Shown here: positions 1-64,000 of the stretch, in pieces
Layout: the number at the start of each line of letters is the position of its first letter
How positions within the stretch are numbered: position 1 is the first letter of the stretch
Origin: Saprospiraceae bacterium
GTDB lineage: Bacteria > Bacteroidota > Bacteroidia > Chitinophagales > Saprospiraceae
Length of the DNA stretch: 64,000 nucleotides
NCBI GenBank assembly: GCA_013001595.1
Contig: JABDMH010000093.1
Location: forward strand, 1-64,000
Direction of reading: 5' to 3'
Translations under genes and position numbers: made by a program
Notes under the pieces: model-generated
Databases searched by the model: none
The model's input: only the letters and a program-made list of their open reading frames with translations
What the model was told of the DNA's origin: nothing

Positions 1-864
1 TGGATGCTGCGGGTATGAACCCGCTCGAAGATTTATCGAATTTGGGTGGCAAACCTATGTGGTCAATCCTACTGACATTCGAGACCTCTAAGCAAGGAGT
101 GGTTAAGACCGATAAAATCGATGCCCGTAATATTGCAAGGCAGTTGAGGGCTGGTAATCTGAGACCGCTGATCATTCCCTCCGTTGATCGAGATTGCTTT
201 AGGACCCTAACCAGAAGAAGAAACTCAATTGGTGCGCAGGGTAAGAAAAATAAAACTTCAGATAAAAAGTACGCTCCTCTATCATGGCATCCACATTCCT
301 AATAAGTATGATACACCACACTGGAGTAAAGCCTTCTTAAAATGGTTGAAGAACATCGAATGGTACTATCCTACTATAGCCTTTTCATTCGAGTCGATGC
401 TCGAGGAACTAATGTTTCACGACAAAGCCCTAAAAGATGTATCAACCAAGATACGAACTCATTGTCGCAGGCACCATAAACAGGATTACGACCTGCTTCG
501 CAGTGTACCCGGTATAGGGCCTCTCTCTGCTGCCTATATCCTATCTGAGATCGGCGATATCCGCAGATTCACAGCATTCAAGAAATTTGCCAGCTACGTT
601 GGCATTGTTCCCAATGTCCATAACTCTGGAGACATTACCCGTGCTATCGGGGTAAATCCTCGTGCCAATCGGACCATCCGAACCACCATTGTGGAGGCAT
701 CATGGGTTGCCATTCGTCACGACCCCGTACTCCAAGAGTACTTCCGAAAGCATGCCCACCATAACAGTAAAGCGGCCATCTTTAAGGTCTCCCGTAAGCT
801 CCTATCCAGAATATATGCCGTCATCCACTCTTCAACTCCTTATGAAGTTGGCCTAATACAATAA
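1..864 (+). pseudogene. IS110-family transposase remnant, frameshifted, cut by window edge
   Basis: The three forward frames together give one IS110/IS116/IS902-type transposase. Frame 2 from the left edge reads to YVVNPTDI. Frame 3 then carries KTDKIDARNIARQLRAG, typical of the DEDD N-terminal domain. Frame 1 from about 226 carries the C-terminal transposase_20 domain, with SVPGIGPLSAAYILSEIGD followed by FASYVGIVP. The second break is explained by one extra T at 225: without it the codons read R-R-R-N-Q-L-V-R-R through the junction. The first break lies near 83-105, where frame 2 meets TAA at 92. With two disruptions in under 900 bases this cannot encode an active transposase. The 5' end lies outside the window and no element ends were identified. 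Family assignment is confident. Confidence 0.85.
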
Positions 865-1298
865 TTCGAAAATGATTCCTTCCGCCAAATATGAACTAAA
901 CCTAGCTTGGACTCAAGGACAAGTAAATGCCTTGCAGGCACCCTTGACTCCATGCTCGGTTTACCTCTCTGGTGGCATACGGATTCATTTTCTGCAAAAT
1001 ATAATCTGCTCCAAGTCCCTAAATAATAATCGAGGACAACAAAACATTGTGGGTGACCTGATCTATTCAGGATCACATTTCATAGACTGTTGCCTCATTT
1101 TGCTTTATCACCAAATTAATCTTTGTAAACATGTCACCTTGTATCACACATAGGATGCTGGACGTAGAGCGTAAAAACGACTAATCGAAATGTAATCTTA
1201 ATTCTAAATATTGCCTATTTTCATAGCCTCAAGAAAGAGGTTGCTTTTACATAGGATACATTGTTGTGTTTTCGTGCATTTTTGAGGACACTTTCTTT
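865..1298. other. Intergenic stretch with no convincing gene
   Basis: This stretch lies between the IS110 remnant and the first minus-strand membrane gene. The short ORFs on both strands have no recognisable domain and low-complexity composition. The only structure noticed is the near-repeat ACATAGGAT at about 1149 and 1250, and the inverted pair TGTATC/GATACA described as a weak attC-like candidate. The right end of the IS110 element may lie here but could not be placed. Confidence 0.5.
1140..1268 (-). repeat. Weak attC-like site (site D)
   Basis: Read on the minus strand, this follows the stop of the small membrane gene: CACAACA (1262-1268) is followed by TGTATC (1255-1260), with the complementary GATACA at 1140-1145. 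The CACAACA motif matches those at the 3' side of the other genes in this block. The stem is short and the spacing long (about 120 bases), so this is the weakest but one of five candidate sites. Confidence 0.25.
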
Positions 1299-1742
1299 TT
1301 AATTACTCATTTGTAAAACTGAATGAATAATTGCCCCTAGTCCCCAGTACAGAAAAAATCCCCAGAAATAGGTAAAATAAGCGATCCATCCAACTGACTT
1401 ATATGTATATTCTTTTTCAAATACCCAAAATATAATGCTAAAATAAATTGAAAGAAACCCTACAGAAATCCAAATAACATAGCCCCATAGTTGACCATTA
1501 AATGCCAGGATTGTTCCCAATACATATAAAGGAAGAATTACAATTATATCCGCCCAGGCAAAAGCCAGAGCCGATCTAAAATGAGTTTTATCACGCCAAT
1601 CTTCACCTTTTCCGATTAATAAATCTTTTGCTTTCTGACCATTTGGTTGGAATATCATTACTATTTGGGCTCCTAAAAGGGGTAAAAAAGTAATTACTCC
1701 AAATATTGCTATTATCCAAGTAACTAATGTTGTCTCAATCAT
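1299..1742 (-). CDS. Small four-helix integral membrane protein, function unknown
   Basis: The 147-residue protein has about four hydrophobic segments: residues 5-30, 62-80, 85-110 and 118-142. A soluble loop lies after the first helix, with charged residues around KGEDWRDKTHF. No family was recognised. The ATG follows directly on the TAG stop of the upstream membrane gene with no gap, so the two are probably translationally coupled and co-transcribed. The gene is AT-rich compared with the chromosome to the right, in keeping with its position in the accessory block. The paired small membrane proteins suggest a two-subunit membrane complex, but nothing in the sequence says what it does. Confidence 0.7.
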   Translation of the reverse strand: MIETTLVTWIIAIFGVITFLPLLGAQIVMIFQPNGQKAKDLLIGKGEDWRDKTHFRSALAFAWADIIVILPLYVLGTILAFNGQLWGYVIWISVGFLSIYFSIIFWVFEKEYTYKSVGWIAYFTYFWGFFLYWGLGAIIHSVLQMSN

Positions 1743-2198
1743 CTACTTAGTACTAAATAAGTTTCTATTAATCCATAAACCATATATGCCAAGGAGTGAT
1801 GGAACTGCCCATAAAATTATAGCTACCAACACAATATCAAAACTCATACTTTCTCTAAATGCGTAGAATAATGGAAAATAAACACAAACAGCAAACGCCA
1901 TCATGGCGGCAATAAATCCAATAAATTTTTTCCGTACCAATCCTATAATTGCAACAATTGTGATTGGAAGCGCCCATAATATATCAGCAATCGCTACACC
2001 CCTTTCAACATCTGCTATTGCACGCTCAGCCAAGTCTCCTGTAAAACTTTCATTCTGAACTCCAAGTTTTACTGCTCCTTCCCAGTCTATTAGTGAATAT
2101 AGTTGCATTAACCAAGCTAAACATATTAAGATTAATGCTAAAATGGCAATCCATATCCCTAATGGGTCTCGATTAATTTTCTTTTTAAATACTTCCAT
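1743..2198 (-). CDS. Small four-helix integral membrane protein, partner of the adjacent gene
   Basis: The 151-residue protein has hydrophobic segments at about 14-34, 73-88, 92-110 and 118-140. Between the first two lies a soluble, acidic stretch (GDLAERAIADVERG). The lysine-rich N-terminus (MEVFKKKINRD) suggests it stays cytoplasmic. It is the first gene of a two-gene unit; its TAG stop abuts the ATG of the next membrane protein. No known family was recognised. An AT-rich leader lies upstream, followed by the putative attC-like site E of the neighbouring unit. Confidence 0.7.
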   Translation of the reverse strand: MEVFKKKINRDPLGIWIAILALILICLAWLMQLYSLIDWEGAVKLGVQNESFTGDLAERAIADVERGVAIADILWALPITIVAIIGLVRKKFIGFIAAMMAFAVCVYFPLFYAFRESMSFDIVLVAIILWAVPSLLGIYGLWINRNLFSTK

Positions 2199-2252
2199 AA
2201 TTTTCGGTTAAGTAGTTTTTCTGTTGATATCCAGTTTTTCGTTTTTTACATG

Positions 2253-2317
2253 AAACACCGTTTGGCTAAATGCAGCAGCGGTGTTTAGCCGCTATTGACA
2301 TTTTAGCTTTTGTTATC
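2253..2317 (-). repeat. Weak attC-like site (site E)
   Basis: Downstream of the GH3 stop, read on the minus strand, GATAACA (2311-2317) precedes an 8-base perfect inverted repeat, AAACACCG at 2253-2260 with CGGTGTTT at 2279-2286. A second overlapping pair, GGCTAAA/TTTAGCC, makes the fold ambiguous. The AAC-type motif fits the other gene 3' ends in the block, but the arm-to-motif spacing differs from sites A-C. Confidence 0.3.
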
Positions 2318-2343
2318 GGTTTTTTGAAAGGACAGCAACCCTA

Positions 2344-4386
2344 TTAAGGTTCATACGTCAGACCAAACCCAAATGGAAAAAGGATATCCTTTTCAGGATA
2401 ACCAGGAGCATCTGGGTCTTGTGTTACAACTGCTTCCGGCTTATTCGCCAAGGCGAAAGGAAGTTTTCCCGTTGGTTTGAATTTTCCGGTAACAATGTCC
2501 ATTAAAGCGGCATCGCTTACTCCAAATGTTGCCAATATTGCCCCTGCATTCAGGAGACCACTTGGCTCATCCAGCACATAGGGTTGACGAAAGTCTATAG
2601 ACAATACCGTTTTATCGGCACCAACGGTTTTCATAATGGTCTGAATATCTTCCAGGGAAGGTGTGATCTCCCACGATTTTGAGGTTGCCATATCGGAAAA
2701 TGCTAGCAAGTCCAATTCATCAGGACTGGCTCCCCCATATCTTCGACCTTCTACTCTTCTGTTGGTAACATGAACCCTGATTATAGCATAGTCGGTATCC
2801 TCCCTGATAGACGACATCGTTTCACCTGGACCGTAATCTCCACTTACTGCTTTCACGCCTGCCCAGGTCCGCTCCTGAAACATATCTGTCTTGATCCCCA
2901 TTGTCAATAGCACGAGAAAATCCTTTTCTTCCGTCAAAGCAATCGGAAGATTCATGTCGCTCTGGAGCAGGACAATTGATTTTCTTTGCGCAATATCGGC
3001 TTTTCTTTGAAAAGATGCATTGCCTATCAGGTAAGCTGCGCGGTTGGGGTTTACGTAAGGATTTTCGAAAAGGCCCAGTTCGAATTGTTCTGTTAAAAGC
3101 CTTTTGACAGAAAGGTCGACCCTGCTTTCTGAGAGTCTTCCTGAATTGACCAGATCAAATAGCTGTTTGTTATCATTGAAACCGGAAAGAACGTCTGTAC
3201 CGGCCTCAATAGCGATAAGAATTTGTTCTACAATGCTCTTGTTTCCCAATCCCCACGCTCTGGCTCCAATAATGCCAGTATCCGAATTGATATAGCCTTT
3301 GAATTTGAGCTTTTTCCTCAACAAATCGGTAAGAATCCCTTTGGAAAATGCCATACCAACCGTATTGGGGAGATAGGGCTGCCCGACGGGTATGCCGTAG
3401 TATGCCATGATGGAGGAGGCACCAGCATCAACCGCAGCCTGAAAAGGAGCCACATGGTAGTCAAACCTATTTGCCGGATATACTTGGTTTTTTCCAAAAT
3501 CGTAATGCGGATCTCCTCCTCCTTCCTGGGGTCCCCCTCCCGGAAAATGCTTGATCGTAAGGGCTACACTTTTCGAATTCAAGGATTCCCCTTGCAGATT
3601 CTTGACCAGGGTCGAGATGATCTCAGAAGCAAGTTCACTGTCTTCCGTAAAGGTCTCATGGATCCGATACCATCGGGGTTCAGTAGAAAGGTCGGCCATA
3701 TAGCCATACATCCCTCTTAGGCCAATAGAGGTCCATTCCTGTGCCATGATCTTGCTGAAGTCAGCAATCAACTCCATATCACGGGTTGCTGCAAGCCCAC
3801 TTTCTTTGGGCCAGGATGAAAAGGCGCCTGCTTCTACATTGATACCCGCTCGTGCGTCATAAGACATATGGTTTCTGGCATTGGACTTAAATAGTAGGGG
3901 TATGCCCAAACGGGTACTTTCGGCGACTTCCTGCACCGAATTCATAAATTGAGCTGCTTCATAAGGCGTGATTTGCACCCCGCGAAAGCCATTTCCACTT
4001 CCACCAGACCTAACAGGATTTTGGGTAACTGAATTTCGAAACACAAATCGGGTCATCTTTTCCTTATCTATAAATTCTACCGCCCGCTCGGTCATCCGGC
4101 CATATTCTCCCGCGTTTAGGGTATTGATCAACATCATACCCACCTTTTCTTCCACCGTCATTTGGTTGAGAAGGTCCTCAATCCGGGCATCAATGGGTTT
4201 TCGCCAATCTTCATAGACATCCAGTTTATTATTCTTATTTAGATCTTTGAACTTCAACTGATCCTGATGTAGAAGGTCAACGGCTCGGACTTCAATATCA
4301 GGTTGAAATTTGTAAGTTCCTTGCCCCATTGAACTTGTGACCTTTAACACTAAAAGTACAATGATAAGCTTATAAGTATTTCTCAT
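2344..4386 (-). CDS. Glycoside hydrolase family 3 protein (beta-glucosidase-like), secreted
   Basis: This 680-residue protein begins with a signal peptide (MRNTYKLIIVLLVLKVTSSMGQ), so it acts in the periplasm or outside the cell. Residues 47-60 (DLNKNNKLDVYED) look like a calcium-binding EF-hand/dockerin-type loop. The GH3 TIM-barrel follows, with KHFPGG at 279-284 and the likely nucleophile Asp369 in NSDTG. The C-terminal alpha/beta sandwich reaches the final FPFGFGLTYEP, typical of GH3 enzymes. The probable role is release of beta-linked sugars from oligosaccharides; the exact substrate cannot be read. The DUF6090 gene ends 16 bases upstream, so the two are likely co-transcribed. Family call is confident, specificity is not. 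Confidence 0.85.
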   Translation of the reverse strand: MRNTYKLIIVLLVLKVTSSMGQGTYKFQPDIEVRAVDLLHQDQLKFKDLNKNNKLDVYEDWRKPIDARIEDLLNQMTVEEKVGMMLINTLNAGEYGRMTERAVEFIDKEKMTRFVFRNSVTQNPVRSGGSGNGFRGVQITPYEAAQFMNSVQEVAESTRLGIPLLFKSNARNHMSYDARAGINVEAGAFSSWPKESGLAATRDMELIADFSKIMAQEWTSIGLRGMYGYMADLSTEPRWYRIHETFTEDSELASEIISTLVKNLQGESLNSKSVALTIKHFPGGGPQEGGGDPHYDFGKNQVYPANRFDYHVAPFQAAVDAGASSIMAYYGIPVGQPYLPNTVGMAFSKGILTDLLRKKLKFKGYINSDTGIIGARAWGLGNKSIVEQILIAIEAGTDVLSGFNDNKQLFDLVNSGRLSESRVDLSVKRLLTEQFELGLFENPYVNPNRAAYLIGNASFQRKADIAQRKSIVLLQSDMNLPIALTEEKDFLVLLTMGIKTDMFQERTWAGVKAVSGDYGPGETMSSIREDTDYAIIRVHVTNRRVEGRRYGGASPDELDLLAFSDMATSKSWEITPSLEDIQTIMKTVGADKTVLSIDFRQPYVLDEPSGLLNAGAILATFGVSDAALMDIVTGKFKPTGKLPFALANKPEAVVTQDPDAPGYPEKDILFPFGFGLTYEP

Positions 4387-4402
4387 GCTTTGATAATTTC
4401 AA

Positions 4403-5146
4403 TTAAAATGTATATCGTTCTTCAATCATAACTTTTAATTCTCTGGCTTGATTCAGCATTTTTTCAAATTGTGATAAGAGGATTCTTTTCCTTATGAGGG
4501 AATAATACATTTGATTCCTTCCTTTGGCGCTTTCTAATACTTTGATTAACTCATTAATGTTATAATTTTCTTCGTTAACTTGCGGGAATTCATTTGTAAA
4601 GCTCCATTCAAAATGATCATCATTGTTGTGCCACCATTGTAGTTCATTATCTGACCACTTAACTTCCCAATCTATCCATATATCGTATTGTTTCCCTGTG
4701 ACTAAATAATAGTCGCGTATTTCGTCAATTAGCTTTTCAAATTCATAAAATCTTGTTAATCCAGAATTTTGTAATTTTTGAAATGCCAGATCCATGATTT
4801 TATAATCGGTAATATCTATAAACATAAATGATAATAATGAGTCTTTTTGTGAAATAGAATATTCAGATTTAGACATTCCCCATTCTTTATTATTGACTAG
4901 TGTTTTGTATTTGTCTCGGTTGTGTTGATAAGATTCAATATCATTATTTAGATCCTCTATTATTTCGAAGAGGTAGTCGCCAATCATTATTTTATCATTT
5001 TTTATTTGATTCCAATTATTTATTTGCAATGCAATCAAAATTCCAATGACCACTAGAAGAATTTCACCAAGAGCATAAATCAGATATTTACTGAACTTGT
5101 TTTCTGTAAGAAGTTGCTGACGTATTTTCCTGAAGAATTTTATCAT
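4403..5146 (-). CDS. DUF6090 family membrane-anchored protein
   Basis: The 247-residue protein opens with the DUF6090 signature: a short basic amphipathic N-terminus (MIKFFRKIRQQLL), then a single transmembrane helix (YALGEILLVVIGILIALQI), then NNWN. The rest is a mostly helical soluble domain rich in charged and aromatic residues. The family is common and multi-copy in Bacteroidota and has no assigned function. It is the first gene of a likely two-gene unit with the GH3 gene. The gene is strongly AT-rich, unlike GH3, so the two may have separate origins. Site A, a candidate recombination site, lies just upstream. Confidence 0.85.
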   Translation of the reverse strand: MIKFFRKIRQQLLTENKFSKYLIYALGEILLVVIGILIALQINNWNQIKNDKIMIGDYLFEIIEDLNNDIESYQHNRDKYKTLVNNKEWGMSKSEYSISQKDSLLSFMFIDITDYKIMDLAFQKLQNSGLTRFYEFEKLIDEIRDYYLVTGKQYDIWIDWEVKWSDNELQWWHNNDDHFEWSFTNEFPQVNEENYNINELIKVLESAKGRNQMYYSLIRKRILLSQFEKMLNQARELKVMIEERYTF

Positions 5147-5170
5147 TGGTTCTTGTTTTTTCTAATTGTG

Positions 5171-5226
5171 GGTAACGTCCGTAGCTAAAGCGCGTTTTTA
5201 ATGCGCCTTTAGCCTATGTTGTAACC
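5171..5226 (-). repeat. attC-like recombination site candidate (site A)
   Basis: A 56-base imperfect palindrome fills the gap between two minus-strand genes. Inner arms are GCTAAAGCGC (5184-5193) and GCGCCTTTAGC (5203-5213), which pair fully except for one bulged C. Read on the minus strand the ends are GGTTACAACA and GGACGTTACC. The layout (AAC-type box, stem with an extra-helical base, loop, stem, GTT-type box) is that of integron attC sites. It starts 3 bases from the stop of the delta-60 gene and ends about 25 bases before the DUF6090 start. It could instead be an unusual terminator, though no T-run follows the stem. Confidence 0.5.
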
Positions 5227-5228
5227 AG

Positions 5229-6779
5229 CTATTCTATGGTTATTTTAATTCCTTGTTTACCTGTAGCACTCTTAATAACTAACAAGTAATTACCTGTCGT
5301 AATTGAATTATTAAAATTCAACGGTATTTCATTTTGACCCTTGATCATTTGAACGTTTCGCATTATGCTTTGAATTAGCTTGCCGCTTATATCGTAAAGC
5401 AAAATGTCTATTACTTCATCTTTAATCAGTTCGAACTCTAACTGGGCTGTATGGCCAATGGGGTTGGGATAAATAAGTGGGGGACTCGTTTCATCTGCGA
5501 AATCTACCACACCAACAGTTAGTCCGGAAATATACCTGGCAAGAGCAAAATCAATATTGCCGTTGTTTGATCGCTGTCCTCCTAGTACAATTTTACCATC
5601 TGGTTGTACAGCAACAGAGAAGGCTCTATCTCTACTATTTCCAAAATCTGTTGTAACACTGCCGAAGAGAAAGCTAAGATCAAGCAATCCTTCAGCAGTG
5701 TAGCGTACTAGAGCAAAATCATCATTGCTCCCGCCACTGGTAAAGCCCGCTAGTAAGATCTTACCATCAGGCTGCAGTGAAACGGAACGGCATAAACCAT
5801 TTCCTGTTGCTACGCTTGTTAAAATTTGTCCACCATTTGTAAACGTATCATCCAAGGACCCATCCATGTTGTATCTCACAAGGGCAAAGCCAATAGATCC
5901 GCCATTATCAGTTGCATATCCGGCAAGAATAATTTTCCCGTCTGGCTGAATAATTGAAGATTGGGCGCCATCTGGAGAGTTGAAATAGTCAGTTAGAACG
6001 ATCCCATTGGTACCGAACGAATTGTCAAGGGTACCATCGGAATTATACCTCACCGATGCAAAATCAGAGGATGTAGTAAGAGAGAGGTATGATTCTCCCG
6101 AAACCACTATTTTCCCATCCGATTGTAACGAAACGGAGCGGCCTACATCGGTAGAATTTCCAAGATCTGTGGTGACTTTCCCATCAAGGCTAAAAGTATT
6201 GTCAAGTGTGCCATCTATGTTATAACGAACTACTGCAAAATCGAATTCTGTCATACCCCCGCTTTCGAATTCTGTCGAACCTACAACCACAATTTTACCA
6301 TCCGGTTGCAACTCCATAGAACCAACAGATTCTCCACCTCCCAAATCCGCTATGACTATACCATTAAAACTAAATGTGTTGTCAATACTGCCATCACTAT
6401 TATATCTCACCAACCCAAAATCTCCTGAAGCAGAACCTGCCACCAAGATTTTTCCATCCTGTTGCAATGCCATACAGGTGGCATGATCTTGTCCTCCAAA
6501 GGTCGTGATCACCTTGCCGTTAGTTCCGAATGAGTTATCCAGTGAACCATCAGGCTGGTACCGAACTATAGCGAAATCTCCGCTCGAGCTACCAACTGCG
6601 ATTATCTTTCCATCCTGTTGAATAGAAAGTGCTCTGCAGTAGTCACTGCTAGATCCTAGATCTGTGGTCACTTTGCCATCTGCATCAAAATCACCATCTA
6701 AGGTTCCTGGCTGGGCATATGAGAAACTCGATATGGCAAAGAGGAATACCGATATAGTAAAGTAAAATTGCTTTTTCAT
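5229..6779 (-). CDS. Delta-60 repeat (DUF5122) secreted protein with type IX sorting tail
   Basis: The start is set at the ATG giving MKKQFYFTISVFLFAISSFSYAQ, a clear signal peptide; the frame remains open 56 codons upstream but without coding character. The 516-residue product carries seven copies of a roughly 60-residue unit built on Q-x-DGKI-x-x-x-G and Y-x-x-DG-x-LD-x-x-F, the delta-60 repeat. These fold as beta-propeller-like blades. The last 80 residues (LIYPNP, LYDISGKL, GNYLLVIKS) form a type IX secretion sorting domain, so the protein is probably surface-bound or released. It is a tandem paralogue of the next gene upstream (6979-8505), with stretches almost identical at DNA level. 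Its ligand or role is unknown. Confidence 0.85.
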   Translation of the reverse strand: MKKQFYFTISVFLFAISSFSYAQPGTLDGDFDADGKVTTDLGSSSDYCRALSIQQDGKIIAVGSSSGDFAIVRYQPDGSLDNSFGTNGKVITTFGGQDHATCMALQQDGKILVAGSASGDFGLVRYNSDGSIDNTFSFNGIVIADLGGGESVGSMELQPDGKIVVVGSTEFESGGMTEFDFAVVRYNIDGTLDNTFSLDGKVTTDLGNSTDVGRSVSLQSDGKIVVSGESYLSLTTSSDFASVRYNSDGTLDNSFGTNGIVLTDYFNSPDGAQSSIIQPDGKIILAGYATDNGGSIGFALVRYNMDGSLDDTFTNGGQILTSVATGNGLCRSVSLQPDGKILLAGFTSGGSNDDFALVRYTAEGLLDLSFLFGSVTTDFGNSRDRAFSVAVQPDGKIVLGGQRSNNGNIDFALARYISGLTVGVVDFADETSPPLIYPNPIGHTAQLEFELIKDEVIDILLYDISGKLIQSIMRNVQMIKGQNEIPLNFNNSITTGNYLLVIKSATGKQGIKITIE

Positions 6780-6978
6780 GAGGTGTAATGGTTGGTTGAG
6801 TTTGATTTTTAATATAGACATTAATCTGTACCCTATACCCATTTTATCACCTAGTAGAGCCCATAGATGTTGGTCCCGTCTACAGAATCTGACTTGATAA
6901 AAGGGAATCTTTCTCCACACTTCAGTGGACTGGAATTGTACGACCATTTACAATCCACCTTGTTGTGAGCAGATGGCT

Positions 6979-8505
6979 CTACTTTGTTATTCTCACGCTT
7001 GAGCTTCCCCGTTCATTGCTGAGCGTAAGAACATAACTTCCAGATGCAATTTGCGCACTCAATGCAATCGGTTCTATATGCCTTCCAGCACTTCTTTTCT
7101 CCGATGCAAATAGTGATTGAACTAATTTCCCAGATAGATTGTAAAGGTCTAAGCTTAATGTTTCAGTTGTAGTCAAAGTATACTCGATCGTGGCACTTTC
7201 CTTTATCGGGTTGGGATAAATGAGCATGCCATTATCTTGGTTTGAAAATGAAATCACTCCTAGGTTCAGTCCAGAAATGTATCTAGCCAAAGCAAATTTC
7301 GAATAAAGGTCGCTGGTTCCTCCTACCACAATCTTACCATCTGGTTGAACAGCTACAGCCAGGGCTTCATCGTAGTCATTTCCAAATTGCGTTGTTACGT
7401 GACCAAATTGGAATGTAATATCGAGCAACCCATCAGGAGTATAGCGAGCAAGTGCAAAATCACCATTGCCGGAGGAAGTAACCCCTGCAATTAGGATTTT
7501 GTCATCCGGTTGAAGTGCGATCGAGTGCCCCAAATCATAACCAATACTTATGCTAGTTGTTACTTTTCCACCGTTAGTGAATGTATTGTCTAACGTTCCA
7601 TCTGTGTTGTATCTCAAAAGTGCAAAACTCGCAGAGCCATTAGCTACCGCATGTCCAGCGAGTATAATTTTCCCGTCTGATTGAATAGCGGATGACCAAG
7701 CCCTGTCTTCGGCATTTGAAAAATCGGTCAAGACCTTGCCATTAGTTCCATAAGTGCTGTCAAGTGATCCATCCGAATTATACCTCACCGATGCAAAATC
7801 AGATTCTGCAATGGAAGAGATGTATGATTGACCCACAACTACTATTTTCCCATCCGACTGTAACGAAACGGAGCGGCCTACATCGTTAGAATTTCCAAAA
7901 TCTGTGGTGACTTTCCCATCAAGGCTAAAGGTATTGTCAAGTGAACCATCTACATTATAACGTGCCACTGCAAAATCAAATGATGAAGAACCCGCGACCA
8001 CAATTTTCCCATCCGGTTGCAGCTCCATAGAATTAATTCTATCGATTCCGCCAAGATCCGTTACGACAATACCATCAAAACTAAAGCTGTTATCAGTACT
8101 CCCATCACTATTATATCTTATTAACCCAAAATCAATTGTTATCCCAAAATCAGCTGAAACAGAACCTGCGATCAAGATTTTTCCATCCTGTTGCAGTGCG
8201 ACACATCTAGCATAATCTTGTCCTTCTAAGGTCGTGATCACCTTACCGTTACTTCCGAATGAGTTATCCAATGAACCGTCAGGCTGGTACCTCACTGTGG
8301 CAAATTCATCTCCAGAGGAACCGACTGCAATTATCTTTCCATCCTGTTGAATTGCCAGAGCCCAGCAGACAGCAGCGTTAGGTCCAAGATCGGTGGTCAC
8401 TTTGCCATCTGCGTCAAAATCACCATCCAAGGTCCCGGGTTGGCCAAAGGACAAAAGGGTAGTAAATATCAGAAGGCCTGTCAAAATTGAAGAATATACT
8501 TTCAT
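6979..8505 (-). CDS. Delta-60 repeat (DUF5122) secreted protein, tandem paralogue
   Basis: The 508-residue product starts with a signal peptide (MKVYSSILTGLLIFTTLLSFGQ). Seven delta-60 repeats follow, marked by Q-x-D-x-KI-x-x-x-G motifs; one copy reads QPDDKI rather than QPDGKI. A type IX sorting domain ends the protein (LIYPNPIKES, LDLYNLSGKL, SGSYVLTLS). The first mature residues (QPGTLDGDFDADGKVTTDLG) are identical to those of the neighbouring paralogue, so the pair arose by recent tandem duplication. About 200 bases separate the two, with no gene. The start overlaps the read-through tail of a degraded IS1182 transposase frame on the same strand, which is not expected to be translated. Confidence 0.85.
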   Translation of the reverse strand: MKVYSSILTGLLIFTTLLSFGQPGTLDGDFDADGKVTTDLGPNAAVCWALAIQQDGKIIAVGSSGDEFATVRYQPDGSLDNSFGSNGKVITTLEGQDYARCVALQQDGKILIAGSVSADFGITIDFGLIRYNSDGSTDNSFSFDGIVVTDLGGIDRINSMELQPDGKIVVAGSSSFDFAVARYNVDGSLDNTFSLDGKVTTDFGNSNDVGRSVSLQSDGKIVVVGQSYISSIAESDFASVRYNSDGSLDSTYGTNGKVLTDFSNAEDRAWSSAIQSDGKIILAGHAVANGSASFALLRYNTDGTLDNTFTNGGKVTTSISIGYDLGHSIALQPDDKILIAGVTSSGNGDFALARYTPDGLLDITFQFGHVTTQFGNDYDEALAVAVQPDGKIVVGGTSDLYSKFALARYISGLNLGVISFSNQDNGMLIYPNPIKESATIEYTLTTTETLSLDLYNLSGKLVQSLFASEKRSAGRHIEPIALSAQIASGSYVLTLSNERGSSSVRITK

Positions 8506-8530
8506 AGTGTTTGTTTAGTTGGTTATAACG

Positions 8531-9580
8531 GCAGTCTGACGTAACAACAGCTCTATGACCCTGCCGATAGACATCATCTAGCGTCACACAAACCTGGCCT
8601 TCAATATTTAATTCTTGCAGCACCTCATATAATAAGGCGCCACTTACTAATTTTACTTTATTTAGTGATATTACCATCATTTTTAGCACTTTTTTCAACC
8701 ATTTTGCGCCTCTAATCTTTAATGTGCGCATCAGATTATAGGTCATCGACGTTAAGTTGACTTCCATTTCTACTTTTTCTCTCGTCTTTAGCATCACGTG
8801 GTCAAAGTGCCATTGTCGCTTCCACACACCAAAAATTGGCTCAACGATCTGTTGCCGTAGTCGATAGTAGTTCGGATATCTCGATACCCGTGCATTGTTT
8901 CTTTCTAGATTTCGTTGATGATTTGCTCTTTCTATTTTTCGGCCATGGATGCTGCTCGTACATTTGATCCTTAAAGAGCAGCCTCCACACTCTTTGGTAC
9001 CATACCGCTTCACTCTGTAGTTCCGATTATTATTCCGTTTCTTATATGTTAGTTCATGGTTTAGTATTTCACCCGCTGGACAGATATAAGTATCGCCTTG
9101 ATCGTCATATTTAAAATCACGCTTCCGATAGCCAACCTCCTTCCGATGGTGCTGTTTGCTTGGAGGTATAAAGGTCCGTATGCCCTTGCGCTCGCAATAA
9201 GCTATATCTGCTCCATTATGGTAGCCTTTGTCAGCCAACAGATCTATCTTTTCTATACTCAGTAGGTCTTGACTACGTTTGGCAGCTGACCATAAATAAT
9301 CATTTTTAATAGATCACCTGGATGATAAGGCTCATTTCCCTCCGTATGCAAGTCCATATGAAGAAAACCCAATTCCTTCAATGGAAGCGCATCAACAAAC
9401 AAATCTATAATCCGTGCAAAACTATCCTTGGGGACCATTTCATCCATTGAAGTAAAGAATAATTGATCTCTGTTAAATCCCTTTATATGATCCATATGTC
9501 AGCATTTACAATCAATTATAAGATACAAAATCCTACACATATATAGAAATATGTAATATGTGTTGTTGCGCAGTCTGACG
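8531..9580 (-). mobile_element. Internally deleted IS1182-family element with 11-bp flanking direct repeats
   Basis: GCAGTCTGACG occurs at 8531-8541 and again, in direct orientation, at 9570-9580, as expected for a target-site duplication. Inside, the two ends share AACAACA in inverted orientation within the first ten bases, offset by one, which fits short imperfect terminal repeats. The interior carries N- and C-terminal parts of an IS1182-type transposase but lacks the middle, so the element is only about 1,030 bases instead of the usual 1.5-1.8 kb. It inserted against attC-like site B, between the delta-60 gene and the hydrolase gene. Confidence 0.65.
8542..9495 (-). pseudogene. IS1182-family transposase with internal deletion
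   Basis: The N-terminal DUF772-like part starts at 9495 (MDHIKGFNRDQLFFTSMDEM) and runs to DLLKMIIYG, then meets a stop at 9259. The C-terminal part begins in another frame around IEKIDLLADKGYHNGAD. It contains a zinc-ribbon-like region with CPAG, CGGC and CT motifs, and the typical IS1182 C-terminus (RRQQIVEPIFG-like and MTYNLMR). Roughly 200 central residues, including expected DDE catalytic positions, are absent. The junction between the parts lies near 9239-9290. The reading frame runs past the element's left end into flanking DNA, so the native stop is gone. It cannot be an active transposase. Confidence 0.8.
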
Positions 9581-9639
9581 GTTAGTATATGAAGCATAGC
9601 ATCCCACAGGGTGCTATGATTTCATATACAGTGTTATAC
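9581..9639 (-). repeat. attC-like recombination site candidate (site B)
   Basis: A long imperfect hairpin ends at the hydrolase stop codon. Arms are GTATATGAA (9585-9593) plus CATAGCA (9595-9601), against TGCTATG (9612-9618) plus TTCATATAC (9621-9629). One unpaired base on the left and two on the right give an asymmetric internal bulge. On the minus strand it opens with GTATAACA (9632-9639) and closes with TAACCGTCAG, at the position where sites A and C carry ACGTT. The degraded IS1182 element abuts this end. Confidence 0.5.
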
Positions 9640-10566
9640 TTAGTTTTCATGCGCTGAAATATTGTCGACAAAATGCATAATTTCAATATTAATGGTATCT
9701 CTATAAGAGCTAAAAAAAACAAAATGGTCTTTTCCCTTCATTTCAAAAAGAGTTGCGTTTGGTATTCTGTCTGACGCATTTTGGGCATAAGAAAATGGAA
9801 CATTTATATCCTTATCTCCATGAAATATAATGGTAGGAACGGTCAGTTCCTCTAACGGAAAGTCTTCTAAAATGCTGATTTGTTTATTATCATTTTCATA
9901 ACCATCATTGCTTTTTTTCATTGGAAACATTGCTCTCTTAGCATACCAGTTGATTCCTTCTTTCATTTGTTCATCTACTTGGCTTAATGCTATTTGAATT
10001 CCTATCCATGCTCCAAATTCAGTATTAAAAAACTTATCTATAATACCTGTTTCATCATTTTCTGGTGCAATTCTTTCTGAAACTGCTGCACTCAGGATAA
10101 GTGCTGCAGTGCGTTCGGGATAATCTAAAGCAAATTGGATGCTTGCTGGACCGCCACCAGAAATTCCATTGACATATACAGAATTTATATTCAACTCATC
10201 CAATAAGCTTTTATACAAAGCCGCTTCTTCTTTGGGTGTTCCTCTTGGGGTTAATGGTGTTTGATAGTAGCCTGGTCTGGAAACTCCTAATACACTAAAC
10301 CTTTTGTCAAGAAATGAATCCCCTCCTGAAACGTGGACACTACCCGGAGATCCATGAATCATGAGCATGTAGCGGTCAGCATTGCCCAATAATCTATACT
10401 CTATCTCTCCTTTGTCAGTACTTATAACTTGTGAGTCCTGCGGTAAATTCTTAACCACATCTTTTTTCCAAAAGAAGAAAGCGATATAAAGTCCAACCAT
10501 TAAAACTATAAGCAGACCAATGATTGATATTAAAATTCGCCTAATCCACTTAAGTATCTTTTTCAT
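9640..10566 (-). CDS. Membrane-anchored alpha/beta hydrolase
   Basis: The 308-residue protein has a basic N-terminus and one uncleaved transmembrane helix (about residues 10-32), which puts the catalytic domain outside the cytoplasmic membrane. The alpha/beta hydrolase fold shows HGSPG at 71-75 (oxyanion region) and the nucleophile elbow GISGG with Ser136. Asp253 in HGDKD and His281 in GKDHF complete the triad. The substrate cannot be predicted; esterase or lipase-like activity is the usual outcome for this fold. It sits alone between attC-like sites B and C, like a single gene cassette. Confidence 0.8.
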   Translation of the reverse strand: MKKILKWIRRILISIIGLLIVLMVGLYIAFFFWKKDVVKNLPQDSQVISTDKGEIEYRLLGNADRYMLMIHGSPGSVHVSGGDSFLDKRFSVLGVSRPGYYQTPLTPRGTPKEEAALYKSLLDELNINSVYVNGISGGGPASIQFALDYPERTAALILSAAVSERIAPENDETGIIDKFFNTEFGAWIGIQIALSQVDEQMKEGINWYAKRAMFPMKKSNDGYENDNKQISILEDFPLEELTVPTIIFHGDKDINVPFSYAQNASDRIPNATLFEMKGKDHFVFFSSYRDTINIEIMHFVDNISAHEN

Positions 10567-10588
10567 TTTAGTTTTTAATTAAGTATAA

Positions 10589-10647
10589 ACGTTCTAGTGT
10601 ATGAGTAGTGCGACCAAAGGGAGCATTACAACATACACGCTGTTGTG
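10589..10647 (-). repeat. attC-like recombination site candidate (site C)
   Basis: Perfect 7-base arms GTGTATG (10597-10603) and CATACAC (10632-10638) enclose a weaker inner pair, TAGTGC with GCATTA. Read on the minus strand, the site opens with GGCACAACAGC next to the first arm and closes with CTAGAACGTT next to the second, closely matching site A's TTACAACATA and CTACGGACGTT. It follows the AbiEii gene by about 40 bases and precedes the hydrolase start by about 23 bases, compact spacing like that of integron cassettes. Confidence 0.5.
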
Positions 10648-10690
10648 CCTTCGTGTATTATTATTTTAATTCAAATACAAGCTTCCGCAT

Positions 10691-11479
10691 CTATATCTTT
10701 TCTATTAGTTCGGTTCTTACCAATTCATAGGCTTGTGACTGGTCATATTCGATGCCCGGTCGCAAGAGAGCATAGATATCTCCATTGAAATCAGGGTCTT
10801 CCAATTTCTCCTCCATGTTGCGTAGGAATTGTTTTTGGGTCGGAGGTTTGTGGACAGAAAAGGCCATGTATTCCTTGTAGCACTTGACCAGTAGGTCTGT
10901 GTCCAAATCGAGATTCGTCAAGGCATGATACAGGTCGAAAAGGTCACGGCCTTTCTTACGCTGATACAAGGCACGTAATTTGGTTCCCAACATTTCCTCG
11001 GCCTCAAATGCGATGAGTTTGCATGAGCCTTCAGCCCATGAGTTCTCGATGGTGTGATCGATCTCCTTGTATCCAAGCACACTGAAATGCTCCCTGCAGT
11101 TGATCTCGATCTTCAGCCTAAGGTTGATCACTGGTGGGATCTCGGATCCGAATCTATAGACAATTGTGTTGTTATTTGCCTTCTGTTTCACAGCAGGTTT
11201 TCCTAAGAAGTCGAGTTGTTTTCGCACTGCCGATAGGGTGTCCTTTATTGGTTCGGACTTGATCTGCACAAGGTCTATGTCTTCAGAATACCGCACTTGT
11301 GGTTTTAGAAAAATCTTATGTAATGCCGTTCCTCCTCTGAATGCAAGCCGCTCTTGCAGAAATGGGTCGGAGAATAATTCCAGCAAAGCCTTTTCAATGA
11401 CCAGGTCTTGTTCTACCTGGGCATCCTCGGGCCATGAGGCAAATTCTTTCCATTCTTCTATGTATCGTCTCGGCAGCAT
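10691..11479 (-). CDS. abiEii: AbiEii/AbiGii-family nucleotidyltransferase toxin
   Basis: The 262-residue protein is a type IV toxin-antitoxin toxin of the AbiEii family. It carries the nucleotidyltransferase motif FRGGTALHK (about 47-55) and the metal-binding Asp67/Asp69 in RYSEDIDL. A third conserved region around EMLGTKLRALYQRKKGRD is also typical of the family. AbiEii enzymes modify RNA acceptors and stop growth; in phage defence they cause abortive infection. The start codon overlaps the antitoxin stop (TGATG), so expression is coupled. It belongs to the accessory block and may be a mobile cassette. Confidence 0.88.
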   Translation of the reverse strand: MLPRRYIEEWKEFASWPEDAQVEQDLVIEKALLELFSDPFLQERLAFRGGTALHKIFLKPQVRYSEDIDLVQIKSEPIKDTLSAVRKQLDFLGKPAVKQKANNNTIVYRFGSEIPPVINLRLKIEINCREHFSVLGYKEIDHTIENSWAEGSCKLIAFEAEEMLGTKLRALYQRKKGRDLFDLYHALTNLDLDTDLLVKCYKEYMAFSVHKPPTQKQFLRNMEEKLEDPDFNGDIYALLRPGIEYDQSQAYELVRTELIEKI

Positions 11480-12273
11480 CAGAAGTCAAGCTCGGTGTTA
11501 AGGATCACATTCCATTTAGAAATAAGCTCGCCCTCCCGGTTCTTGTGTGCCAATGAGATCGGAATCTCTCTCAAGGGTTTCCTGTCAACTCTCTTATAGA
11601 GTACAGAAGCAAGTTTTTCATTTCCTAGCTGTTCGAAAAGATAACCTAGTCGTTGCATAACCGGCACTTTTTGATGCGAGGCTGTTCTTTTCAAGTCGGG
11701 GGATCGAATGCTTTCGCTGAGGTCTTCCAGTATCGGGATGATCCGGTTGAGTCCTCCGATCTTCTTATTGTAATGGACTAAGTCGAAAGCTGTTAATGCA
11801 GGGCTTGACACATTGATATACCCGGTCTCCGTCTTATTTTCTTCTATGTCTCCATCTAGCCATTTGCTTTTCACAAAAAAGCGGATGTCCAGTTTCTTAT
11901 TCTTGATGCTGCGCAAAGGGGGTTTTTTGGTCATTACTTGAAACTGCATTGGCTGTTGATGTCCGGCACCATGCAGTGCAGCTGCAGATAATAAACCGAC
12001 GTAGTAGTCCCTTTTCAGGTATTTCATCAGGTCATCAATGAAAAGGGTAGAAGGCACCATTCCTCTGTTTGAATATTGAGGAGGCACGATCACATAGAAT
12101 TCCTTACGAACGTGAGCAAGCTGATTTTTACTCTTGAGTCGGTAGATGTTCTGCTTGATCGCCTTCCCTGAGGACTCGAATCGGTTCATAAGTTCAGTCA
12201 ATGTTACTGCATACCTGCCTTTGGCTTGTATGTCGTTCAGGTACTCCTCAATATAATTATAGCTCGATTCCAA
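11479..12273 (-). CDS. abiEi: AbiEi-family antitoxin, winged-helix regulator
   Basis: The 264-residue protein precedes the AbiEii toxin in the usual antitoxin-toxin order, with a one-base overlap. Its N-terminal 90 residues form a winged helix (LTELMNRFESSGKAIKQNI, then FYVIVPPQY). The family's C-terminal domain follows, with YVGLLSAAALHGAGHQQP and FDLVHYNKKIGG. AbiEi proteins bind operators upstream of their own operon and autorepress. The short region upstream (12274-12376) is a likely promoter/operator, but no clear repeat was found there. Identity is confident because of the domain order and the linked toxin. Confidence 0.87.
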   Translation of the reverse strand: MESSYNYIEEYLNDIQAKGRYAVTLTELMNRFESSGKAIKQNIYRLKSKNQLAHVRKEFYVIVPPQYSNRGMVPSTLFIDDLMKYLKRDYYVGLLSAAALHGAGHQQPMQFQVMTKKPPLRSIKNKKLDIRFFVKSKWLDGDIEENKTETGYINVSSPALTAFDLVHYNKKIGGLNRIIPILEDLSESIRSPDLKRTASHQKVPVMQRLGYLFEQLGNEKLASVLYKRVDRKPLREIPISLAHKNREGELISKWNVILNTELDF

Positions 12274-12376
12274 TGATGAAAATACGTTTGCACAAAGCTA
12301 CACAATCCGTAGTTAATCGCAAACATAAAATCAACCTCTTATCGAGCGCTTGGAAGAATTTGGCCCTTTTGATCGC

Positions 12377-14250
12377 CTAATGGTAGGTTTGTGTGTCGAG
12401 GCAAGCAAATGTGCTAAATCTGAATAACTGAGGTGACAGAGGTTCCATCAATACCATGTCATTGCTGAAAGACATAATATCCTTCACCGTTTTGACCGTG
12501 ATCTCTGAATTGGCAGGGATAACTTCATCCAAGCGAAGGCCACCCGAGTTTTGAACTGCTATGACAGGAGAGTTAGGTTCCAAATCAGGGGCATTTTTTC
12601 CTACAAGCCATAGATAGGAATCTGCTATTAGATTACCTTGATCGGTTTCAAAACGTCTTTTGGCCGGACGGGTTCCATCCATGGCCACTTCAGTAAAAGC
12701 AACCAAGATTGTCGCTAAAGAAGCCCCATAAGCTTCGACCGAATCCTGAATTACTTTCAACGTTGAATCCGGAGCTACGTCGGCCACCAGAATTGGATTA
12801 GAAGCAGCACCCACAGCAATGATTTCGCCACTTTCATCAAAAGCCAACTCAAGGTTACCTATATACTTGTACTCTCCAGGAGTGGTAACAATATAGGTGT
12901 TCTTACCCTCCGCATTTTCCACAGTTAGCGGGTACTCTCCGAATATTTCAGACCCTTGCAAGGCTATGGAAGGATCGTTAGTCAACAATTCGTCACCACC
13001 TCTTGCGATGATTACATCGACATCAGCAATGTTTCCAGCTAGTTCAATCTCCCTTTGAATTGACTGTAGGTGAGAGATCAGGATAATCTTGTTTACTCCC
13101 TCAGCCTTGAGCGAATCAACTTGGGTCGCTACTATGGTTTCATAAGCTTCCATGGATACTGTTACATTTCGTGGACTGGTGATGGAGGCTACACGATCGT
13201 AGATCAATCCGATCACACCTACTTGTTCTCCGCCAACGTTAACGATGGTCCGAGGTGCTATACGGCCAGCATCAACCAACTCCTGCAAACCGGATTCACC
13301 AGAGAAATCCAAGTTGGCAGAAAGGTATGGCGGCATAGAAACCTGATAGGACTCGATAAAACGTTCGAGGACGTCAGGACCAAAATCAAAGTCGTGGTTA
13401 CCAATAGCGACTGCATCGTATCCTATGGAGTCCATGATTACAGCGTCGTAATAAGGCTGATCTGGCGGCAACGCTAAAGAAGCATCAAAATTGGTGCTTG
13501 CGAGAAAGTTATCACCTGATGAAAGCGTGATAGAAGGTTTGTCATCACTATTGCGAATTTGATCAGCAACCGTTTTAAACTCAGCTGCACCACCCACGAT
13601 TTTTCCATCAATCTCGGTGGGTAATAGCTTGGATTCACCATCATTGTTATGCACAATCCGTAGAGAGAAGTCTGCCGCAACAAAAGGATCATTGACAGAA
13701 AATAAGCTCACTGTTCCCGATACTTCGTTGGCAGTTACAACCATAGGTGCTTCGGTAGGGGACTGAGAAGCCTCGATAAACAGAATATCCTCTACACCTA
13801 AATCACCTACTAGGTCTAGATCCGCCACTAGATCAGTAACCGAAAAATCGCGATTGTTAGTATAACTTGAGAAAGCCGGAGAGGTTGGATTGGTAATGTC
13901 AAAAACCATCACTCCACCTACTCGCTCTAAACCCACTAAGGCAAAGATGTTTCCACCCATCTCTACGAGCTCAATCGCTTCAGGTTCTGGGCCCTTATCA
14001 TCACTGCGGTTTTTGAAAGAGTCATTTTCGTCGTTTGTACTGTTGAAATTATTGGGAAGTGACTCAGCAGTAATCCGCTCGATCATATCCCCAGAATCCC
14101 AAACCAGACTTCCTGTAGTTGCATCCCAAATGGAGAAAGATCGAGCACCATAGGAATAGATTTGATCTATATCACCGTCGCCGTCCATGTCGCCTGTAGC
14201 CGTGGTTGAATTCCGATTCTCATTCTTTTTCTTTATCCTTTCCGTATGAT
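12377..14250 (-). pseudogene. Choice-of-anchor I / 5'-nucleotidase fusion, truncated at both ends
   Basis: The open frame (ATG at 14188) begins inside a choice-of-anchor I domain (MDGDGDIDQIYSYGARSFSIWD, then NDENDSFKNRSDDKGPEPE). The in-frame codons before that ATG (about 14189-14211) still read as family sequence (STTATGD). A calcineurin-like 5'-nucleotidase domain follows, with a metal-binding NNDGES-type start, SSGDN, GNHDFDFG and ISHLQS. The 5'-nucleotidase C-terminal domain stops after about 60 of its usual 150 residues, ending in unrelated residues. There is no signal peptide, although the family is exported, and the N-terminal half of the first domain is missing. The remnant lies in frame directly behind the stop codon of the LytTR gene. 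It is best read as a rearrangement relic at the edge of the accessory block. Confidence 0.7.
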
Positions 14251-14251
14251 C

Positions 14252-15013
14252 TCAAAAATGCTGGGAAGCCATGGCCTGAATAAACTGTTCTTTCTTTCTA
14301 TTGGAAATACTGATTTTATCCCCATTCTTCATGACGATGTATCCACCATCGGAGCGCAAATATTTCTCGACTTCCATCAAATTGACCAGATATGATTGAT
14401 GCACTCGCATAAAATGATGATCATTTAATAAGTTTTCATACTCTTTTAGATGTCTACTCACCAGTAGTGGCTTTCTTTCTTTCAAATAAAATTTTGTGTA
14501 GGCACCATTAGCCTCGCAGTAGATTATCTGAGATACCTTAATAAATTCATACCCTTCAGAGGTAGACAAAGTGATCGAATGCTGATTCACGTTTTTATTA
14601 TGAATATTACTCAGTAGATTCTCAATCTTCTTATTGTCCCACATATCGCGACGCTTTTTCATCACCTTATCGACAGCACTTTGCAACTCCTCCAGGTCAA
14701 TAGGTTTGAGTATATAATCAATGGCGCTGAATTTAATGGCCTTTAAAGCGTAATGTCGATAAGCTGTGGTAAATATCACTTCAAAATTCAATTTTTTGGC
14801 CTTTGTCAAAAGGTCAAATCCAGATTCGTTGGGCATTTCTATATCCAGAAAAACCAAATCAGGATTGATGTCCTCTAACAAAGTTAGTCCCTCATCGATG
14901 TTTGCGGCAAGCCCAAGAACTTCTATGTCGGGACAATATTCAGCGACCAAATTCTTCAGGGCCTCACGGCTGTGAAATTCATCTTCAACAATTATGGCTT
15001 TTACTTTATTCAT
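14252..15013 (-). CDS. LytTR-family response regulator
   Basis: The 253-residue protein has an N-terminal receiver domain: acidic pocket VEDE at 9-12, phospho-acceptor Asp57 in VFLDIEMP, Thr in FTTAYR, and Lys in ILKPI. A C-terminal LytTR DNA-binding domain follows, with YCEANGAYTKFYL, a conserved MRVHQSYLVNL, and the final SISNRKKEQF. It belongs to the AgrA/LytR/AlgR-type regulators that bind beta strands to DNA direct repeats. It lies one base downstream of the sensor kinase stop, so the two form a two-component operon. Its target genes are unknown. A truncated 5'-nucleotidase remnant follows immediately. Confidence 0.92.
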   Translation of the reverse strand: MNKVKAIIVEDEFHSREALKNLVAEYCPDIEVLGLAANIDEGLTLLEDINPDLVFLDIEMPNESGFDLLTKAKKLNFEVIFTTAYRHYALKAIKFSAIDYILKPIDLEELQSAVDKVMKKRRDMWDNKKIENLLSNIHNKNVNQHSITLSTSEGYEFIKVSQIIYCEANGAYTKFYLKERKPLLVSRHLKEYENLLNDHHFMRVHQSYLVNLMEVEKYLRSDGGYIVMKNGDKISISNRKKEQFIQAMASQHF

Positions 15014-15014
15014 C

Positions 15015-17270
15015 TCATACAGATTCTACTGGAATTTCAATGTCTACACGGGTACCTATTGGTTCGTTCTCATTACTCAGCAGGTCTTGAACAGATACAA
15101 AGGTTTTCAACTCCTTTTCCTTATTCAATAATTCCAATCGTTTCGTAGTGATCGGCATGCCATGGGAGGGATACATTCTTTTGTTTTGTTCAATTTCTTG
15201 TGATCGCTTTCTTCCAACTCCATTGTCTTCCACGACACATTGAATGTATTGTTCATTCTGACTTAACGATACCCGTAAATGACCGCCGCCCTCCAAGTGG
15301 CGTAACCCATGGACGATAGAGTTCTCTACATAGGGTTGAATCAAAAGAAAAGGAATTTCAGTTTCATAGGTATCTATATTGGGATCGATGTCTATGACAT
15401 AATCGAATTTGTGATCCAATCGCAAAGCCTCCAGCTGGATATAATTTTCCAAAAGTCTGATCTCATCTACTAGTGGAACGGATTGGTTGACTGAGTTTTC
15501 CAATACCTGACGGATGAGCCTGGAGAACTTAGATAAATACTTTAGGGCTGAATCTTTGTCATTAATGGTAATAAAATGTTGAATTGAATTTAGTGAATTG
15601 AATACAAAATGGGGATCCATTTGCGCCCGAAGCATTCGTTTCTCTAATTCCTCATTCATCTCCCCTATTTCGACATTCTTTTGCTCAATCTCTTCATTTT
15701 TCTTCCATAATATTTGTTCTGACCTATGCTTCAATCTATACCGATTATAGCTCACCAATGCTGTGGTTAAAAATAGGGCACCAATCAGAAAAAGTGCATA
15801 ACGTAAATTGCGATCGTTGATCCGTCTCTGCTCTAAAAATTCGATTTCATTAGTTTGAGAAGCAATGGTTTGCTCCTTTTTCTCAGATTCGTATTTCGTA
15901 TTCATTTCAGCGATTTGCTGACTCATGGAGGTCTGAAAAAGTGAATCTTGAATCTTATTATAAGATCTATAGAAAGTCAAAGCTTGTTTATAATCTCCCA
16001 ATCGCTGATAGATTTCTGAGAGACTTTGATAAGCCATTTTAGCCAGCTCTTTTGCACCTATTTTTTCTGCTATATCAATACTGTGCCTAAGCATCGTGAT
16101 CGCTTGACTCAATTGTTCCTGTTCGGCATGTAAGGAAGCTAGACTCATCAGTAAATCAGCTTTTCCATATTGATCATCAAGCGCCTCTTTTAACTCCAAC
16201 GATTTTTGATAGTACGCATGAGCTTCGATCCATTGATTTTGCTTACTAAAAAGATCAGCTAAAAACAAATATGATTTGGACAATCCCAATTTATCTTCCG
16301 CCGCTTCCTGCAATTGAATAGCTTGTTCATAATTTCTTTTTGCTTCATCAAATTGTGAGTGGCCGCTGTAAATATTTGCGATGTTGATAAGTGAGTTTGC
16401 TTGCCCAATGGTGTGACCAATTTCGCTTTTTATAGTCAAACTTTTTTGATGATATTCCAATGCTTTTTCGGAATCGCCCATCTTGTTGTACATGACAGCT
16501 ATACTATTTAATGAAGAACTTATGTCGTATTTATTATTGAGCTGCTCTCGTAATTCAAGGCTCAAGTAGAACAACCTAAGTGATTCTTCAAATTCACCGA
16601 GATAATCATGGATTATTCCGATATTGTAATAAGCGTATCCCATCCCCTCTCTACTCTCTATTTGCCTTGCCAAATCAAGGCTATGTTGATAGTATTCCAG
16701 GGCAGTTTGGTATTCACCTTTGCTTTGATAAACGTGCCCAATATTATTGTATATAGCGCTTAGCTTATCTGAATCACCCCATTCTTTACCCTCTTTTTCG
16801 GCCAGTTTATAATAGTGCAGTGTCTGATCTAATTCACCCATTTGACCATAGATAACACCGATAGAATTATAGATCTCTGTCAAATCCTTTGGATCACCAA
16901 TAATGCGATAAATTTCCAAAGCCTTAGTTCCATAGTCCAAAGCTTGGGAATTATTCCCCTGTATGGAAAAGGATACTGCAATTTGCTTCTGGGCATCACC
17001 CATGGCATCAAGATAAATCTCACTTTGACTTTTATCATATAGTTGCCTTGCTAGTTTCAGGGCATCTAGGCCAAATTCGCGAGATCGATCTGGATCTACA
17101 TATTTCGACTCAGCTGCCAATTGAAGCAAGACACCAACACGCTCCATTTTGTCTTTTCCTTGCAAAGCAGACTGCAAACTGTCAATAAGCTTCATATCTT
17201 GGCCGAACAGTGGATATGAAAACATGAATGCACAGGCTACAAAAAAAGATATGGAGGGATATTTTTTCAA
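15015..17270 (-). CDS. TPR-containing LytS-type sensor histidine kinase
   Basis: The 751-residue protein starts with a signal peptide (MKKYPSISFFVACAFMFSYPLFG). About nine tetratricopeptide repeats (residues 90-440) form a periplasmic sensor, with units ending in YYKLA, YYQHSLDL, YHQKSLTI and YYQKSLEL. A transmembrane helix at about 490-508 leads to a coiled coil. The His_kinase domain then carries MDPHFVFNSLNSIQHF with phospho-acceptor His554. The ATP-binding N box (PYVENSIVHGL) and G1 box (VEDNGVGRKRS) follow. This is the usual Bacteroidota TPR-kinase architecture. It shares an operon with the LytTR regulator and is its cognate partner. The ligand is unknown. Confidence 0.92.
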   Translation of the reverse strand: MKKYPSISFFVACAFMFSYPLFGQDMKLIDSLQSALQGKDKMERVGVLLQLAAESKYVDPDRSREFGLDALKLARQLYDKSQSEIYLDAMGDAQKQIAVSFSIQGNNSQALDYGTKALEIYRIIGDPKDLTEIYNSIGVIYGQMGELDQTLHYYKLAEKEGKEWGDSDKLSAIYNNIGHVYQSKGEYQTALEYYQHSLDLARQIESREGMGYAYYNIGIIHDYLGEFEESLRLFYLSLELREQLNNKYDISSSLNSIAVMYNKMGDSEKALEYHQKSLTIKSEIGHTIGQANSLINIANIYSGHSQFDEAKRNYEQAIQLQEAAEDKLGLSKSYLFLADLFSKQNQWIEAHAYYQKSLELKEALDDQYGKADLLMSLASLHAEQEQLSQAITMLRHSIDIAEKIGAKELAKMAYQSLSEIYQRLGDYKQALTFYRSYNKIQDSLFQTSMSQQIAEMNTKYESEKKEQTIASQTNEIEFLEQRRINDRNLRYALFLIGALFLTTALVSYNRYRLKHRSEQILWKKNEEIEQKNVEIGEMNEELEKRMLRAQMDPHFVFNSLNSIQHFITINDKDSALKYLSKFSRLIRQVLENSVNQSVPLVDEIRLLENYIQLEALRLDHKFDYVIDIDPNIDTYETEIPFLLIQPYVENSIVHGLRHLEGGGHLRVSLSQNEQYIQCVVEDNGVGRKRSQEIEQNKRMYPSHGMPITTKRLELLNKEKELKTFVSVQDLLSNENEPIGTRVDIEIPVESV

Positions 17271-17545
17271 TGCCTAATTATTTCAGTCTTTTTGAATTCC
17301 ACTTCTTAAAAACCAATGTAAATTTTTGATCATGGGTCTTACATTTTAAACTGATAAACTTTTATGAAATTCTTAAATAATATAAGCAAAATCCTATTGG
17401 ATAAGAAACTTCTATTCATCTTGTGGCCTAATAAAAATTTGGATTATGATATACGTCCTCAGAAACCGAGCCGATTACAATTTGCTAGCAGAACTATGGT
17501 TAAAATGGTAAAAAATAAGTCAGCAACAGTAGCATCTAATCTCAT

Positions 17546-18868
17546 TTATAGCGTCAGCTGGGCACCTACCACCAAACCAGTACTGCGAGCATCACGCTCA
17601 CTATGTGTTTGCCCGGGGGGAAAAGGATTAAACGGATGGCTCCCGCTGATCCAATTCAAGGGTACATATCCGGCAGTACGAAAAATTTCCACAAACAATT
17701 TGGTTGAGCCCTGGATTAATGCTGAACCGCCGAATACCAGTTGATTCTGTCGCTCCCAAGGGGCATCATCCGAGCCCGCGCGAAAATTTGAAAATTCAGC
17801 GGAGACTATATATTGAACTAGTCCAGTGTTATCAAATTTATACTGCCCTCCTAAAGACAAAGAGGACACTTTCCTTGCCTCATAGATATCCAAAGGTGGA
17901 TTGGGATTTTCGGTCCCAGGCCATTCCCTGGAAGTAATAGCATGGGCTGCTTTGATCAATAGTTTCCTACCAACATGTAATTCGCTATACACCGTTACAG
18001 CTGGATTTCTTTTCTTGCACGGCTCAAAATGTACTACGGGAAAATCTTGGCAATATGCGCTTCCATGCAAATACGATGCTCCGAATAATAATTTCACCTC
18101 TGGTGCAAAAGCAGTTCGATAGTTGATGTCGAACACAAAATTGTTTAACCGGGAAGGTACATTAGTGGAATCAGCCACTGGCGTATTTAATGCCCGAAAT
18201 TGTGAGCCCCCTTGGACAGCCATAAAGGTTCCAGACAAACTTGGACCCCGGAAGCCCACCTGCGCTCCATAGCCCAGACCTCCAAAGGCATGCCACATGC
18301 TGGAATTGGTAAATGGACTAACACTACCGGTTAATCCAAAAGGCGCATCCATTTTTCCAATGGCCCCATAAAAAGGGGATCTATTGAGATCACCTACGAC
18401 CACTAATCCCCTGCGCAGTTGCAATTGATTACGTTCCAGATCGGTTATGCTGCCCTGCCCGAAACTCTGTTGAGGATTGTATAAAATCTCCGTATACGCA
18501 GTGAGCCAATTGTTAATATTTGTTGTGGTAGCCACTTGGAAAGAATGAAGTACTGCCTCACTAACGGTTTTGCCAATTTGGTTACTGGCAGTAGGATGAC
18601 GCATGAGGTATCCAAACTTAGAATCGGTATTGGATTGTTGAAAATCGACCAAGGCAATTAAGGAGCTTCCAAATATAAATCCCTTCTGGGGTAAGATTCC
18701 GCTTTTTCGGTCTTCCAACAGAATGAGCACTTTTCTAAGATTTTGATTCTGGTCTAGCATTCGACTGGAATATTCAGAACTGATTCCTACCAGCGGCTGA
18801 CTGTTCAGATCTTGAGCTTGGATACCTGCACTACAGAAAATCAGGACGAGTGTTATAATGTTTTTCAT
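17546..18868 (-). CDS. Outer-membrane beta-barrel protein, LbtU/porin-like
   Basis: The 440-residue protein has a signal peptide (MKNIITLVLIFCSAGIQAQ) and then alternating hydrophobic strands typical of a monomeric porin. It ends in VVGAQLTL, with a terminal aromatic/hydrophobic pattern weaker than the classical F. The region LQLRRGLVVVGDLNRSPFY followed by GKMDAPFG resembles LbtU-type siderophore porins, where an L-x-x-G-DL-x-x-SP-Y segment precedes a PFG turn. A disulfide-like pair, CQDFPVVHFEPC, lies in a probable loop. It stands alone with 275 bases before and 370 bases after it. The barrel is well supported; the LbtU similarity comes from motif memory only, and substrate is unknown. Confidence 0.65.
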   Translation of the reverse strand: MKNIITLVLIFCSAGIQAQDLNSQPLVGISSEYSSRMLDQNQNLRKVLILLEDRKSGILPQKGFIFGSSLIALVDFQQSNTDSKFGYLMRHPTASNQIGKTVSEAVLHSFQVATTTNINNWLTAYTEILYNPQQSFGQGSITDLERNQLQLRRGLVVVGDLNRSPFYGAIGKMDAPFGLTGSVSPFTNSSMWHAFGGLGYGAQVGFRGPSLSGTFMAVQGGSQFRALNTPVADSTNVPSRLNNFVFDINYRTAFAPEVKLLFGASYLHGSAYCQDFPVVHFEPCKKRNPAVTVYSELHVGRKLLIKAAHAITSREWPGTENPNPPLDIYEARKVSSLSLGGQYKFDNTGLVQYIVSAEFSNFRAGSDDAPWERQNQLVFGGSALIQGSTKLFVEIFRTAGYVPLNWISGSHPFNPFPPGQTHSERDARSTGLVVGAQLTL

Positions 18869-19242
18869 TGGTTTGATTTAAGGTCAATAAATGTCGTAGT
18901 GAGCAGTTTAGCTTTAGACATAAGTACGCTGCATTGACAACAAAATCTTGTGAAATTGATAGAAAGGGCTTTTGAATTGATATTGACAGGTTTTCAATCC
19001 ATATACTGGTAACCTGGAAACGAACATCGGATGGTCATCAGTCATTGGATGGAAGAGCCTACGGACTGAATACTGACAACTCTGATTGCCAAGATTTCAC
19101 TGGACTACACGCGAATAGCCGTGGAAAACCTTTTGTAAGGTGTGCGATTTTCCTTGGGCTGTCTTTCCAGATCAAGAAGTGCTGATTATGCGGAACGAAG
19201 CCCTATAACCGTGGGTTACTCTGCCGAAATTAATATTGGACC
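18869..19242. other. Intergenic stretch with nothing recognised
   Basis: About 370 bases separate the porin-like gene and the cytochrome c operon. No ORF with coding character, tRNA, clear hairpin or repeat was found. The right part probably holds the 3' untranslated end of the cytochrome operon, and the left part the promoter of the porin-like gene. Confidence 0.4.
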
Positions 19243-21999
19243 CTAAAGCGCTTCCAGATCCGGCAATGCATAAACAGTGCCTTGTATGGCACCACTAAAA
19301 GACTGTTGGTCGGCGCTTTTAAGCTCGTAGGATATTTCTATAATCGGGCTAGGCGATATGTCCGCTATGTGAAGAAAAACACCCTGGCCGTCTTCCGACA
19401 CCGTAACCTCTCGTATCGGCAATACTTTTTTATTGTAGCGGTCCGACCCATATTTGCTGGTCCGTTTAATATCCCAGCTTGATACTGTATACTGGTCAGT
19501 CTCACTTGCTTGGGCAAGATCCAGTGCAGTACTGAAACGAAGGTTGACACCTTGCCGGAAAGTCTCCATCGCCAGCGGTAAGTTTACATCAGCACCGGTA
19601 TAGCGGATGCGATAAATGCCTCCTTCTTGTAGCGTACGGCTGGTAGCCCAGGCCGCCATGCCACAAATGTATAGCTGACCATCCAGCGTATTGATCCTGC
19701 CGCGCATTATACCCGTGGGAAGGGCCGCAATCGGTAGCTCGACAATGCTTCCCTGATCTGTTCCATCTACAGATTGGGTCATCACCAAATAAATCTTGCC
19801 ATAGCCATATGATAGACTGAGCAAACTGCCGTTGAGGGGTCCCCATCGATCAGATTGTGCCCATACCAATTCGGCTGGTGATCGGTCATAGTCCATATCC
19901 ACCCAACACAAAGGTGGTTGCATAGCCACATCACTGGAATCTTGCGGTGCCCCGTAGCCCCACATATTGCCATAAAACCCACCTGGAGTCACGCGGTTGA
20001 TCCTATTCATCGGATTCCAAAAACCTTGCTGATCTGTGACGTAAAAGGATCCATCTGGGTTTAGACAAACGCCATTGGCAGCTCGAAACCCATTGGCCAA
20101 TATCGTCGTGTGCTGACCATCGCTACTAACTTTTAACAGCGTGCCGTGCTGCGGTACGAGGGACTTGCGCGCATGGCGACCACTCTTTGCATAGTAGAAA
20201 TTCCCATCTGCATCCGTCTGCAAACCCATCGCAAACTCATGAAAATGCTCAGTCACCTGATGGTCGCTGTTGAAACTTTCATAATAGTCAGTGATGCCAT
20301 CACCATTAAGATCGTGCAGAAGCGCTATCTGATCGCGACAACTCACATAGATCTGGCCCGCTATCACTTTTATACCCAAGGGCTGAAACATGCCAGTGGC
20401 GATTCGCCGCCAGCGGGAGGACCCCGACTCCTCGGTTATGCCAGCTACCGTCCACACTTCCCCATCTATAGTGCAAACAACCGCATCTTGGCCATCATTG
20501 AAAAAATCAATTCCTGTAGGCCTGATCCTACTTCGAAAAGGATTGTCAAAAGGAATACTGATCACGTCAACTGCATACGCGTCATCCGAATTTCCTTGAA
20601 TAATGGGGCTGGATAAATAAGTGGGTGCCTGCTCAGGGATCGGCTGAATGTACTTTCGCAAATCGGCAATATGATCCACCTTATTTACCGCTGTTTGTAG
20701 ATCTGACTGACTGGACCGGGAGAGGTAAAAGTTTAAAGTGCGCCGTGCCCCCGGTGCAATATGCGCGACCATGTAGCCCTCCTCTTCATCGACATCCACA
20801 CCCACTCCTTGAGCTACCATCGCGATCGATCCCTTTGCCAAGCGCAAGGTCAATGGCTGATAAACTTGATCAAGTGTCAATGTCCTGACCAGGCATTCAA
20901 GATCGTCATCTAACCAGCCATAGGACTCTAGGACCTTGGTCCTACCGACCGTATAGTCAATTACCATACGACCATTGCAATCATAAAAGCCCTTGTAGTG
21001 TGCCCATGATCTGGGTAGCGGACCAAATGGGCGGCCATCAGCACCGCGCATACGTGGATCGGCAAAGGAGCCGCTCGTTGGATCTGCCCAACCTGGTGTG
21101 ATCTCATTGTGAAACATCACCTCGCCTTGAATGCGGGGATACACATTGTGTTGGCCATCAAAGAGAATATCTTCCCAATCAATGAATCCCACTCCGGACC
21201 ATGCCCCAACAAAGCGCATGAGATCGTGGTCGAACATGGCAAATCGACCTCCTTTTGCAACCCCTCCTGCTCCCGAGTCCAGGCGCATGGCTATGCCCTT
21301 GTAGGCAAAGTTAACTCCACTATAATCTTCATTCTCCAAGGGTGCTGAACCATGCGAAATCTGCTTTGGACCGACATCTGCACCGGCAAACTCATAGCAC
21401 TTCATAAGCCAATTGCCGTAGTCCATGTCTGCCCATGGCTGATAAGGCTTCGGCTCAGGTCCCATAGAGGTTCCTGTAGGCAAGGAGCTCAGGTAACTAC
21501 GGTCTATGCGTACATATGCATTCGAATTGGTTGACTTGATGAGCACTTCCCGTAGATATCCGATGACAGCATATTTTTCGCTCGGTACCAAGTGCATCTG
21601 GGCAGGCATAAGACCATGTCCCTTAGTGATGGTCTGATACATGGCTAAAGGATCATGGCCATTGGAGAACGTATCTTGCCAAAATTTATGGGCATCGGGA
21701 AGACTTCCAGCCTGATCCACATATCCATGACATGAGTAGCAATGCGCTCGATATATCTGTAAACCCTTCTCCCGTAAAACTTTGTCTTCTGACCAGCGCC
21801 GCAATTGCTGGGCATATGCACGGTGATCTATTTCAGCCTCATAGTCGGGAAGATCATCATCGGAAAGTAGATAGGAGGCCTGAAGGATCGGATTTTTATC
21901 CAAAGATGCCGGCGGCCGATTGCAACTGAGGTGCAAGGAGAAAACGAGCAACAGCAAGCAGATATACCCTCGAGGTGTCCTTAAATCATGTCTATGCAT
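19243..21999 (-). CDS. Cytochrome c lipoprotein with DUF6797-like and beta-propeller domains
   Basis: The 918-residue protein begins with a lipoprotein signal (lipobox LHLSC, Cys26). A cytochrome c domain with CYSCH (Cys87, Cys90, His91) follows. Residues 180-440 resemble the DUF6797-type domain of Planctomycetes proteins (FAYKGIAMRLDSGAGG, MFDHDLMRFVGAWSG). From about 480 on there is an NHL/PQQ-dehydrogenase-like propeller (NGVCLNPDGSFYVTDQQG, RVTPGGFYGN). The protein is probably anchored to a membrane facing outward and moves electrons or binds an oxidised substrate. It is the last gene of a three-gene unit; only 3 bases separate it from the DUF1552 gene. Domain naming is from recognition and moderately sure; the haem site is certain. 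Confidence 0.75.
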   Translation of the reverse strand: MHRHDLRTPRGYICLLLLVFSLHLSCNRPPASLDKNPILQASYLLSDDDLPDYEAEIDHRAYAQQLRRWSEDKVLREKGLQIYRAHCYSCHGYVDQAGSLPDAHKFWQDTFSNGHDPLAMYQTITKGHGLMPAQMHLVPSEKYAVIGYLREVLIKSTNSNAYVRIDRSYLSSLPTGTSMGPEPKPYQPWADMDYGNWLMKCYEFAGADVGPKQISHGSAPLENEDYSGVNFAYKGIAMRLDSGAGGVAKGGRFAMFDHDLMRFVGAWSGVGFIDWEDILFDGQHNVYPRIQGEVMFHNEITPGWADPTSGSFADPRMRGADGRPFGPLPRSWAHYKGFYDCNGRMVIDYTVGRTKVLESYGWLDDDLECLVRTLTLDQVYQPLTLRLAKGSIAMVAQGVGVDVDEEEGYMVAHIAPGARRTLNFYLSRSSQSDLQTAVNKVDHIADLRKYIQPIPEQAPTYLSSPIIQGNSDDAYAVDVISIPFDNPFRSRIRPTGIDFFNDGQDAVVCTIDGEVWTVAGITEESGSSRWRRIATGMFQPLGIKVIAGQIYVSCRDQIALLHDLNGDGITDYYESFNSDHQVTEHFHEFAMGLQTDADGNFYYAKSGRHARKSLVPQHGTLLKVSSDGQHTTILANGFRAANGVCLNPDGSFYVTDQQGFWNPMNRINRVTPGGFYGNMWGYGAPQDSSDVAMQPPLCWVDMDYDRSPAELVWAQSDRWGPLNGSLLSLSYGYGKIYLVMTQSVDGTDQGSIVELPIAALPTGIMRGRINTLDGQLYICGMAAWATSRTLQEGGIYRIRYTGADVNLPLAMETFRQGVNLRFSTALDLAQASETDQYTVSSWDIKRTSKYGSDRYNKKVLPIREVTVSEDGQGVFLHIADISPSPIIEISYELKSADQQSFSGAIQGTVYALPDLEAL

Positions 22000-22002
22000 G
22001 CG

Positions 22003-23394
22003 TCAGACCAATAGATCGCTCAAAGTACCCGTACTATCTCCAAACCCTTGAACCTCAGAACCCGTCGCTGCCAGCATCGTCTGGTATAGATTGGCCAAAG
22101 GGGTGTCTGCATCATAGCGCACATTGCTACCGGTATGTAACCTGCCACCTCCACTACCACCTACTACAATGGGCAGATCTTTCGGTGAATGTCGCATACC
22201 ATCTCGCAACCCAGATCCAAACAAGATCATACTGTTGTCGAGTAGGGTGCCATCACCTTCCTTTATACTGTCTAGTCGCTCCAAGAGATACGCATATTGC
22301 TCAATATGCCAACGATTAATGATCTCGTATTGTGCCATCTGTCGTGGATCATATTTATGGTGTGAAATCGCATGATGAGAATCATTGACCCCATCTAAAA
22401 AGGAGAAATTTCTACCACTGGCAGAATTGCCCAACATATAGGTAGCCACACGTGAAATATCACTCCAAAAAGCCAATACGATGATGTCGACCATCAGTCG
22501 AGCCTTATCGGTGATGTCCACCCCTTCTGTAAACTCTGCCCATTCATCTATACGGATGTCCATGCGCTGCAATTCTTTGCGCACATCTGGAGTAATGCGT
22601 GCTTCAAAATCCTTGAGACTGGCTTGGTTGTCTAGCCGCTTCTCGATCGTACGTACGGAGGTCAGGTATTCGTTGAGCTTGTTACGATCTTCTACCCCGA
22701 TCCGTTTTTCCAGCCGCTTAGCATCATTCATGACGATATCAAGCACACTTTGCTTGTAAGGATCGTGAGGCAATGGTTTTTTACCCGGTACAAAATCTCG
22801 GAAGAGTCGGTCAAAGGCCATGCGCGGATCTATCTCTCGCGAGCATGGCTGGCGGCCCGATTCCCAAGATATGGTGCTACCATAAAGCCTGGTGATGCCC
22901 GTGGATTTGCAAACACCGCTTTTCATTCGGTCTAATCCATATTGTAGAGATGGGAAAACGGAATGCTTTCCCAAGTGCTTGGCCAGGACTTGATCCACTG
23001 AAATTCCACCCGCATTGACGTCGGCATCAACAGTACGACTCACCCGCATGGAGGTCAGAAAATTGCCGGTTTTGGTGTAATGGCCTTCTACAGTTCGATA
23101 AGAATGCTTGTTGCTCAATCCACCCAACACCAGCATCTTGTCTTGCACCTTAGCCAATGGCTGCAAAATCGGCGACAGCTCAAAATCACGACCAAGTTTG
23201 GTCGGTGACCACTTACCCGGATGAACGCCATTGGGCATAAACAGTGCAGCAAAGCGCTGGGGTGCTTGATGTGTTGCACCAGCTGATTGTGCCAGCAAGC
23301 CCTTCGGCATTAAGGAAGGAAGGAAGGGCAGTGCCAATGATGCACCCAGTCCTTTGAGCACCGCTCTTCTCGATGTTTTTTGTCGTTGGTTCAT
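22003..23394 (-). CDS. DUF1552 domain protein with Tat signal
   Basis: The 463-residue protein has a twin-arginine signal (SRRAVLKGLGASLALPFLP). The rest is a full DUF1552 domain: RFAALFMPNGVHPGKW at the start, then LPPLAKVQDK-like and VLGGLSNKH segments. Conserved KARLMVDIIVLAFWSDISRV and FGSGLRDGMRHSPKDLPIVVGG motifs follow. DUF1552 belongs to the alkaline-phosphatase-like/DUF1501 group of exported proteins and is abundant in Planctomycetes and Verrucomicrobia. The Tat signal suggests it folds with a cofactor before export. It lies between the DUF1592 cytochrome and the lipoprotein cytochrome, with 4 and 3 bases of spacing, so the three gene products likely work together. Exact function is unknown. 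Confidence 0.88.
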   Translation of the reverse strand: MNQRQKTSRRAVLKGLGASLALPFLPSLMPKGLLAQSAGATHQAPQRFAALFMPNGVHPGKWSPTKLGRDFELSPILQPLAKVQDKMLVLGGLSNKHSYRTVEGHYTKTGNFLTSMRVSRTVDADVNAGGISVDQVLAKHLGKHSVFPSLQYGLDRMKSGVCKSTGITRLYGSTISWESGRQPCSREIDPRMAFDRLFRDFVPGKKPLPHDPYKQSVLDIVMNDAKRLEKRIGVEDRNKLNEYLTSVRTIEKRLDNQASLKDFEARITPDVRKELQRMDIRIDEWAEFTEGVDITDKARLMVDIIVLAFWSDISRVATYMLGNSASGRNFSFLDGVNDSHHAISHHKYDPRQMAQYEIINRWHIEQYAYLLERLDSIKEGDGTLLDNSMILFGSGLRDGMRHSPKDLPIVVGGSGGGRLHTGSNVRYDADTPLANLYQTMLAATGSEVQGFGDSTGTLSDLLV

Positions 23395-23398
23395 AACT

Positions 23399-25384
23399 TC
23401 ATTCTTTTAAGTACAGATCGGTCATATCGCTGCGACGATGTTTAAATGGATAGCTGTTAACCATCGTTAGTATCATGGTTTCGCTTTCAAAGTCGTTCTC
23501 CAAGAGTGCTTTTTTCATAGCTCTAATGGTAGGAGTATCGGCGAAGGCAATACCACGACCTAACGCATAGGACATGATCTTACGAGCAAAATTCTCCGCA
23601 AATTTTTCTTCTTCAGCAGACAGGGCAGTCCTTAGATCAGCAGGACCATCAATCAAAGTACCATCGGTAAGCCTGCCGGAGGCATCGATGCTTATCTCTC
23701 CACGATAGTATTGCCTCCACCGACCAATGGCGTCAAAATTTTCCATGGCAAAACCAATCGGATCCATCTTTGCGTGGCACCCTGCACAATTGGGAGAGGC
23801 CCGATGTTGCTCTAGTAATGCCCTAAGGTCTAATTCATCTGCATCGCTTCCCTCAGCGGACAGCTCCGGCACATCTGGAGGTGGGGGAGGCGGAGGTGTA
23901 CCTAAAATTTGCTCCAGCACCCATTGTCCACGCAATACTGGACTTGTCCTTCCCGGCAGAGAGGTGGCAGTGAGGACAGCACCCATTCCCAAGATGCCTC
24001 CACGTCCATGATCAGCCACTTGCACCTTACGAAATCCTTCTCCCTGCACATTTGGTATGCCATAGTGTTCTGCCAAGGTGGGATCAATTAAAGTGTAATC
24101 GCTATCGATGAGCTCCATTAGGTCTTTGCGATCAGTAAACACATGGTGGAAGTAGTCAATTACTTCCTGCTTCATCGAAGCACTGAGGTCTTCCGAAAAT
24201 TCAGGAAATTTTTCTTTATCCACCTCATTGGAGGAAAGGGCTTCTTCAACACCCAACCATTGAGGAGCAAAGGAAGTGGAAAATCGTTTGAACTTGGGAC
24301 TGTGCAACATCCGTCTTGCCTCCCGATTCAGCACAGCTTGGTCATGCAAGTCTTCTTCATATGCTACTTGTAAAAGGGTATCATCAGGCATTGAAGACCA
24401 TAAGAAATAGGATAGGCGGGTAGCTAACTCCAGGTTGGAAATGGCATAGGGTTTATGAATGGGAAGGTTTACTTCTGAGCGGTACAAGAAAAGCGGTGAA
24501 ACCAGGATTCGCTTGATGGTGATCCTGATGGCCTGCTGAAATCCATCGTTGGTTTTCCACAAATCGGTAAAATAAATGTCGTCGAAAAACCGCAACAATT
24601 CGACTTTGTCTTCGGCGGCCAGAAATCCACGAAAAGCCTTGGTTGCAAAAGGCATTATGATGTCGTGAGCTCTCTTTTTCGGCTTCTTCCACACCAGCTG
24701 TTCGTCACCAAACCAGCCATAGAATCTATTGATCGCCCTGCGAAAGATACTGGGGCGATAGTCCTTTGGTACCACTTTCCTCCATTTTATGGGATCTTTT
24801 ACCAATGATCGCATTATCGAATCGGCGGCCATATAATAGCGCTCCATCGTGAGGGGAGTCATGTAGAGCACCCTTGATTGGTTGTCAAATCCTTCACCTC
24901 CTGAACCTTCCTTGGGGAAATATTGCCGGGCATCAAATTCCACATCCAACAAATCTTTGATGGTATAGGCATATTCTCGATGGCTCAGCTTGCGGATCAC
25001 ACCTGGGCCGGGATCGGGGTCGGTGAGGGCTTCGTCTAAAATACTGCGCACCAAATTTATTAGGGAGTCCTTTTCTACCTGCGACATTCTCGGCTTGTTT
25101 GGTGGTGGCATCTCTCCCGACTCGATCTGGTCAATAATGCGCAACCAAGTCTCCCCTCGACTAATCACACTGGGTATGTAGTAGTAGATGTCGAGGTCAA
25201 TGCCCGCTTTCTTATCCGCGGCATTATGGCAGGAAGTACAGTGCTTTGCTAAGATCGGGTGTGCGATCTTTCGCCAATGCTTATCCGCCTTCGTATCGGC
25301 ACTGGCATGCATACTCCAGCCCACCAAGAGGCATAACCACATAGCCAGATGTAAAGAATGAGACATTGGTGACGTATCGATCAC
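23399..25384 (-). CDS. Planctomycete-type cytochrome c protein (DUF1587/1595/1592/1588/1585)
   Basis: The 661-residue protein has a signal peptide; the true start may be Met7 at 25366. A PSCyt1-type haem motif CTSCH lies at 49-53. The domain series follows in order: DUF1587 (RKLSHREYAYTIKDLL), DUF1595, DUF1592 (ATRLSYFLWSSMPDDTL), DUF1588 (DHGRGGILGMGAVLTATS, then LGTPPPPPPPDVP with a second haem-like motif CAGCH) and DUF1585 (FARKIMSYALGRGI). The polyproline turn is a hallmark of this family, so it is not an artefact. It is the first gene of the three-gene operon. The family is best known from Planctomycetes; its enzymatic role is unknown, and electron transfer linked to DUF1552 is inference. 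Confidence 0.9.
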   Translation of the reverse strand: MIDTSPMSHSLHLAMWLCLLVGWSMHASADTKADKHWRKIAHPILAKHCTSCHNAADKKAGIDLDIYYYIPSVISRGETWLRIIDQIESGEMPPPNKPRMSQVEKDSLINLVRSILDEALTDPDPGPGVIRKLSHREYAYTIKDLLDVEFDARQYFPKEGSGGEGFDNQSRVLYMTPLTMERYYMAADSIMRSLVKDPIKWRKVVPKDYRPSIFRRAINRFYGWFGDEQLVWKKPKKRAHDIIMPFATKAFRGFLAAEDKVELLRFFDDIYFTDLWKTNDGFQQAIRITIKRILVSPLFLYRSEVNLPIHKPYAISNLELATRLSYFLWSSMPDDTLLQVAYEEDLHDQAVLNREARRMLHSPKFKRFSTSFAPQWLGVEEALSSNEVDKEKFPEFSEDLSASMKQEVIDYFHHVFTDRKDLMELIDSDYTLIDPTLAEHYGIPNVQGEGFRKVQVADHGRGGILGMGAVLTATSLPGRTSPVLRGQWVLEQILGTPPPPPPPDVPELSAEGSDADELDLRALLEQHRASPNCAGCHAKMDPIGFAMENFDAIGRWRQYYRGEISIDASGRLTDGTLIDGPADLRTALSAEEEKFAENFARKIMSYALGRGIAFADTPTIRAMKKALLENDFESETMILTMVNSYPFKHRRSDMTDLYLKE

Positions 25385-25462
25385 CCTAAATTATTGAATT
25401 TCAAGCACAACTGACAAGGGAAATTCAAGATAAGTTTGCTAAATGCAGTGCGTGGGTTCCCA

Positions 25463-25873
25463 TCATTTACGTTTAGAGCGCATCGCTCTGGTCTTTTCAA
25501 GTGATGCATCACTCACAAATCCTTCATAGGCCCGAGTTTCCCGACCTACCAGCGCTATCTTACCATCAGCATTGCTGTGCACACCCCAACCATAGCGTTT
25601 GGTCAGCGGCGATGCTCGAAAACAGGGCTGACCTTTGGAAAAAAACTGCGCGCGCTCGGCCTCCCAGTCATCTTTCGGGATGTCCCTTCTAGTGGCGTAC
25701 ACCGCAAACAGCACATCATCAGAAGTATAGCGATAAGGATCATCCTTCAACATATCGAACTGTAAGTTGGCCACCGTCTTTTTTTCTCCTTTCTGTGGCG
25801 GCACCTCTCCAGATACCACCGGACAGTCTTCGGCGATTTCAATAAAGGTTTTGCAGTAGTTGGTGCTGTGCAT
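25463..25873 (-). CDS. DUF6157 family protein
   Basis: The 136-residue protein matches the DUF6157 family closely: it opens with MHSTNYCKTFIEIAEDCP. It then has KKTVANLQFDML, a YRYTSDDVLFAVYA segment, and a C-terminal FRASPLTKRYGWGVHSN. The family is cytosolic, small, widespread and of unknown function. The protein ends in a basic tail (TRAMRSKRK). It is a stand-alone gene, followed downstream by the DUF1592 operon on the same strand with an 80-base gap, so co-transcription is possible but not shown. Confidence 0.85.
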   Translation of the reverse strand: MHSTNYCKTFIEIAEDCPVVSGEVPPQKGEKKTVANLQFDMLKDDPYRYTSDDVLFAVYATRRDIPKDDWEAERAQFFSKGQPCFRASPLTKRYGWGVHSNADGKIALVGRETRAYEGFVSDASLEKTRAMRSKRK

Positions 25874-26415
25874 GGCAATCTCTAAATTAAAAAATTAAAG
25901 TCAGCCCGAGCTGCAACCTTTTTTGAAAACGGAGTGTCTGAAATCACAGTCCAATTTAATGATCCTCATCAATGATGATCGTATTTTCCAATCAGGTCAC
26001 AAGGTTGTTTAACCCTTCAGGCTGCAGGCCTCAAGCAGCTTTGTATGGAAAATCTCGCCAATTCAGTGTGGTGATCTGACCAATCACAGTGCTGCCAGTG
26101 CCAAATTATATCAAACCTCAATGGGGTTTTTGTCCTCTCAACTGAGAAATTAATAAGGTGTCTTGAGGCTCTCCATTGTCACAAAGCACCCCATAAGTCA
26201 GCCTGAGCACAGCGCAGCGACATCGAAGGCTCCATGTGAAGTACCATTGGAAACGAAGGATTGCTCTCCCGCTGGCATAGGAACAACAGTCCAAATCTCT
26301 CATGCTGACAGGCCATAGCCTAGTCAATAGATTTAGCTACTGCTGTGGGTGGCATTCCTAAAAAATCAACTCGCCATTTTTACACAAACCATCACGTAGA
26401 TGGCTCATACCCTCA
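25874..26415. other. Long intergenic region with nothing recognised
   Basis: About 540 bases lie between the DUF6157 gene and the PLP enzyme gene. Short ORFs on both strands lack domains and start context. Scattered short inverted stretches around 26020-26045 (GGCTGCAGGCC) are not flanked by a T-run. No tRNA-like fold or IS end was seen. It may be a decayed gene region or hold an unrecognised RNA. Confidence 0.4.
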
Positions 26416-27516
26416 TCAGTACTCCTTCGACATCATACTAACCACTGCACCATCCGGCAAGAGATGATAGGACTTCATCAGGTCACACATCATGCAGCTG
26501 TGTACAGGCAAGATGCCAATGAGGTCTCCAATTTGTACGGTCTGAAAAAGTGCATCAGATGCCTGAACAACACCGTGCTCCTGGGACAAGGAGGTGACAT
26601 AGCTTTCATCATCTGGATCTGCCCATCCCTGATCATCAAGCTTCACGGGTCGGCCATAAATCGTCGTACCCCGCCAGGCTAATCGATCTTTTGATAAATG
26701 TACCCCACCGCCATAGACTACTATGGTCTTGCGATCGCCATGTTTGGCTACCACCGGACAAGCCAAACAGACCGAAACATCCGTCACTTCGCAAGAGCCG
26801 ATGGCAACTTGGGTGAGGTCATAGAAGACAAAATTTCCCGGCCTCATCTCATCGACTTCTTGCCAATTGTCGGCCACTGAGCAGCTCGGCGTGGCGCCCA
26901 TCGATAAAATCAAGTCGGGATGCTTGGGATGGTAGATTTCCTTCAATCGCTGCATGATCCCTAGCGCTTGACCGTGGACCTGTATGATCGCTTGCCTGGT
27001 TCTACATGCGTAAGTGTGTCCAGCATGAGATAAGAAGCCCTTAAACGTGTAATTCGGATGAGACTGCAATTGGTCTAAGCAGTGGGTGATGGCTATTTTA
27101 CTCTGCGGATCAAAACCGGTACGGTGATACCCCACGTCTATCTTCAGAAATATACCCAAATTGGCACCCTGGTGGTATAGCAGGAGCGGCAAGGCCTCTG
27201 GGCAGGTGAGGATGACATTGATATGGGCGCGATCCGCCAACTGAGAAATCTCAGGCCACTCTCGATAATTTATCGGAAAAGCAATGGTTAGATCGTTCCA
27301 TCCAGCGTCGACAAAGTATCGGGCCATTTGTACTGATGATACGGTAGCCTTGCGTACACCAGCTGCCAGAAACCACCTGGCAACCTCAGCCGATTGATGC
27401 GTTTTAAAATGTGGGCGGAGTCCCATACCCAGTGCCCGGGCCTTCTGGACCATTTGATCGATTTTGCTCAAGGTCCGCGATTGGTCCAGTAAAACCGTTG
27501 GTGTCGTAACGTTCAT
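26416..27516 (-). CDS. D-threonine aldolase / D-serine dehydratase-like PLP enzyme
   Basis: The start is placed at the ATG giving MNVTTPTVLLD, because homologues begin with TP-x-x-x-LD and a start at 27582 would leave only 10 bases to the divergent mtaB gene. The 366-residue protein has a fold-type III (alanine racemase-like) N-terminal barrel, with the PLP lysine Lys38 in RPHFKTH. It also has a PLP phosphate region (SHAGHTY) and C-terminal metal ligands in PVHSCMMCDL, typical of D-threonine aldolases and D-serine dehydratases. It probably cleaves or deaminates a D-beta-hydroxy amino acid in the cytosol. The exact substrate cannot be told from sequence. It is transcribed divergently from mtaB. 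Confidence 0.85.
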   Translation of the reverse strand: MNVTTPTVLLDQSRTLSKIDQMVQKARALGMGLRPHFKTHQSAEVARWFLAAGVRKATVSSVQMARYFVDAGWNDLTIAFPINYREWPEISQLADRAHINVILTCPEALPLLLYHQGANLGIFLKIDVGYHRTGFDPQSKIAITHCLDQLQSHPNYTFKGFLSHAGHTYACRTRQAIIQVHGQALGIMQRLKEIYHPKHPDLILSMGATPSCSVADNWQEVDEMRPGNFVFYDLTQVAIGSCEVTDVSVCLACPVVAKHGDRKTIVVYGGGVHLSKDRLAWRGTTIYGRPVKLDDQGWADPDDESYVTSLSQEHGVVQASDALFQTVQIGDLIGILPVHSCMMCDLMKSYHLLPDGAVVSMMSKEY

Positions 27517-27564
27517 CAATGTCACTTGAATTATACTTTGTGGCGAAAGTAACAAGGAATGCTT

Positions 27565-27572
27565 TAATTTTG
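27565..27572 (+). promoter_or_regulatory. Bacteroidota -7 promoter element (TAnnTTTG) before mtaB
   Basis: TAATTTTG fits the TAnnTTTG element used by the Bacteroidota primary sigma factor and lies 20 bases before the mtaB start. A TTTG is present at 27537-27540, but the spacing of 24 bases is longer than the usual 19-21, so the -33 box is doubtful. Confidence 0.4.
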
Positions 27573-27592
27573 ACAGGCGCATTTATCACGCT

Positions 27593-28918
27593 ATGGCCAC
27601 ACCAGGAACGATTGCCTTTCACACGTTGGGATGTAAATTGAACTTTGCAGAATCCTCAGCGATCAAACGCCAGTTTGAACAACATGGCTATGCCGTGCGG
27701 TCTTTTGATGAGGGCGCAGACATTTATGTGATCAATACCTGCAGTGTCACTGATTTTGCCGATCGCAAATGCCGCAAAGCGGTAAGGCAAGCGCTGAAGA
27801 AGAACAATGAAGCTAAAGTGGTGGTTATCGGCTGCTATGCCCAGCTCAAACCTGAAGAAATTGCCAATATTGAAGGTGTGGACCTGGTGCTTGGTGCTGC
27901 AGAAAAGTTTCAGGTATTGTCGTATGTGGATCAGCTGGAGAACGTACCTGGCAAGGCCTGGGTAAAAGCCGGTGAGGTGAGTCAGGCCAATACCTTTGTC
28001 GATGCCTTCTCCTTTGGTGATCGAACTCGATCATTTCTTAAAGTACAGGACGGATGTGACTACAATTGCTCGTTTTGCACCATCCCTCAGGCACGTGGCC
28101 AAAGCCGGAGTGATCAGATCGACCAAATAGTGCGAAATGCGCAACACATAGCCGCCCAAGGCGCTAAAGAAATTGTGCTGACGGGAGTAAATATTGGAGA
28201 TTTTGGAAATGGTACAGCTGTAATCGAAGGACACAAAGCAAAGAAGGAAGCCCTATTCATAGACCTATTACGTGCCTTAGAGAAAGACGGCTCTGTACCT
28301 CGATTTCGTATTTCCTCGATTGAACCAAATCTCTGCACTGAGGAAATCATCGAATTTGTCGCTACTTCTAATCACATCATGCCACATTTTCATATGCCCC
28401 TGCAATCGGGTAATGATAAGCAATTGCATATGATGCGACGACGATACAAAAGATCATTGTATGCAGACAGAGTCCGGGCAATCAAACAATGGATGCCACA
28501 TGCTGCCATCGGTGTGGATGTCATCGTCGGATTTCCTGGTGAAACCGACGACGACTTTACCGAGACCAAACGATTCCTATCTTCTTTAGACATCACCTAT
28601 TTGCATGTGTTCACCTACTCAGAAAGGGCCAACACCCCGGCAATACAGATGGATGGAGTTGTACCCATGGAAGAACGAAGATCGAGGAATGCACAATTGA
28701 GGACACTCTCACTACGAAAACGACGCGATTTCTTTACCCAACATTTGGCTACAGGCCGACCAATCCTAATCGAACAAAGCAAGGAGGAGGGAAAACTCAC
28801 TGGATTCACGGACAACTACATCAAAATAGAATTGTCTGGCAGCAATGACTTGATCAACACCATACGCGAAGTAAAACTGGAATCGATCAATGGTGACCGG
28901 GTTATAGGTACATGTTGA
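27593..28918 (+). CDS. mtaB: tRNA t6A37 methylthiotransferase MtaB
   Basis: The 441-residue radical SAM enzyme converts t6A to ms2t6A at position 37 of ANN-decoding tRNAs. The N-terminal UPF0004 domain binds one 4Fe-4S cluster through Cys14 (HTLGCKLN), Cys50 (NTCSVT) and Cys81 (GCYAQ). The radical SAM domain has CDYNCSFC (Cys155, 159, 162). A C-terminal TRAM-like region ends at the stop. HTLGCKLN, VTDFADRKCR and the length place it in the MtaB branch rather than MiaB or RimO. It is a single gene divergent from the PLP enzyme and convergent with the small OM protein. Confidence 0.93.
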   Translation: MATPGTIAFHTLGCKLNFAESSAIKRQFEQHGYAVRSFDEGADIYVINTCSVTDFADRKCRKAVRQALKKNNEAKVVVIGCYAQLKPEEIANIEGVDLVLGAAEKFQVLSYVDQLENVPGKAWVKAGEVSQANTFVDAFSFGDRTRSFLKVQDGCDYNCSFCTIPQARGQSRSDQIDQIVRNAQHIAAQGAKEIVLTGVNIGDFGNGTAVIEGHKAKKEALFIDLLRALEKDGSVPRFRISSIEPNLCTEEIIEFVATSNHIMPHFHMPLQSGNDKQLHMMRRRYKRSLYADRVRAIKQWMPHAAIGVDVIVGFPGETDDDFTETKRFLSSLDITYLHVFTYSERANTPAIQMDGVVPMEERRSRNAQLRTLSLRKRRDFFTQHLATGRPILIEQSKEEGKLTGFTDNYIKIELSGSNDLINTIREVKLESINGDRVIGTC

Positions 28919-28943
28919 TCACATAGGGGAGGTGCACTATACT

Positions 28944-29537
28944 TCAAAAATGTACACCGGCCGTTAGGGTCATAATAAACGGCTTCTTTGCATCGGATCT
29001 ATCCTCCAAGAAATCACTCAAGCCAGGTTCTAGGCCCAGGTCGAGGGTGATGAATGATAGATCAATGCCGGTACTTCCTCGAAGCCCAAAAAAAGCAGTA
29101 TTCATATAGGCAAACCTAACGTTTCCCAGCACATTCGATACGTAGTTGAATGTCAGTCCGCCAGACAATCTCCAATTGATGCGATTTGTGGAAATTAGCC
29201 TGGTTTCTAATCCGGCCATCGCCTTCAGCACATCATAGCCATCCTGCACGGCAAAAAACTGAGTGGATTCGGGATGGTCTTGGGACAAAAAGTGTAGCCT
29301 AGAAAAGGAGGTACCCACTTTAAAGTAAAGATGGTCATCGGCGCCGAGTCGCATTTCAATACCCGCTGTATAACCAGCTTGGCTGCGATTCAATATCCCT
29401 TGTTGGTCGTCAAGTACATCTGCCCAGACCAACCCACCACTCAAAACTACACCGCCCGACTGCGCAGTTAGGGTAACTAATGAGCCAACTCCGATAAGTG
29501 CGAAAATTAAAAATGCTTCTATTGGTATTGTTCTCAT
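28944..29537 (-). CDS. Small outer-membrane beta-barrel protein, unknown
   Basis: The start is set at the ATG giving MRTIPIEAFLIFALIGVGSLVTLTAQ, a signal peptide; a further 13 upstream codons are open but lack coding character. The mature part of about 170 residues shows repeated alternating strands (YTAGIEMRLG, YFKVGTSFSR, WRLSGGLTFNYV, FGLRGSTGIDL, MTLTAGVHF). It ends in a terminal Phe, as expected for an outer-membrane barrel recognised by the BAM machinery. It resembles PorT/OmpW-like small barrels only in general form. Its stop faces that of mtaB, 25 bases away. Function is unknown. Confidence 0.75.
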   Translation of the reverse strand: MRTIPIEAFLIFALIGVGSLVTLTAQSGGVVLSGGLVWADVLDDQQGILNRSQAGYTAGIEMRLGADDHLYFKVGTSFSRLHFLSQDHPESTQFFAVQDGYDVLKAMAGLETRLISTNRINWRLSGGLTFNYVSNVLGNVRFAYMNTAFFGLRGSTGIDLSFITLDLGLEPGLSDFLEDRSDAKKPFIMTLTAGVHF

Positions 29538-29938
29538 TTTCCTCAGATGGAGTGCTGTCTGATACTCAGGCATCACCGAATCTCTGAAAATAATTCCCTG
29601 TATGTGGGTCGTCCGTTTTCAGAGCTGGACTTACCATCGAGAAAAAACAAATCATACAGTGGAGATGTCAAATGGCACAATATCCCAAAAAATAAGCGCC
29701 AGTATCTTTCGATCTGGCGCTTATTCACCCTTACAACAAAATTTGATTATGATAAGTCAGTATTACATTTTCTGACCTCTATTTAACCTGAACGTAAATT
29801 TTGCAATCTTGAGGTGATTGTCCAACCCCATATTCATGTGGTGTGCTTAAGTTTTAGGCCCTTCTTTCGATCTAGATATTTACGCTTTCTATGTCGATGG
29901 TTAATCCTATTTTTACCAACAAACGGATTATATACACT
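29538..29938. other. Divergent intergenic region with a strong hairpin
   Basis: This region lies between a minus-strand barrel gene and plus-strand lgt. Apart from the 12-bp hairpin annotated separately and an AT-rich stretch near 29760-29810, no gene is convincing. Both flanking genes need promoters here. The hairpin position does not fit a terminator for either gene. Confidence 0.5.
29691..29725 (-). terminator. Strong 12-bp hairpin with U-run on the minus strand, orphan
   Basis: AATAAGCGCCAG (29691-29702) and CTGGCGCTTATT (29714-29725) pair perfectly around an 11-base loop. On the minus strand the stem is followed by TTTTTT then GGGA, the form of a rho-independent terminator. No protein gene precedes it on that strand, so it may end a small unannotated transcript coming from 29726-29890. 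On the plus strand no T-run follows. Confidence 0.6.
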
Positions 29939-31117
29939 ATGTATCCAGATCTCTCTTATCTATTTAATGATCTTTTTGGTACGCCCGTAAACAACTGGCT
30001 ATCACTGATTAAGACCTTTGGTTTTATGTTAGCCTTGGCTTTTTTGGCAGCCAGTTATGTTTTTGGTCTGGAGTTAAGGCGAAAGGAAGCACAAGGTCTC
30101 CTCTCTCCCACCAAGGAAAAAATCAAGATGGGGTATGCAGCCACCCCTATGGAAATTGCCATCAATGCAATATTGGGATTCTTCATTGGCTTTAAGGTGG
30201 TCTACCTAGCCCAACATTATCAGCAGATCGGAGAAGACGTGTTCGGTTTCATCGCTTCAGGCACCGGAAATTGGCTTGGTGGCATTATTGGAGCCATATT
30301 ATTTGGAATCCTGCAGTGGTGGGGAAAGGAGCGTGAAAAACAGGCAAAGCCGGGGGTTAAAGAAGTGACCATCTATCCCCATGATCGCAATACCGACATT
30401 ACCATCAGAGCCGCAATATCAGGGATTCTGGGTGCCAAGCTCTTTGCCATTTTTGAAAGTGGAGAAAACATCCGGGCATTCTTTCGAGACCCCATCAACC
30501 AATTTTTTTCCGGCAGTGGGTTGGCTATATATGGGGGCCTCATTGTAGCTTTTGCCTATGTCTTCTGGTATGTGAGAAAAAAAGGTATGAAGCCCATCCA
30601 CATCATGGATGCCGCGGCACCTGCCATGATTATGGGATATGCAGTAGGTCGAATTGGATGCCAATTGTCTGGCGATGGAGACTGGGGCATCGTGAACACC
30701 CTTGCCCAACCTACCTGGTGGTTCTTACCCGATTGGATGTGGGCGTATGATTTTCCAAATAATGTGCTCAACCAAGGTGTGCTCATCGAGGGCTGCGAAG
30801 GACCCTATTGTCATAGATTGGCGGAACCCGTCTATCCTACGCCATTCTATGAAGTAGTGATGAGTCTACTCATATTCGTCATACTTTGGGTGTTGCGAAA
30901 GCGCATTCAGATAGCGGGCATGATATTTTTTATTTATGTCACGCTCAATGGTCTTGAACGCTTTTGGATAGAGAAAATCCGTGTCAATGACGAGATTCCT
31001 TTTCTCGGTATGAATCCTTCACAAGCAGAGATTATATCGACCCTGTTGTTTTTTATCGGCATTGGTGGTTGCGTCTACTTGTATCGGCGACATAAACAAA
31101 AGGTCATCGAGAAATAG
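29939..31117 (+). CDS. lgt: Prolipoprotein diacylglyceryl transferase
   Basis: The start is set at the ATG giving MYPDLSYLFNDLFG; the alternative 16 codons upstream are poorly coding. The 392-residue integral membrane protein has about seven helices. It carries the Lgt signature GRIGCQLSGDGDWGI near residue 237, where Bacteroidota enzymes replace the usual GNFINGE-like loop, and a YPTPFYEV segment. It transfers diacylglycerol from phosphatidylglycerol to the lipobox cysteine of preprolipoproteins, the first step of lipoprotein maturation, here serving lipoproteins like those at 21.9 and 46.9 kb. It is longer than the E. coli enzyme (291 residues), as is common in this phylum. Confidence 0.9.
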   Translation: MYPDLSYLFNDLFGTPVNNWLSLIKTFGFMLALAFLAASYVFGLELRRKEAQGLLSPTKEKIKMGYAATPMEIAINAILGFFIGFKVVYLAQHYQQIGEDVFGFIASGTGNWLGGIIGAILFGILQWWGKEREKQAKPGVKEVTIYPHDRNTDITIRAAISGILGAKLFAIFESGENIRAFFRDPINQFFSGSGLAIYGGLIVAFAYVFWYVRKKGMKPIHIMDAAAPAMIMGYAVGRIGCQLSGDGDWGIVNTLAQPTWWFLPDWMWAYDFPNNVLNQGVLIEGCEGPYCHRLAEPVYPTPFYEVVMSLLIFVILWVLRKRIQIAGMIFFIYVTLNGLERFWIEKIRVNDEIPFLGMNPSQAEIISTLLFFIGIGGCVYLYRRHKQKVIEK

Positions 31118-31171
31118 CACAGCCTCAGCTCGAGAGATCTTGTATCTAAATTCCTTGGAAAATCTACTCGG

Positions 31172-32311
31172 ATGCGAATTCTGGTCAATGCACGATTTCT
31201 TATCAAAGGACAGCTAGAGGGAATTGGCCTATATTCTTATGAAATTCTTCGCCGGATGGTTTGTAATCAACCAGAAGATCATTTCATCTTCTGCTTTGAC
31301 AGGCCATATGATCGCTCTTTTGTTTTTGCAGATAATGTCACACCCATTATAGTTCATCCTCCTGCTAGACACCCACTGCTGTTTATCTGGTGGTTTGAGA
31401 TCGGCATTCGCACCGCATATAGACAACATCATGCCGATGTTTTTTTCTCGCCCGATGGATTCTTATCCCTGTCAGAGCGTGTTCAAAAGCAAGTCTTGGT
31501 CATCCATGACCTGGCCTACATACATTATCCCCAGCAGGTAGGATTTGTCGAGCGGTGGTACTACCGCTATTTTATGCCAAAGTTCATCCATATAGCAGAC
31601 AAGATTATTACCGTTTCGCAAGCATCTGCCAATGACATCGCAACACATTTTCCCCATGTAGCTGGAAAAACCAACGTGATTTACAATGGAGGTCGATCCC
31701 TATTTACTAATCAGGAAAATCCCCTTCAAGTGCATGCCGAAATTGGTTTCGGCACAGACAAAGATTATTTTCTTGTAATAGGTGCCATACATCCACGCAA
31801 AAATCTGGCTCGTACCCTAATTGCTTACCGGCATTTTCGCGACCAAAGCAAGAGAAAAACTAAGTTGCTGATTGTAGGTAGGAAGGCATGGAAAACTAAA
31901 TCGCTTGAATCAACGTATGCTGGACACCCATATAAAGCTGACATCTCCTTTTTAGGATTCGTCTCAAACGATAAGTTGGGTCAATTGTTATCTGGAGCCA
32001 AGGGCCTCATTTTCGTTTCACTCTTCGAAGGATTTGGGCTGCCAATCATCGAAGCCATGCAAGCCGGTGTACCAGTGATTACCTCCAATAGATCTGCTAT
32101 GAAAGAAATCGCTGGCCAAGCGGCCATCTTAGTCGATCCTGAGCGTACTGATGAGATTGCTCAGGCCATGGTGACTTTGCTAGAAAGTGAGCAAATCGTA
32201 AAGTCGCTGATCACTAAGGGGTTAGCGCGGGCCCGACGCTTTAGCTGGGATTCAGCCGCCTTGCAAGTCTCAGACATAATCAGGGAACTAGTGACTTCGG
32301 GCAAGGCTTGA
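31172..32311 (+). CDS. Glycosyltransferase family 4 (GT-B fold)
   Basis: The 379-residue cytosolic protein has the two Rossmann-like domains of a GT-B enzyme. The N-terminal acceptor domain starts MRILVNARFLIKGQLEGIG. The C-terminal nucleotide-sugar domain has HPRKNLARTL, FLGFVSNDKLGQLLSGA and the EX7E motif EGFGLPIIE near residue 285, then GVPVITSNRSAMKEIAG. It retains the configuration of the donor sugar; donor and acceptor are unknown. It follows lgt by 54 bases on the same strand and precedes nadB, so the three may be co-transcribed. Confidence 0.87.
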   Translation: MRILVNARFLIKGQLEGIGLYSYEILRRMVCNQPEDHFIFCFDRPYDRSFVFADNVTPIIVHPPARHPLLFIWWFEIGIRTAYRQHHADVFFSPDGFLSLSERVQKQVLVIHDLAYIHYPQQVGFVERWYYRYFMPKFIHIADKIITVSQASANDIATHFPHVAGKTNVIYNGGRSLFTNQENPLQVHAEIGFGTDKDYFLVIGAIHPRKNLARTLIAYRHFRDQSKRKTKLLIVGRKAWKTKSLESTYAGHPYKADISFLGFVSNDKLGQLLSGAKGLIFVSLFEGFGLPIIEAMQAGVPVITSNRSAMKEIAGQAAILVDPERTDEIAQAMVTLLESEQIVKSLITKGLARARRFSWDSAALQVSDIIRELVTSGKA

Positions 32312-32365
32312 TCAGCCATTTCTCAACGATTTCCTACTTTTGATTTCTACCTAAATTCAACCTGG

Positions 32366-33964
32366 GTGCATCAAACAGACATATTGGTGATCGGCGCCGG
32401 AGTGGCTGGACTCACTTTCGCCATAAAGACCGCACAAGAAAGACCTGACATTCATATACTGGTTATTACGAAATCGAAGATTGACGAAACCAATACCAGC
32501 TATGCACAAGGTGGTATTGCTGCTGTCTGGAATCATCAAGTAGATGACTATGCAAAACATATAGCCGATACTTTAGATGCCGGGGACGACCTTTGCAATG
32601 AGCAAGTGGTAGAAATCGTGGTCAAGGAAGGCCCGGAGCGCGTCAAGGAATTGATCCGGATGGGTGCCAAGTTTGATAAGCACAAGGGTAAATTTGATCT
32701 GGGAAAGGAAGGTGGGCATTCGGAAAACCGGATCCTGCATTATAAGGACATCACTGGGTGGGAAATTCAACGCACCCTCATCGATAAAGCCAAAAGCTAT
32801 AGCAACATTGAGATTAGAGAACACATCTATGCAATCGACCTATTATCTCAACATCATCTGGGGTATGTAGTGACGCGAGTCACTCCCGACATCACTTGCT
32901 ACGGAGCTTATATACTAAATCGTGAAACCAATGCGATTGAGACCATTACTGCCAAGGTTACCGTGGTGGCTAGTGGCGGAGCGGGTCAAGTCTACCGCAA
33001 CACGACCAATCCAACCATTGCAACTGGAGACGGAATCGCGATGGCATATCGGGCCAAGTGCCGCCTAGAGAATATGGAATTCGTACAATTTCACCCTACT
33101 GCCTTATATAATCCAGCTGGTGAAAATCCAGACTTTCTCGTATCGGAGGCCGTCAGAGGTTTTGGTGCCATCCTCAAAACCAGTGATGGTAAACCATTCA
33201 TGCAGAAGTATGATGAACGAGAATCGCTTGCTCCCCGTGACATTGTAGCGCGAGCAATCGATAACGAGATGAAGATCCGTGGTGATGACTTTGTATCGCT
33301 CGATTGCAGACATTTGGAGAAGGAGGCCTTCACCACCCACTTTCCCACCATCTATGACAAGTGCATGAGCTTAGGCATAGATGCCATGAAAGACATGATC
33401 CCGGTAGTGCCTGCTTGTCACTATATGTGCGGTGGAATTAAGGTCAATACCTGGGGCAGGTCATCCGTTCAGCATCTATACGCCATTGGTGAATGCACCT
33501 CCACCGGCCTGCATGGTGCCAACCGTTTGGCCTCCAACTCGCTACTGGAAGGATTGGTATTCGCCCATCGTGCTGCGCATGACGTCATACAACACATTGA
33601 TAAGGTCGTGCCACAGAACAATATTCCTGATTGGGATGCGGAGGGTACATCTGAGCCCAAAGAGATGGTATTGATTACTCAGAGCTGGAAAGAACTCAAG
33701 GAGATCATGAGCAGCTATGTAGGTATAGTACGCAATAATGTTCGACTCAGAAGAGCCAACTCCAGGCTTCACCTATTGTACCGGGAAACAGAAGCACTCT
33801 ATCAGGACACCATCCTTTCTCCCCAATTGTTTGAACTGAGAAACCTAATCACGATCGGATATTTAATCACGAAGTCTGCAGAGATGCGCAAAGAGAGTCG
33901 AGGTCTACACTACACGACAGATTATCCCAAAAAACTAGCATTTTTAGATGTAACCATTCTATAG
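32366..33964 (+). CDS. nadB: L-aspartate oxidase
   Basis: The 532-residue flavoprotein starts with GTG; the coding frame begins at VHQTDILVIGAGVAGLTFA, with the FAD-binding GxGxxG at residues 10-15. It carries NTSYAQGGIAAVW, the catalytic-site region FVQFHPTALYNP, SEAVRGFGA and HYMCGGIKVNTWGR, and ends with the NadB helical tail (MRKESRGLHYTTDYP). It oxidises L-aspartate to iminoaspartate in the first step of bacterial NAD synthesis, with quinone, fumarate or oxygen as acceptor. nadA and nadC are not in this window. HYMCGG and ESRG support NadB over succinate dehydrogenase. Confidence 0.93.
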   Translation: MHQTDILVIGAGVAGLTFAIKTAQERPDIHILVITKSKIDETNTSYAQGGIAAVWNHQVDDYAKHIADTLDAGDDLCNEQVVEIVVKEGPERVKELIRMGAKFDKHKGKFDLGKEGGHSENRILHYKDITGWEIQRTLIDKAKSYSNIEIREHIYAIDLLSQHHLGYVVTRVTPDITCYGAYILNRETNAIETITAKVTVVASGGAGQVYRNTTNPTIATGDGIAMAYRAKCRLENMEFVQFHPTALYNPAGENPDFLVSEAVRGFGAILKTSDGKPFMQKYDERESLAPRDIVARAIDNEMKIRGDDFVSLDCRHLEKEAFTTHFPTIYDKCMSLGIDAMKDMIPVVPACHYMCGGIKVNTWGRSSVQHLYAIGECTSTGLHGANRLASNSLLEGLVFAHRAAHDVIQHIDKVVPQNNIPDWDAEGTSEPKEMVLITQSWKELKEIMSSYVGIVRNNVRLRRANSRLHLLYRETEALYQDTILSPQLFELRNLITIGYLITKSAEMRKESRGLHYTTDYPKKLAFLDVTIL

Positions 33965-33993
33965 TGAGCGTTGATTCAGAATTCGATCAATAG

Positions 33994-35034
33994 TTATCGA
34001 TCAAGGTTTAAGGAATCTTGATAGTTTTGAAGTTCATCCCATCGGCCTGCTGCCGCCAACTGCGCTTGCTTAGGCCAAGTGGCAGGATCATGACTTCTGA
34101 ACCGCTCGCCAGCTGCATGTAGAATCTCTCTGAGGTGATTTACATCCGTATTTGCCAATGTTGACCATCGGTTGATGCTCTGTCCGTAGAGTAGCATCTG
34201 GACTTTCCTGCCAATGCCGGCTATTTTGGTAAGATCATCGGAGCCCGATTCTTCACCAATCTGGCCATGGTCAGGATTACTGCCAAGCTCATCTGAATTT
34301 CCACCATGTAAAAAATCCAGGTATTCACGAAGTTTAGTCCATTCACCATCCGCTGCCATTCTTGCTTGCTTGGGCCAGCTACTGGGGTTGAGCGATCCAA
34401 ATTTTTCTCCTCCCTGCTCCAGGATGCTTTGTATTTGTGGAACCGAAGTGCTTCCCAATTGTCGCCATGTATGAATGCTATGATTTTGTAGAAGTTCTGC
34501 TGTCAAAGGTCCAATACCTTCAATGAGCTGCAAGTCATCTTCCCGAACTGGCTTGCCAAACACACCTTCGGCCGTCTGAGCATCAAAGGCAATCATTCCT
34601 GCACCAGCGATATCGGCTGCCAAACTCGCAATTAGCAAATCATCGATTTGTGGAGTCGTCTCTGCAACAACTTCTTCTGGGCTGGATATATCAGGAAATT
34701 CCAGACCATGGTCCAATACTGGCCTGGATCCTTCTCTTTCGAATCGACTAAGTTGCGCTCCCATTGCAGCATTCTCTCCCTTCACTTTTACAATCGCAGC
34801 ATTACAACTTTCTAAATCGCCTTCCAGGTTGGTGATCCTTGATTTTGTTGACCTAAGTTGTTTTTCAAGCTCATTGATCATATTCATTCGCTTCTGACCG
34901 TAGATCAACTGATGCATGAACCATCCTAGTAAGAACATACCCAGACAAATGAGTAATATCTCAATGCTGTGCGTCGTGAAAGATCCAGTTCCCGGACTAG
35001 TTATGGGATTTTGAATTTGTAATAATCCGATCAT
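33994..35034 (-). CDS. Membrane protein with coiled coil and two helix-hairpin-helix-like repeats
   Basis: The 346-residue protein has an N-terminal transmembrane helix (about 25-43) and a coiled coil at about 50-110 (MINELEKQLRSTKSRITNLEG). Two tandem copies of a roughly 90-residue unit follow. Each opens with a helix-hairpin-helix core (LQLIEGIGPLTAELL and LTKIAGIGRKVQMLL) and closes with FGSLNPSSWPKQARMAADGEW or FRSHDPATWPKQAQLAAAGRW. The cores resemble the DUF4332/HhH fold that in other proteins binds DNA or protein. It lies 20 bases after the OmpA gene on the same strand. Membrane anchoring of a possible DNA-binding or scaffold domain is inference. Confidence 0.75.
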   Translation of the reverse strand: MIGLLQIQNPITSPGTGSFTTHSIEILLICLGMFLLGWFMHQLIYGQKRMNMINELEKQLRSTKSRITNLEGDLESCNAAIVKVKGENAAMGAQLSRFEREGSRPVLDHGLEFPDISSPEEVVAETTPQIDDLLIASLAADIAGAGMIAFDAQTAEGVFGKPVREDDLQLIEGIGPLTAELLQNHSIHTWRQLGSTSVPQIQSILEQGGEKFGSLNPSSWPKQARMAADGEWTKLREYLDFLHGGNSDELGSNPDHGQIGEESGSDDLTKIAGIGRKVQMLLYGQSINRWSTLANTDVNHLREILHAAGERFRSHDPATWPKQAQLAAAGRWDELQNYQDSLNLDR

Positions 35035-35054
35035 AAAGCGAAGATCCTATTTTT

Positions 35055-35903
35055 CTATTCAATGATTGTCAGTTCAACTCGTCGATTCATTCTCCTACCT
35101 TGCGGTGTTGTGTTATCAGCAATGGGCCTAAGCTCTCCTTGTGAAGAAGTAATGATGCGATCGGGGTCCAACCCTATCCGCACCAACAACCGCTCAATGG
35201 CATCTGCCCGCATATGACCCAATCGCTCATTTCTGGCGGTACTGGCACTGCTATCAGTATGTCCCACCAGACTCACCTTCCCATCTGTTTGAGATAGGTA
35301 TTGCACTAGGTCTTGCAAATATTCGTCCAGTTCCTCATTGTCCAGCATTTGATTGGATGCATGTGGAAAATTAATGATCATACGACCCTCGAACTCGCGT
35401 ACAGATCTATTGTTAATGATTCTGCGTATGGCAAAAGCAGCATACGGATCATTGGATGCGAGGGTGTCTTCGACAAGCTCATCTTTGACATTAAACCGAT
35501 CCGCTGTCAATTGGGGAAATAAGGACCGAATTTGATGTGCGCGGGCTAAACCCAAGCTACTGAAAGCTGTTTGATTTTGTTCTTGCTCTGCATACTTGCC
35601 GATGATTTCAAGTTTGTCATTTGGCCCTAACTGATCCGAGATAGAATCTAAAAACGCTGGCAGTCCATCGCCCTTCAAGAAGACAGTATCCGACCAGGTG
35701 AATAATAGGGGATCCGTCGCAGCCACTTTTTCTGAAAACATAGTGTCTCGCTTATTATCTGTGAGTGGAGCTTCATATTCACTCATAGCCGGATTTAAGC
35801 TGGCATATGTACCAAAGGGACATACCTGTTTGTGGGGACAAACGTACCACCACCAGGACAATAGAAAAAACAAGAAAGTTAAGACCGAAATTGCAATTTT
35901 CAT
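35055..35903 (-). CDS. OmpA-family protein with two OmpA-like domains
   Basis: The start is set at the ATG giving MKIAISVLTFLFFLLSWWWYVC, an N-terminal anchor or signal; 21 codons upstream are open but uncharacteristic. The 282-residue product has a degenerate first OmpA-like domain (about 85-160) and a canonical second one at the C-terminus. The second shows VSLVGHTDSSASTARNERLG, ARADAIERLL-type helix and GRRMNRRVELTI, the peptidoglycan-binding pattern. The hydrophobic N-terminus without a clear cleavage site suggests an inner-membrane anchor. It heads a probable two-gene unit with the HhH-repeat protein, which would place that partner near the cell wall. Confidence 0.85.
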   Translation of the reverse strand: MKIAISVLTFLFFLLSWWWYVCPHKQVCPFGTYASLNPAMSEYEAPLTDNKRDTMFSEKVAATDPLLFTWSDTVFLKGDGLPAFLDSISDQLGPNDKLEIIGKYAEQEQNQTAFSSLGLARAHQIRSLFPQLTADRFNVKDELVEDTLASNDPYAAFAIRRIINNRSVREFEGRMIINFPHASNQMLDNEELDEYLQDLVQYLSQTDGKVSLVGHTDSSASTARNERLGHMRADAIERLLVRIGLDPDRIITSSQGELRPIADNTTPQGRRMNRRVELTIIE

Positions 35904-36033
35904 GTAGACATAGTGACGCAAGTTTGAAGATAAGCAATTATCTGGGGAAAGGATTCCAGCCGCCATGATGTAAATCCTTGATGCTAAATGGTTTAAATCA
36001 AGTCAATCCGCCTAATCGTAAGCATTGTGCATA

Positions 36034-36333
36034 TCAGTGCTCCATCTCATAGATTAAAAGTCGCTCCCTGGCAATTCCCAGTTGTTGCTCCAACTCGTCA
36101 ATGCGTTCTAGCAGATTAAAAATAATGTCAATGCCTTCAACATTGACATTTAGGTCATGATGTAATCTGAGCACCTTCTCCAGAGTGCTCACTTCCTCCT
36201 CATGTAAGTACCAGCGATCATCTAGTTGATGCAATTTTATCAAACCGACATCATGAAGTCGAGATACGAAATTTACTTCGATGGTGTAGTGGTGGCAAAC
36301 TTCCCGTATTAGCAAATATTCTTTGGTATTCAT
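36034..36333 (-). CDS. cbpM: CbpM-like chaperone modulator, MerR-type fold
   Basis: The 99-residue protein has a MerR-like helical N-terminus ([26 protein letters not shown]), then a central basic/acidic segment, and a C-terminal coiled helix ([20 protein letters not shown]). This is the CbpM form that binds the J-domain of CbpA and inhibits it. It overlaps the cbpA stop by four bases (ATGA), in the order cbpA then cbpM, as in many bacteria. Family match is through architecture and gene context rather than strong motifs, but the overlap with a CbpA-type DnaJ makes it likely. Confidence 0.8.
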
Positions 36334-37238
36334 GATGTTTGCATGTTTCGAAGCTCAATGAGAAGACTTTGTTGCTTAGGGGACAAATGAGTGGGTATAT
36401 CAACATGGTATGTGATGATCAGATCACCTCTGTCGTCGTCGCGCTTATATTTAGGGAATCCTTTTCCTTTCAGCTTGACCTTGGTTCCATTCTGTGTTCC
36501 CGGAGGTACGGTCAGTTTAACTCTGCCATCTAAAGTATCAACATAAAGCTCGCCCCCAAGTAATGCTGTGAAGAGATCAATGTGCTGCGTTTTGAATAAA
36601 TTGGCTTTCTCTCGCCTAAAGGAGGTATTGTTGTCGATGGAAAAAGTAATCATCAGATCACCTGGAGGTCCACCATTGACCCCTGCACCACCATGTCCCT
36701 TTATGCGAATTTCCTGGCCATCTCGGACACCTGCAGGAATGGTGAGGCGAATATTTTTTCCCCCTACATTTAGAGTGCGCTTGTGTGTCCTATACACATC
36801 CATAAGATTCAAGTGCAATTCTGCTTGATAATCTTGACCTCGATATCTTACCTGGCCATAACCCCTACTACTGCTCCTACCACCAAACATAGACTCAAAA
36901 AAATCAGAAAATTCGTGCTCTGAGAAGTCCTCACCTGAGAAAGTAGGCCCAGATCTTTGCCGATTGGCACGACGTTGTCCCTGCTCTCTTCTAGCTTGCT
37001 CAAATGCTTCAGCATGCTCCCAGTCCTTTCCATATTGATCATACTTCTTGCGGTTCTCAGGATTACTCAACACTTCATTAGCTTCGTTTACCGCTTTAAA
37101 TTTTTTCTCCGCCTCCTTATCGTTGGGATTGAGATCTGGATGGAATTTTCTGGCCAGCTTACGATACGCCTTTTTAATCTCCTGTTCAGTTGCTGTCTTA
37201 CTGACGCCAAGAATTTTATAATAATCTATATATGCCAT
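36330..37238 (-). CDS. cbpA: CbpA/DnaJ-class co-chaperone
   Basis: The 302-residue protein has an N-terminal J domain, with the HPD motif at 33-35 ([10 protein letters not shown]), followed by a Gly/Phe/Arg linker (about 70-115) and two C-terminal DnaJ substrate-binding domains. It lacks the zinc-finger repeats of DnaJ, so it is of the CbpA class. The C-terminal domains show [20 protein letters not shown] and [21 protein letters not shown]. It stimulates DnaK ATPase under stress. It is coupled to cbpM by a four-base overlap. The promoter is probably in the AT-rich 130 bases upstream, but no certain element was identified. Confidence 0.92.
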
Positions 37239-37373
37239 CTGTATATACTACAGTCCACATTTATAACAATGTAAAAAGAGCAGATGTTCCTTTGGAAGCA
37301 TCAATTCAACAACACCTTCCCAAGACCATCTTGATTGGAAATGGTATAATCTATATCACAGATTTCTAGCTTG

Positions 37374-37665
37374 CTAATCGTGATTGAGCAATCTAAGTTT
37401 ATGAGGGCCTATTTTAGGAATCCGCTCAATGATACCTCGAGCCTCAAGGTCTAATTTCACAGAAACTATATACCAAGGCACCCCCGTCAAAGGAGTCACT
37501 TAAGTCGTCAACCGCTCTGTCGTTGAGATCTTCATAGGTAATCACTTTTTCTTCACTAAGCATATCCAACATATACTCCTTGAGGACATCGTAACGACAT
37601 TTCAGAATATACACACCCTTTATTCCCTGGGGATGTCTGGTCATAATATGATCATCTTGTACCAT
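37374..37665 (-). pseudogene. DUF6958-family small protein, frameshifted
   Basis: The 73-codon frame starting at 37665 covers the N-terminal part of a DUF6958-like protein (HPQGIKGVYILKCRYDVLKE, then VITYEDLNDRAV and FDGGALVYSF). It then runs into unrelated residues (CEIRP) and a stop. One base further along, another frame continues the family pattern with VKLDLEARGIIERIPKIGPH and KLRLLNHD to TAG at 37374. A single extra base near 37464 explains this. It is either a recent pseudogene or a sequencing error. The two parts join to about 96 residues, as expected for the family. Confidence 0.75.
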
Positions 37666-37738
37666 ATCAAAATCTTTAGGATTAGGTTAATTCAATTTCG
37701 ACATCTACATGGGTTAGCAATAATCCCACTTATTATAT

Positions 37739-38059
37739 TCATAGTTGATGCTTTCGCTGCAAGTAGCTTCCCAGACCATGAAGTCTGTTTTTCCAAAAAA
37801 TCTCTAGGGCCGTAATGTATTCCTCCACCTCTTGGAGTGCCTCCAGCTGGAGGTAACAATTTCGCTGGCGCGCATCGGACGCATCTACCTCAATGTCCAC
37901 TAAGTTGCTTTGTTGTAAAATCTTTATGTGTTTGGATACAGCAGGTCTAGTCATGTCAAACTGCTCGGCAATGGTATTGATGCTGGCCGGGTGTTGTGCC
38001 AACATACGCAGGATGTCTCGTCGAGTGGGATCTGCCAATGCTTTAAAGACATCATTCAT
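37739..38059 (-). CDS. ArsR-family winged-helix regulator
   Basis: The 106-residue protein is a compact winged helix (ALADPTRRDILRMLAQHP, then TIAEQFDMTRPAVSKHIKILQ with the recognition helix). It belongs to the ArsR subfamily paired with SRPBCC genes. It lacks the ArsR-type CxC metal motif, so metal sensing is unlikely. The start overlaps the SRPBCC stop by four bases (ATGA), so the pair is one operon. It probably represses its own operon through sites upstream of 38472. The inducer is unknown. Confidence 0.87.
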   Translation of the reverse strand: MNDVFKALADPTRRDILRMLAQHPASINTIAEQFDMTRPAVSKHIKILQQSNLVDIEVDASDARQRNCYLQLEALQEVEEYITALEIFWKNRLHGLGSYLQRKHQL

Positions 38060-38472
38060 TTAGCTAAATATTTAGGCAATGCAACAGTCAATATCCTACA
38101 CCTCCAACCGTTAGCCAGTATTTTGCGCACGATGATGGCATTTAGCAGTCCATCGAAACCGCTGTGTTCAAATAGGAGTTCGGTGTTTCTTTCATCAATA
38201 GACTTCAAAGTAAAGGTGACTTTCGAATTCTGTAGAGATCCGCCACTCCAACTAAATGAGTTGGTCGGTGGAATAACCTCAAGTACTTCACAGTAAACGG
38301 TGCCATCGAATCCTGGATAAGACTTGGTCTTAAATGCAAATCTATGGCCAAACACTGGTTTAATATCACATTCCATCAGCCACTCGCTCATCGCTTGCGC
38401 ATCAGTCAAGTCCTCCCACACGTCTTGTACGGGAAAATCGTATACAATGCGTTGTTTTATGGATTTGGTCAC
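38056..38472 (-). CDS. SRPBCC/AHSA1-family protein
   Basis: The 138-residue protein starts with GTG. It has the START-like AHSA1 pattern: KSIKQRIVYDFPVQDVWEDL, then the pocket strands SEWLMECDIKPVFGHRF and SNSFSWSGGSL-type hairpin, then TELLFEHSGF. It lacks the conserved tail helix FLEGGW and shows an altered NGWRC instead. Such proteins bind hydrophobic ligands; partners are usually an ArsR regulator, as here. The upstream repeat TATGTAACTAAA suggests autoregulation. Substrate is unknown. Confidence 0.82.
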   Translation of the reverse strand: MTKSIKQRIVYDFPVQDVWEDLTDAQAMSEWLMECDIKPVFGHRFAFKTKSYPGFDGTVYCEVLEVIPPTNSFSWSGGSLQNSKVTFTLKSIDERNTELLFEHSGFDGLLNAIIVRKILANGWRCRILTVALPKYLAK

Positions 38473-38477
38473 AGATA

Positions 38478-38527
38478 TATGTAACTAAATATTTACCCAA
38501 AAAAAAAGGAAACTTTTTAGTTACATA
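38478..38527. promoter_or_regulatory. Inverted-repeat operator candidate upstream of SRPBCC/ArsR operon
   Basis: TATGTAACTAAA (38478-38489) and TTTAGTTACATA (38516-38527) are perfect 12-base inverted copies separated by 26 bases, just upstream of the GTG start at 38472. The spacing and length fit a dimer-binding operator for the ArsR protein of the operon. Within the left copy lies CTAAATATTTA, which recurs as CTAAATATTTAG at 38064-38075, near the ArsR start. The interpretation as an operator is inference. Confidence 0.5.
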
Positions 38528-38572
38528 CAAATATTTATTCAATTCCAATTGCTATTATATATAAAAATCCAA

Positions 38573-40102
38573 CTATTTTTTAACAGGATTAGGTTGGTTG
38601 AAATACCAAGCAGGAAACGGTCCCTGCTTTGACTTATCAGGATGACGGTGGTAAAATTGCTGGCCCCGATCAGGCAGTAAGTTCATACGCGTGCCACCAG
38701 TCTGTGTCAACATGTCGAACAACAGCTCTTTCATATTGGCGATGGTATCTACATATGCCGCATTGTTGATTAAGTTTTCTTCTTCGAGTGGATCTCCTCG
38801 CATATCATAGAGTTCATCAGTGTCCCATAGACCATGGTACCGAATGAATTTAAAATGGTCATTTCTAACCGCAAAGATCGTGGGTGTTTGTGGATAATTC
38901 CATTCCCAATAGTATTCATATAATAAGGTATTTCTCCATTCGGTGACATTGCCTTGTACAACGGGCCAAAAACTCTCCCCATCCATGAAGTCAGGCACTT
39001 GCACTCCGGCTACCTGGAGTAGGGTCGGCGCAATATCAATATTAGCTACCACAGCCTTGATCTTCTCTCCAGCATCAATCTGGTCAGGATAATGCATCAT
39101 GAGTGGAACTCTGATGGAGGCTTCATATGCTGTGCGTTTATCGATCAAGCCATGATCACCAAACTGAAATCCATTGTCACCCATGTACACCACTAAGGTG
39201 TTTTCAAGCTTGCCATTCTTTTCCAAATATTCAAACGTACGACCTAAATTGTCATCGACAGCAGTCAACGCTTCACAGTACCGCTTATAGTAGGTCGACA
39301 CTTCAAAATCCTCGAGATTATACCCATAATCAGCACCGTGCCTACTATTGCGCTGATCCACCAACCACCTGGGTTTTCCTCGATAATTTTCCCCAGTATT
39401 TGCAAAGGTTTTTGGCGGGACCCAAGTTTCCTGATCATACTTATGCCGATCCTGATCCCTTGGCACAAAATCAGAATGCACCGCCTTATGGCTGATATAG
39501 AGGAAGAAGGGTTTCTGCTTCTCCTTTCGCTCATCTAGCCAGGTGAGGGCATAGTCAGTTATTTCATCCGTGATGTAACCTCTTTGCGGTACTCTTTCCT
39601 GTCCGTTGATATTCCAACCATCATATCTAGTTTGTGGTACCACTCGAGTAGTTCCATGACCATCAGGATAATAGGTGCCCTGACCCCTGAACGCAACCCA
39701 ATGATCAAAGCCACGTTGAGGTTCATCAAGATCACCCATATGCCACTTGCCAATAAAGGCCGTTTCATAGCCTGCCTTCTGTAACAACTGAGGAAAAAAA
39801 GTCAGCTCAACATTCACAGGATTGTAGTTGTTTACCACTCCATGGTTATGTGCATACAATCCGGTTAAAATCGACGCTCGGCTGGGCGAACACAAGGAAG
39901 TGGTAACGAAGGCATTTTCAAAGTGTGCCCCATTTCTGGCCATCTGATCCATGTAGGGTGTTTCCACAAAAGGATGATCCATAAATCCCACGACATCCCA
40001 CCGGTGATCATCGCAGAGAACAAAGATTATGTTGGGCTGATCTTGTGCTTGGATCGATACCATCCATAGCAATACATGAAAAACCAGCAATAGATATCTC
40101 AT
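38573..40102 (-). CDS. Secreted sulfatase, Cys-type (formylglycine)
   Basis: The 509-residue protein begins with a signal peptide (MRYLLLVFHVLLWMVSIQAQ). The sulfatase domain has the metal-site CDDHRWD near 30 and the modification motif CSPSR (Cys71-Arg75), which needs conversion of Cys71 to formylglycine by an anaerobic or FGE-type enzyme not seen here. Further motifs are HNHGVV, GKWHMGDLDEPQRGFDHW and the metal-binding GDNGFQFGDHG. The overall pattern is of S1-type sulfatases on sulfated glycans or sulfated marine polysaccharides. The substrate cannot be told. A haem-binding protein gene lies 56 bases upstream on the same strand. Confidence 0.9.
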   Translation of the reverse strand: MRYLLLVFHVLLWMVSIQAQDQPNIIFVLCDDHRWDVVGFMDHPFVETPYMDQMARNGAHFENAFVTTSLCSPSRASILTGLYAHNHGVVNNYNPVNVELTFFPQLLQKAGYETAFIGKWHMGDLDEPQRGFDHWVAFRGQGTYYPDGHGTTRVVPQTRYDGWNINGQERVPQRGYITDEITDYALTWLDERKEKQKPFFLYISHKAVHSDFVPRDQDRHKYDQETWVPPKTFANTGENYRGKPRWLVDQRNSRHGADYGYNLEDFEVSTYYKRYCEALTAVDDNLGRTFEYLEKNGKLENTLVVYMGDNGFQFGDHGLIDKRTAYEASIRVPLMMHYPDQIDAGEKIKAVVANIDIAPTLLQVAGVQVPDFMDGESFWPVVQGNVTEWRNTLLYEYYWEWNYPQTPTIFAVRNDHFKFIRYHGLWDTDELYDMRGDPLEEENLINNAAYVDTIANMKELLFDMLTQTGGTRMNLLPDRGQQFYHRHPDKSKQGPFPAWYFNQPNPVKK

Positions 40103-40158
40103 CAGCAGTCTATTATGAAAAAGTAGCTATCCCAGAGAAACAACATACACTGAAGTTA

Positions 40159-40629
40159 CTACTCTTCGAAATTTTCGTACTTGGGCATTTTGCCCTTGAA
40201 CCAATTGGCTACCGATTCCCGCTGCTGCTGGGAGAATCGAGCCTCCTTATGTGTCCAAGTATATGAGGGCAGGGGCATATGTCCTTCTTCTACTTCCTCG
40301 TAGCACTCTTCCAATTTATGATGTGCCCGTTTATTGGTATAGGTGGCCCATTCAGAGAAATTTAAGTGATGCCTACCTTCATTGACATGTCCTTTCAACC
40401 AAAATGATATGGGTGCAATGTTACTATACCAGGGATAGGTAGTTTCATGTGAATGACAATCGTAGCAGGTAGTGGAAATAATGGAAGCAATGTCTTCTGG
40501 TGGTTGTAGTAGGGTCAAGAAGTCTTTACTAGGATCAGTTTCGGGTTTAGTCTTATCAATGCGGATAAACTGTATTAGAACCAAAAGGATCAACAATCCA
40601 ATTAATACCTTTTTAATGGTCTTATTCAT
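40159..40629 (-). CDS. Haem-binding domain protein (Haem_bd)
   Basis: The start is set at the ATG giving MNKTIKKVLIGLLILLVLIQF; 17 upstream codons are open but have no coding character. The 156-residue protein has one N-terminal transmembrane anchor and the Haem_bd domain with CYDCHS (Cys55, Cys58, His59), followed by YPWYSNIAPISFWLKGHVNEGR and a hydrophobic pocket. It is attached to the inner membrane facing the periplasm and binds haem c; electron transfer or haem handling is likely. It precedes the sulfatase gene with which it shares the strand, but a functional link is not evident. Confidence 0.85.
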   Translation of the reverse strand: MNKTIKKVLIGLLILLVLIQFIRIDKTKPETDPSKDFLTLLQPPEDIASIISTTCYDCHSHETTYPWYSNIAPISFWLKGHVNEGRHHLNFSEWATYTNKRAHHKLEECYEEVEEGHMPLPSYTWTHKEARFSQQQRESVANWFKGKMPKYENFEE

Positions 40630-40827
40630 GGCGAATATCTTTTGCGGTTGACAAGATAAGGATATTGGCATGAAGGCCAATTGACATATCCTCTTCTGTA
40701 GGCTGTTTCAAAAGTGCTGGTCCTGTAAAATCAAAAAACTAGTTAGACTAGTCAACTAGAGAACCATCGGAGGTAAGGAAATACTTCGAAATAGTCGAGA
40801 ATTGCGACAGTTTCTTAAGTGCCAAGA

Positions 40828-43197
40828 TTAATGATTAAACGCAACTCGAAGTGCACGCAGCCCCTGAACTCCCTGTAGAGGTTTAATTTCAAGATCTTCT
40901 ACATGATCCTTCAGCAGTCCCTCATTGATTAGGTAGTTCAGATAGCCCAGATACTCCTTTTTCTCCTTCTCTTGTAAATAGGCAATGGATATCGTATCTG
41001 CTTTGCGCAAACGCTCCTTAGAGTCAGCTATCGTCGCTTTGTCAATCCGATTTTTTATGACTTCATATTGAAGGTGGTAAGCCCCATCAATGTCAAAATG
41101 TTTTTCGTCCAATCTAAATTTAATAGACAAACTGCTGCTATAAACGAGGATAAGATAAGACATCGGCAAATGAAGGGGCAACGATTCTTGAACAGATTTT
41201 ATGCGCTCATGTATCTCGATCATACTCTTCAATTGCCACAGCCGGAGGTTGTGCAAATGATGTATGGTAAACTGATCATGTTGCAGGAGTGACTGCCCCA
41301 AATACATGGTGTACTCTACTCCATCGGTTTTGTACTTTTCGAAATAATGTGGAATAATTTGCTGGTTGATAATTTCCTGCTTATCCAGATGGTTTGAGAT
41401 GGTTCTGTTTAGGGCATTTATACTGTCCTGATAGTCTTTACGTGCCTGATAAACTATCTGCAAGTCATGGTCTATTTTGTCCATGTATCCTTGTACCAAC
41501 TCAGCTATGGCAAGGTTTTTCTTACCTAGGTCTTTCAACAGGGGGTGGATTTCTTCGCGTAGCACGTCCGCCACACTTGCTTCAAGACTATTGTTAAATT
41601 CACCCTCGACTGCTTCCAAATATGCCTTCAGTTGGAACAGGTGTTTTTGTAAAATCGGATAGCCAAAATACTGGTGTACACGTTCTAAGACTTCGTATAG
41701 CAGGACAAGGTTTTTCTTCATATCTGTCCTTACAGCTTTGTTCCTGATCTTCGTGGAGTTGATGATATCAATTTGGCCGTAGAAGGGATGAACACCCCTA
41801 AAAATGATAGGCCTCAAGCTGGCCATGTCACCTTTGTTTTCTTTTTCCTCTATAAAATCGAATGCCGTTTCTGTAAATTTCCACAGTACACTGGGATGAA
41901 TATTCGTGTACTGTTCTTGAATTATATTCTGAATTCTATTTTCTACAGATTTCCTACTCTCCTCCAATGCTATATCATAGAGTGGGAGTATTTCTTTCAG
42001 TTTGAGTTTTTTCAAATAATTAAATGCGAATGGTTCTGATGAGGCTAACTCCATCATACCAATGACCTGCTTAACTTGATCTCGCAACGGTACGATCATT
42101 AGACTGCGGTATCCATTGTTTACCAAGGCCTGTTCAATCGGCGTAGGGTTTTCAATCTTTCTCAGGTCAGAAATAATCTCCGTTTTGTTCTGACGACAGG
42201 CCTGTTCATATGGGCTCGTTCTTACCAGACTGCCTACGAACGGATGTTCATCCTTGACTATCGGATAGTTAATCTTATACCGATGAGCCACCGACCTTTC
42301 TGTGGGGTAGTCCAAGGCAGAAATACCGACTTCTACATTCTCCACCTGTAGGTAAATTCTTGTCAGATTTGCAATGGTTCTGGCCGTTTCATTATTGAGA
42401 AGTGCACCGGGAGCCAAAAGAATCCTACGCAGCTGCGACAGTGTCTCGACTTCAGTCACGTCGTTCATGAAGGCAATAAATAAACCCTCGAAATGGAACA
42501 CATTGGGTGAAAAAGTATCTAACCAAAGAGAGACATCTTTCGAATTATTCAATAGATAATTCAACTTCTCAGGACTAATTTTGGGAGGAGTACCCTTCAC
42601 TTTTACCTGCAGATAATCCAACATGGAATTGGTCTTGTAAAACATCTCCTTGTTGGTATCCTCGTACTTAACTCTGAATAAAAAAGGCAAAACGGTTTCT
42701 AGCTTGACCCCATAGTGCTTCTTTAGAATAATGAGACAGGCTCGTATGCTGTAGGGTATCTTGTCAAACTCGCCAAATTGCTGAAATTCAATACTCGAAT
42801 TTGGATCGGAAAGAAGCAATTGCATTGACTCAGTCGTATAAAATGGAGCAATGCCAAAAGGGGCCGAAGCATATCCAATCAGCTTCTTGGATAATACCGC
42901 TGGGAAAATACCACTCAATAGCAAGGTGATGACCTCGCTGTGTTCTGATAAGAAAGTCTGAACATCCTCATATGGATCAAGTAACGAAGGATGTTTGGTC
43001 ACATACTGGCTTATTTCAGATGCGATCAGCCTATTCTGAGGGTGATTTGCCTCTAACTTGGATCGCCAAAACTTAACCAATGGCTCCATGCTTAACCTGG
43101 ACTTGAAAGGAAAATCTTCAAGACCCATGCTTAAACGGGCTTCACCAAGCATCTGCTCAGCTTGCTTTAATACCGGCCATTCCACAATTTTTGCCAT
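40828..43197 (-). CDS. Large GAF-domain-like protein of unknown function
   Basis: The 789-residue protein has no signal peptide and no transmembrane segment, so it is cytosolic. A GAF-like region lies around residues 330-400, marked by VNNGYRSLMIVPLRDQVKQVIGMMELAS, cut here into shorter cues: NGYRSLMIVPLRDQ and VIGMMELAS. The C-terminal half is helical, with a coiled coil near 550-640 (HPLLKDLGKKNLAI). It belongs to a group of long Bacteroidota GAF proteins with no assigned role; histidine kinase and cyclase domains are absent. It is a single gene, on the same strand as and 94 bases downstream of the large phosphoesterase gene. Function is unknown. Confidence 0.65.
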   Translation of the reverse strand: MAKIVEWPVLKQAEQMLGEARLSMGLEDFPFKSRLSMEPLVKFWRSKLEANHPQNRLIASEISQYVTKHPSLLDPYEDVQTFLSEHSEVITLLLSGIFPAVLSKKLIGYASAPFGIAPFYTTESMQLLLSDPNSSIEFQQFGEFDKIPYSIRACLIILKKHYGVKLETVLPFLFRVKYEDTNKEMFYKTNSMLDYLQVKVKGTPPKISPEKLNYLLNNSKDVSLWLDTFSPNVFHFEGLFIAFMNDVTEVETLSQLRRILLAPGALLNNETARTIANLTRIYLQVENVEVGISALDYPTERSVAHRYKINYPIVKDEHPFVGSLVRTSPYEQACRQNKTEIISDLRKIENPTPIEQALVNNGYRSLMIVPLRDQVKQVIGMMELASSEPFAFNYLKKLKLKEILPLYDIALEESRKSVENRIQNIIQEQYTNIHPSVLWKFTETAFDFIEEKENKGDMASLRPIIFRGVHPFYGQIDIINSTKIRNKAVRTDMKKNLVLLYEVLERVHQYFGYPILQKHLFQLKAYLEAVEGEFNNSLEASVADVLREEIHPLLKDLGKKNLAIAELVQGYMDKIDHDLQIVYQARKDYQDSINALNRTISNHLDKQEIINQQIIPHYFEKYKTDGVEYTMYLGQSLLQHDQFTIHHLHNLRLWQLKSMIEIHERIKSVQESLPLHLPMSYLILVYSSSLSIKFRLDEKHFDIDGAYHLQYEVIKNRIDKATIADSKERLRKADTISIAYLQEKEKKEYLGYLNYLINEGLLKDHVEDLEIKPLQGVQGLRALRVAFNH

Positions 43198-43291
43198 CTT
43201 TCTGCAGCTATATTATCTGCGCAAAGGTCGGCAAATTAGTACGGCAATGTGCAAATTAGAATGATTCAAGGTCTTGCACCCTCACAACTCA

Positions 43292-46200
43292 CTAGAATGC
43301 ATATCCAAGTCCTGCCAAGATACGAGCACCCTCACTGCCATCATGTACACCTAGTCTAAGGACAGCAGAATTCACCAAATTAAACCAGAGAGATCCACCC
43401 ACATTACCATACCACTGATCACTGTCTTCTCCTTCAGCCCAAACTCGACCATAATCTGCACTGAGGGTCATACCTATAGCCATCGGTAGTACATTGTTCT
43501 TTACTCTAAGCAACGGTATCCGAACATCATTGCTGTGAAACAAAGATGCGCCCCCGGTAAATCGCTCTATTCGGTATCCCCGCAAGTTAGATAGTCCACC
43601 AATCGTGGCTCCATGATAAAAGTCAAAATCCCCCCAAATTTGTCGACCACCGAGATGTGTAGCAAATATCACCAATTGCTGTTTGTCCAATGGAATGTAA
43701 AAGGTGAGCTCACCACCGACTTCCCGGAACGAACGATCCTCCACATTCAGGTTTTGCCTCAGCGAAGCACGCGCATGAAATGCCATGCCTCTTCGGGGAT
43801 AGACCAGGTTGTCTTTATTTTCGAGATCATAAGTCACCTGTGCACCTAGGTAAGCTTGGTTGGAAAAGATCTCATCACGTACGTTCAATTCAGAAAGCGA
43901 AATGACTCGGTTTTCTGTCCTTTCAACCTTGAATTGCTCAAAGACTGGTGAAACACCAAGGGCTGCGCCACCCCCAAACCTACGTTCAAAAGCAGGCATC
44001 AACCGAAATAACTTGGTGCGTACGCGATAATATTCATTGCTTTCGACGTTTTGACTGGTGTTACCCAAACCGTAAAAATTTTGAGCAAACCGGGGCGTCT
44101 GAAAATGTATACTAGGTTTGAAATTCCATCGACCGAGTACGTCGACAAAAGTGCCCTTCCAGCTGAAAGAAAATGCACTGGTGATAAAGGCATAATTAAT
44201 GCCAACTTGATGTCGCTGTCCAAAGGGCTTTTTCTTAAAGCTAGGTACCGTGTGATCGATGGCTCCCCCAATAAACAGACCATCATCTGAATAAATAGAC
44301 AAGTATGGTACAGCCAAAGTGAATGGATAATCAAATTCTCTGAAGTGATATTCATTGGCTAAGCGTACATCGGATCGCTTATCCTTTGACTCAGCATTGA
44401 GTTTAAGCTTATTCTTGGTCAGATCGTCATAGATCCAATTGCGTTTAGATGGACCGCCGACCTTACTCTCATCAATGAAGGTATCTTCATCCTGCCCCCC
44501 AACCATTCTGATCTTTGGACCCCGAGTCACTTCACCCACGATTTTGAAGTCGTCCTTACCATCTAGTCCGTATAAAATAATTTCTTGGGTCTCGGTATGG
44601 TCAAATCGACGATCGTAGATCTTCCGTTCCTTTTCCTGATCCTTCGAACGGTAGACCCGTACCCTGGTGAATCTCTCTGACAGTCTCTCCACCAGAAAAT
44701 AATCGGCCTTATTGGTTCCGACCACATCCACCGACTTGGCAAGAAAATGGTAGAGGTCACCAGCCATGTCCATAAGATTATCTCTTCGTGCCTTTAAGGT
44801 CTTGGCAATATCCGAACCTCCCTGATTGTAAATGGTTTCGGGCCAGGTCTGCAAGGCTTGATCTATGACCGAATCTGTCAATCCCTCTTGAATCTTTTCC
44901 ACTTGCCTTTGCCATTCTTCCCAGGTAAGTTCATTGAGAAATCTACGATCAAAATACCTGGTGCCCCACGTCAGCCAGTGCACTTTCTTGGTTCGATCTG
45001 GAAATTCTTGCATCGGACGCAGATTAATGACTGCTCGAGTGGCTAAACTCGTAAAGAAGCCATCAAATTTTGCGAAAGCCTGATCCCGGTCGCGAGGTAT
45101 GGGTCGATAAATGTGGTCATCTCCCTCATCAAATTTGGCCCACCGCCATTGATCATCATGTCGATCCCAATCACTTAGCACCAAATCGAATAATCGAGAT
45201 CGTACCACCCAATCTTTGTCAACGAGATGGTGGTCACTTTTTTGGAGTTGTTGCAATAGATCCAGCGAGCTTATGATGTCGTCTGAGCGTCCAAAACTTT
45301 CTACATCAGATCGATCCCCTGCTGGTCGTTCTTCAAACAGATAGAGGCCTTCTCCATACTCTTGGTTGTAGCCATGTAAATAATCCTGACTTGGCACATA
45401 CACCAATTGAGGATTGGCATGATAGACATCTATAGCATCGGCCATCGGAGGGATGACAAATGCAGCGTATGGATGAGCAGTAGTGAAGAAATCACGCATG
45501 AGATCCACAACAAAGGTGTTGGCAAATGCTTCGGGAAGCAGTTTGTCAACGTTCTTTTGCATGCCCCTCAAGGAGTATTGTCGTCCTTCGGGACCTTCCA
45601 GGCGTAACGATTTTGTCTGCATTCCACCACCTCGCCTTACGGGTACCAAACCACCCTTTTCATATTGTAGGTTCAAAACTGGTACTTTCACCTCTGTGCC
45701 ATAGAGCTCCCTATACCATTTCCCCCAAAACCAATTATAAAACTTGCTTTTGTCTGTCTGTTCTATGGAGTAGATGCTTGTCGTCACGGAATCGCGAGAT
45801 AACTCTGGAATATCCTCTCTGCTTTGGTTAGAGGGCGCTTGCTTTATGACGGTACGATAGCGCTTGTTTTTGTCACCTTGCTGATCGACGGTATAAAAGA
45901 CAAGTTCTAACCTACCGTCTGCATACTGCTCAATGGCAGCAAAGCCTAGTTCTGCTGCACCAAATTTCAAGTTTTTCCCCTTGCCAAATGGAGTACTCTT
46001 TGATCCTGAACCACTGATAATGTATGGATGATCACGCTCAATGTATTGCAGGTTGTGCTCATGACCGGCCACAAAAATCAGGTTCTCAAAGTCTCTCGTC
46101 GCAGCCAGAATTTGCTGTTTGAACTCTTTGAAAGGTTGGTAGCTATTGTCTTGCTTTACGCCAGCATTGGCACGCAACAAAGGATAAAGAGATCCGACAA

Positions 46201-46963
46201 TAGGCAAAGGTAGATACAAACCTTTGATCAGATTTGTAAATGGAAATAGGTGGTCCATGATTGAAAAATAGCCGCCATGATAGCCATAAGTAAAAAGTGG
46301 ATGGTGAAAGGCCACTATGATGTCCTTGTCTCGGTTTTTTTTCAATAGTCCCGTGAAGTCCCTGATCAGCTCTTCCCGAGTATGGACCTCACACTCCGCA
46401 TTTATCTCTGGTTCTTCGTTCCAATCCCTTAGCCACCACTCTGAGTCCAGGATGATTAGCGACAAGCCATCATTTAATTCTATAAGTTCTGGACCTGCAC
46501 AACCATCTCTAGGTAAAAAGACATCATCATCGTCCAAATACTTTTTCACATACTTTTCCTGCCGTTTTAGACCTGCTAGTCCTTGCCGCCAATCATGGTC
46601 GCCCGGTATCACAATCCCTTGACCTTCATAGTCTTCCAGTACTGCAAGCTGTTGCTCAAGTGCAAAAAGCGCATTGGCCCTTTCAGGGTCTTCTTTCCTA
46701 GGCATTCCATCAGGATACATGTTATCTCCCAGGAATATGACTGAGCTCTTTTCGCCAAGTTTCTGAAGATCCACTCGTAGCGCAACTAAGGTAGGGGCTG
46801 GCTTACCTTCCGCTGAGCCACCAGCGTCACCAATCAGAAAAGTAGTATGCAGCGGTGCATCTTTGTTATCTTTATTTATGTTGGGTACACTGAGAGGTTT
46901 AGCTATATAAGGGCTGTAGGATGCACATCCCACCAATAGGATGAACAAAGGGAGCAATCGCAT
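43292..46963 (-). CDS. Lipoprotein phosphoesterase with kinase-like segment and BamA-type barrel
   Basis: The start is set at the ATG giving MRLLPLFILLVGC, a lipoprotein signal; an ATG five codons earlier (46978) is an alternative. The roughly 1,223-residue product has a calcineurin-like phosphoesterase domain (about 40-330), with GDAGG, GDN at 79-81, GDHDW at 121-125, AFHHP at 219-223 and GHEH at 300-303. A middle region (about 430-650) has YSLRGMQK, YLFEERP, DWDRH (598-602) and PIPRDRDQAF (621-630), which looks like an atypical kinase fold. A C-terminal beta-barrel of BamA/TamA type (YPRRGMAFHARASL) ends in GLGYAF. It should sit in the outer membrane. It diverges from the SdiA-regulated-type gene over 63 bases. 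Confidence 0.8.
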   Translation of the reverse strand: MRLLPLFILLVGCASYSPYIAKPLSVPNINKDNKDAPLHTTFLIGDAGGSAEGKPAPTLVALRVDLQKLGEKSSVIFLGDNMYPDGMPRKEDPERANALFALEQQLAVLEDYEGQGIVIPGDHDWRQGLAGLKRQEKYVKKYLDDDDVFLPRDGCAGPELIELNDGLSLIILDSEWWLRDWNEEPEINAECEVHTREELIRDFTGLLKKNRDKDIIVAFHHPLFTYGYHGGYFSIMDHLFPFTNLIKGLYLPLPIVGSLYPLLRANAGVKQDNSYQPFKEFKQQILAATRDFENLIFVAGHEHNLQYIERDHPYIISGSGSKSTPFGKGKNLKFGAAELGFAAIEQYADGRLELVFYTVDQQGDKNKRYRTVIKQAPSNQSREDIPELSRDSVTTSIYSIEQTDKSKFYNWFWGKWYRELYGTEVKVPVLNLQYEKGGLVPVRRGGGMQTKSLRLEGPEGRQYSLRGMQKNVDKLLPEAFANTFVVDLMRDFFTTAHPYAAFVIPPMADAIDVYHANPQLVYVPSQDYLHGYNQEYGEGLYLFEERPAGDRSDVESFGRSDDIISSLDLLQQLQKSDHHLVDKDWVVRSRLFDLVLSDWDRHDDQWRWAKFDEGDDHIYRPIPRDRDQAFAKFDGFFTSLATRAVINLRPMQEFPDRTKKVHWLTWGTRYFDRRFLNELTWEEWQRQVEKIQEGLTDSVIDQALQTWPETIYNQGGSDIAKTLKARRDNLMDMAGDLYHFLAKSVDVVGTNKADYFLVERLSERFTRVRVYRSKDQEKERKIYDRRFDHTETQEIILYGLDGKDDFKIVGEVTRGPKIRMVGGQDEDTFIDESKVGGPSKRNWIYDDLTKNKLKLNAESKDKRSDVRLANEYHFREFDYPFTLAVPYLSIYSDDGLFIGGAIDHTVPSFKKKPFGQRHQVGINYAFITSAFSFSWKGTFVDVLGRWNFKPSIHFQTPRFAQNFYGLGNTSQNVESNEYYRVRTKLFRLMPAFERRFGGGAALGVSPVFEQFKVERTENRVISLSELNVRDEIFSNQAYLGAQVTYDLENKDNLVYPRRGMAFHARASLRQNLNVEDRSFREVGGELTFYIPLDKQQLVIFATHLGGRQIWGDFDFYHGATIGGLSNLRGYRIERFTGGASLFHSNDVRIPLLRVKNNVLPMAIGMTLSADYGRVWAEGEDSDQWYGNVGGSLWFNLVNSAVLRLGVHDGSEGARILAGLGYAF

Positions 46964-47026
46964 CGATGAAAGAAACATTATCCAGAGGAAATTGTGAACA
47001 AAGTAGTTGGTATGGTATCGCACTTT

Positions 47027-47908
47027 ATGAAGATAAACAAATGGTTTTTGTTGGGTATAATAGCCACGGCTTGTCTGTACCCATTACAAAAATATATCAT
47101 CACGGATCATCAAGTTAAGAAAGAGCTGCTAAAACTGGAGCATCTCGAAGTCTCTTCGACTTATGCTGTAAATGAACCTGTAGAAACTTTTCTGCTTGCT
47201 TCGCGGCTGGCCGAAATATCAGGTTTATCTCTAGGCCAGGACGATTCGACTCTCCTGGCGGTACAGGATGAAGAGGGCATCCTATTCACTTTGGATAGGT
47301 CCAATGGCAAAGTAATTGATGAGCTACATTTTGGTGGCGATGAAGATTATGAGGGCGTAGAATTCGTAGGTGACAAGACTTATATACTTACCAGCAAAGG
47401 CGACCTGCGCATCATAAATAGAGATGGTGAGACAAAGGCAAAAAAGATCAAGACCGAACTCAAGAGAGATGACGATGTAGAGGGCCTCGGCCATTTGTCA
47501 GAAAAAAACATGCTACTCCTAGCATGTAAATCTAACCGCGCCGGTAGGAAGAAAAATCGAAATGTCTATGGCTTTTCTCTCTCTGAACAGGTCCTCGATA
47601 CGACACCTTATCTATCACTAGATCCCGATATCATCGCACAGAAATTGAATCGCGAGAAAAAAACGCCCTACTTTAGTCCTTCGGCTATTGCTGTACATCC
47701 AACATCCGGCGAAATCTTTGTCTTGTCTTCAGTAGCTAGATCGATTATCGTGTTTGATAAGCAGGGTAATTTAATCGCTGCTGCAAATTTAGATCGAGGT
47801 GTACATCTCCAACCAGAAGGACTGGCTTTGGATCGAGATGGAACCATGTATATTGCAAATGAGGCCAGAGGTGGAGTAGCTAAGATTTATGTCATTGGTG
47901 CTGGATAA
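47027..47908 (+). CDS. SdiA-regulated-type beta-propeller protein
   Basis: The start is set at the ATG giving MKINKWFLLGIIATACLYP; an upstream GTG at 46994 is possible but would overlap the promoter of the divergent gene. The 293-residue product has one N-terminal transmembrane anchor or signal, then a six-bladed propeller of the SdiA-regulated/phytase-like class. Cues are LAEISGLSLGQDDSTLLAVQDEEG (shown in short as ISGLSLGQDD), DEDYEGVEFVGD, DDDVEGLG and QPEGLALDRDGTMYIANE. It is likely periplasmic. The ligand is unknown. It ends 28 bases before the HD-Pycsar gene on the same strand, so the two may be co-transcribed. Confidence 0.82.
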   Translation: MKINKWFLLGIIATACLYPLQKYIITDHQVKKELLKLEHLEVSSTYAVNEPVETFLLASRLAEISGLSLGQDDSTLLAVQDEEGILFTLDRSNGKVIDELHFGGDEDYEGVEFVGDKTYILTSKGDLRIINRDGETKAKKIKTELKRDDDVEGLGHLSEKNMLLLACKSNRAGRKKNRNVYGFSLSEQVLDTTPYLSLDPDIIAQKLNREKKTPYFSPSAIAVHPTSGEIFVLSSVARSIIVFDKQGNLIAAANLDRGVHLQPEGLALDRDGTMYIANEARGGVAKIYVIGAG

Positions 47909-47936
47909 ATTTCTTTAACAAAGAGGATTCTTAATT

Positions 47937-49124
47937 ATGGACGATTTGCTTAAAAAGGCTGAAAAATATGCATTGGCTTATGCCGAAACAGAAATTCCAT
48001 CTGTCCATGTTTTTCATGCCAGTCCACACTTCAGAGAGGCGGTACAAGCAGCCAAAGAGTTGGCAAAGGGATATAACATGACTCCTGAAGAGATCATAGA
48101 TATCCAAATCGCCATGTGGTTTCATGATCTGGGCTTTAGCGGTGGTGGGGAAAACCACGAGGAGCGGTCAATGGAGATTGCTGAAAGTTTCTTGAATAAG
48201 GAGGCAGTAGAAGAAGCTCGCATTGAGAAGGTAAAGCAATACATTGCGGCCACTGATCGCTCGCACAAACCAGATGGCCTCATGGAAGAAATCGTTAATG
48301 ATGCCGACACAGCTCATATTGGCAGCAAGAAATACTTCGATATATTGGGCCTACTCCGGACTGAGTGGGAGTCTCGACTGGGTAAGAAATATGACGAAGA
48401 AGAATGGCTCAAACTCAATATTGAGTTTCTGGAAGAACATCGATTCTATTCTGGACTTGCAAAGACCAAATATGGCAGACGCAAGCGCAAGAATATGCTC
48501 AAGTTGCAAAAAAGATATCAGGAGCTTCTGGACTTCAAGAGGGAGAAAATTGAAGGTGCCGATCCCAACGAGCTTATGAGTGTGCCTAAGAAAGCAGATC
48601 GTGGAGTAGAAACTATGTTTCGGGTGACATTGCGAAACCACAACAACCTTAGTAGAATTGCCGACAACAAGGCTAACATCATGCTAAGTATCAATGCCAT
48701 CATGCTTTCCATTGTCATTTCGAGTCTCACTCCAAAACTTGATTCGAATCCCCGACTCATTATTCCAACCATAATCATCATCATTGTTTGCTTGATCTCA
48801 ATCATACTTGCCACACTCTCTACTAGGCCGAAGATTACCTCAGCAAATTATTCGGACGAGAAGTTCCTATCGAGTCGTTTTAATATCTTGTTCTTTGGAA
48901 ATTTCTATCAGATGCCGTTGGATAAATTTGAATGGGGCATTCAAAATTTAATGAAAAATGAAAAACTGTTGTATAGCTCTCTGAGTAAAGATCTATACTA
49001 CCTGGGTCTGGTCCTAGCGAAGAAATACAGGTATCTATATATTGGATATAATGTGTTTATGTACGGCTTGGTGGTGGCGGCAATCGCTTTCATTATTTCC
49101 TTCTTGCCTGATGGTCCCGTGTGA
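47937..49124 (+). CDS. HD-domain protein fused to Pycsar effector-like transmembrane domain (DUF5706)
   Basis: The 395-residue protein has an HD-type domain at about 1-200: His31 in PHFREAV, His63-Asp64 in MWFHDLGF, His74 in NHEERS and Asp124 in NDADTAHIG, giving the H...HD...D metal set. A linker leads to a DUF5706 domain from about 220 (KADRGVETMFRVTLRNH, then IADNKANIMLSINA). Membrane helices follow at about 247-263, 274-295 and 370-392. This second part is the PycTM effector module of cyclic-pyrimidine defence systems. No cyclase gene is near, so it cannot be called a complete Pycsar system. HD domains hydrolyse phosphodiesters, so it could degrade the signal or act as a self-contained regulator. 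Confidence 0.85.
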   Translation: MDDLLKKAEKYALAYAETEIPSVHVFHASPHFREAVQAAKELAKGYNMTPEEIIDIQIAMWFHDLGFSGGGENHEERSMEIAESFLNKEAVEEARIEKVKQYIAATDRSHKPDGLMEEIVNDADTAHIGSKKYFDILGLLRTEWESRLGKKYDEEEWLKLNIEFLEEHRFYSGLAKTKYGRRKRKNMLKLQKRYQELLDFKREKIEGADPNELMSVPKKADRGVETMFRVTLRNHNNLSRIADNKANIMLSINAIMLSIVISSLTPKLDSNPRLIIPTIIIIIVCLISIILATLSTRPKITSANYSDEKFLSSRFNILFFGNFYQMPLDKFEWGIQNLMKNEKLLYSSLSKDLYYLGLVLAKKYRYLYIGYNVFMYGLVVAAIAFIISFLPDGPV

Positions 49125-49191
49125 AACTAATCCTTAGGGACCGATAAAAAAGAACATCGTCTAAATCGGGAACTTATTATTGAACAATCCA

Positions 49192-49797
49192 TTAGGATTT
49201 CTGGAGTGACAGCACCTTAATTAAATGTTCAGCCTCCTCATGCTGTTCTGGCTCTGTGGCAGCGATGTATTCCTTTAAATGTGCAATGGCTTCGTCTTGT
49301 TCGTGCAGACAAATGCAGGTCAATGCCAAATTATAGATGATTTGAGAGAAGGAATCCTCAAGTTGAATGGCAATCTCATAATGGACTTTAGCTAAAGGAA
49401 AATTCCCTGCATCGTAGTACATATTGGCCAGATTATAGTGTGCGGCTGTATGCCTGGGGTCTGCCTTCAACGCTTGGGTCAGCTGGTCTATAGCCATTAC
49501 CGTATCACCCTTTCTTGCCGATATGATGGCTAGGTTGCAAAAGGCATCGGCTACGGAAACACCGCTATCGATAGCTTCGCGATAAAATCTCTCTGCCAGT
49601 TCATCATTCCTACCATCGATTTGAAGGCCTTTTTCAAATGGATCTAGGTGCCTGAGGACGTGCTTGTGCACTGAGGTAGCGGATTCCTCGGCAAAGAGAT
49701 TGAGTTGGTCTGGATTGGTCCCTTTTCGTGCTCTGCGCACTTTTCTAAATCCCGGTTTTCGAGAGGTATCTGCCTTGTACTGAATGACTTTGGCCAT
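49192..49797 (-). CDS. TPR-repeat protein
   Basis: The 201-residue cytosolic protein has about 60 basic N-terminal residues (KPGFRKVRRARKGTNPDQL) and then four tetratricopeptide repeats between about 60 and 190. Cues are AFCNLAIISARKGDTVMAI, AHYNLANMYYDAGNFPLAK and IIYNLALTCICLHEQDEAI. TPRs bind partner proteins; no partner is indicated. It converges with the HD-Pycsar gene, 67 bases away, and precedes the Ku gene on the same strand after a gap of 133 bases. Confidence 0.85.
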   Translation of the reverse strand: MAKVIQYKADTSRKPGFRKVRRARKGTNPDQLNLFAEESATSVHKHVLRHLDPFEKGLQIDGRNDELAERFYREAIDSGVSVADAFCNLAIISARKGDTVMAIDQLTQALKADPRHTAAHYNLANMYYDAGNFPLAKVHYEIAIQLEDSFSQIIYNLALTCICLHEQDEAIAHLKEYIAATEPEQHEEAEHLIKVLSLQKS

Positions 49798-49930
49798 TTG
49801 GCAAATTTACATTTAATTAGATCAAAACCTAATATGTTCCGGGCTCTAGACTATGCAAAATAGCGCGCCAAAATAGACCACCAAATAGAGGTAGCCTTAT
49901 GGAAGTCTCTTCGCTGTCATCTGCTTTCAG

Positions 49931-50770
49931 TTAGGCAGTTTTCTTATCCTCTTTGCTGTCAGCATCCTTTTTGCCGATGGCCTTCTTGAGGGGTTTCTTC
50001 TGCGTTTTCGCTAGATCAATACTTTCTTGTAGGGCAGTCATGATGTCCACAACTGGAGCCTCTTCATCTGGGGTAGTTACGATCTCTTTACCCTCGATCT
50101 TAGCCTCAATGATCTCCATGACGGCAGCACGATATTTATCTTCAAGCTCTAATTCACTAAAAGGTTTGGCCATAGAGTCTACTAATGTTTGGGCCAGCTT
50201 CAACTGAGCATCATCGGCTTCTACTGGCTCAATATTAGGCACCTGGGAAATCTGTCTGAGTTCTTTAGGGTACCTGAGTTTGTACATCATTAGTCCGGGC
50301 CCCTGTGGAGCAATTAAGACCACACTTTCTCGATCACGAAGTACTACTTTGCCAATGCCGAGTTTATTACTGTTCTTCAGTGTTTCACACAACAAAGCAT
50401 AGGCTTTAGATGCCACTTCACCATCTGGACCAGCAAAGTAAGGCGTATCGAATAAAGCAGGATTGACTTCTTCGGCATCCACAAAGGCCTCAATATCTAT
50501 CACCTTGGTGCTCTTTAATTTAATCTTTTGCAGGTCTTCAGATTCTACGATCACGTATTGATCTGATTCGTGCTCATAACCTTTGACAATATCTGCGGTG
50601 CTTACCGCCTCATTGCAAACCTTACAGACCTTTTGATACCCTATTCGGCCATTATCTTCTTTGTGTAGCTGCCGAAAGCTAATACTACTGCCCGATTCTA
50701 TGGCACTGTACATCCGGATCGGAATGGTGACCAATGAAAATCGTATGTGACCCTTCCAAATAGCTCTCAT
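49931..50770 (-). CDS. ku: Prokaryotic Ku protein
   Basis: The start is set at the ATG giving MRAIWKGHIRFSLVTIPIRM, which is the usual beginning of Ku; 13 upstream codons are poorly coding. The 279-residue product has a full Ku core: beta-barrel ring with QLHKEDNGRIGYQKVC, YEHESDQYVIVESEDL, and the helical region ELELEDKYRAAVMEIIEAK. A lysine-rich C-terminus (KKPLKKAIGKKDADSKEDKK) is of the kind that binds DNA. It forms a dimer that threads onto broken ends and recruits LigD, next upstream on the same strand. The adjacent genes make the NHEJ pathway of this organism. Confidence 0.93.
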   Translation of the reverse strand: MRAIWKGHIRFSLVTIPIRMYSAIESGSSISFRQLHKEDNGRIGYQKVCKVCNEAVSTADIVKGYEHESDQYVIVESEDLQKIKLKSTKVIDIEAFVDAEEVNPALFDTPYFAGPDGEVASKAYALLCETLKNSNKLGIGKVVLRDRESVVLIAPQGPGLMMYKLRYPKELRQISQVPNIEPVEADDAQLKLAQTLVDSMAKPFSELELEDKYRAAVMEIIEAKIEGKEIVTTPDEEAPVVDIMTALQESIDLAKTQKKPLKKAIGKKDADSKEDKKTA

Positions 50771-50876
50771 GTCAACGTATTTTAGTACTTTATAATTTGT
50801 ATCAAACATTATACCAACAATTTAGATTATGATCAAGGGATAGTGTTCACTTGCACTCAACACTAAAATCACATCA

Positions 50877-53195
50877 TCAGAAATCTACAAGCCCCAAGAA
50901 TACTGGCTCACGGTACGTACCATTTTTCGTGATGCTGGCAAATTCGACCTTGCATGCTACGTCTGGTCCCAGCCAAGTTGTAGATGCATCATCTTCTGTC
51001 TTCTCAACGATCGGTTTAGCAATCTCCTCTAGCTTATCTAAGAGCTTACGGATTTCTCTCATTTTCTTACCATCAAATCCCGTCCCTACTTTACCACGAT
51101 AAATCAACCCAGCTTCTTTTTGCTCTGCAATATGTAAGGCGCCAAAAGTTTTTGCTCTTTCATTATTACCTTCTGTATATCCGATGATTTGCACCACTTC
51201 GGTCTGCCTAAACTTGATCTTGAGCCAGTCTGAAGAACGTTTGCCCAATTGATACTTACTACCCTTTCGTTTAGCCATAATGCCTTCCAATTGCATGCCC
51301 TTGGCAGCATCGTACAAAGCCTTTCCGTCTTCCATTGCCTGGCTCATACGATAGTTACTCCCCTTCTTAATGCTGTCATGGCACCAAGTTTGCCTCCGTT
51401 CGAGAGGCTCATTAAGCAGTGATCTGCCATCCAAGTACACGCAGTCGAACAAGTAACAATATGCTGGATTGCTCTTGGTCATTCGCTCTATCTTGGCCGG
51501 TGATGTGCTATGCATGCGGCTGATTATCTTACGAAACTCAGGTTTGCCTTTACTGTCGAGGCAGACAATCTCTCCATCAAAAATACCGTGGGAGACCCTA
51601 AGCGAATTCGAAAGGTCAAGTAATTCTGGAAACCTATCTGATATATCGTTATGGTTTCTACTGAAGATCTTAATACTGCCTTCCTCGACGGCGATGATGG
51701 CTCGAATTCCATCCCACTTTACCTCGTATGAATAATCCTCATAGTTCCTGGGAAGATCTTTGATCTGGTCTGCAAGCATCACCGAGATGGGATCATCCAT
51801 TATGTTCAGCATATCGCGATCAACTCGTTCCAACAACCACTCTTTTTGTTTGGTATTATGCATACGATATTCGCCCTCCAATTGAGGACTAGACAGATGA
51901 AAATAGAACCCATCTTTCTTTTCCTTGGTGATCTGGTATTTCCCGCGGGCATAGATCCACATCATACCTCCACCATATTGGCCCTTAGGTATTTCCCCAT
52001 CAAATTGTAAATACTCCACCGGGTGAGGTTCGGTTTCTACGGCCAGCCGTTTCACTCCAGGTTTATGTGGCAAACCCCTTGGTACCGCCCATGACCGCAA
52101 AGTGCCTTCATGCTCCAGGCGCAAATCATAATGTAGTCGAGAAGCATGGTGTCGATGTACCACAAATGCGTTTCCTTCGGTATGTACAACAGATGGGGCC
52201 GGTTCAGGGGTTTTTGAAAAATCCCGCTTCTTCTGATAGTCTGCCAGCTGAGCTGGAGATTTATAGAACTTCGATTCGGGCAGATGTATGCTTTCTCCAC
52301 TATGAGCGTCTTCGTCGGTATGCAAGGGGACAGAAAAACTACTGAAACCCTCCCATGCGTCCCCTTGGGATCGCACTAAATCAGGTACATTTCTCAAATC
52401 AAATTCGGAAGGGTGCTGCAGAGTCTCTATCCTTTCCCAACTTAGGGGCATGGAAACGGGTCCGCCTGGGTGACCACGTACGCTATAGGGCGCTACGATG
52501 GTCTGTGATCCCCTGTTTCTATAGATGTCTAGGAGTAACTTCCCTTGCCGTGCCTGTTTATTGATCTTTAGGGTACAATCTGAGCGATGTGACTTAATGA
52601 AGTCCGTGGCAAGGATTTTGACTGTTTGAAAAAGCGTATCGTAATCGTATTTGGGCTCAATAGGTACGAAGATGTGTAGACCTTTACCGCCACTGGTCTT
52701 GACAAATGGGTGATATCCAAAATCCGCCAGAAAATTCCTGATTGACATGGCTATTTCAATAATTTCACCAAAGGATTGATCCGGTGCAGGGTCCAGATCA
52801 AAGATGAAAAAGTCGGGACGATCGTGATTAGGTGGTCTATCTTGCCTGATGTGCAGTTCTATGCATGCCAGATTAGCTAACCAGACTAGACTTGCATCCT
52901 CTGTGGCTAAGATGTAGTGCTTCTTTTCCTCTTTGCCCAGGGGTACACTCTCTATCCAGTCTGGGGCCCAGTCCGGTTTATCCTTCTGAAAAAATTGGTG
53001 CGCTGATATTCCATCTGGATACCTGATCAATGAAAGGGGTCTTTGCCGGATGTAGCGCAGTAGCGTTGAGGCCATTTTCAGATAGTACGCTACCAACTCC
53101 GCTTTGATGATTTCAGCGGTGGGAAATAGTACCTTCTCCAAGTTGCTCAACCTGATTTTTCGCTTCCCTACTTGAGCCACTTGATACTTAGCCAT
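50877..53195 (-). CDS. ligD: NHEJ DNA ligase D (POL-PE-LIG order)
   Basis: The 772-residue enzyme has the primase-polymerase domain first (about 1-290): Asp133 and Asp135 in FDLDP, KTSGGKGLHIFVP and RGHPGGPVSMPLSW. The 3'-phosphoesterase domain follows at about 335-455, with FVVHRHHASRLHYDLRLE and RSWAVPRG. The ATP-dependent ligase domain is last, with the nucleotidyl lysine Lys493 in YEVKWDGIRA, FDGEIVCLD and EGIMAKRKGSKY. This POL-PE-LIG order matches Mycobacterium rather than Pseudomonas. It ends 106 bases upstream of the Ku start, on the same strand. It seals and edits double-strand breaks with Ku. Confidence 0.93.
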   Translation of the reverse strand: MAKYQVAQVGKRKIRLSNLEKVLFPTAEIIKAELVAYYLKMASTLLRYIRQRPLSLIRYPDGISAHQFFQKDKPDWAPDWIESVPLGKEEKKHYILATEDASLVWLANLACIELHIRQDRPPNHDRPDFFIFDLDPAPDQSFGEIIEIAMSIRNFLADFGYHPFVKTSGGKGLHIFVPIEPKYDYDTLFQTVKILATDFIKSHRSDCTLKINKQARQGKLLLDIYRNRGSQTIVAPYSVRGHPGGPVSMPLSWERIETLQHPSEFDLRNVPDLVRSQGDAWEGFSSFSVPLHTDEDAHSGESIHLPESKFYKSPAQLADYQKKRDFSKTPEPAPSVVHTEGNAFVVHRHHASRLHYDLRLEHEGTLRSWAVPRGLPHKPGVKRLAVETEPHPVEYLQFDGEIPKGQYGGGMMWIYARGKYQITKEKKDGFYFHLSSPQLEGEYRMHNTKQKEWLLERVDRDMLNIMDDPISVMLADQIKDLPRNYEDYSYEVKWDGIRAIIAVEEGSIKIFSRNHNDISDRFPELLDLSNSLRVSHGIFDGEIVCLDSKGKPEFRKIISRMHSTSPAKIERMTKSNPAYCYLFDCVYLDGRSLLNEPLERRQTWCHDSIKKGSNYRMSQAMEDGKALYDAAKGMQLEGIMAKRKGSKYQLGKRSSDWLKIKFRQTEVVQIIGYTEGNNERAKTFGALHIAEQKEAGLIYRGKVGTGFDGKKMREIRKLLDKLEEIAKPIVEKTEDDASTTWLGPDVACKVEFASITKNGTYREPVFLGLVDF

Positions 53196-53263
53196 GTCTG
53201 AAGATCTCGCTTTTTTTTCAAATCTCGTAGGGGCAGATCCAAGAGCCTGGCATTCAGTTGCAC

Positions 53264-54028
53264 CTAACTTTGATCTGGTGGAGAATCGTTCAAACTCCAG
53301 TTGTATTCTAGATATTCAAGTTTGGCTTCTGAATCTAATTGGGCAGGGGCATATGTATTGATAAATGATCTCACCGACCCAGACTTTGATTTGAAGTCTC
53401 CACTGAACCAGGAAAAGATCGATGAAACCTTATTTTCTTCCAAGCGGTTTCGCAGGGGGTCATTGAGAAAAGTCCGTGCCGCATCGGTGAGTTGTTCATC
53501 CAGGGTAGTCGCTATATATGCTTGATTAAGCAGTTTAGGACAAGAGACCGAAGCACAATTAACAGCAAAATGAATGCGCGGCTCATCAAATTGCTTTCTT
53601 ATGATGCCGTGCTCAATGTTATTGAGGTCATAGGTGCGGTCTTCGATCTGAATGAATTTGATGTCCCATACGGTATTTACAAAGGGAATCCCATTTTTGA
53701 TGTCTTTGATACTTTCCACTGGATAATGGTTGACAATCAGCTTTACTGTGAAAGCATTATAGGCATTAATCCAATAGGCAAGACGTTCATTTCTGCTCCA
53801 GTTTTTTGCATTTGGATGAGCACTGCTCAACAAATCTAGGTATTGGTTAAGGACAAGACTATCCTGCTGAAAGCCCAGATAATCTACCCAGCCATCCCCA
53901 TCCACATGCTTGGATAAGAGCTTGTTCCATACATCATGGACGATGGGTTTTGAGGTACCTGTCATTTTAGGTGAAACACCGCAAGCCAGAAATATAGTGG
54001 AGGAAAATAACCAAGTTATCAACCGCAT
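53264..54028 (-). CDS. DUF547 lipoprotein
   Basis: The 254-residue protein has a lipoprotein signal (MRLITWLFSSTIFLACGVSP, lipobox LACG). The DUF547 domain shows LAYWINAYNAFTVKLIVNHYP, TVWDIKF, NNIEHGIIRKQFDEPRIHFA and CASVSCPKL with its conserved cysteines. The domain is transglutaminase/papain-like in parts, but its activity is unassigned. It is anchored to a membrane and probably periplasmic. Its stop lies about 68 bases upstream of the LigD start, on the same strand; co-transcription is possible but not functionally meaningful. Confidence 0.87.
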   Translation of the reverse strand: MRLITWLFSSTIFLACGVSPKMTGTSKPIVHDVWNKLLSKHVDGDGWVDYLGFQQDSLVLNQYLDLLSSAHPNAKNWSRNERLAYWINAYNAFTVKLIVNHYPVESIKDIKNGIPFVNTVWDIKFIQIEDRTYDLNNIEHGIIRKQFDEPRIHFAVNCASVSCPKLLNQAYIATTLDEQLTDAARTFLNDPLRNRLEENKVSSIFSWFSGDFKSKSGSVRSFINTYAPAQLDSEAKLEYLEYNWSLNDSPPDQS

Positions 54029-54113
54029 CTTAGATTATTTTGCAGACTAGAGATCTAGGTGGAAATATCTATAGCGGACAAACCAACTCGATTAATCCTT
54101 GTGTACAAAATCT

Positions 54114-55628
54114 CTAGAATGTATAGTTCAAACCAACTTTCGAAGAGATCGTTGTGAACTTGGCATCGGTATTTCCAATGGAACCCCTATAGTGGTCTTG
54201 GTAAAGACCTTCTGCAAACAACGCCCAGTTTTTGTGCAAGCTTATTTCTAGGCCAACACCTGCACTTAATTGGCGGTAGGTATTAAACTCTTTATACCCC
54301 CCGTTCAATAATCCGTCTGCATCGGCAGAACCACCACCTCGACTGGTAAATAAGAGGGGTGCGTAGTTTGCTTTCATGACTCCATGATAGACCATACCTC
54401 CCTTCATATATAGTTCTACTTTGTCTGAGGATAATACTGCATACCTAAGGTGAATGGGTATTTGCAGCTTTTGAATTTGACTTTCACTAGATTCGGCACG
54501 ATAAGCCAATTCATCATATGCCAACCCAAGATCAAAACCGAATCTGCCAAATCGGACTATCGTCCCCATACCAACGCCACGGCTTCCTTGCTTCTGAATT
54601 TCACGACGGCCAGGTAGGCGAGCATGTCGATTGTCAATGCTGTGACTATTGAAAGGCACAAACACACTTAATGCGGTCGAGATTCTAGATTTTCGTTCTA
54701 CGGAAATGGGGTTTAATTCCTCATTCAATTGATCGAGTGTAGGTGCTAAGCTGGCAAGGGGCAATGTCGCTATGGTCGTTAGATTACTGACATTCCGCAT
54801 TTGTTGTTCCCGCTCGGCAGATGCAAGTGATTTACGGTCACTTGAAATCGTCGAATTGACTAGTCTACTCTCCAATTTGTCCTTGTGAAATTCACTGTGA
54901 ATATGCCTACTCTGAAAAACTGCCTCAATTTTAGTAGCTAATGGGTCCAAGGGTGAAAATCTGCTACCATTGGCCCCGGTTGCAGACAATCTAGATGCTG
55001 AAGGTCCTTCAATAACTTGAGCTTCCTTGGTCTGCACGATGGCTGATTCCGGAGGTACCGAATTTTGGGTTTCAGCTAGGCTTTGAGTTGTTTCTTTGAC
55101 CGGTATATTGATTTGGGCTAACTCCGCTTCCTTGGAATGAAGGGCATCTGACTGTGCCATTGGTGGTAATGTGATCTGCTCCTCCACAGTGGTTGAAAGC
55201 TGACCAATAATACGAACCAGTGTCAATATGGCAAAAAGCACCAGGGCCGCCTCCATGCTTTTCAGGGCAACCACCTTCCGATCAAAGTATATGCGATCTA
55301 ATCGTCGTTTCAATAAGGTCCAGGTGGAGAAGTCGTACGGAACACGATATTCTTCAAGCGCATTTTTAGCCAGATCGTCTATAACCTTTCCTTCATCGGA
55401 TTGCAATGTGGACATCTTTTGCTGCAAAACATCCCAGTTTCCAGGATCTACTGGTACGGTCAGTCCAGCCAAGGCATTGCGGGCCAAGGCATCAAGCTCA
55501 TTGGCTTCAGCTCCGGTAGTCATCTTATCTCTCAGCAATTTCCAAGATCCCTCATCATAGGGAACTTTGAGATTACGAAGTGATTCCTTTATGTTCTTAT
55601 CAAAAAGATTATCCAAATCACCCTGCAT
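54114..55628 (-). CDS. ECF-sigma partner: repeat-bearing N-terminus, TM helix, OM barrel-like domain
   Basis: The 504-residue protein starts inside the sigma factor stop (overlap of 11 bases), so its expression is coupled. The first 120 residues hold three copies of a 38-residue helical unit with pattern L-x-x-x-A-L-x-x-x-x-VP-x-D-x-x-x-W-x-x-L: VPYDEGSWKLL, VPVDPGNWDVL and VPYDFSTWTLL. A transmembrane helix at about 123-143 follows, then a low-complexity linker. The C-terminal 190 residues are an outer-membrane-beta-barrel-like domain (PF13568 type) ending GLNYTF. The topology suggests a cytosolic sigma-binding part and a periplasmic sensor, as in anti-sigma factors. Binding to the sigma factor is inference. 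Confidence 0.75.
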   Translation of the reverse strand: MQGDLDNLFDKNIKESLRNLKVPYDEGSWKLLRDKMTTGAEANELDALARNALAGLTVPVDPGNWDVLQQKMSTLQSDEGKVIDDLAKNALEEYRVPYDFSTWTLLKRRLDRIYFDRKVVALKSMEAALVLFAILTLVRIIGQLSTTVEEQITLPPMAQSDALHSKEAELAQINIPVKETTQSLAETQNSVPPESAIVQTKEAQVIEGPSASRLSATGANGSRFSPLDPLATKIEAVFQSRHIHSEFHKDKLESRLVNSTISSDRKSLASAEREQQMRNVSNLTTIATLPLASLAPTLDQLNEELNPISVERKSRISTALSVFVPFNSHSIDNRHARLPGRREIQKQGSRGVGMGTIVRFGRFGFDLGLAYDELAYRAESSESQIQKLQIPIHLRYAVLSSDKVELYMKGGMVYHGVMKANYAPLLFTSRGGGSADADGLLNGGYKEFNTYRQLSAGVGLEISLHKNWALFAEGLYQDHYRGSIGNTDAKFTTISSKVGLNYTF

Positions 55629-56181
55629 TTTTCTCCCGATTGTACTGAATCAGTGCTTTCAATTTAATTCTAGCTTTGACCAGGTTCGAACGAGAAGTAC
55701 TCTCCGATATATCTAATTTTTCCGCAATTTCTTTATGTGCATAGCCTTCGATCACGTACATATTGAATACAGTTCTATATGCCGGGCTCAACATCTGAAT
55801 GCAACCCAAAATCTCCTTTTCTGAGAATTGACTCACGGCATCAGGTACATCTGAACTCAAATCATATGCCTGCTCAATATCATCCGTCCGCCTCCGTGAT
55901 TTCTTGCGATAGTAATCAATGGCCGTATTAATCATGATTCGTCGTATCCAAGCACTTAGCGATGTACCTGCCTTGTACTTTCGGATATTTCGAAACACTT
56001 TTATAAATCCCTCATGAAGAATATCCAAAGCTTCGTCGGAATCACCCGCATATCGCAAACAAACACCCATCATCGATCCATAGTGATCCATGTAAAGTTG
56101 CTTCTGGGCCCAGTTCTCTTCACGAATACAGGCCGCAATGAAATCACGTTCTTCGTGTTCGATACTTAATACAAAATCCAT
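55618..56181 (-). CDS. ECF-type RNA polymerase sigma factor (sigma-70 family)
   Basis: The 187-residue protein has the ECF layout. Region 2 has DEALDILHEGFIKVFRNIRKY and SLSAWIRRIMINTAIDYYRK, for -10 recognition. Region 4 has LSPAYRTVFNMYVIEGYAH and the helix-turn-helix HKEIAEKLDISESTSRSNLVKAR, shown in short as EIAEKLDISESTSRSNL. It precedes and overlaps its membrane partner gene, which probably acts as its anti-sigma factor. The regulon is unknown. The intergenic region upstream (56182-56542) is shared with the divergent topoisomerase gene. Confidence 0.92.
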   Translation of the reverse strand: MDFVLSIEHEERDFIAACIREENWAQKQLYMDHYGSMMGVCLRYAGDSDEALDILHEGFIKVFRNIRKYKAGTSLSAWIRRIMINTAIDYYRKKSRRRTDDIEQAYDLSSDVPDAVSQFSEKEILGCIQMLSPAYRTVFNMYVIEGYAHKEIAEKLDISESTSRSNLVKARIKLKALIQYNREKNAG

Positions 56182-56542
56182 GCAAGAATCCTAATTCTAT
56201 TGAATCCTTTAAGTTACATTAATTGAAAACGCTTTCAAAAACCAGATTGCTGCTTTAACATTTGAACAACATATTTGTCGTCGCCACTTCATAATGAGGG
56301 ATTTGTGAATCATTCCACACCTCAATAAAAATGTCTGGTGAACACCATTTCGACAGTACGGGGGTATTGCTTGACAAGAATTTCAAATGATGAAATCAAT
56401 AGAGCTAGAATTATTATATGTTAAGTGCTAATTATAAATTTGTTATGCCTAGTGGTCGTTGATTACCTTTCCAGCATAACCAAGACAAAAAGCATTGAAG
56501 GCATTGAGAAACAACCTAAGTTTGTGCCATCAAGAGTGAACG
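56182..56542. promoter_or_regulatory. Divergent promoter region of ECF sigma operon and parC
   Basis: About 360 bases lie between divergent genes. TAAATTTG at 56435-56442 fits the TAnnTTTG element on the plus strand and would serve parC, though no TTTG box at the expected spacing was found. The left half holds AT-rich sequence that likely contains the sigma gene promoter. No ORF of note was found. Confidence 0.4.
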
Positions 56543-59152
56543 ATGAGTGAAGAAAACCAAGATCAAAGTGTGGCCAATCCCAATGGGACACCTTCCGTAC
56601 ATACCCTAAAAGGTATGTATGAGACCTATTTTTTGGATTATGCCTCTTATGTAATCCTGGAGCGAGCTATTCCCAGTATTCATGACGGGTTGAAACCCGT
56701 GCAACGCCGCATTTTGCACGCCATGAAGGAAATGGACGATGGCAGATTTCACAAGGTGGCCAACATCATTGGCCAAACCATGCAATATCATCCGCATGGT
56801 GATGCAGCCATCGGCGATGCGCTGGTCAAGCTGGGTCAACACGACCTAATGATCGATATGCAGGGAAATTGGGGAGACATGCGCACCGGAGATTCAGCAG
56901 CAGCAGCCAGATATATTGAAGCTAGGCTCACCAAGTTTGCGTTGGATATCGCATTCAATAAAGAGACAACAGAATGGCAACTGTCCTACGATGGTCGCAA
57001 AAACGAACCCATTGATCTTCCAATGAAGTTTCCCCTTTTACTGGCACAGGGAGTAGAAGGTATTGCAGTGGGTCTCTCTACCAAGATAATGCCCCACAAC
57101 TTGGGTGAACTGATCAAAGTATCAATCAAGATACTTGAAGACAAGAAGTTCAGTTTGTACCCAGATTTCGCCACGGGAGGATCCATCGATGTAGCAGATT
57201 ACAAAAACGGAAAACGAGGTGGTAAACTCCTGGTCCGGGCTAAGATCGAAAAGAAGGACAAAAACACTTTGATCATAACCGAGTTACCCTATGGAGTGAC
57301 CACCACATCGCTCATCGATAGCATTATAAAAGCCAACGACAAGGGTAAAATTAAGATCAAAAAAGTGGTTGACAATACGGCCAAAGACGTGGAGGTGTCT
57401 ATTGATCTGGCATCAGGAGTATCACCAGATCTGACCATGGATGCACTGTATGCATTCACAAATTGCTCCATGTCCATATCCCCCAACGCTTGTGTGATCG
57501 TCGACCATAAGCCTCTCTTTTTGTCTGTCAATGAGATCCTTAGATTAAGCACCGATCACACCAAAGACTTGTTGAGACAAGAGCTGGAAATCAGAAAAGC
57601 TGATCTACTAAGCAAATGGCATAATGCCAATCTGGAAAAGATCTTTATCGAAAATCGAGTCTACCGAGATATTGAGGAATGCGAGACATGGGAAGCAGTG
57701 ATTGAAACGATTGATCGTGAAATGCGACGATACATCGTTGATAGTGAGAATACAGCCTTGAAAAACGACCAACGGCTGCGGCTAAATCGGCCTTTCACTC
57801 AGGATGACATTATTCGTTTAACAGAGATCAAAATCAAACGTATTTCGAAGTTTAATGCTTTCAAAGCTGATGAATACATCAGCCAATTGGAGCAAGATCT
57901 AGAAGAGACTAATCATCACCTGGCACATTTGACTGCATACGCCATTGCATATTTTGAGAACCTTTACGAAAAGTATGGTAAGCATATTCCACGGAATACG
58001 GAAATAACCTCTTTTGAACAGATAGATGTTGTTCAGGTCGCTGCCAACAATGTGAAGCTATACGCAAACATCAAAGAAGGTTTCATTGGTTGGGGGCTCA
58101 AGAAAGACGAAGAGATCCGTGAGTGCTCCGACATTGATGACATTATTGCGTTCAAGAAGAATGGAACTTTTCGCGTATCGCGCATTGGTGAAAAGGTGTT
58201 TACGGGTGCCGACATCATGCATGTCGATGTATGGAAGAAGGGAGATGAACGCACTACCTACAACCTCATTTATTTAGATGGTAAAACTGGACGAGCCATG
58301 GCCAAACGATTTAATGTCATGGCTGTCACTCGAGACAAGGATTATGATCTCACTTCTGGGCATAAAGGTTCAAAGATTCTTTACCTGACTGCAAATCCGA
58401 ATGGAGAGTCGGAAAAAGTCAAGGTGCAACTATCGCAGAGTTGCCGAGCAAAGAAAAAAATCTTTGAGTTTGATTTTGACCACTTGGACATTAAAGGTAG
58501 GCGGTCAAAAGGTAACATCTTGACCAGATATCCTGTGCGCAAAATTGAACACCTTGAAGTGGGTCAATCCACCTTGGGTGCACTTGAGCTTTGGATGGAC
58601 GAAGTAAGTGGTCGACTCAACACTGAGGAGCGAGGACTATTCTTAGGTGCCTTCGATACAGGCGATGTAATCATTGCATTGTACGCTGAGGGGTCCTATG
58701 AACTCATCAACCCTGACCCCATGGCCCGGGTGGAGACAAAAGGTCTACTGCACGTTGCCAAACATAATGCAGACACAGTGATCAGTGCCATCCACTATGA
58801 TGGAGAGAAAGAATGGTCAATGGGTAAGCGCTTTCAGGTAGAAACCAGTGGGTTTAATGAACGCATCTCCATCGTAAAAGACCATCCCAAATCTAAGCTG
58901 ATTTACGCCACCACTAAATCTGATGTTGAGCTCGAATACTTTGTCATGACAAAGAATAACAAGGAGAAGTGGACTGTGGTACTGGATGATTTCATCGATG
59001 TCAAAGGATATAAAGCCATTGGAAACAAACTCTCGGAAAAAGTCATCAAAGGCGTTAAGGAACTATCATCAGCACCACCAACTGAAAATGCACCTGATAA
59101 AAAGGAGAAAGGAGGCTTGAAAGCTGGAGATACTATTGAGCTGGACTTCTAA
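56543..59152 (+). CDS. parC: DNA topoisomerase IV subunit A
   Basis: The 869-residue type IIA topoisomerase has the N-terminal winged-helix/tower domain: SIHDGLKPVQRRILHAM, QYHPHGDAAIGDAL and the catalytic Tyr124 in AARYIEARLT. PGVSP-type coiled-coil gate segments follow. The C-terminal domain (from about 500) is a six-blade beta-pinwheel with IGEKVF and KGRRSKGNIL-like blades, and lacks a clear GyrA box, which supports topoisomerase IV over gyrase. It decatenates chromosomes after replication. parE is not adjacent in this window. The acidic/basic C-terminal tail (KEKGGLKAGDTIELDF) is typical of Bacteroidota ParC. Confidence 0.9.
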   Translation: MSEENQDQSVANPNGTPSVHTLKGMYETYFLDYASYVILERAIPSIHDGLKPVQRRILHAMKEMDDGRFHKVANIIGQTMQYHPHGDAAIGDALVKLGQHDLMIDMQGNWGDMRTGDSAAAARYIEARLTKFALDIAFNKETTEWQLSYDGRKNEPIDLPMKFPLLLAQGVEGIAVGLSTKIMPHNLGELIKVSIKILEDKKFSLYPDFATGGSIDVADYKNGKRGGKLLVRAKIEKKDKNTLIITELPYGVTTTSLIDSIIKANDKGKIKIKKVVDNTAKDVEVSIDLASGVSPDLTMDALYAFTNCSMSISPNACVIVDHKPLFLSVNEILRLSTDHTKDLLRQELEIRKADLLSKWHNANLEKIFIENRVYRDIEECETWEAVIETIDREMRRYIVDSENTALKNDQRLRLNRPFTQDDIIRLTEIKIKRISKFNAFKADEYISQLEQDLEETNHHLAHLTAYAIAYFENLYEKYGKHIPRNTEITSFEQIDVVQVAANNVKLYANIKEGFIGWGLKKDEEIRECSDIDDIIAFKKNGTFRVSRIGEKVFTGADIMHVDVWKKGDERTTYNLIYLDGKTGRAMAKRFNVMAVTRDKDYDLTSGHKGSKILYLTANPNGESEKVKVQLSQSCRAKKKIFEFDFDHLDIKGRRSKGNILTRYPVRKIEHLEVGQSTLGALELWMDEVSGRLNTEERGLFLGAFDTGDVIIALYAEGSYELINPDPMARVETKGLLHVAKHNADTVISAIHYDGEKEWSMGKRFQVETSGFNERISIVKDHPKSKLIYATTKSDVELEYFVMTKNNKEKWTVVLDDFIDVKGYKAIGNKLSEKVIKGVKELSSAPPTENAPDKKEKGGLKAGDTIELDF

Positions 59153-59181
59153 ACAGCTAAGTGATCTGGAAAGTCATTACA

Positions 59182-62100
59182 TCATTCTACCACCAGCTTC
59201 AAAAAGCCCGCCCCCTCTGGCCCAACAACCTGTACCATGTACAATCCCGCTCCTAACTCCTGTAAGTCAATCGCCTGAACTCGCTGATGGGTAAGCTTTT
59301 GGCCATAGACTTTTTTGCCCTGTAGATCATAGACATTCAGCAAAGAGAAGTTTGGATGATCAGATCTCAGAAATAGCAAATCTCGAGTAGGATTAGGAAA
59401 TAGGTCCAAATCCAGGTTTTGGGCGATATCAAAATTGGCCACCGTTGTACTAATATCTATAGGCAATGTACTCGGCGGAATCCATCCTCCTGCCTGATCA
59501 ATGACTGTGAAGGTGAAGGCATCTTGTATGCTATCTACCCCACCATGAATGTAGGTCAACGCACCGGCATTGATATCTGCTTGGCTGAACTGACTTCCCA
59601 CCTGCAATAGGGCACCATCTAAAGTCAAGTCTCCATAAAGAGGAACTGATACCAGTGTGTAGAGTAGTTCCTCTGGAGCTGTTTCATCATCGAGCACTTG
59701 TAAGACATCTGCTTCTATCACCGTTCCTTGGGCAAACTGAGCGGTCAAGGTATCTAATATGGACAATGTAGGTGCCACTGGCGACAAGGTGCCACAAATC
59801 TCGAGGTCCCAGCTTTCTAAAGCGCCACCGCTGCCGATGACGGAATCCACTACGGTCAATGTCCAGCTGCCATTGATTTCTTCGCCAATAAAGGCATCAA
59901 GTGTTTCCTCGGGTTGAAAAATCTGACCGGAGAATGCACTCTGGCAGTCGAGTGGAAGATTCGATTGGCTGTCGAAGCCAAAGGTGAACACTCGATTGGA
60001 GAATCCACATTTGTCACTAACCAGGGTGACACGCTTACCTGAAGGGCTAGTCAGGAAGAAAGTAAGATCACCAAAAGAAGCATGTATGCCCTTTATGGCG
60101 CTAACATTCAGATCGCTACTAGATCCGCTGCTACCAACATCTATACTGGATTCAATCGGTACAATCACACTTTGCGATATGTTTTTTGGCAGGTCTTCAG
60201 CAGAAAAGACTTCACAAGATAAATTCACAGTATGAAAGGTCGCTACCTCGCTAAATTCACCGACTCCACAGCGATTGTATGGCTGAATTCTCCAGTAGTA
60301 CAATGTGTTTTCATTGAGTTCCATCTCCAGCCCCTGCTGGATTCCAGACAGGTCGCTGATCAATTGCTGATCGGCAAATGCGGGAGATGAAGAAACCGCA
60401 AGATTGTAGCCCTCAGCTTGTGAACTAGAAGACCAGGAAAAAGTAGGTCGAATCTCAGTGCCAGAAGTTCCCGGGCTTGGATCCAATAGCTGGAGATCAG
60501 AAAAATCACTAGAGATTGTAGACACTAAGATGGTGCGCGTGGCTGAGTCTCCCATCGAGCTGGTCGCCAATATCGTGATCGGGTAATCTGCAGACTCACC
60601 AACGGCACTAAAGTCAAGGTCCATAGCCACGGGATCTCCAGGTTTCATTCTAGTTGGAAGAACGATCCCCACTTCTGATGGTTGATCAATTACTTCTAAG
60701 GAGATGCTGTCATCAAAACCACCAAAGCCAAATGACTTCACTTGAAAGGACAATTCGGCCGGAATACATATTCTCTGATCATGTGGTAAGATGTCAAAAG
60801 CAAATCCAGCACCTTCCGCCTCGGCGATCACCAAGTCATCATCATTGATATCAAAAAAGACATTGTCGGCGGCCTCTATCATAATTCGCACAGTGCTGCT
60901 GATAGCTGCTGGTATCAGTACCGACTCTTGACCGTCATTTCTAGTTTGTTTCACAAGTGTATCCTTAAAGGTCTGTCCGCCATCAGTCGAGAGCAGTATA
61001 TTAACAGCTTGACAATTCACCAGTTCCTGGTCAGTACCTGCGACCCGCCACTCAATGGCAGTAAAAGCACCTATGAGTAAAGTGTCATCTAAAGGCTCTT
61101 CAGACACAGAAAATGGACCTGCCTGCTGAGTCACTTTAAAGCCGATCTCATCCCAAACAACGCCACCACCCCCTGTACGATGATCACGTACCGTTGCTCT
61201 AAAAGTCAAATTTCGATCGTATGTGGGCAGGACCTCTACATTACTAGAGGTACTACTCAGGACGGTGCTCAGGTTGGGAAAATTGCGCGTGGGTGATATG
61301 CTGGGTCTAACAGATCTGAAAATAGGACCATCACCACTGGGAGCACCCAGGGGGCTCATAGCCGCTGCACCAATGCCAGCATCGTACTGCTCCCAGCTGT
61401 AGGTGATCGAATCGCCATCTGGATCGTTGGCCTCAGCAGTTAATTTAAAGGGTGTAGAAATTGGAATGTAGAAGTTGTCAGGATGCAGGATCTCCACCTC
61501 GGGAGTTTGGTTGTCCGTAGTTTGTTTGACTCCACATTGGCTCCCTTCACCCAAGTTGACAAAATTATAGATGTCTTGTATGGAATTAACATGATAATAA
61601 AAGTCTTCGCCATCTTGCACGTTTTGATCACCGCATGCTCCTGCATAGGACATGATGGTGCTGCCGCTGCCAGGTTCAAAAGCCGTTGGGCTATTGAATT
61701 GATCATCAGGCGAAGTTGGGCAGTTGTTCCATGTGTGCTCTGCCCCAAACTGATGACCCAATTCATGGCATACAATCCCAATATAGAAGCGATCAGAAGT
61801 CGAAATCTCGCATGAGGATCCATATCCTTTTAGTCCACCACATGCTATCCCTACACCACCAGATACACCCACCACTCCACTGCATTGGGTGCCAAATACA
61901 TGGCCTACATCATAATTATTAGAGCCGATGTTGGCTACTAAATGATTATTGTTTTCCAATCCCATTTGATTAGCATTGCCATTGGTGTATGGATCGACCT
62001 GCCCATCGAGGAAGATCAGAGAGTCATTATTTTCGATCAACTCCAAGTGGATCGACAGCTCACTTTCAAGGATAAAATTGATGCGGTCCAGGGCAACATT

Positions 62101-62757
62101 CATGGCGGCCAACGCTCCTACCAAGGTTGCGTCATGACGTTGTGCATATTCTCCTGTACAAGCCAGGGCAAGCCGATAAGTAGTGAGGTCAACAGATCTA
62201 TTGTTGTGACGTGAAAACGGTGACCGATGGGGGCGTTCATTCAAAAACTTGGCATCCCGATCTGCAAAAAAATGCTGATGCTGTGCATACTGCTTCCTCA
62301 GGACGGGATCCACTTGATAGTCTTTGGTGAAATAGCTCATATAGATGCAACCATCACTTGTCTCTATGGGGTCAATGTATATTTCTCCCTGTTGGGCATT
62401 GATCACAGCATACATCCCATTTGGACCCAGCGACAAACGTCCTTTTAGCAAACCTCGTTTAGGACTCTGCAGACTGTAGGACTGGATGGCAGGATATCGA
62501 CTTGCTAAACCCTGATGAAAATTGGAGATTGGCGTCAACTCAAAAGGTTGCAGTGATCCATCTGGCATGGGCATCTCCAATCTTCGCAAATCCTTGCTTG
62601 TGGGATCAAGCTGTACCAATTTTGCGAGGTGATACTTTTTCGGCATGATGATATCTTCCAATACTTCTGGGGCCGAATTACTGGTCCACACCTGGCCATT
62701 TGCTGATAGAAGAGCGCAACAGGTCAGTATTGAAATCAAAAACCTTATCTGAGTCAT
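59182..62757 (-). CDS. Secreted zinc metalloprotease (reprolysin-like) with P-domain and type IX tail
   Basis: The start is set at the ATG giving MTQIRFLISILTCCALLSANGQ, a signal peptide; 17 upstream codons are uncharacteristic. The 1,191-residue protein has a pro-region, then a reprolysin-like zinc protease with HELGHQFGAEH (His331, Glu332, His335, His341). Ig/Fn3-like domains (about 440-800) and a proprotein-convertase P-domain (near 870-980, SPSGKRVTLVSDKCGF) follow. A cadherin-like repeat comes next (LDDETAPEELLYTL, TYIHGG). A type IX sorting tail ends the protein (LDLFPNPTRDLL, GAGLYMVQVV). It should be exported through the type IX system and act outside the cell, on proteins. The set of domains is common among Bacteroidota secreted proteases. 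Confidence 0.9.
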   Translation of the reverse strand: MTQIRFLISILTCCALLSANGQVWTSNSAPEVLEDIIMPKKYHLAKLVQLDPTSKDLRRLEMPMPDGSLQPFELTPISNFHQGLASRYPAIQSYSLQSPKRGLLKGRLSLGPNGMYAVINAQQGEIYIDPIETSDGCIYMSYFTKDYQVDPVLRKQYAQHQHFFADRDAKFLNERPHRSPFSRHNNRSVDLTTYRLALACTGEYAQRHDATLVGALAAMNVALDRINFILESELSIHLELIENNDSLIFLDGQVDPYTNGNANQMGLENNNHLVANIGSNNYDVGHVFGTQCSGVVGVSGGVGIACGGLKGYGSSCEISTSDRFYIGIVCHELGHQFGAEHTWNNCPTSPDDQFNSPTAFEPGSGSTIMSYAGACGDQNVQDGEDFYYHVNSIQDIYNFVNLGEGSQCGVKQTTDNQTPEVEILHPDNFYIPISTPFKLTAEANDPDGDSITYSWEQYDAGIGAAAMSPLGAPSGDGPIFRSVRPSISPTRNFPNLSTVLSSTSSNVEVLPTYDRNLTFRATVRDHRTGGGGVVWDEIGFKVTQQAGPFSVSEEPLDDTLLIGAFTAIEWRVAGTDQELVNCQAVNILLSTDGGQTFKDTLVKQTRNDGQESVLIPAAISSTVRIMIEAADNVFFDINDDDLVIAEAEGAGFAFDILPHDQRICIPAELSFQVKSFGFGGFDDSISLEVIDQPSEVGIVLPTRMKPGDPVAMDLDFSAVGESADYPITILATSSMGDSATRTILVSTISSDFSDLQLLDPSPGTSGTEIRPTFSWSSSSQAEGYNLAVSSSPAFADQQLISDLSGIQQGLEMELNENTLYYWRIQPYNRCGVGEFSEVATFHTVNLSCEVFSAEDLPKNISQSVIVPIESSIDVGSSGSSSDLNVSAIKGIHASFGDLTFFLTSPSGKRVTLVSDKCGFSNRVFTFGFDSQSNLPLDCQSAFSGQIFQPEETLDAFIGEEINGSWTLTVVDSVIGSGGALESWDLEICGTLSPVAPTLSILDTLTAQFAQGTVIEADVLQVLDDETAPEELLYTLVSVPLYGDLTLDGALLQVGSQFSQADINAGALTYIHGGVDSIQDAFTFTVIDQAGGWIPPSTLPIDISTTVANFDIAQNLDLDLFPNPTRDLLFLRSDHPNFSLLNVYDLQGKKVYGQKLTHQRVQAIDLQELGAGLYMVQVVGPEGAGFLKLVVE

Positions 62758-62817
62758 GTGGCTAAAGTTATCATTTTGTGTACATGTATGATGTTCATTA
62801 AAAGACAAAGTTCTCCC

Positions 62818-64000
62818 TCAAAAAAATGCACTGACTTGAGCCCTAGCCGTGTGCACAACCTGTGCTTGACCACTCTTTCTACCGTCGTATGATACATTCA
62901 GCCGGATGTTGCTCATCAACTTTCTGTCAAAGGAAATTCCCCAGATCCAATTCGTACCATCTTTCAAGCCCTCTAACATGGTAAATTCTAAAGCACTATT
63001 TCTTTGACCATTGAAGTCAATTAAAACCATAGAAAAATTCACACGCAGAGACGAAGTACTCACCTTGTTGAAGGTACTTTCCAGCTTAATGTCATGAATC
63101 TCTGCCTTCTCATTGGCATCCTCGAGTGCATTCCTTTTATCTTGAAATTGATATTTCGTAGTTAGCCTAAACTTCGTACTGGGCTGCCATGATATTTCTG
63201 GATTCAGCCCTAGACCATTAATCACAAAATCTTTGTTGTCAAAGTTCTCACTATCCTGTTCATTCACTTCTGAGGAGACACTTAGTAACCCACTTAGTTC
63301 TTTGTTGAAGTTAATGCGAGAACGCAGGATATGTCTGACTATTTTTTTTCGCTCATATCCCGTGGTCAAGATAAATCTGTTACGAAAATCGTTTATCTCA
63401 TATTGAACATCATATTTTGGATTACTACGGTTGAAGTAAAACACATTGCGGATTTGAGAACTTACGGATACAAGCGAACTGTCAGCAATATTCAACACGA
63501 AAGGATTCCACAGGGTGACTTGCGCATTTTGCAGATTCTTTCGTTGAATTCTTATTGATCCTTGGTCTGAAAACTTAGCAAGGAACATGCGTTTATTTTT
63601 AAATAGCCTACCAGGATCAATGGAGTAGCTTTGATTGTAGATAATGTTGTTGGTGGCAATAAAGTCATTGGTTACGATGGTCACACGAATGTATTCAGCT
63701 TGCTCGGGAAATGGGGAGATCTCAAATTCATTAATCTGTTGAATGCCATCATCGTTTAAGTCTATCCAGGTGTAGATCCCTTGGCCAGCATTGACCTTCA
63801 GATATTGAAATGTACGTCGTGGTTCTTGACCACTACTTACCTCATAGTTGGTGGATGTACGTAACGCTCCTTTCCCCAAATTAAACTTGTGACTCAGTCG
63901 ACCCAAATAATTTAGTCCTCCGGTTCGAGCTATGGCGGATGGTATTTCGATATTGAGATTTCTTACTGTGAAGGTGGCATCTAAGATGGATTTGTTCTTG
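62818..64000 (-). CDS. C-terminal part of a large outer-membrane protein (partial)
   Basis: The reading frame is open to the right edge, so the gene is cut there; the apparent TTG start at 63906 is not real, as in-frame codons such as NIEIPSAIARTGG continue upstream. The visible 394 residues end with a C-terminal barrel: repeated FRLTTKYQF, SLRVNFSMVLI, LNVSYDGR and AQVSAFF with a terminal Phe. The motif TWIDLNDDGIQQINEFEISPF is shared by long Bacteroidota outer-membrane proteins of unknown role. Its stop is 60 bases before the signal-peptide start of the metalloprotease gene on the same strand, so they may form one transcript. Confidence 0.75.
   Translation of the reverse strand, partial: KNKSILDATFTVRNLNIEIPSAIARTGGLNYLGRLSHKFNLGKGALRTSTNYEVSSGQEPRRTFQYLKVNAGQGIYTWIDLNDDGIQQINEFEISPFPEQAEYIRVTIVTNDFIATNNIIYNQSYSIDPGRLFKNKRMFLAKFSDQGSIRIQRKNLQNAQVTLWNPFVLNIADSSLVSVSSQIRNVFYFNRSNPKYDVQYEINDFRNRFILTTGYERKKIVRHILRSRINFNKELSGLLSVSSEVNEQDSENFDNKDFVINGLGLNPEISWQPSTKFRLTTKYQFQDKRNALEDANEKAEIHDIKLESTFNKVSTSSLRVNFSMVLIDFNGQRNSALEFTMLEGLKDGTNWIWGISFDRKLMSNIRLNVSYDGRKSGQAQVVHTARAQVSAFF

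Follow-up and report, generated by a model that had tools for sequence, protein, structure and literature searches.

P0001, a protein of 1223 aa encoded in the 64,000-nucleotide stretch of Saprospiraceae bacterium DNA analysed here as a whole (the window; contig JABDMH010000093.1), carries between a phosphatase domain and an Omp85-type barrel a segment, designated KIN, that probably represents an undescribed CotH-related family of the protein-kinase-like (PKL) superfamily. The whole protein would then be an outer-membrane-anchored, periplasm-facing putative phosphotransferase and phosphatase with a part in phosphate or polyphosphate homeostasis. Its three-domain architecture is ordinary in Bacteroidota, though unnamed.

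Domain organization of P0001

The open reading frame spans 43292..47023 on the minus strand and opens at a GTG codon; a start at the ATG at 46963 gives the 1223-aa product. The features of the gene and its neighbours are:

46925..46963, minus strand: start codon, signal peptide and lipobox (LLVGC, lipidated Cys13), from translation and motif position
45839..46861, minus strand: metallophosphoesterase domain, residues 35-375 (Pfam Metallophos; AF2 model and Foldseek)
44729..45757, minus strand: kinase-like domain KIN, residues 403-745 (family of 118 relatives; hhalign to CotH and HipA)
45599..45637, minus strand: RRGGGMQTKSLRL, candidate glycine-rich loop (G446 in 109/118 and G445 in 106/118 relatives)
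45554..45577, minus strand: YSLRGMQK, residues 463-470, candidate beta-3 with R466 (110/118) and K470 (111/118)
45323..45343, minus strand: YLFEERP, residues 541-547, hinge-like (E544 in 114/118)
45146..45172, minus strand: DWDRHDDQW, residues 598-606, catalytic-loop-like (D598 in 116/118, D600 in 101/118, H602 in 107/118)
45074..45103, minus strand: PIPRDRDQAF, residues 621-630, metal-binding-like (D625 in 113/118, D627 in 111/118)
44384..44728, minus strand: small beta-rich domain, residues 746-860, the interval from KIN to the barrel (domain survey of KIN proteins)
43295..44356, minus strand: Omp85-type barrel, residues ~870-1223 (Pfam Omp85, NCBIfam Omp85_fam)
46994..47908, plus strand: SdiA-regulated family protein, divergent neighbour (Pfam 6.8e-18; family match 3.8e-76)
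47937..49124, plus strand: PycTM protein with an HD-type N-terminal part, neighbour (Pfam PycTM 1.3e-30; family match 4.2e-142)
40828..43197, minus strand: GAF-domain protein, downstream neighbour (weak, sub-cut-off Pfam GAF_2 match, 4.2e-05; family match 6.4e-207)

Both flanking domains agree with the preliminary description, which had recognised a calcineurin-like phosphatase and a BamA-type barrel. The phosphatase domain, scanned alone, matches the Pfam Metallophos model with an E-value of 2.5e-07, while P0001 scanned as a whole gives no match to this model at E up to 10. It contains the motifs GDAGG, GDNMY, GDHDW, HHP and GHEH of the purple acid phosphatase (PAP) type and the metal-ligand residues (D46, D80, N81, H123, H220, H301, H303), with the Asn of motif III replaced by Asp122. 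The best PDB matches found by Foldseek for an AF2 model of residues 14-375 (pLDDT 71.7) are human, pig and rat PAPs, with E-values from 2.0e-12 to 3.3e-12, rmsd of 6-8 Å and TM-scores of 0.52-0.66, and by its predicted fold and metal-ligand motifs the domain is PAP-like, of the ACP5 type. Shared with the ACP5-type enzymes are the fold predicted for it (1war and 1ute at Foldseek E 2e-12) and the GDxG, GDNxY, HH and GHxH motifs; the differences are GDHD instead of GNHD in motif III and the fusion to KIN and the barrel.

The barrel is matched by Pfam Omp85 (PF01103) at residues 945-1200 with an E-value of 4.8e-12 and 46.5 bits (cut-off 24), which places P0001 in the Omp85 superfamily, and by NCBIfam Omp85_fam with 3.7e-13 and 49.7 bits, under that model's cut-off of 200. 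POTRA models give no match to P0001 at E up to 10; the interval that POTRA occupies between passenger and barrel in PlpD (type Vd) is taken here by KIN and the beta-rich domain. The lipobox-like LLVGC with Cys13 is followed by the residues ASYSPY. A lipobox can be recognised in 33 of 88 proteins, whose six residues after the lipidated Cys contain on average 0.09 acidic residues. The surface-export signal on Bacteroidota lipoproteins is acidic, so no such signal is seen here, and the N-terminal part of an Omp85 barrel protein sits in the periplasm, as established for BamA. For these two reasons the phosphatase and KIN are likelier to face the periplasm, and the surface location proposed earlier is not upheld. 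According to PMC4104836, an enzyme precedes the Omp85 barrel in PlpD-type proteins and the barrel is combined with a lipid anchor in the Omp85-Lipo subfamily, both as in P0001, which differs from the two in having no POTRA match. The main text of this Omp85 survey does not contain the words metallophosph-, phosphatase or phosphoesterase.

Motifs and conservation of KIN

All four kinase-type motifs pointed out previously are present at the sites listed above, and back-translation of DWDRHDDQW gives a pattern with a single occurrence in the window, while none of 100 shuffles contains it. DWDRH and RDRD, on whose conservation the kinase-like proposal had been staked, are near-invariant in the 118 relatives, a conservation well beyond chance: K470, D598, H602, D625 and D627 are all kept together in 106 of them, P0001 included, and G635 in every one, while D600, the CotH-equivalent base, is missing in 17. 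The count leaves out two repeats (L156, L157), one locus with no match (L189) and four remnant loci under the score cut (L186, L187, L188, L190). The extent given earlier for the kinase-like segment, residues 430-650, proved too small, KIN spanning approximately 403-745 and being followed to about residue 860 by the small beta-rich domain, which 9 short KIN proteins contain and 3 KIN-only proteins and 4 KIN remnants lack.

The motifs are degenerate in some lineages, for example L191, L192, L194 and L197. On the tree, the broken C-lobe motifs require at least 6 separate changes, some of which affect one residue only. Loss of N-lobe motifs is accompanied by C-lobe loss in 4 of 5 independent pairs and never the reverse (p 0.125), which is what the apparent joint loss at Fisher p 7e-08 shrinks to. 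Active-site residues of the phosphatase are missing in 24 of the 80 scored relatives, and the phosphatase centre switched state at least 9 times on the tree as against a single change of D600, so that the pairing of KIN with the phosphatase is not obligatory. The suggestion that both active sites decay together (Fisher p 2.5e-05, with a degenerate phosphatase in 8 of 8 D600-less proteins) was rejected as pseudoreplication, a single D600 change being enough for the tree.

Relationship of KIN to CotH, HipA and other PKL families

The KIN segment of P0001 is not recognised by Pfam or NCBIfam. The Pfam CotH model (PF08757, cut-off 23.8 bits) gives no match to P0001 at E up to 10, falls below E 0.001 in only one of 40 KIN members (7.1e-04) and has no matches in the source genome at 1e-10. 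With a local CotH model, 4 of 71 relatives pass the inclusion threshold, the best being L027 (9.9e-07) with its motifs in register, and P0001 is not recovered (E 1.9); the HipA model brings no relative over the threshold, with a best value of 0.075.

In profile-profile comparison with hhalign, KIN and CotH align with a score of 44.9 (P 9.5e-05, 154 columns; 53.2 for the reversed comparison) in a region that takes in the catalytic loop, metal motif and C-terminal helices and extends about 100 positions past the motifs. The maximum in 200 column-permuted profiles was 27.0, the reversed profile scored 19.4, and decoy profiles of other folds scored at most 23.2 against KIN in either direction; for scale, the known PKL pairs CotH-HipA and Pkinase-APH score 39.5/40.8 and 80.9/93.9. 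The KIN-HipA score exceeds the permuted maximum of 26.5 in the forward direction (31.2) and lies below it in reverse (25.7), and those against APH (21.7) and Pkinase (15.9) are no better than decoys, as is also the case for the true pairs CotH-APH (16.9) and CotH-Pkinase (16.1). Thus, CotH is the top scorer among the four PKL families compared, and similarity above the controls is found with CotH, with HipA in the forward direction only, and with neither APH nor Pkinase. The hhalign probabilities are 59% for CotH and 11% for HipA (29% and 25% when the initial 71 sequences were used), and 8.6% (score 34.1) in the separate A1-A2 comparison.

D600 aligns with the catalytic Asp of CotH, and D625 and D627 with both Asp residues of CotH PWDYD (5jd9 sequence), so that a catalytic Asp of the D228 type and the P-x-D-x-D metal motif are in register. 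Judging by the spacing and by its partner D251, the residue aligned with D600 is presumably D228 itself. The D228Q change abolishes CotH activity, according to PMC7821199. A forced global alignment yields no trustworthy N-lobe match, the significant alignment being limited to the C-lobe. A single-sequence AlphaFold prediction of the segment reached pLDDT 33.3 and pTM 0.20, searching PDB sequences with the profile of KIN returned two chance-level matches only (E 0.12 and 0.29), and no usable KIN relatives were found among 48 pattern matches in a scan of viral contigs.

The kinase-like claim stands at the sequence level for the CotH and HipA profiles, collinear with the motifs and above permuted and decoy controls, but does not extend to the N-lobe, where the alignment is not significant. 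The C-lobe sequence of KIN suggests a distant kinship to CotH and a place beside CotH and HipA in the PKL superfamily. With the CotH kinases (PF08757, PDB 5jd9/5jda) it shares the catalytic-loop Asp, P-x-D-x-D in register and collinear C-terminal helices, and it differs from them in the non-alignable N-lobe and in the fusion to a phosphatase and a barrel. Its D-x-H catalytic loop also resembles the N-x-D-x-H-x-K-N of the HipA kinases (PF07804), a weaker likeness than that to CotH, and HipA, unlike the presumably periplasmic KIN, is a cytoplasmic kinase.

Gene neighbourhood

In the window, the KIN gene is flanked by the SdiA-regulated, HD/PycTM and GAF genes. An HD/PycTM gene was found at 39 of 60 KIN loci (14 of 19 families) and at one of 158 control loci, and an SdiA-regulated gene, using a model built from other loci, at 26 of 60 versus 1 of 158. 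The control loci contained none of the other three neighbours: GAF genes (17/60 KIN loci versus 0/158), PPK1 genes (13/60, in 8 of 19 families; 47 loci are without one) and SixA genes (9/60, in 5 of 19 families). This conserved neighbourhood of KIN with HD/PycTM, SdiA-regulated, GAF, PPK1 and SixA genes is new here, and together with the domain content it points to an envelope phosphate-transfer system of putative chemistry. The HD model matches only the relatives L305 and L345 and not the PycTM protein of the window, and the polyphosphate kinase of the source genome is encoded on another contig, unlinked to the KIN gene. A CotH gene lies inside the KIN gene cluster at 3 of 60 loci, all of one family. 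A link between CotH and the polyphosphate polymerase VTC, also considered, is not supported: a VTC model matched 0/10 and 0/3 CotH-neighbour proteins.

Proposed function and alternative explanations

It is quite reasonable to suggest that an N-terminal lipid and the C-terminal barrel anchor P0001 at the outer membrane, with KIN and the phosphatase both facing the periplasm. KIN would transfer phosphate to an envelope substrate, with K470 as the donor-binding residue, either D600 or D598 acting as the base and the metal held by D625 and D627. The phosphoester handled by the phosphatase may be the same one or one further downstream, the system probably serving phosphate or polyphosphate homeostasis with its HD/PycTM, SdiA-regulated, GAF, PPK1 and SixA neighbours. 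The periplasm is normally without available ATP, which counts against a periplasmic kinase. A full write-and-erase phosphorylation cycle at the Bacteroidota outer membrane, with a CotH-class kinase and a PAP in one chain, the conserved cluster of polyphosphate kinase, SixA and HD/PycTM genes in its service and polyphosphate or a polyphosphate-derived donor replacing ATP, seems to us very unlikely; such a donor, if true, would answer how a kinase works outside the cytoplasm. If KIN is catalytic, two questions become testable: which enzyme phosphorylates envelope proteins or glycans outside the Gram-negative cytoplasm, and which phosphate donor it uses.

KIN could instead be a pseudokinase or scaffold that retains the fold as a non-catalytic periplasmic adaptor standing in for POTRA domains. 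It is located ahead of the barrel, in the POTRA position, in the 112 ORFs carrying both, its motifs are clearly degenerate in the four lineages named above, and the ATP-free periplasm would suit such a role; the five residues retained jointly in 106 of 118 relatives and the barrel-less KIN in 12 of the 133 ORFs with domain matches argue against it, and we consider it unlikely. Deserving more attention, though still doubtful, is a PKL fold that is not a protein kinase and phosphorylates a lipid, a glycan or another small envelope molecule, or transfers AMP. The FAM20/CotH group also clusters with kinases thought to be directed at phosphatidylinositol or other lipids (PMC9758233), and AMPylators and glutamylators are counted among PKL proteins (PMC10870513); a small phosphoester would also go well with the PAP-type phosphatase carried on the chain, but of the four PKL families compared the protein kinase CotH matches best.

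The order of enzyme, linker and Omp85 barrel also matches a type Vd-like autotransporter whose barrel exports the phosphatase and KIN to the cell surface, with the patatin domain of PlpD as a precedent (PMC4104836 and PMC11116518), but the N-terminal lipobox without an acidic export signal, the lack of a POTRA match and a lipid-anchored N-terminus, which would be expected to resist passage, make this improbable. Convergent motifs on an unrelated fold, with the profile match due to chance similarity of Asp/Trp-rich columns, would agree with the modest hhalign probabilities, the alignment of the C-lobe alone and the failure of the CotH model to find P0001. That explanation is most unlikely given the permutation, reversal and decoy controls, the extension of the KIN-CotH alignment well beyond the motifs and the matches of some relatives to CotH HMMs.

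Distribution

The combination, previously regarded as unusual, is not rare: KIN is present in 115 of 296 sampled Bacteroidota genomes, and phosphatase, KIN and barrel occur together in 88 distinct copies. Two genomes that belong to a single genus, those of L184 and L185, encode the kinase-like domain and the phosphatase in adjacent lipoprotein genes; within the stretch read, a phosphatase lies beside only 2 of 34 KIN ORFs lacking a fused one. A search of open-access papers on Omp85 and phosphoesterases in Bacteroidetes, on CotH, Fam20 and HipA, on CotH-VTC and on SdiA-regulated proteins with PPK brought up no description of the protein, which the KINtaro list or the 2021 Riemerella metallophosphoesterase paper may cover. 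If catalytic, KIN would be an unrecognised outer-membrane kinase family across a large part of the phylum, coupled to a phosphatase and in many cases encoded next to phosphohydrolase and polyphosphate genes. It is also a candidate new family for the kinase-like superfamily and suggests a possible function for proteins now called hypothetical, as they are in four of the five plasmid records with relatives.

Domain organization of the window protein

The minus-strand open reading frame at 43292..47023 begins with GTG; counted from the ATG at 46963, its product is 1223 residues long, carries a lipobox and is present as a single copy in its genome. Its parts are as follows:
residues about 35-375, metallophosphoesterase domain
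residues 403-745, KIN, a CotH-like candidate kinase domain
residues 746-860, small beta-rich domain
C-terminal to the beta-rich domain, Omp85 barrel

The preliminary description had recognized a kinase-like segment by four motifs, namely YSLRGMQK, YLFEERP, DWDRHDDQW and PIPRDRDQAF, all of which were found in the protein, at residues 463-470, 541-547, 598-606 and 621-630.

Relationship of KIN to known kinase-like families

In the window protein the KIN segment is covered by no Pfam or NCBIfam model, and the Pfam CotH model matched one of 40 relatives (7.1e-04). A local CotH model, made from 30 CotH proteins of Bacteroidota, placed 4/71 relatives above its inclusion threshold and did not find the window sequence (E 1.9). 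The best match, locus L027 (9.9e-07), aligns its GDWD with GNWD and its PRDRD with PyDyD; no relative out of 71 exceeded the threshold of the HipA model.

Profile-profile comparison gave a KIN-CotH score of 44.9 over 154 columns (53.2 in the reverse direction) and a KIN-HipA score of 31.2 (25.7), the reverse HipA score being below its permuted maximum. The maxima for 200 column-permuted KIN profiles were 27.0 against CotH and 26.5 against HipA, the reversed KIN profile scored 19.4 and 19.2, and decoy profiles with different folds (PfkB, sulfatase, phosphatase and barrel) did not exceed 23.2 in either direction, while known pairs of the protein-kinase-like (PKL) superfamily scored 39.5/40.8 (CotH-HipA) and 80.9/93.9 (Pkinase-APH). 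The values for KIN against APH (21.7) and Pkinase (15.9) are at noise level, which is no argument either way because CotH-APH (16.9) and CotH-Pkinase (16.1) are equally at noise. The hhalign probability for KIN-CotH was 59%, compared with 29% for the first 71 sequences and 8.6% for smaller alignments, so the match is modest, and a forced global alignment did not convincingly place the N-lobe. Judged against the controls, the profile scores place KIN with CotH and HipA through its C-lobe, and the domain very probably has the PKL fold.

Conservation and candidate catalytic residues

Among 118 KIN sequences, from which the repeats L156 and L157 had been removed beforehand, the residues kept are G446 (109), R466 (110), K470 (111), E544 (114), D593 (116), D598 (116), D600 (101), H602 (107), Q/N605 (115), D625 (113), D627 (111) and G635 (118). 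These counts leave out five strongly degenerate or remnant loci owing to the score cut (L186, L187, L188 and L190, below 140 bits) and to the lack of a match (L189); in L186-L188 and L190, KIN is reduced to remnants before the barrel.

D600 aligns with the CotH catalytic Asp, taken to be D228 from the residue spacing of 5jd9, and D625/D627 align with both Asp of CotH PWDYD. The D228Q form of CotH is inactive (PMC7821199). The candidate bases of KIN are D600, missing in 17/118 sequences, and D598, two residues earlier, missing in 2/118. At least one of K470, D598, H602, D625 and D627 is missing in 12/118. On a tree of 114 sequences, N-lobe losses amount to five changes and C-lobe losses to six, and they coincide in 4/5 independent pairs and are never opposed (p 0.125), which fits residues serving one active site and is not significant alone. 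KIN is predicted, with somewhat better than even confidence, to be a catalytically active phosphotransferase. The KIN-barrel proteins with degenerate kinase motifs (L191, L192, L194-L197, L203) are likely pseudokinases.

Phosphatase domain and topology

Residues 14-375 were modelled with AlphaFold using 25 relatives from Poribacteria. The model, with a mean pLDDT of 71.7, matches the purple acid phosphatases of human, pig and rat (E 2.0e-12 to 3.3e-12, TM 0.52-0.66, rmsd 6-8 A). The window protein retains D46, D80, N81, H123, H220, H301 and H303 but has Asp122 instead of the usual Asn. The active site is degenerate in 24/80 scored relatives. Since the phosphatase centre shows at least nine changes of state on the tree and D600 of KIN one, KIN is the more constant part. 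An association between the losses of D600 and of the phosphatase centre was rejected, as it reflects a single event on the tree.

Bacteroidota surface lipoproteins carry an acidic signal after the lipidated Cys, and by the BamA rule Omp85 proteins keep their N-terminal domains in the periplasm. In a strict-pattern screen with uncertain starts, 33/88 proteins had a recognisable lipobox, with a mean of 0.09 acidic residues among the six after Cys. The periplasmic face is therefore the better guess, and the domains probably lie there.

Family size and architectures

The window protein was matched in whole or in part in 82/198 related genomes, and a search with the KIN alignment matched 115/296 genomes sampled across the phylum. 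The 133 ORFs with a domain match in the loci read comprise:
phosphatase-KIN-beta-barrel, 90 (88 distinct genes, some truncated at contig ends, and two repeats)
KIN-beta-barrel, 18
KIN-beta, 9
KIN alone, 3
KIN remnant and barrel, 4
phosphatase alone, 7
barrel alone, 2

The 25 Poribacteria loci hold phosphatase-only relatives, and KIN was not found in ORFs close to them (best E 0.15). A phosphatase gene lies beside KIN in 2/34 KIN ORFs without a fused phosphatase; in L184 and L185, which represent two genomes of a single genus, the gene for a KIN lipoprotein is directly followed by one for a phosphatase lipoprotein, so the domains fused elsewhere are also encoded by adjacent genes. The family has expanded at L198:2129-7148 and L205:2436-5775, where three and two KIN-beta genes, respectively, lie close together with neither barrel nor phosphatase. 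Relatives in five plasmid records are hypothetical proteins in four and unannotated in one.

Searches of one open-access library and of the family libraries yielded no description of a phosphatase-KIN-barrel protein, and the words metallophosph-, phosphatase and phosphoesterase are absent from the main text of the Omp85-subfamily survey (PMC4104836). Further sources are PMC10870513, PMC9758233 and PMC10281475.

Gene neighbourhood

Among 61 flanked loci, 15 have an HD/PycTM gene close to the family gene and 11 have an SdiA-regulated gene there. Models from these loci were tried on 60 further loci, hand-picked from the list of KIN-matching genomes (each from a different genome, 19 families in all, mostly 12 kb), and on 158 CotH, HipA, APH, Pkinase, PfkB and sulfatase control loci, giving 39/60 against 1/158 for HD/PycTM and 26/60 against 1/158 for SdiA-regulated.

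Table. Neighbour families, named by Pfam, in a second count with models built from the 60 KIN loci themselves (families f25 and f40 over-represented; 708 kb) and in the 158 controls (shorter, about 3.7 kb each; 592 kb)
HD/PycTM (model also takes PycTM-only proteins, as at L315): 39, 14 families; controls 1
SdiA-regulated: 24, 12 families; controls 1
GAF: 17, 5 families; controls 0
Class-III cyclase with TPRs (model also catches the window TPR gene, 49195-49797, 2.9e-10): 16, 3 families; controls 0
PPK1: 13, 8 families; controls 0
SixA: 9, 5 families; controls 0
PAP2: 6, 4 families; controls 0
CotH: 3, 1 family; controls 17, in loci including those chosen for CotH
OprO/P porin: 3, 1 family; controls 0
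Ppx/GppA: 3, 2 families; controls 0

Two relatives' loci (L345:987-11497, L353:294-10549) hold HD/PycTM, SixA, PPK1, KIN-barrel, SdiA-regulated, porin O/P, CotH and PAP2 genes in a single run, a compact cluster of phosphate-related genes. The window carries the GAF, KIN, SdiA-regulated and HD/PycTM set; PPK1 of the same genome lies on contig C156, where SixA and HD/PycTM were absent from the 11.5 kb read around it. From the neighbourhood, a functional tie of the KIN system to phosphate or polyphosphate metabolism can be tentatively proposed, and polyphosphate as the phosphate donor for KIN is speculative. At L120:3229-3969, a control CotH gene adjoins an SdiA-regulated gene, a neighbour family common to KIN genes.

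The HD/PycTM gene of the window is:
47937-49124, plus strand, C-terminal PycTM domain (Pfam, PADLOC: Pycsar effector family) and HD-like N-terminal part

Its regular position next to KIN genes suggests that it serves housekeeping and not defence. At L315:8277-10954 and similar f40 loci, the KIN gene adjoins a PycTM-only gene that comes after a gene for a class-III cyclase with TPRs (weak match to PADLOC PycC, 3.8e-05); this Pycsar-like pair recurs in that position.

Other genes in the window

Two further features were noted:
49931-53195, minus strand, a stretch with ORF 49931-50809, then another ORF
38573-40102, minus strand, sulfatase

By its sequence, ORF 49931-50809 looks Ku-like, and its neighbour may be a DNA ligase D. 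The genome has 43 sulfatase matches with E <1e-15 (142 candidates, 43 scored), a pattern like that of polysaccharide degraders.
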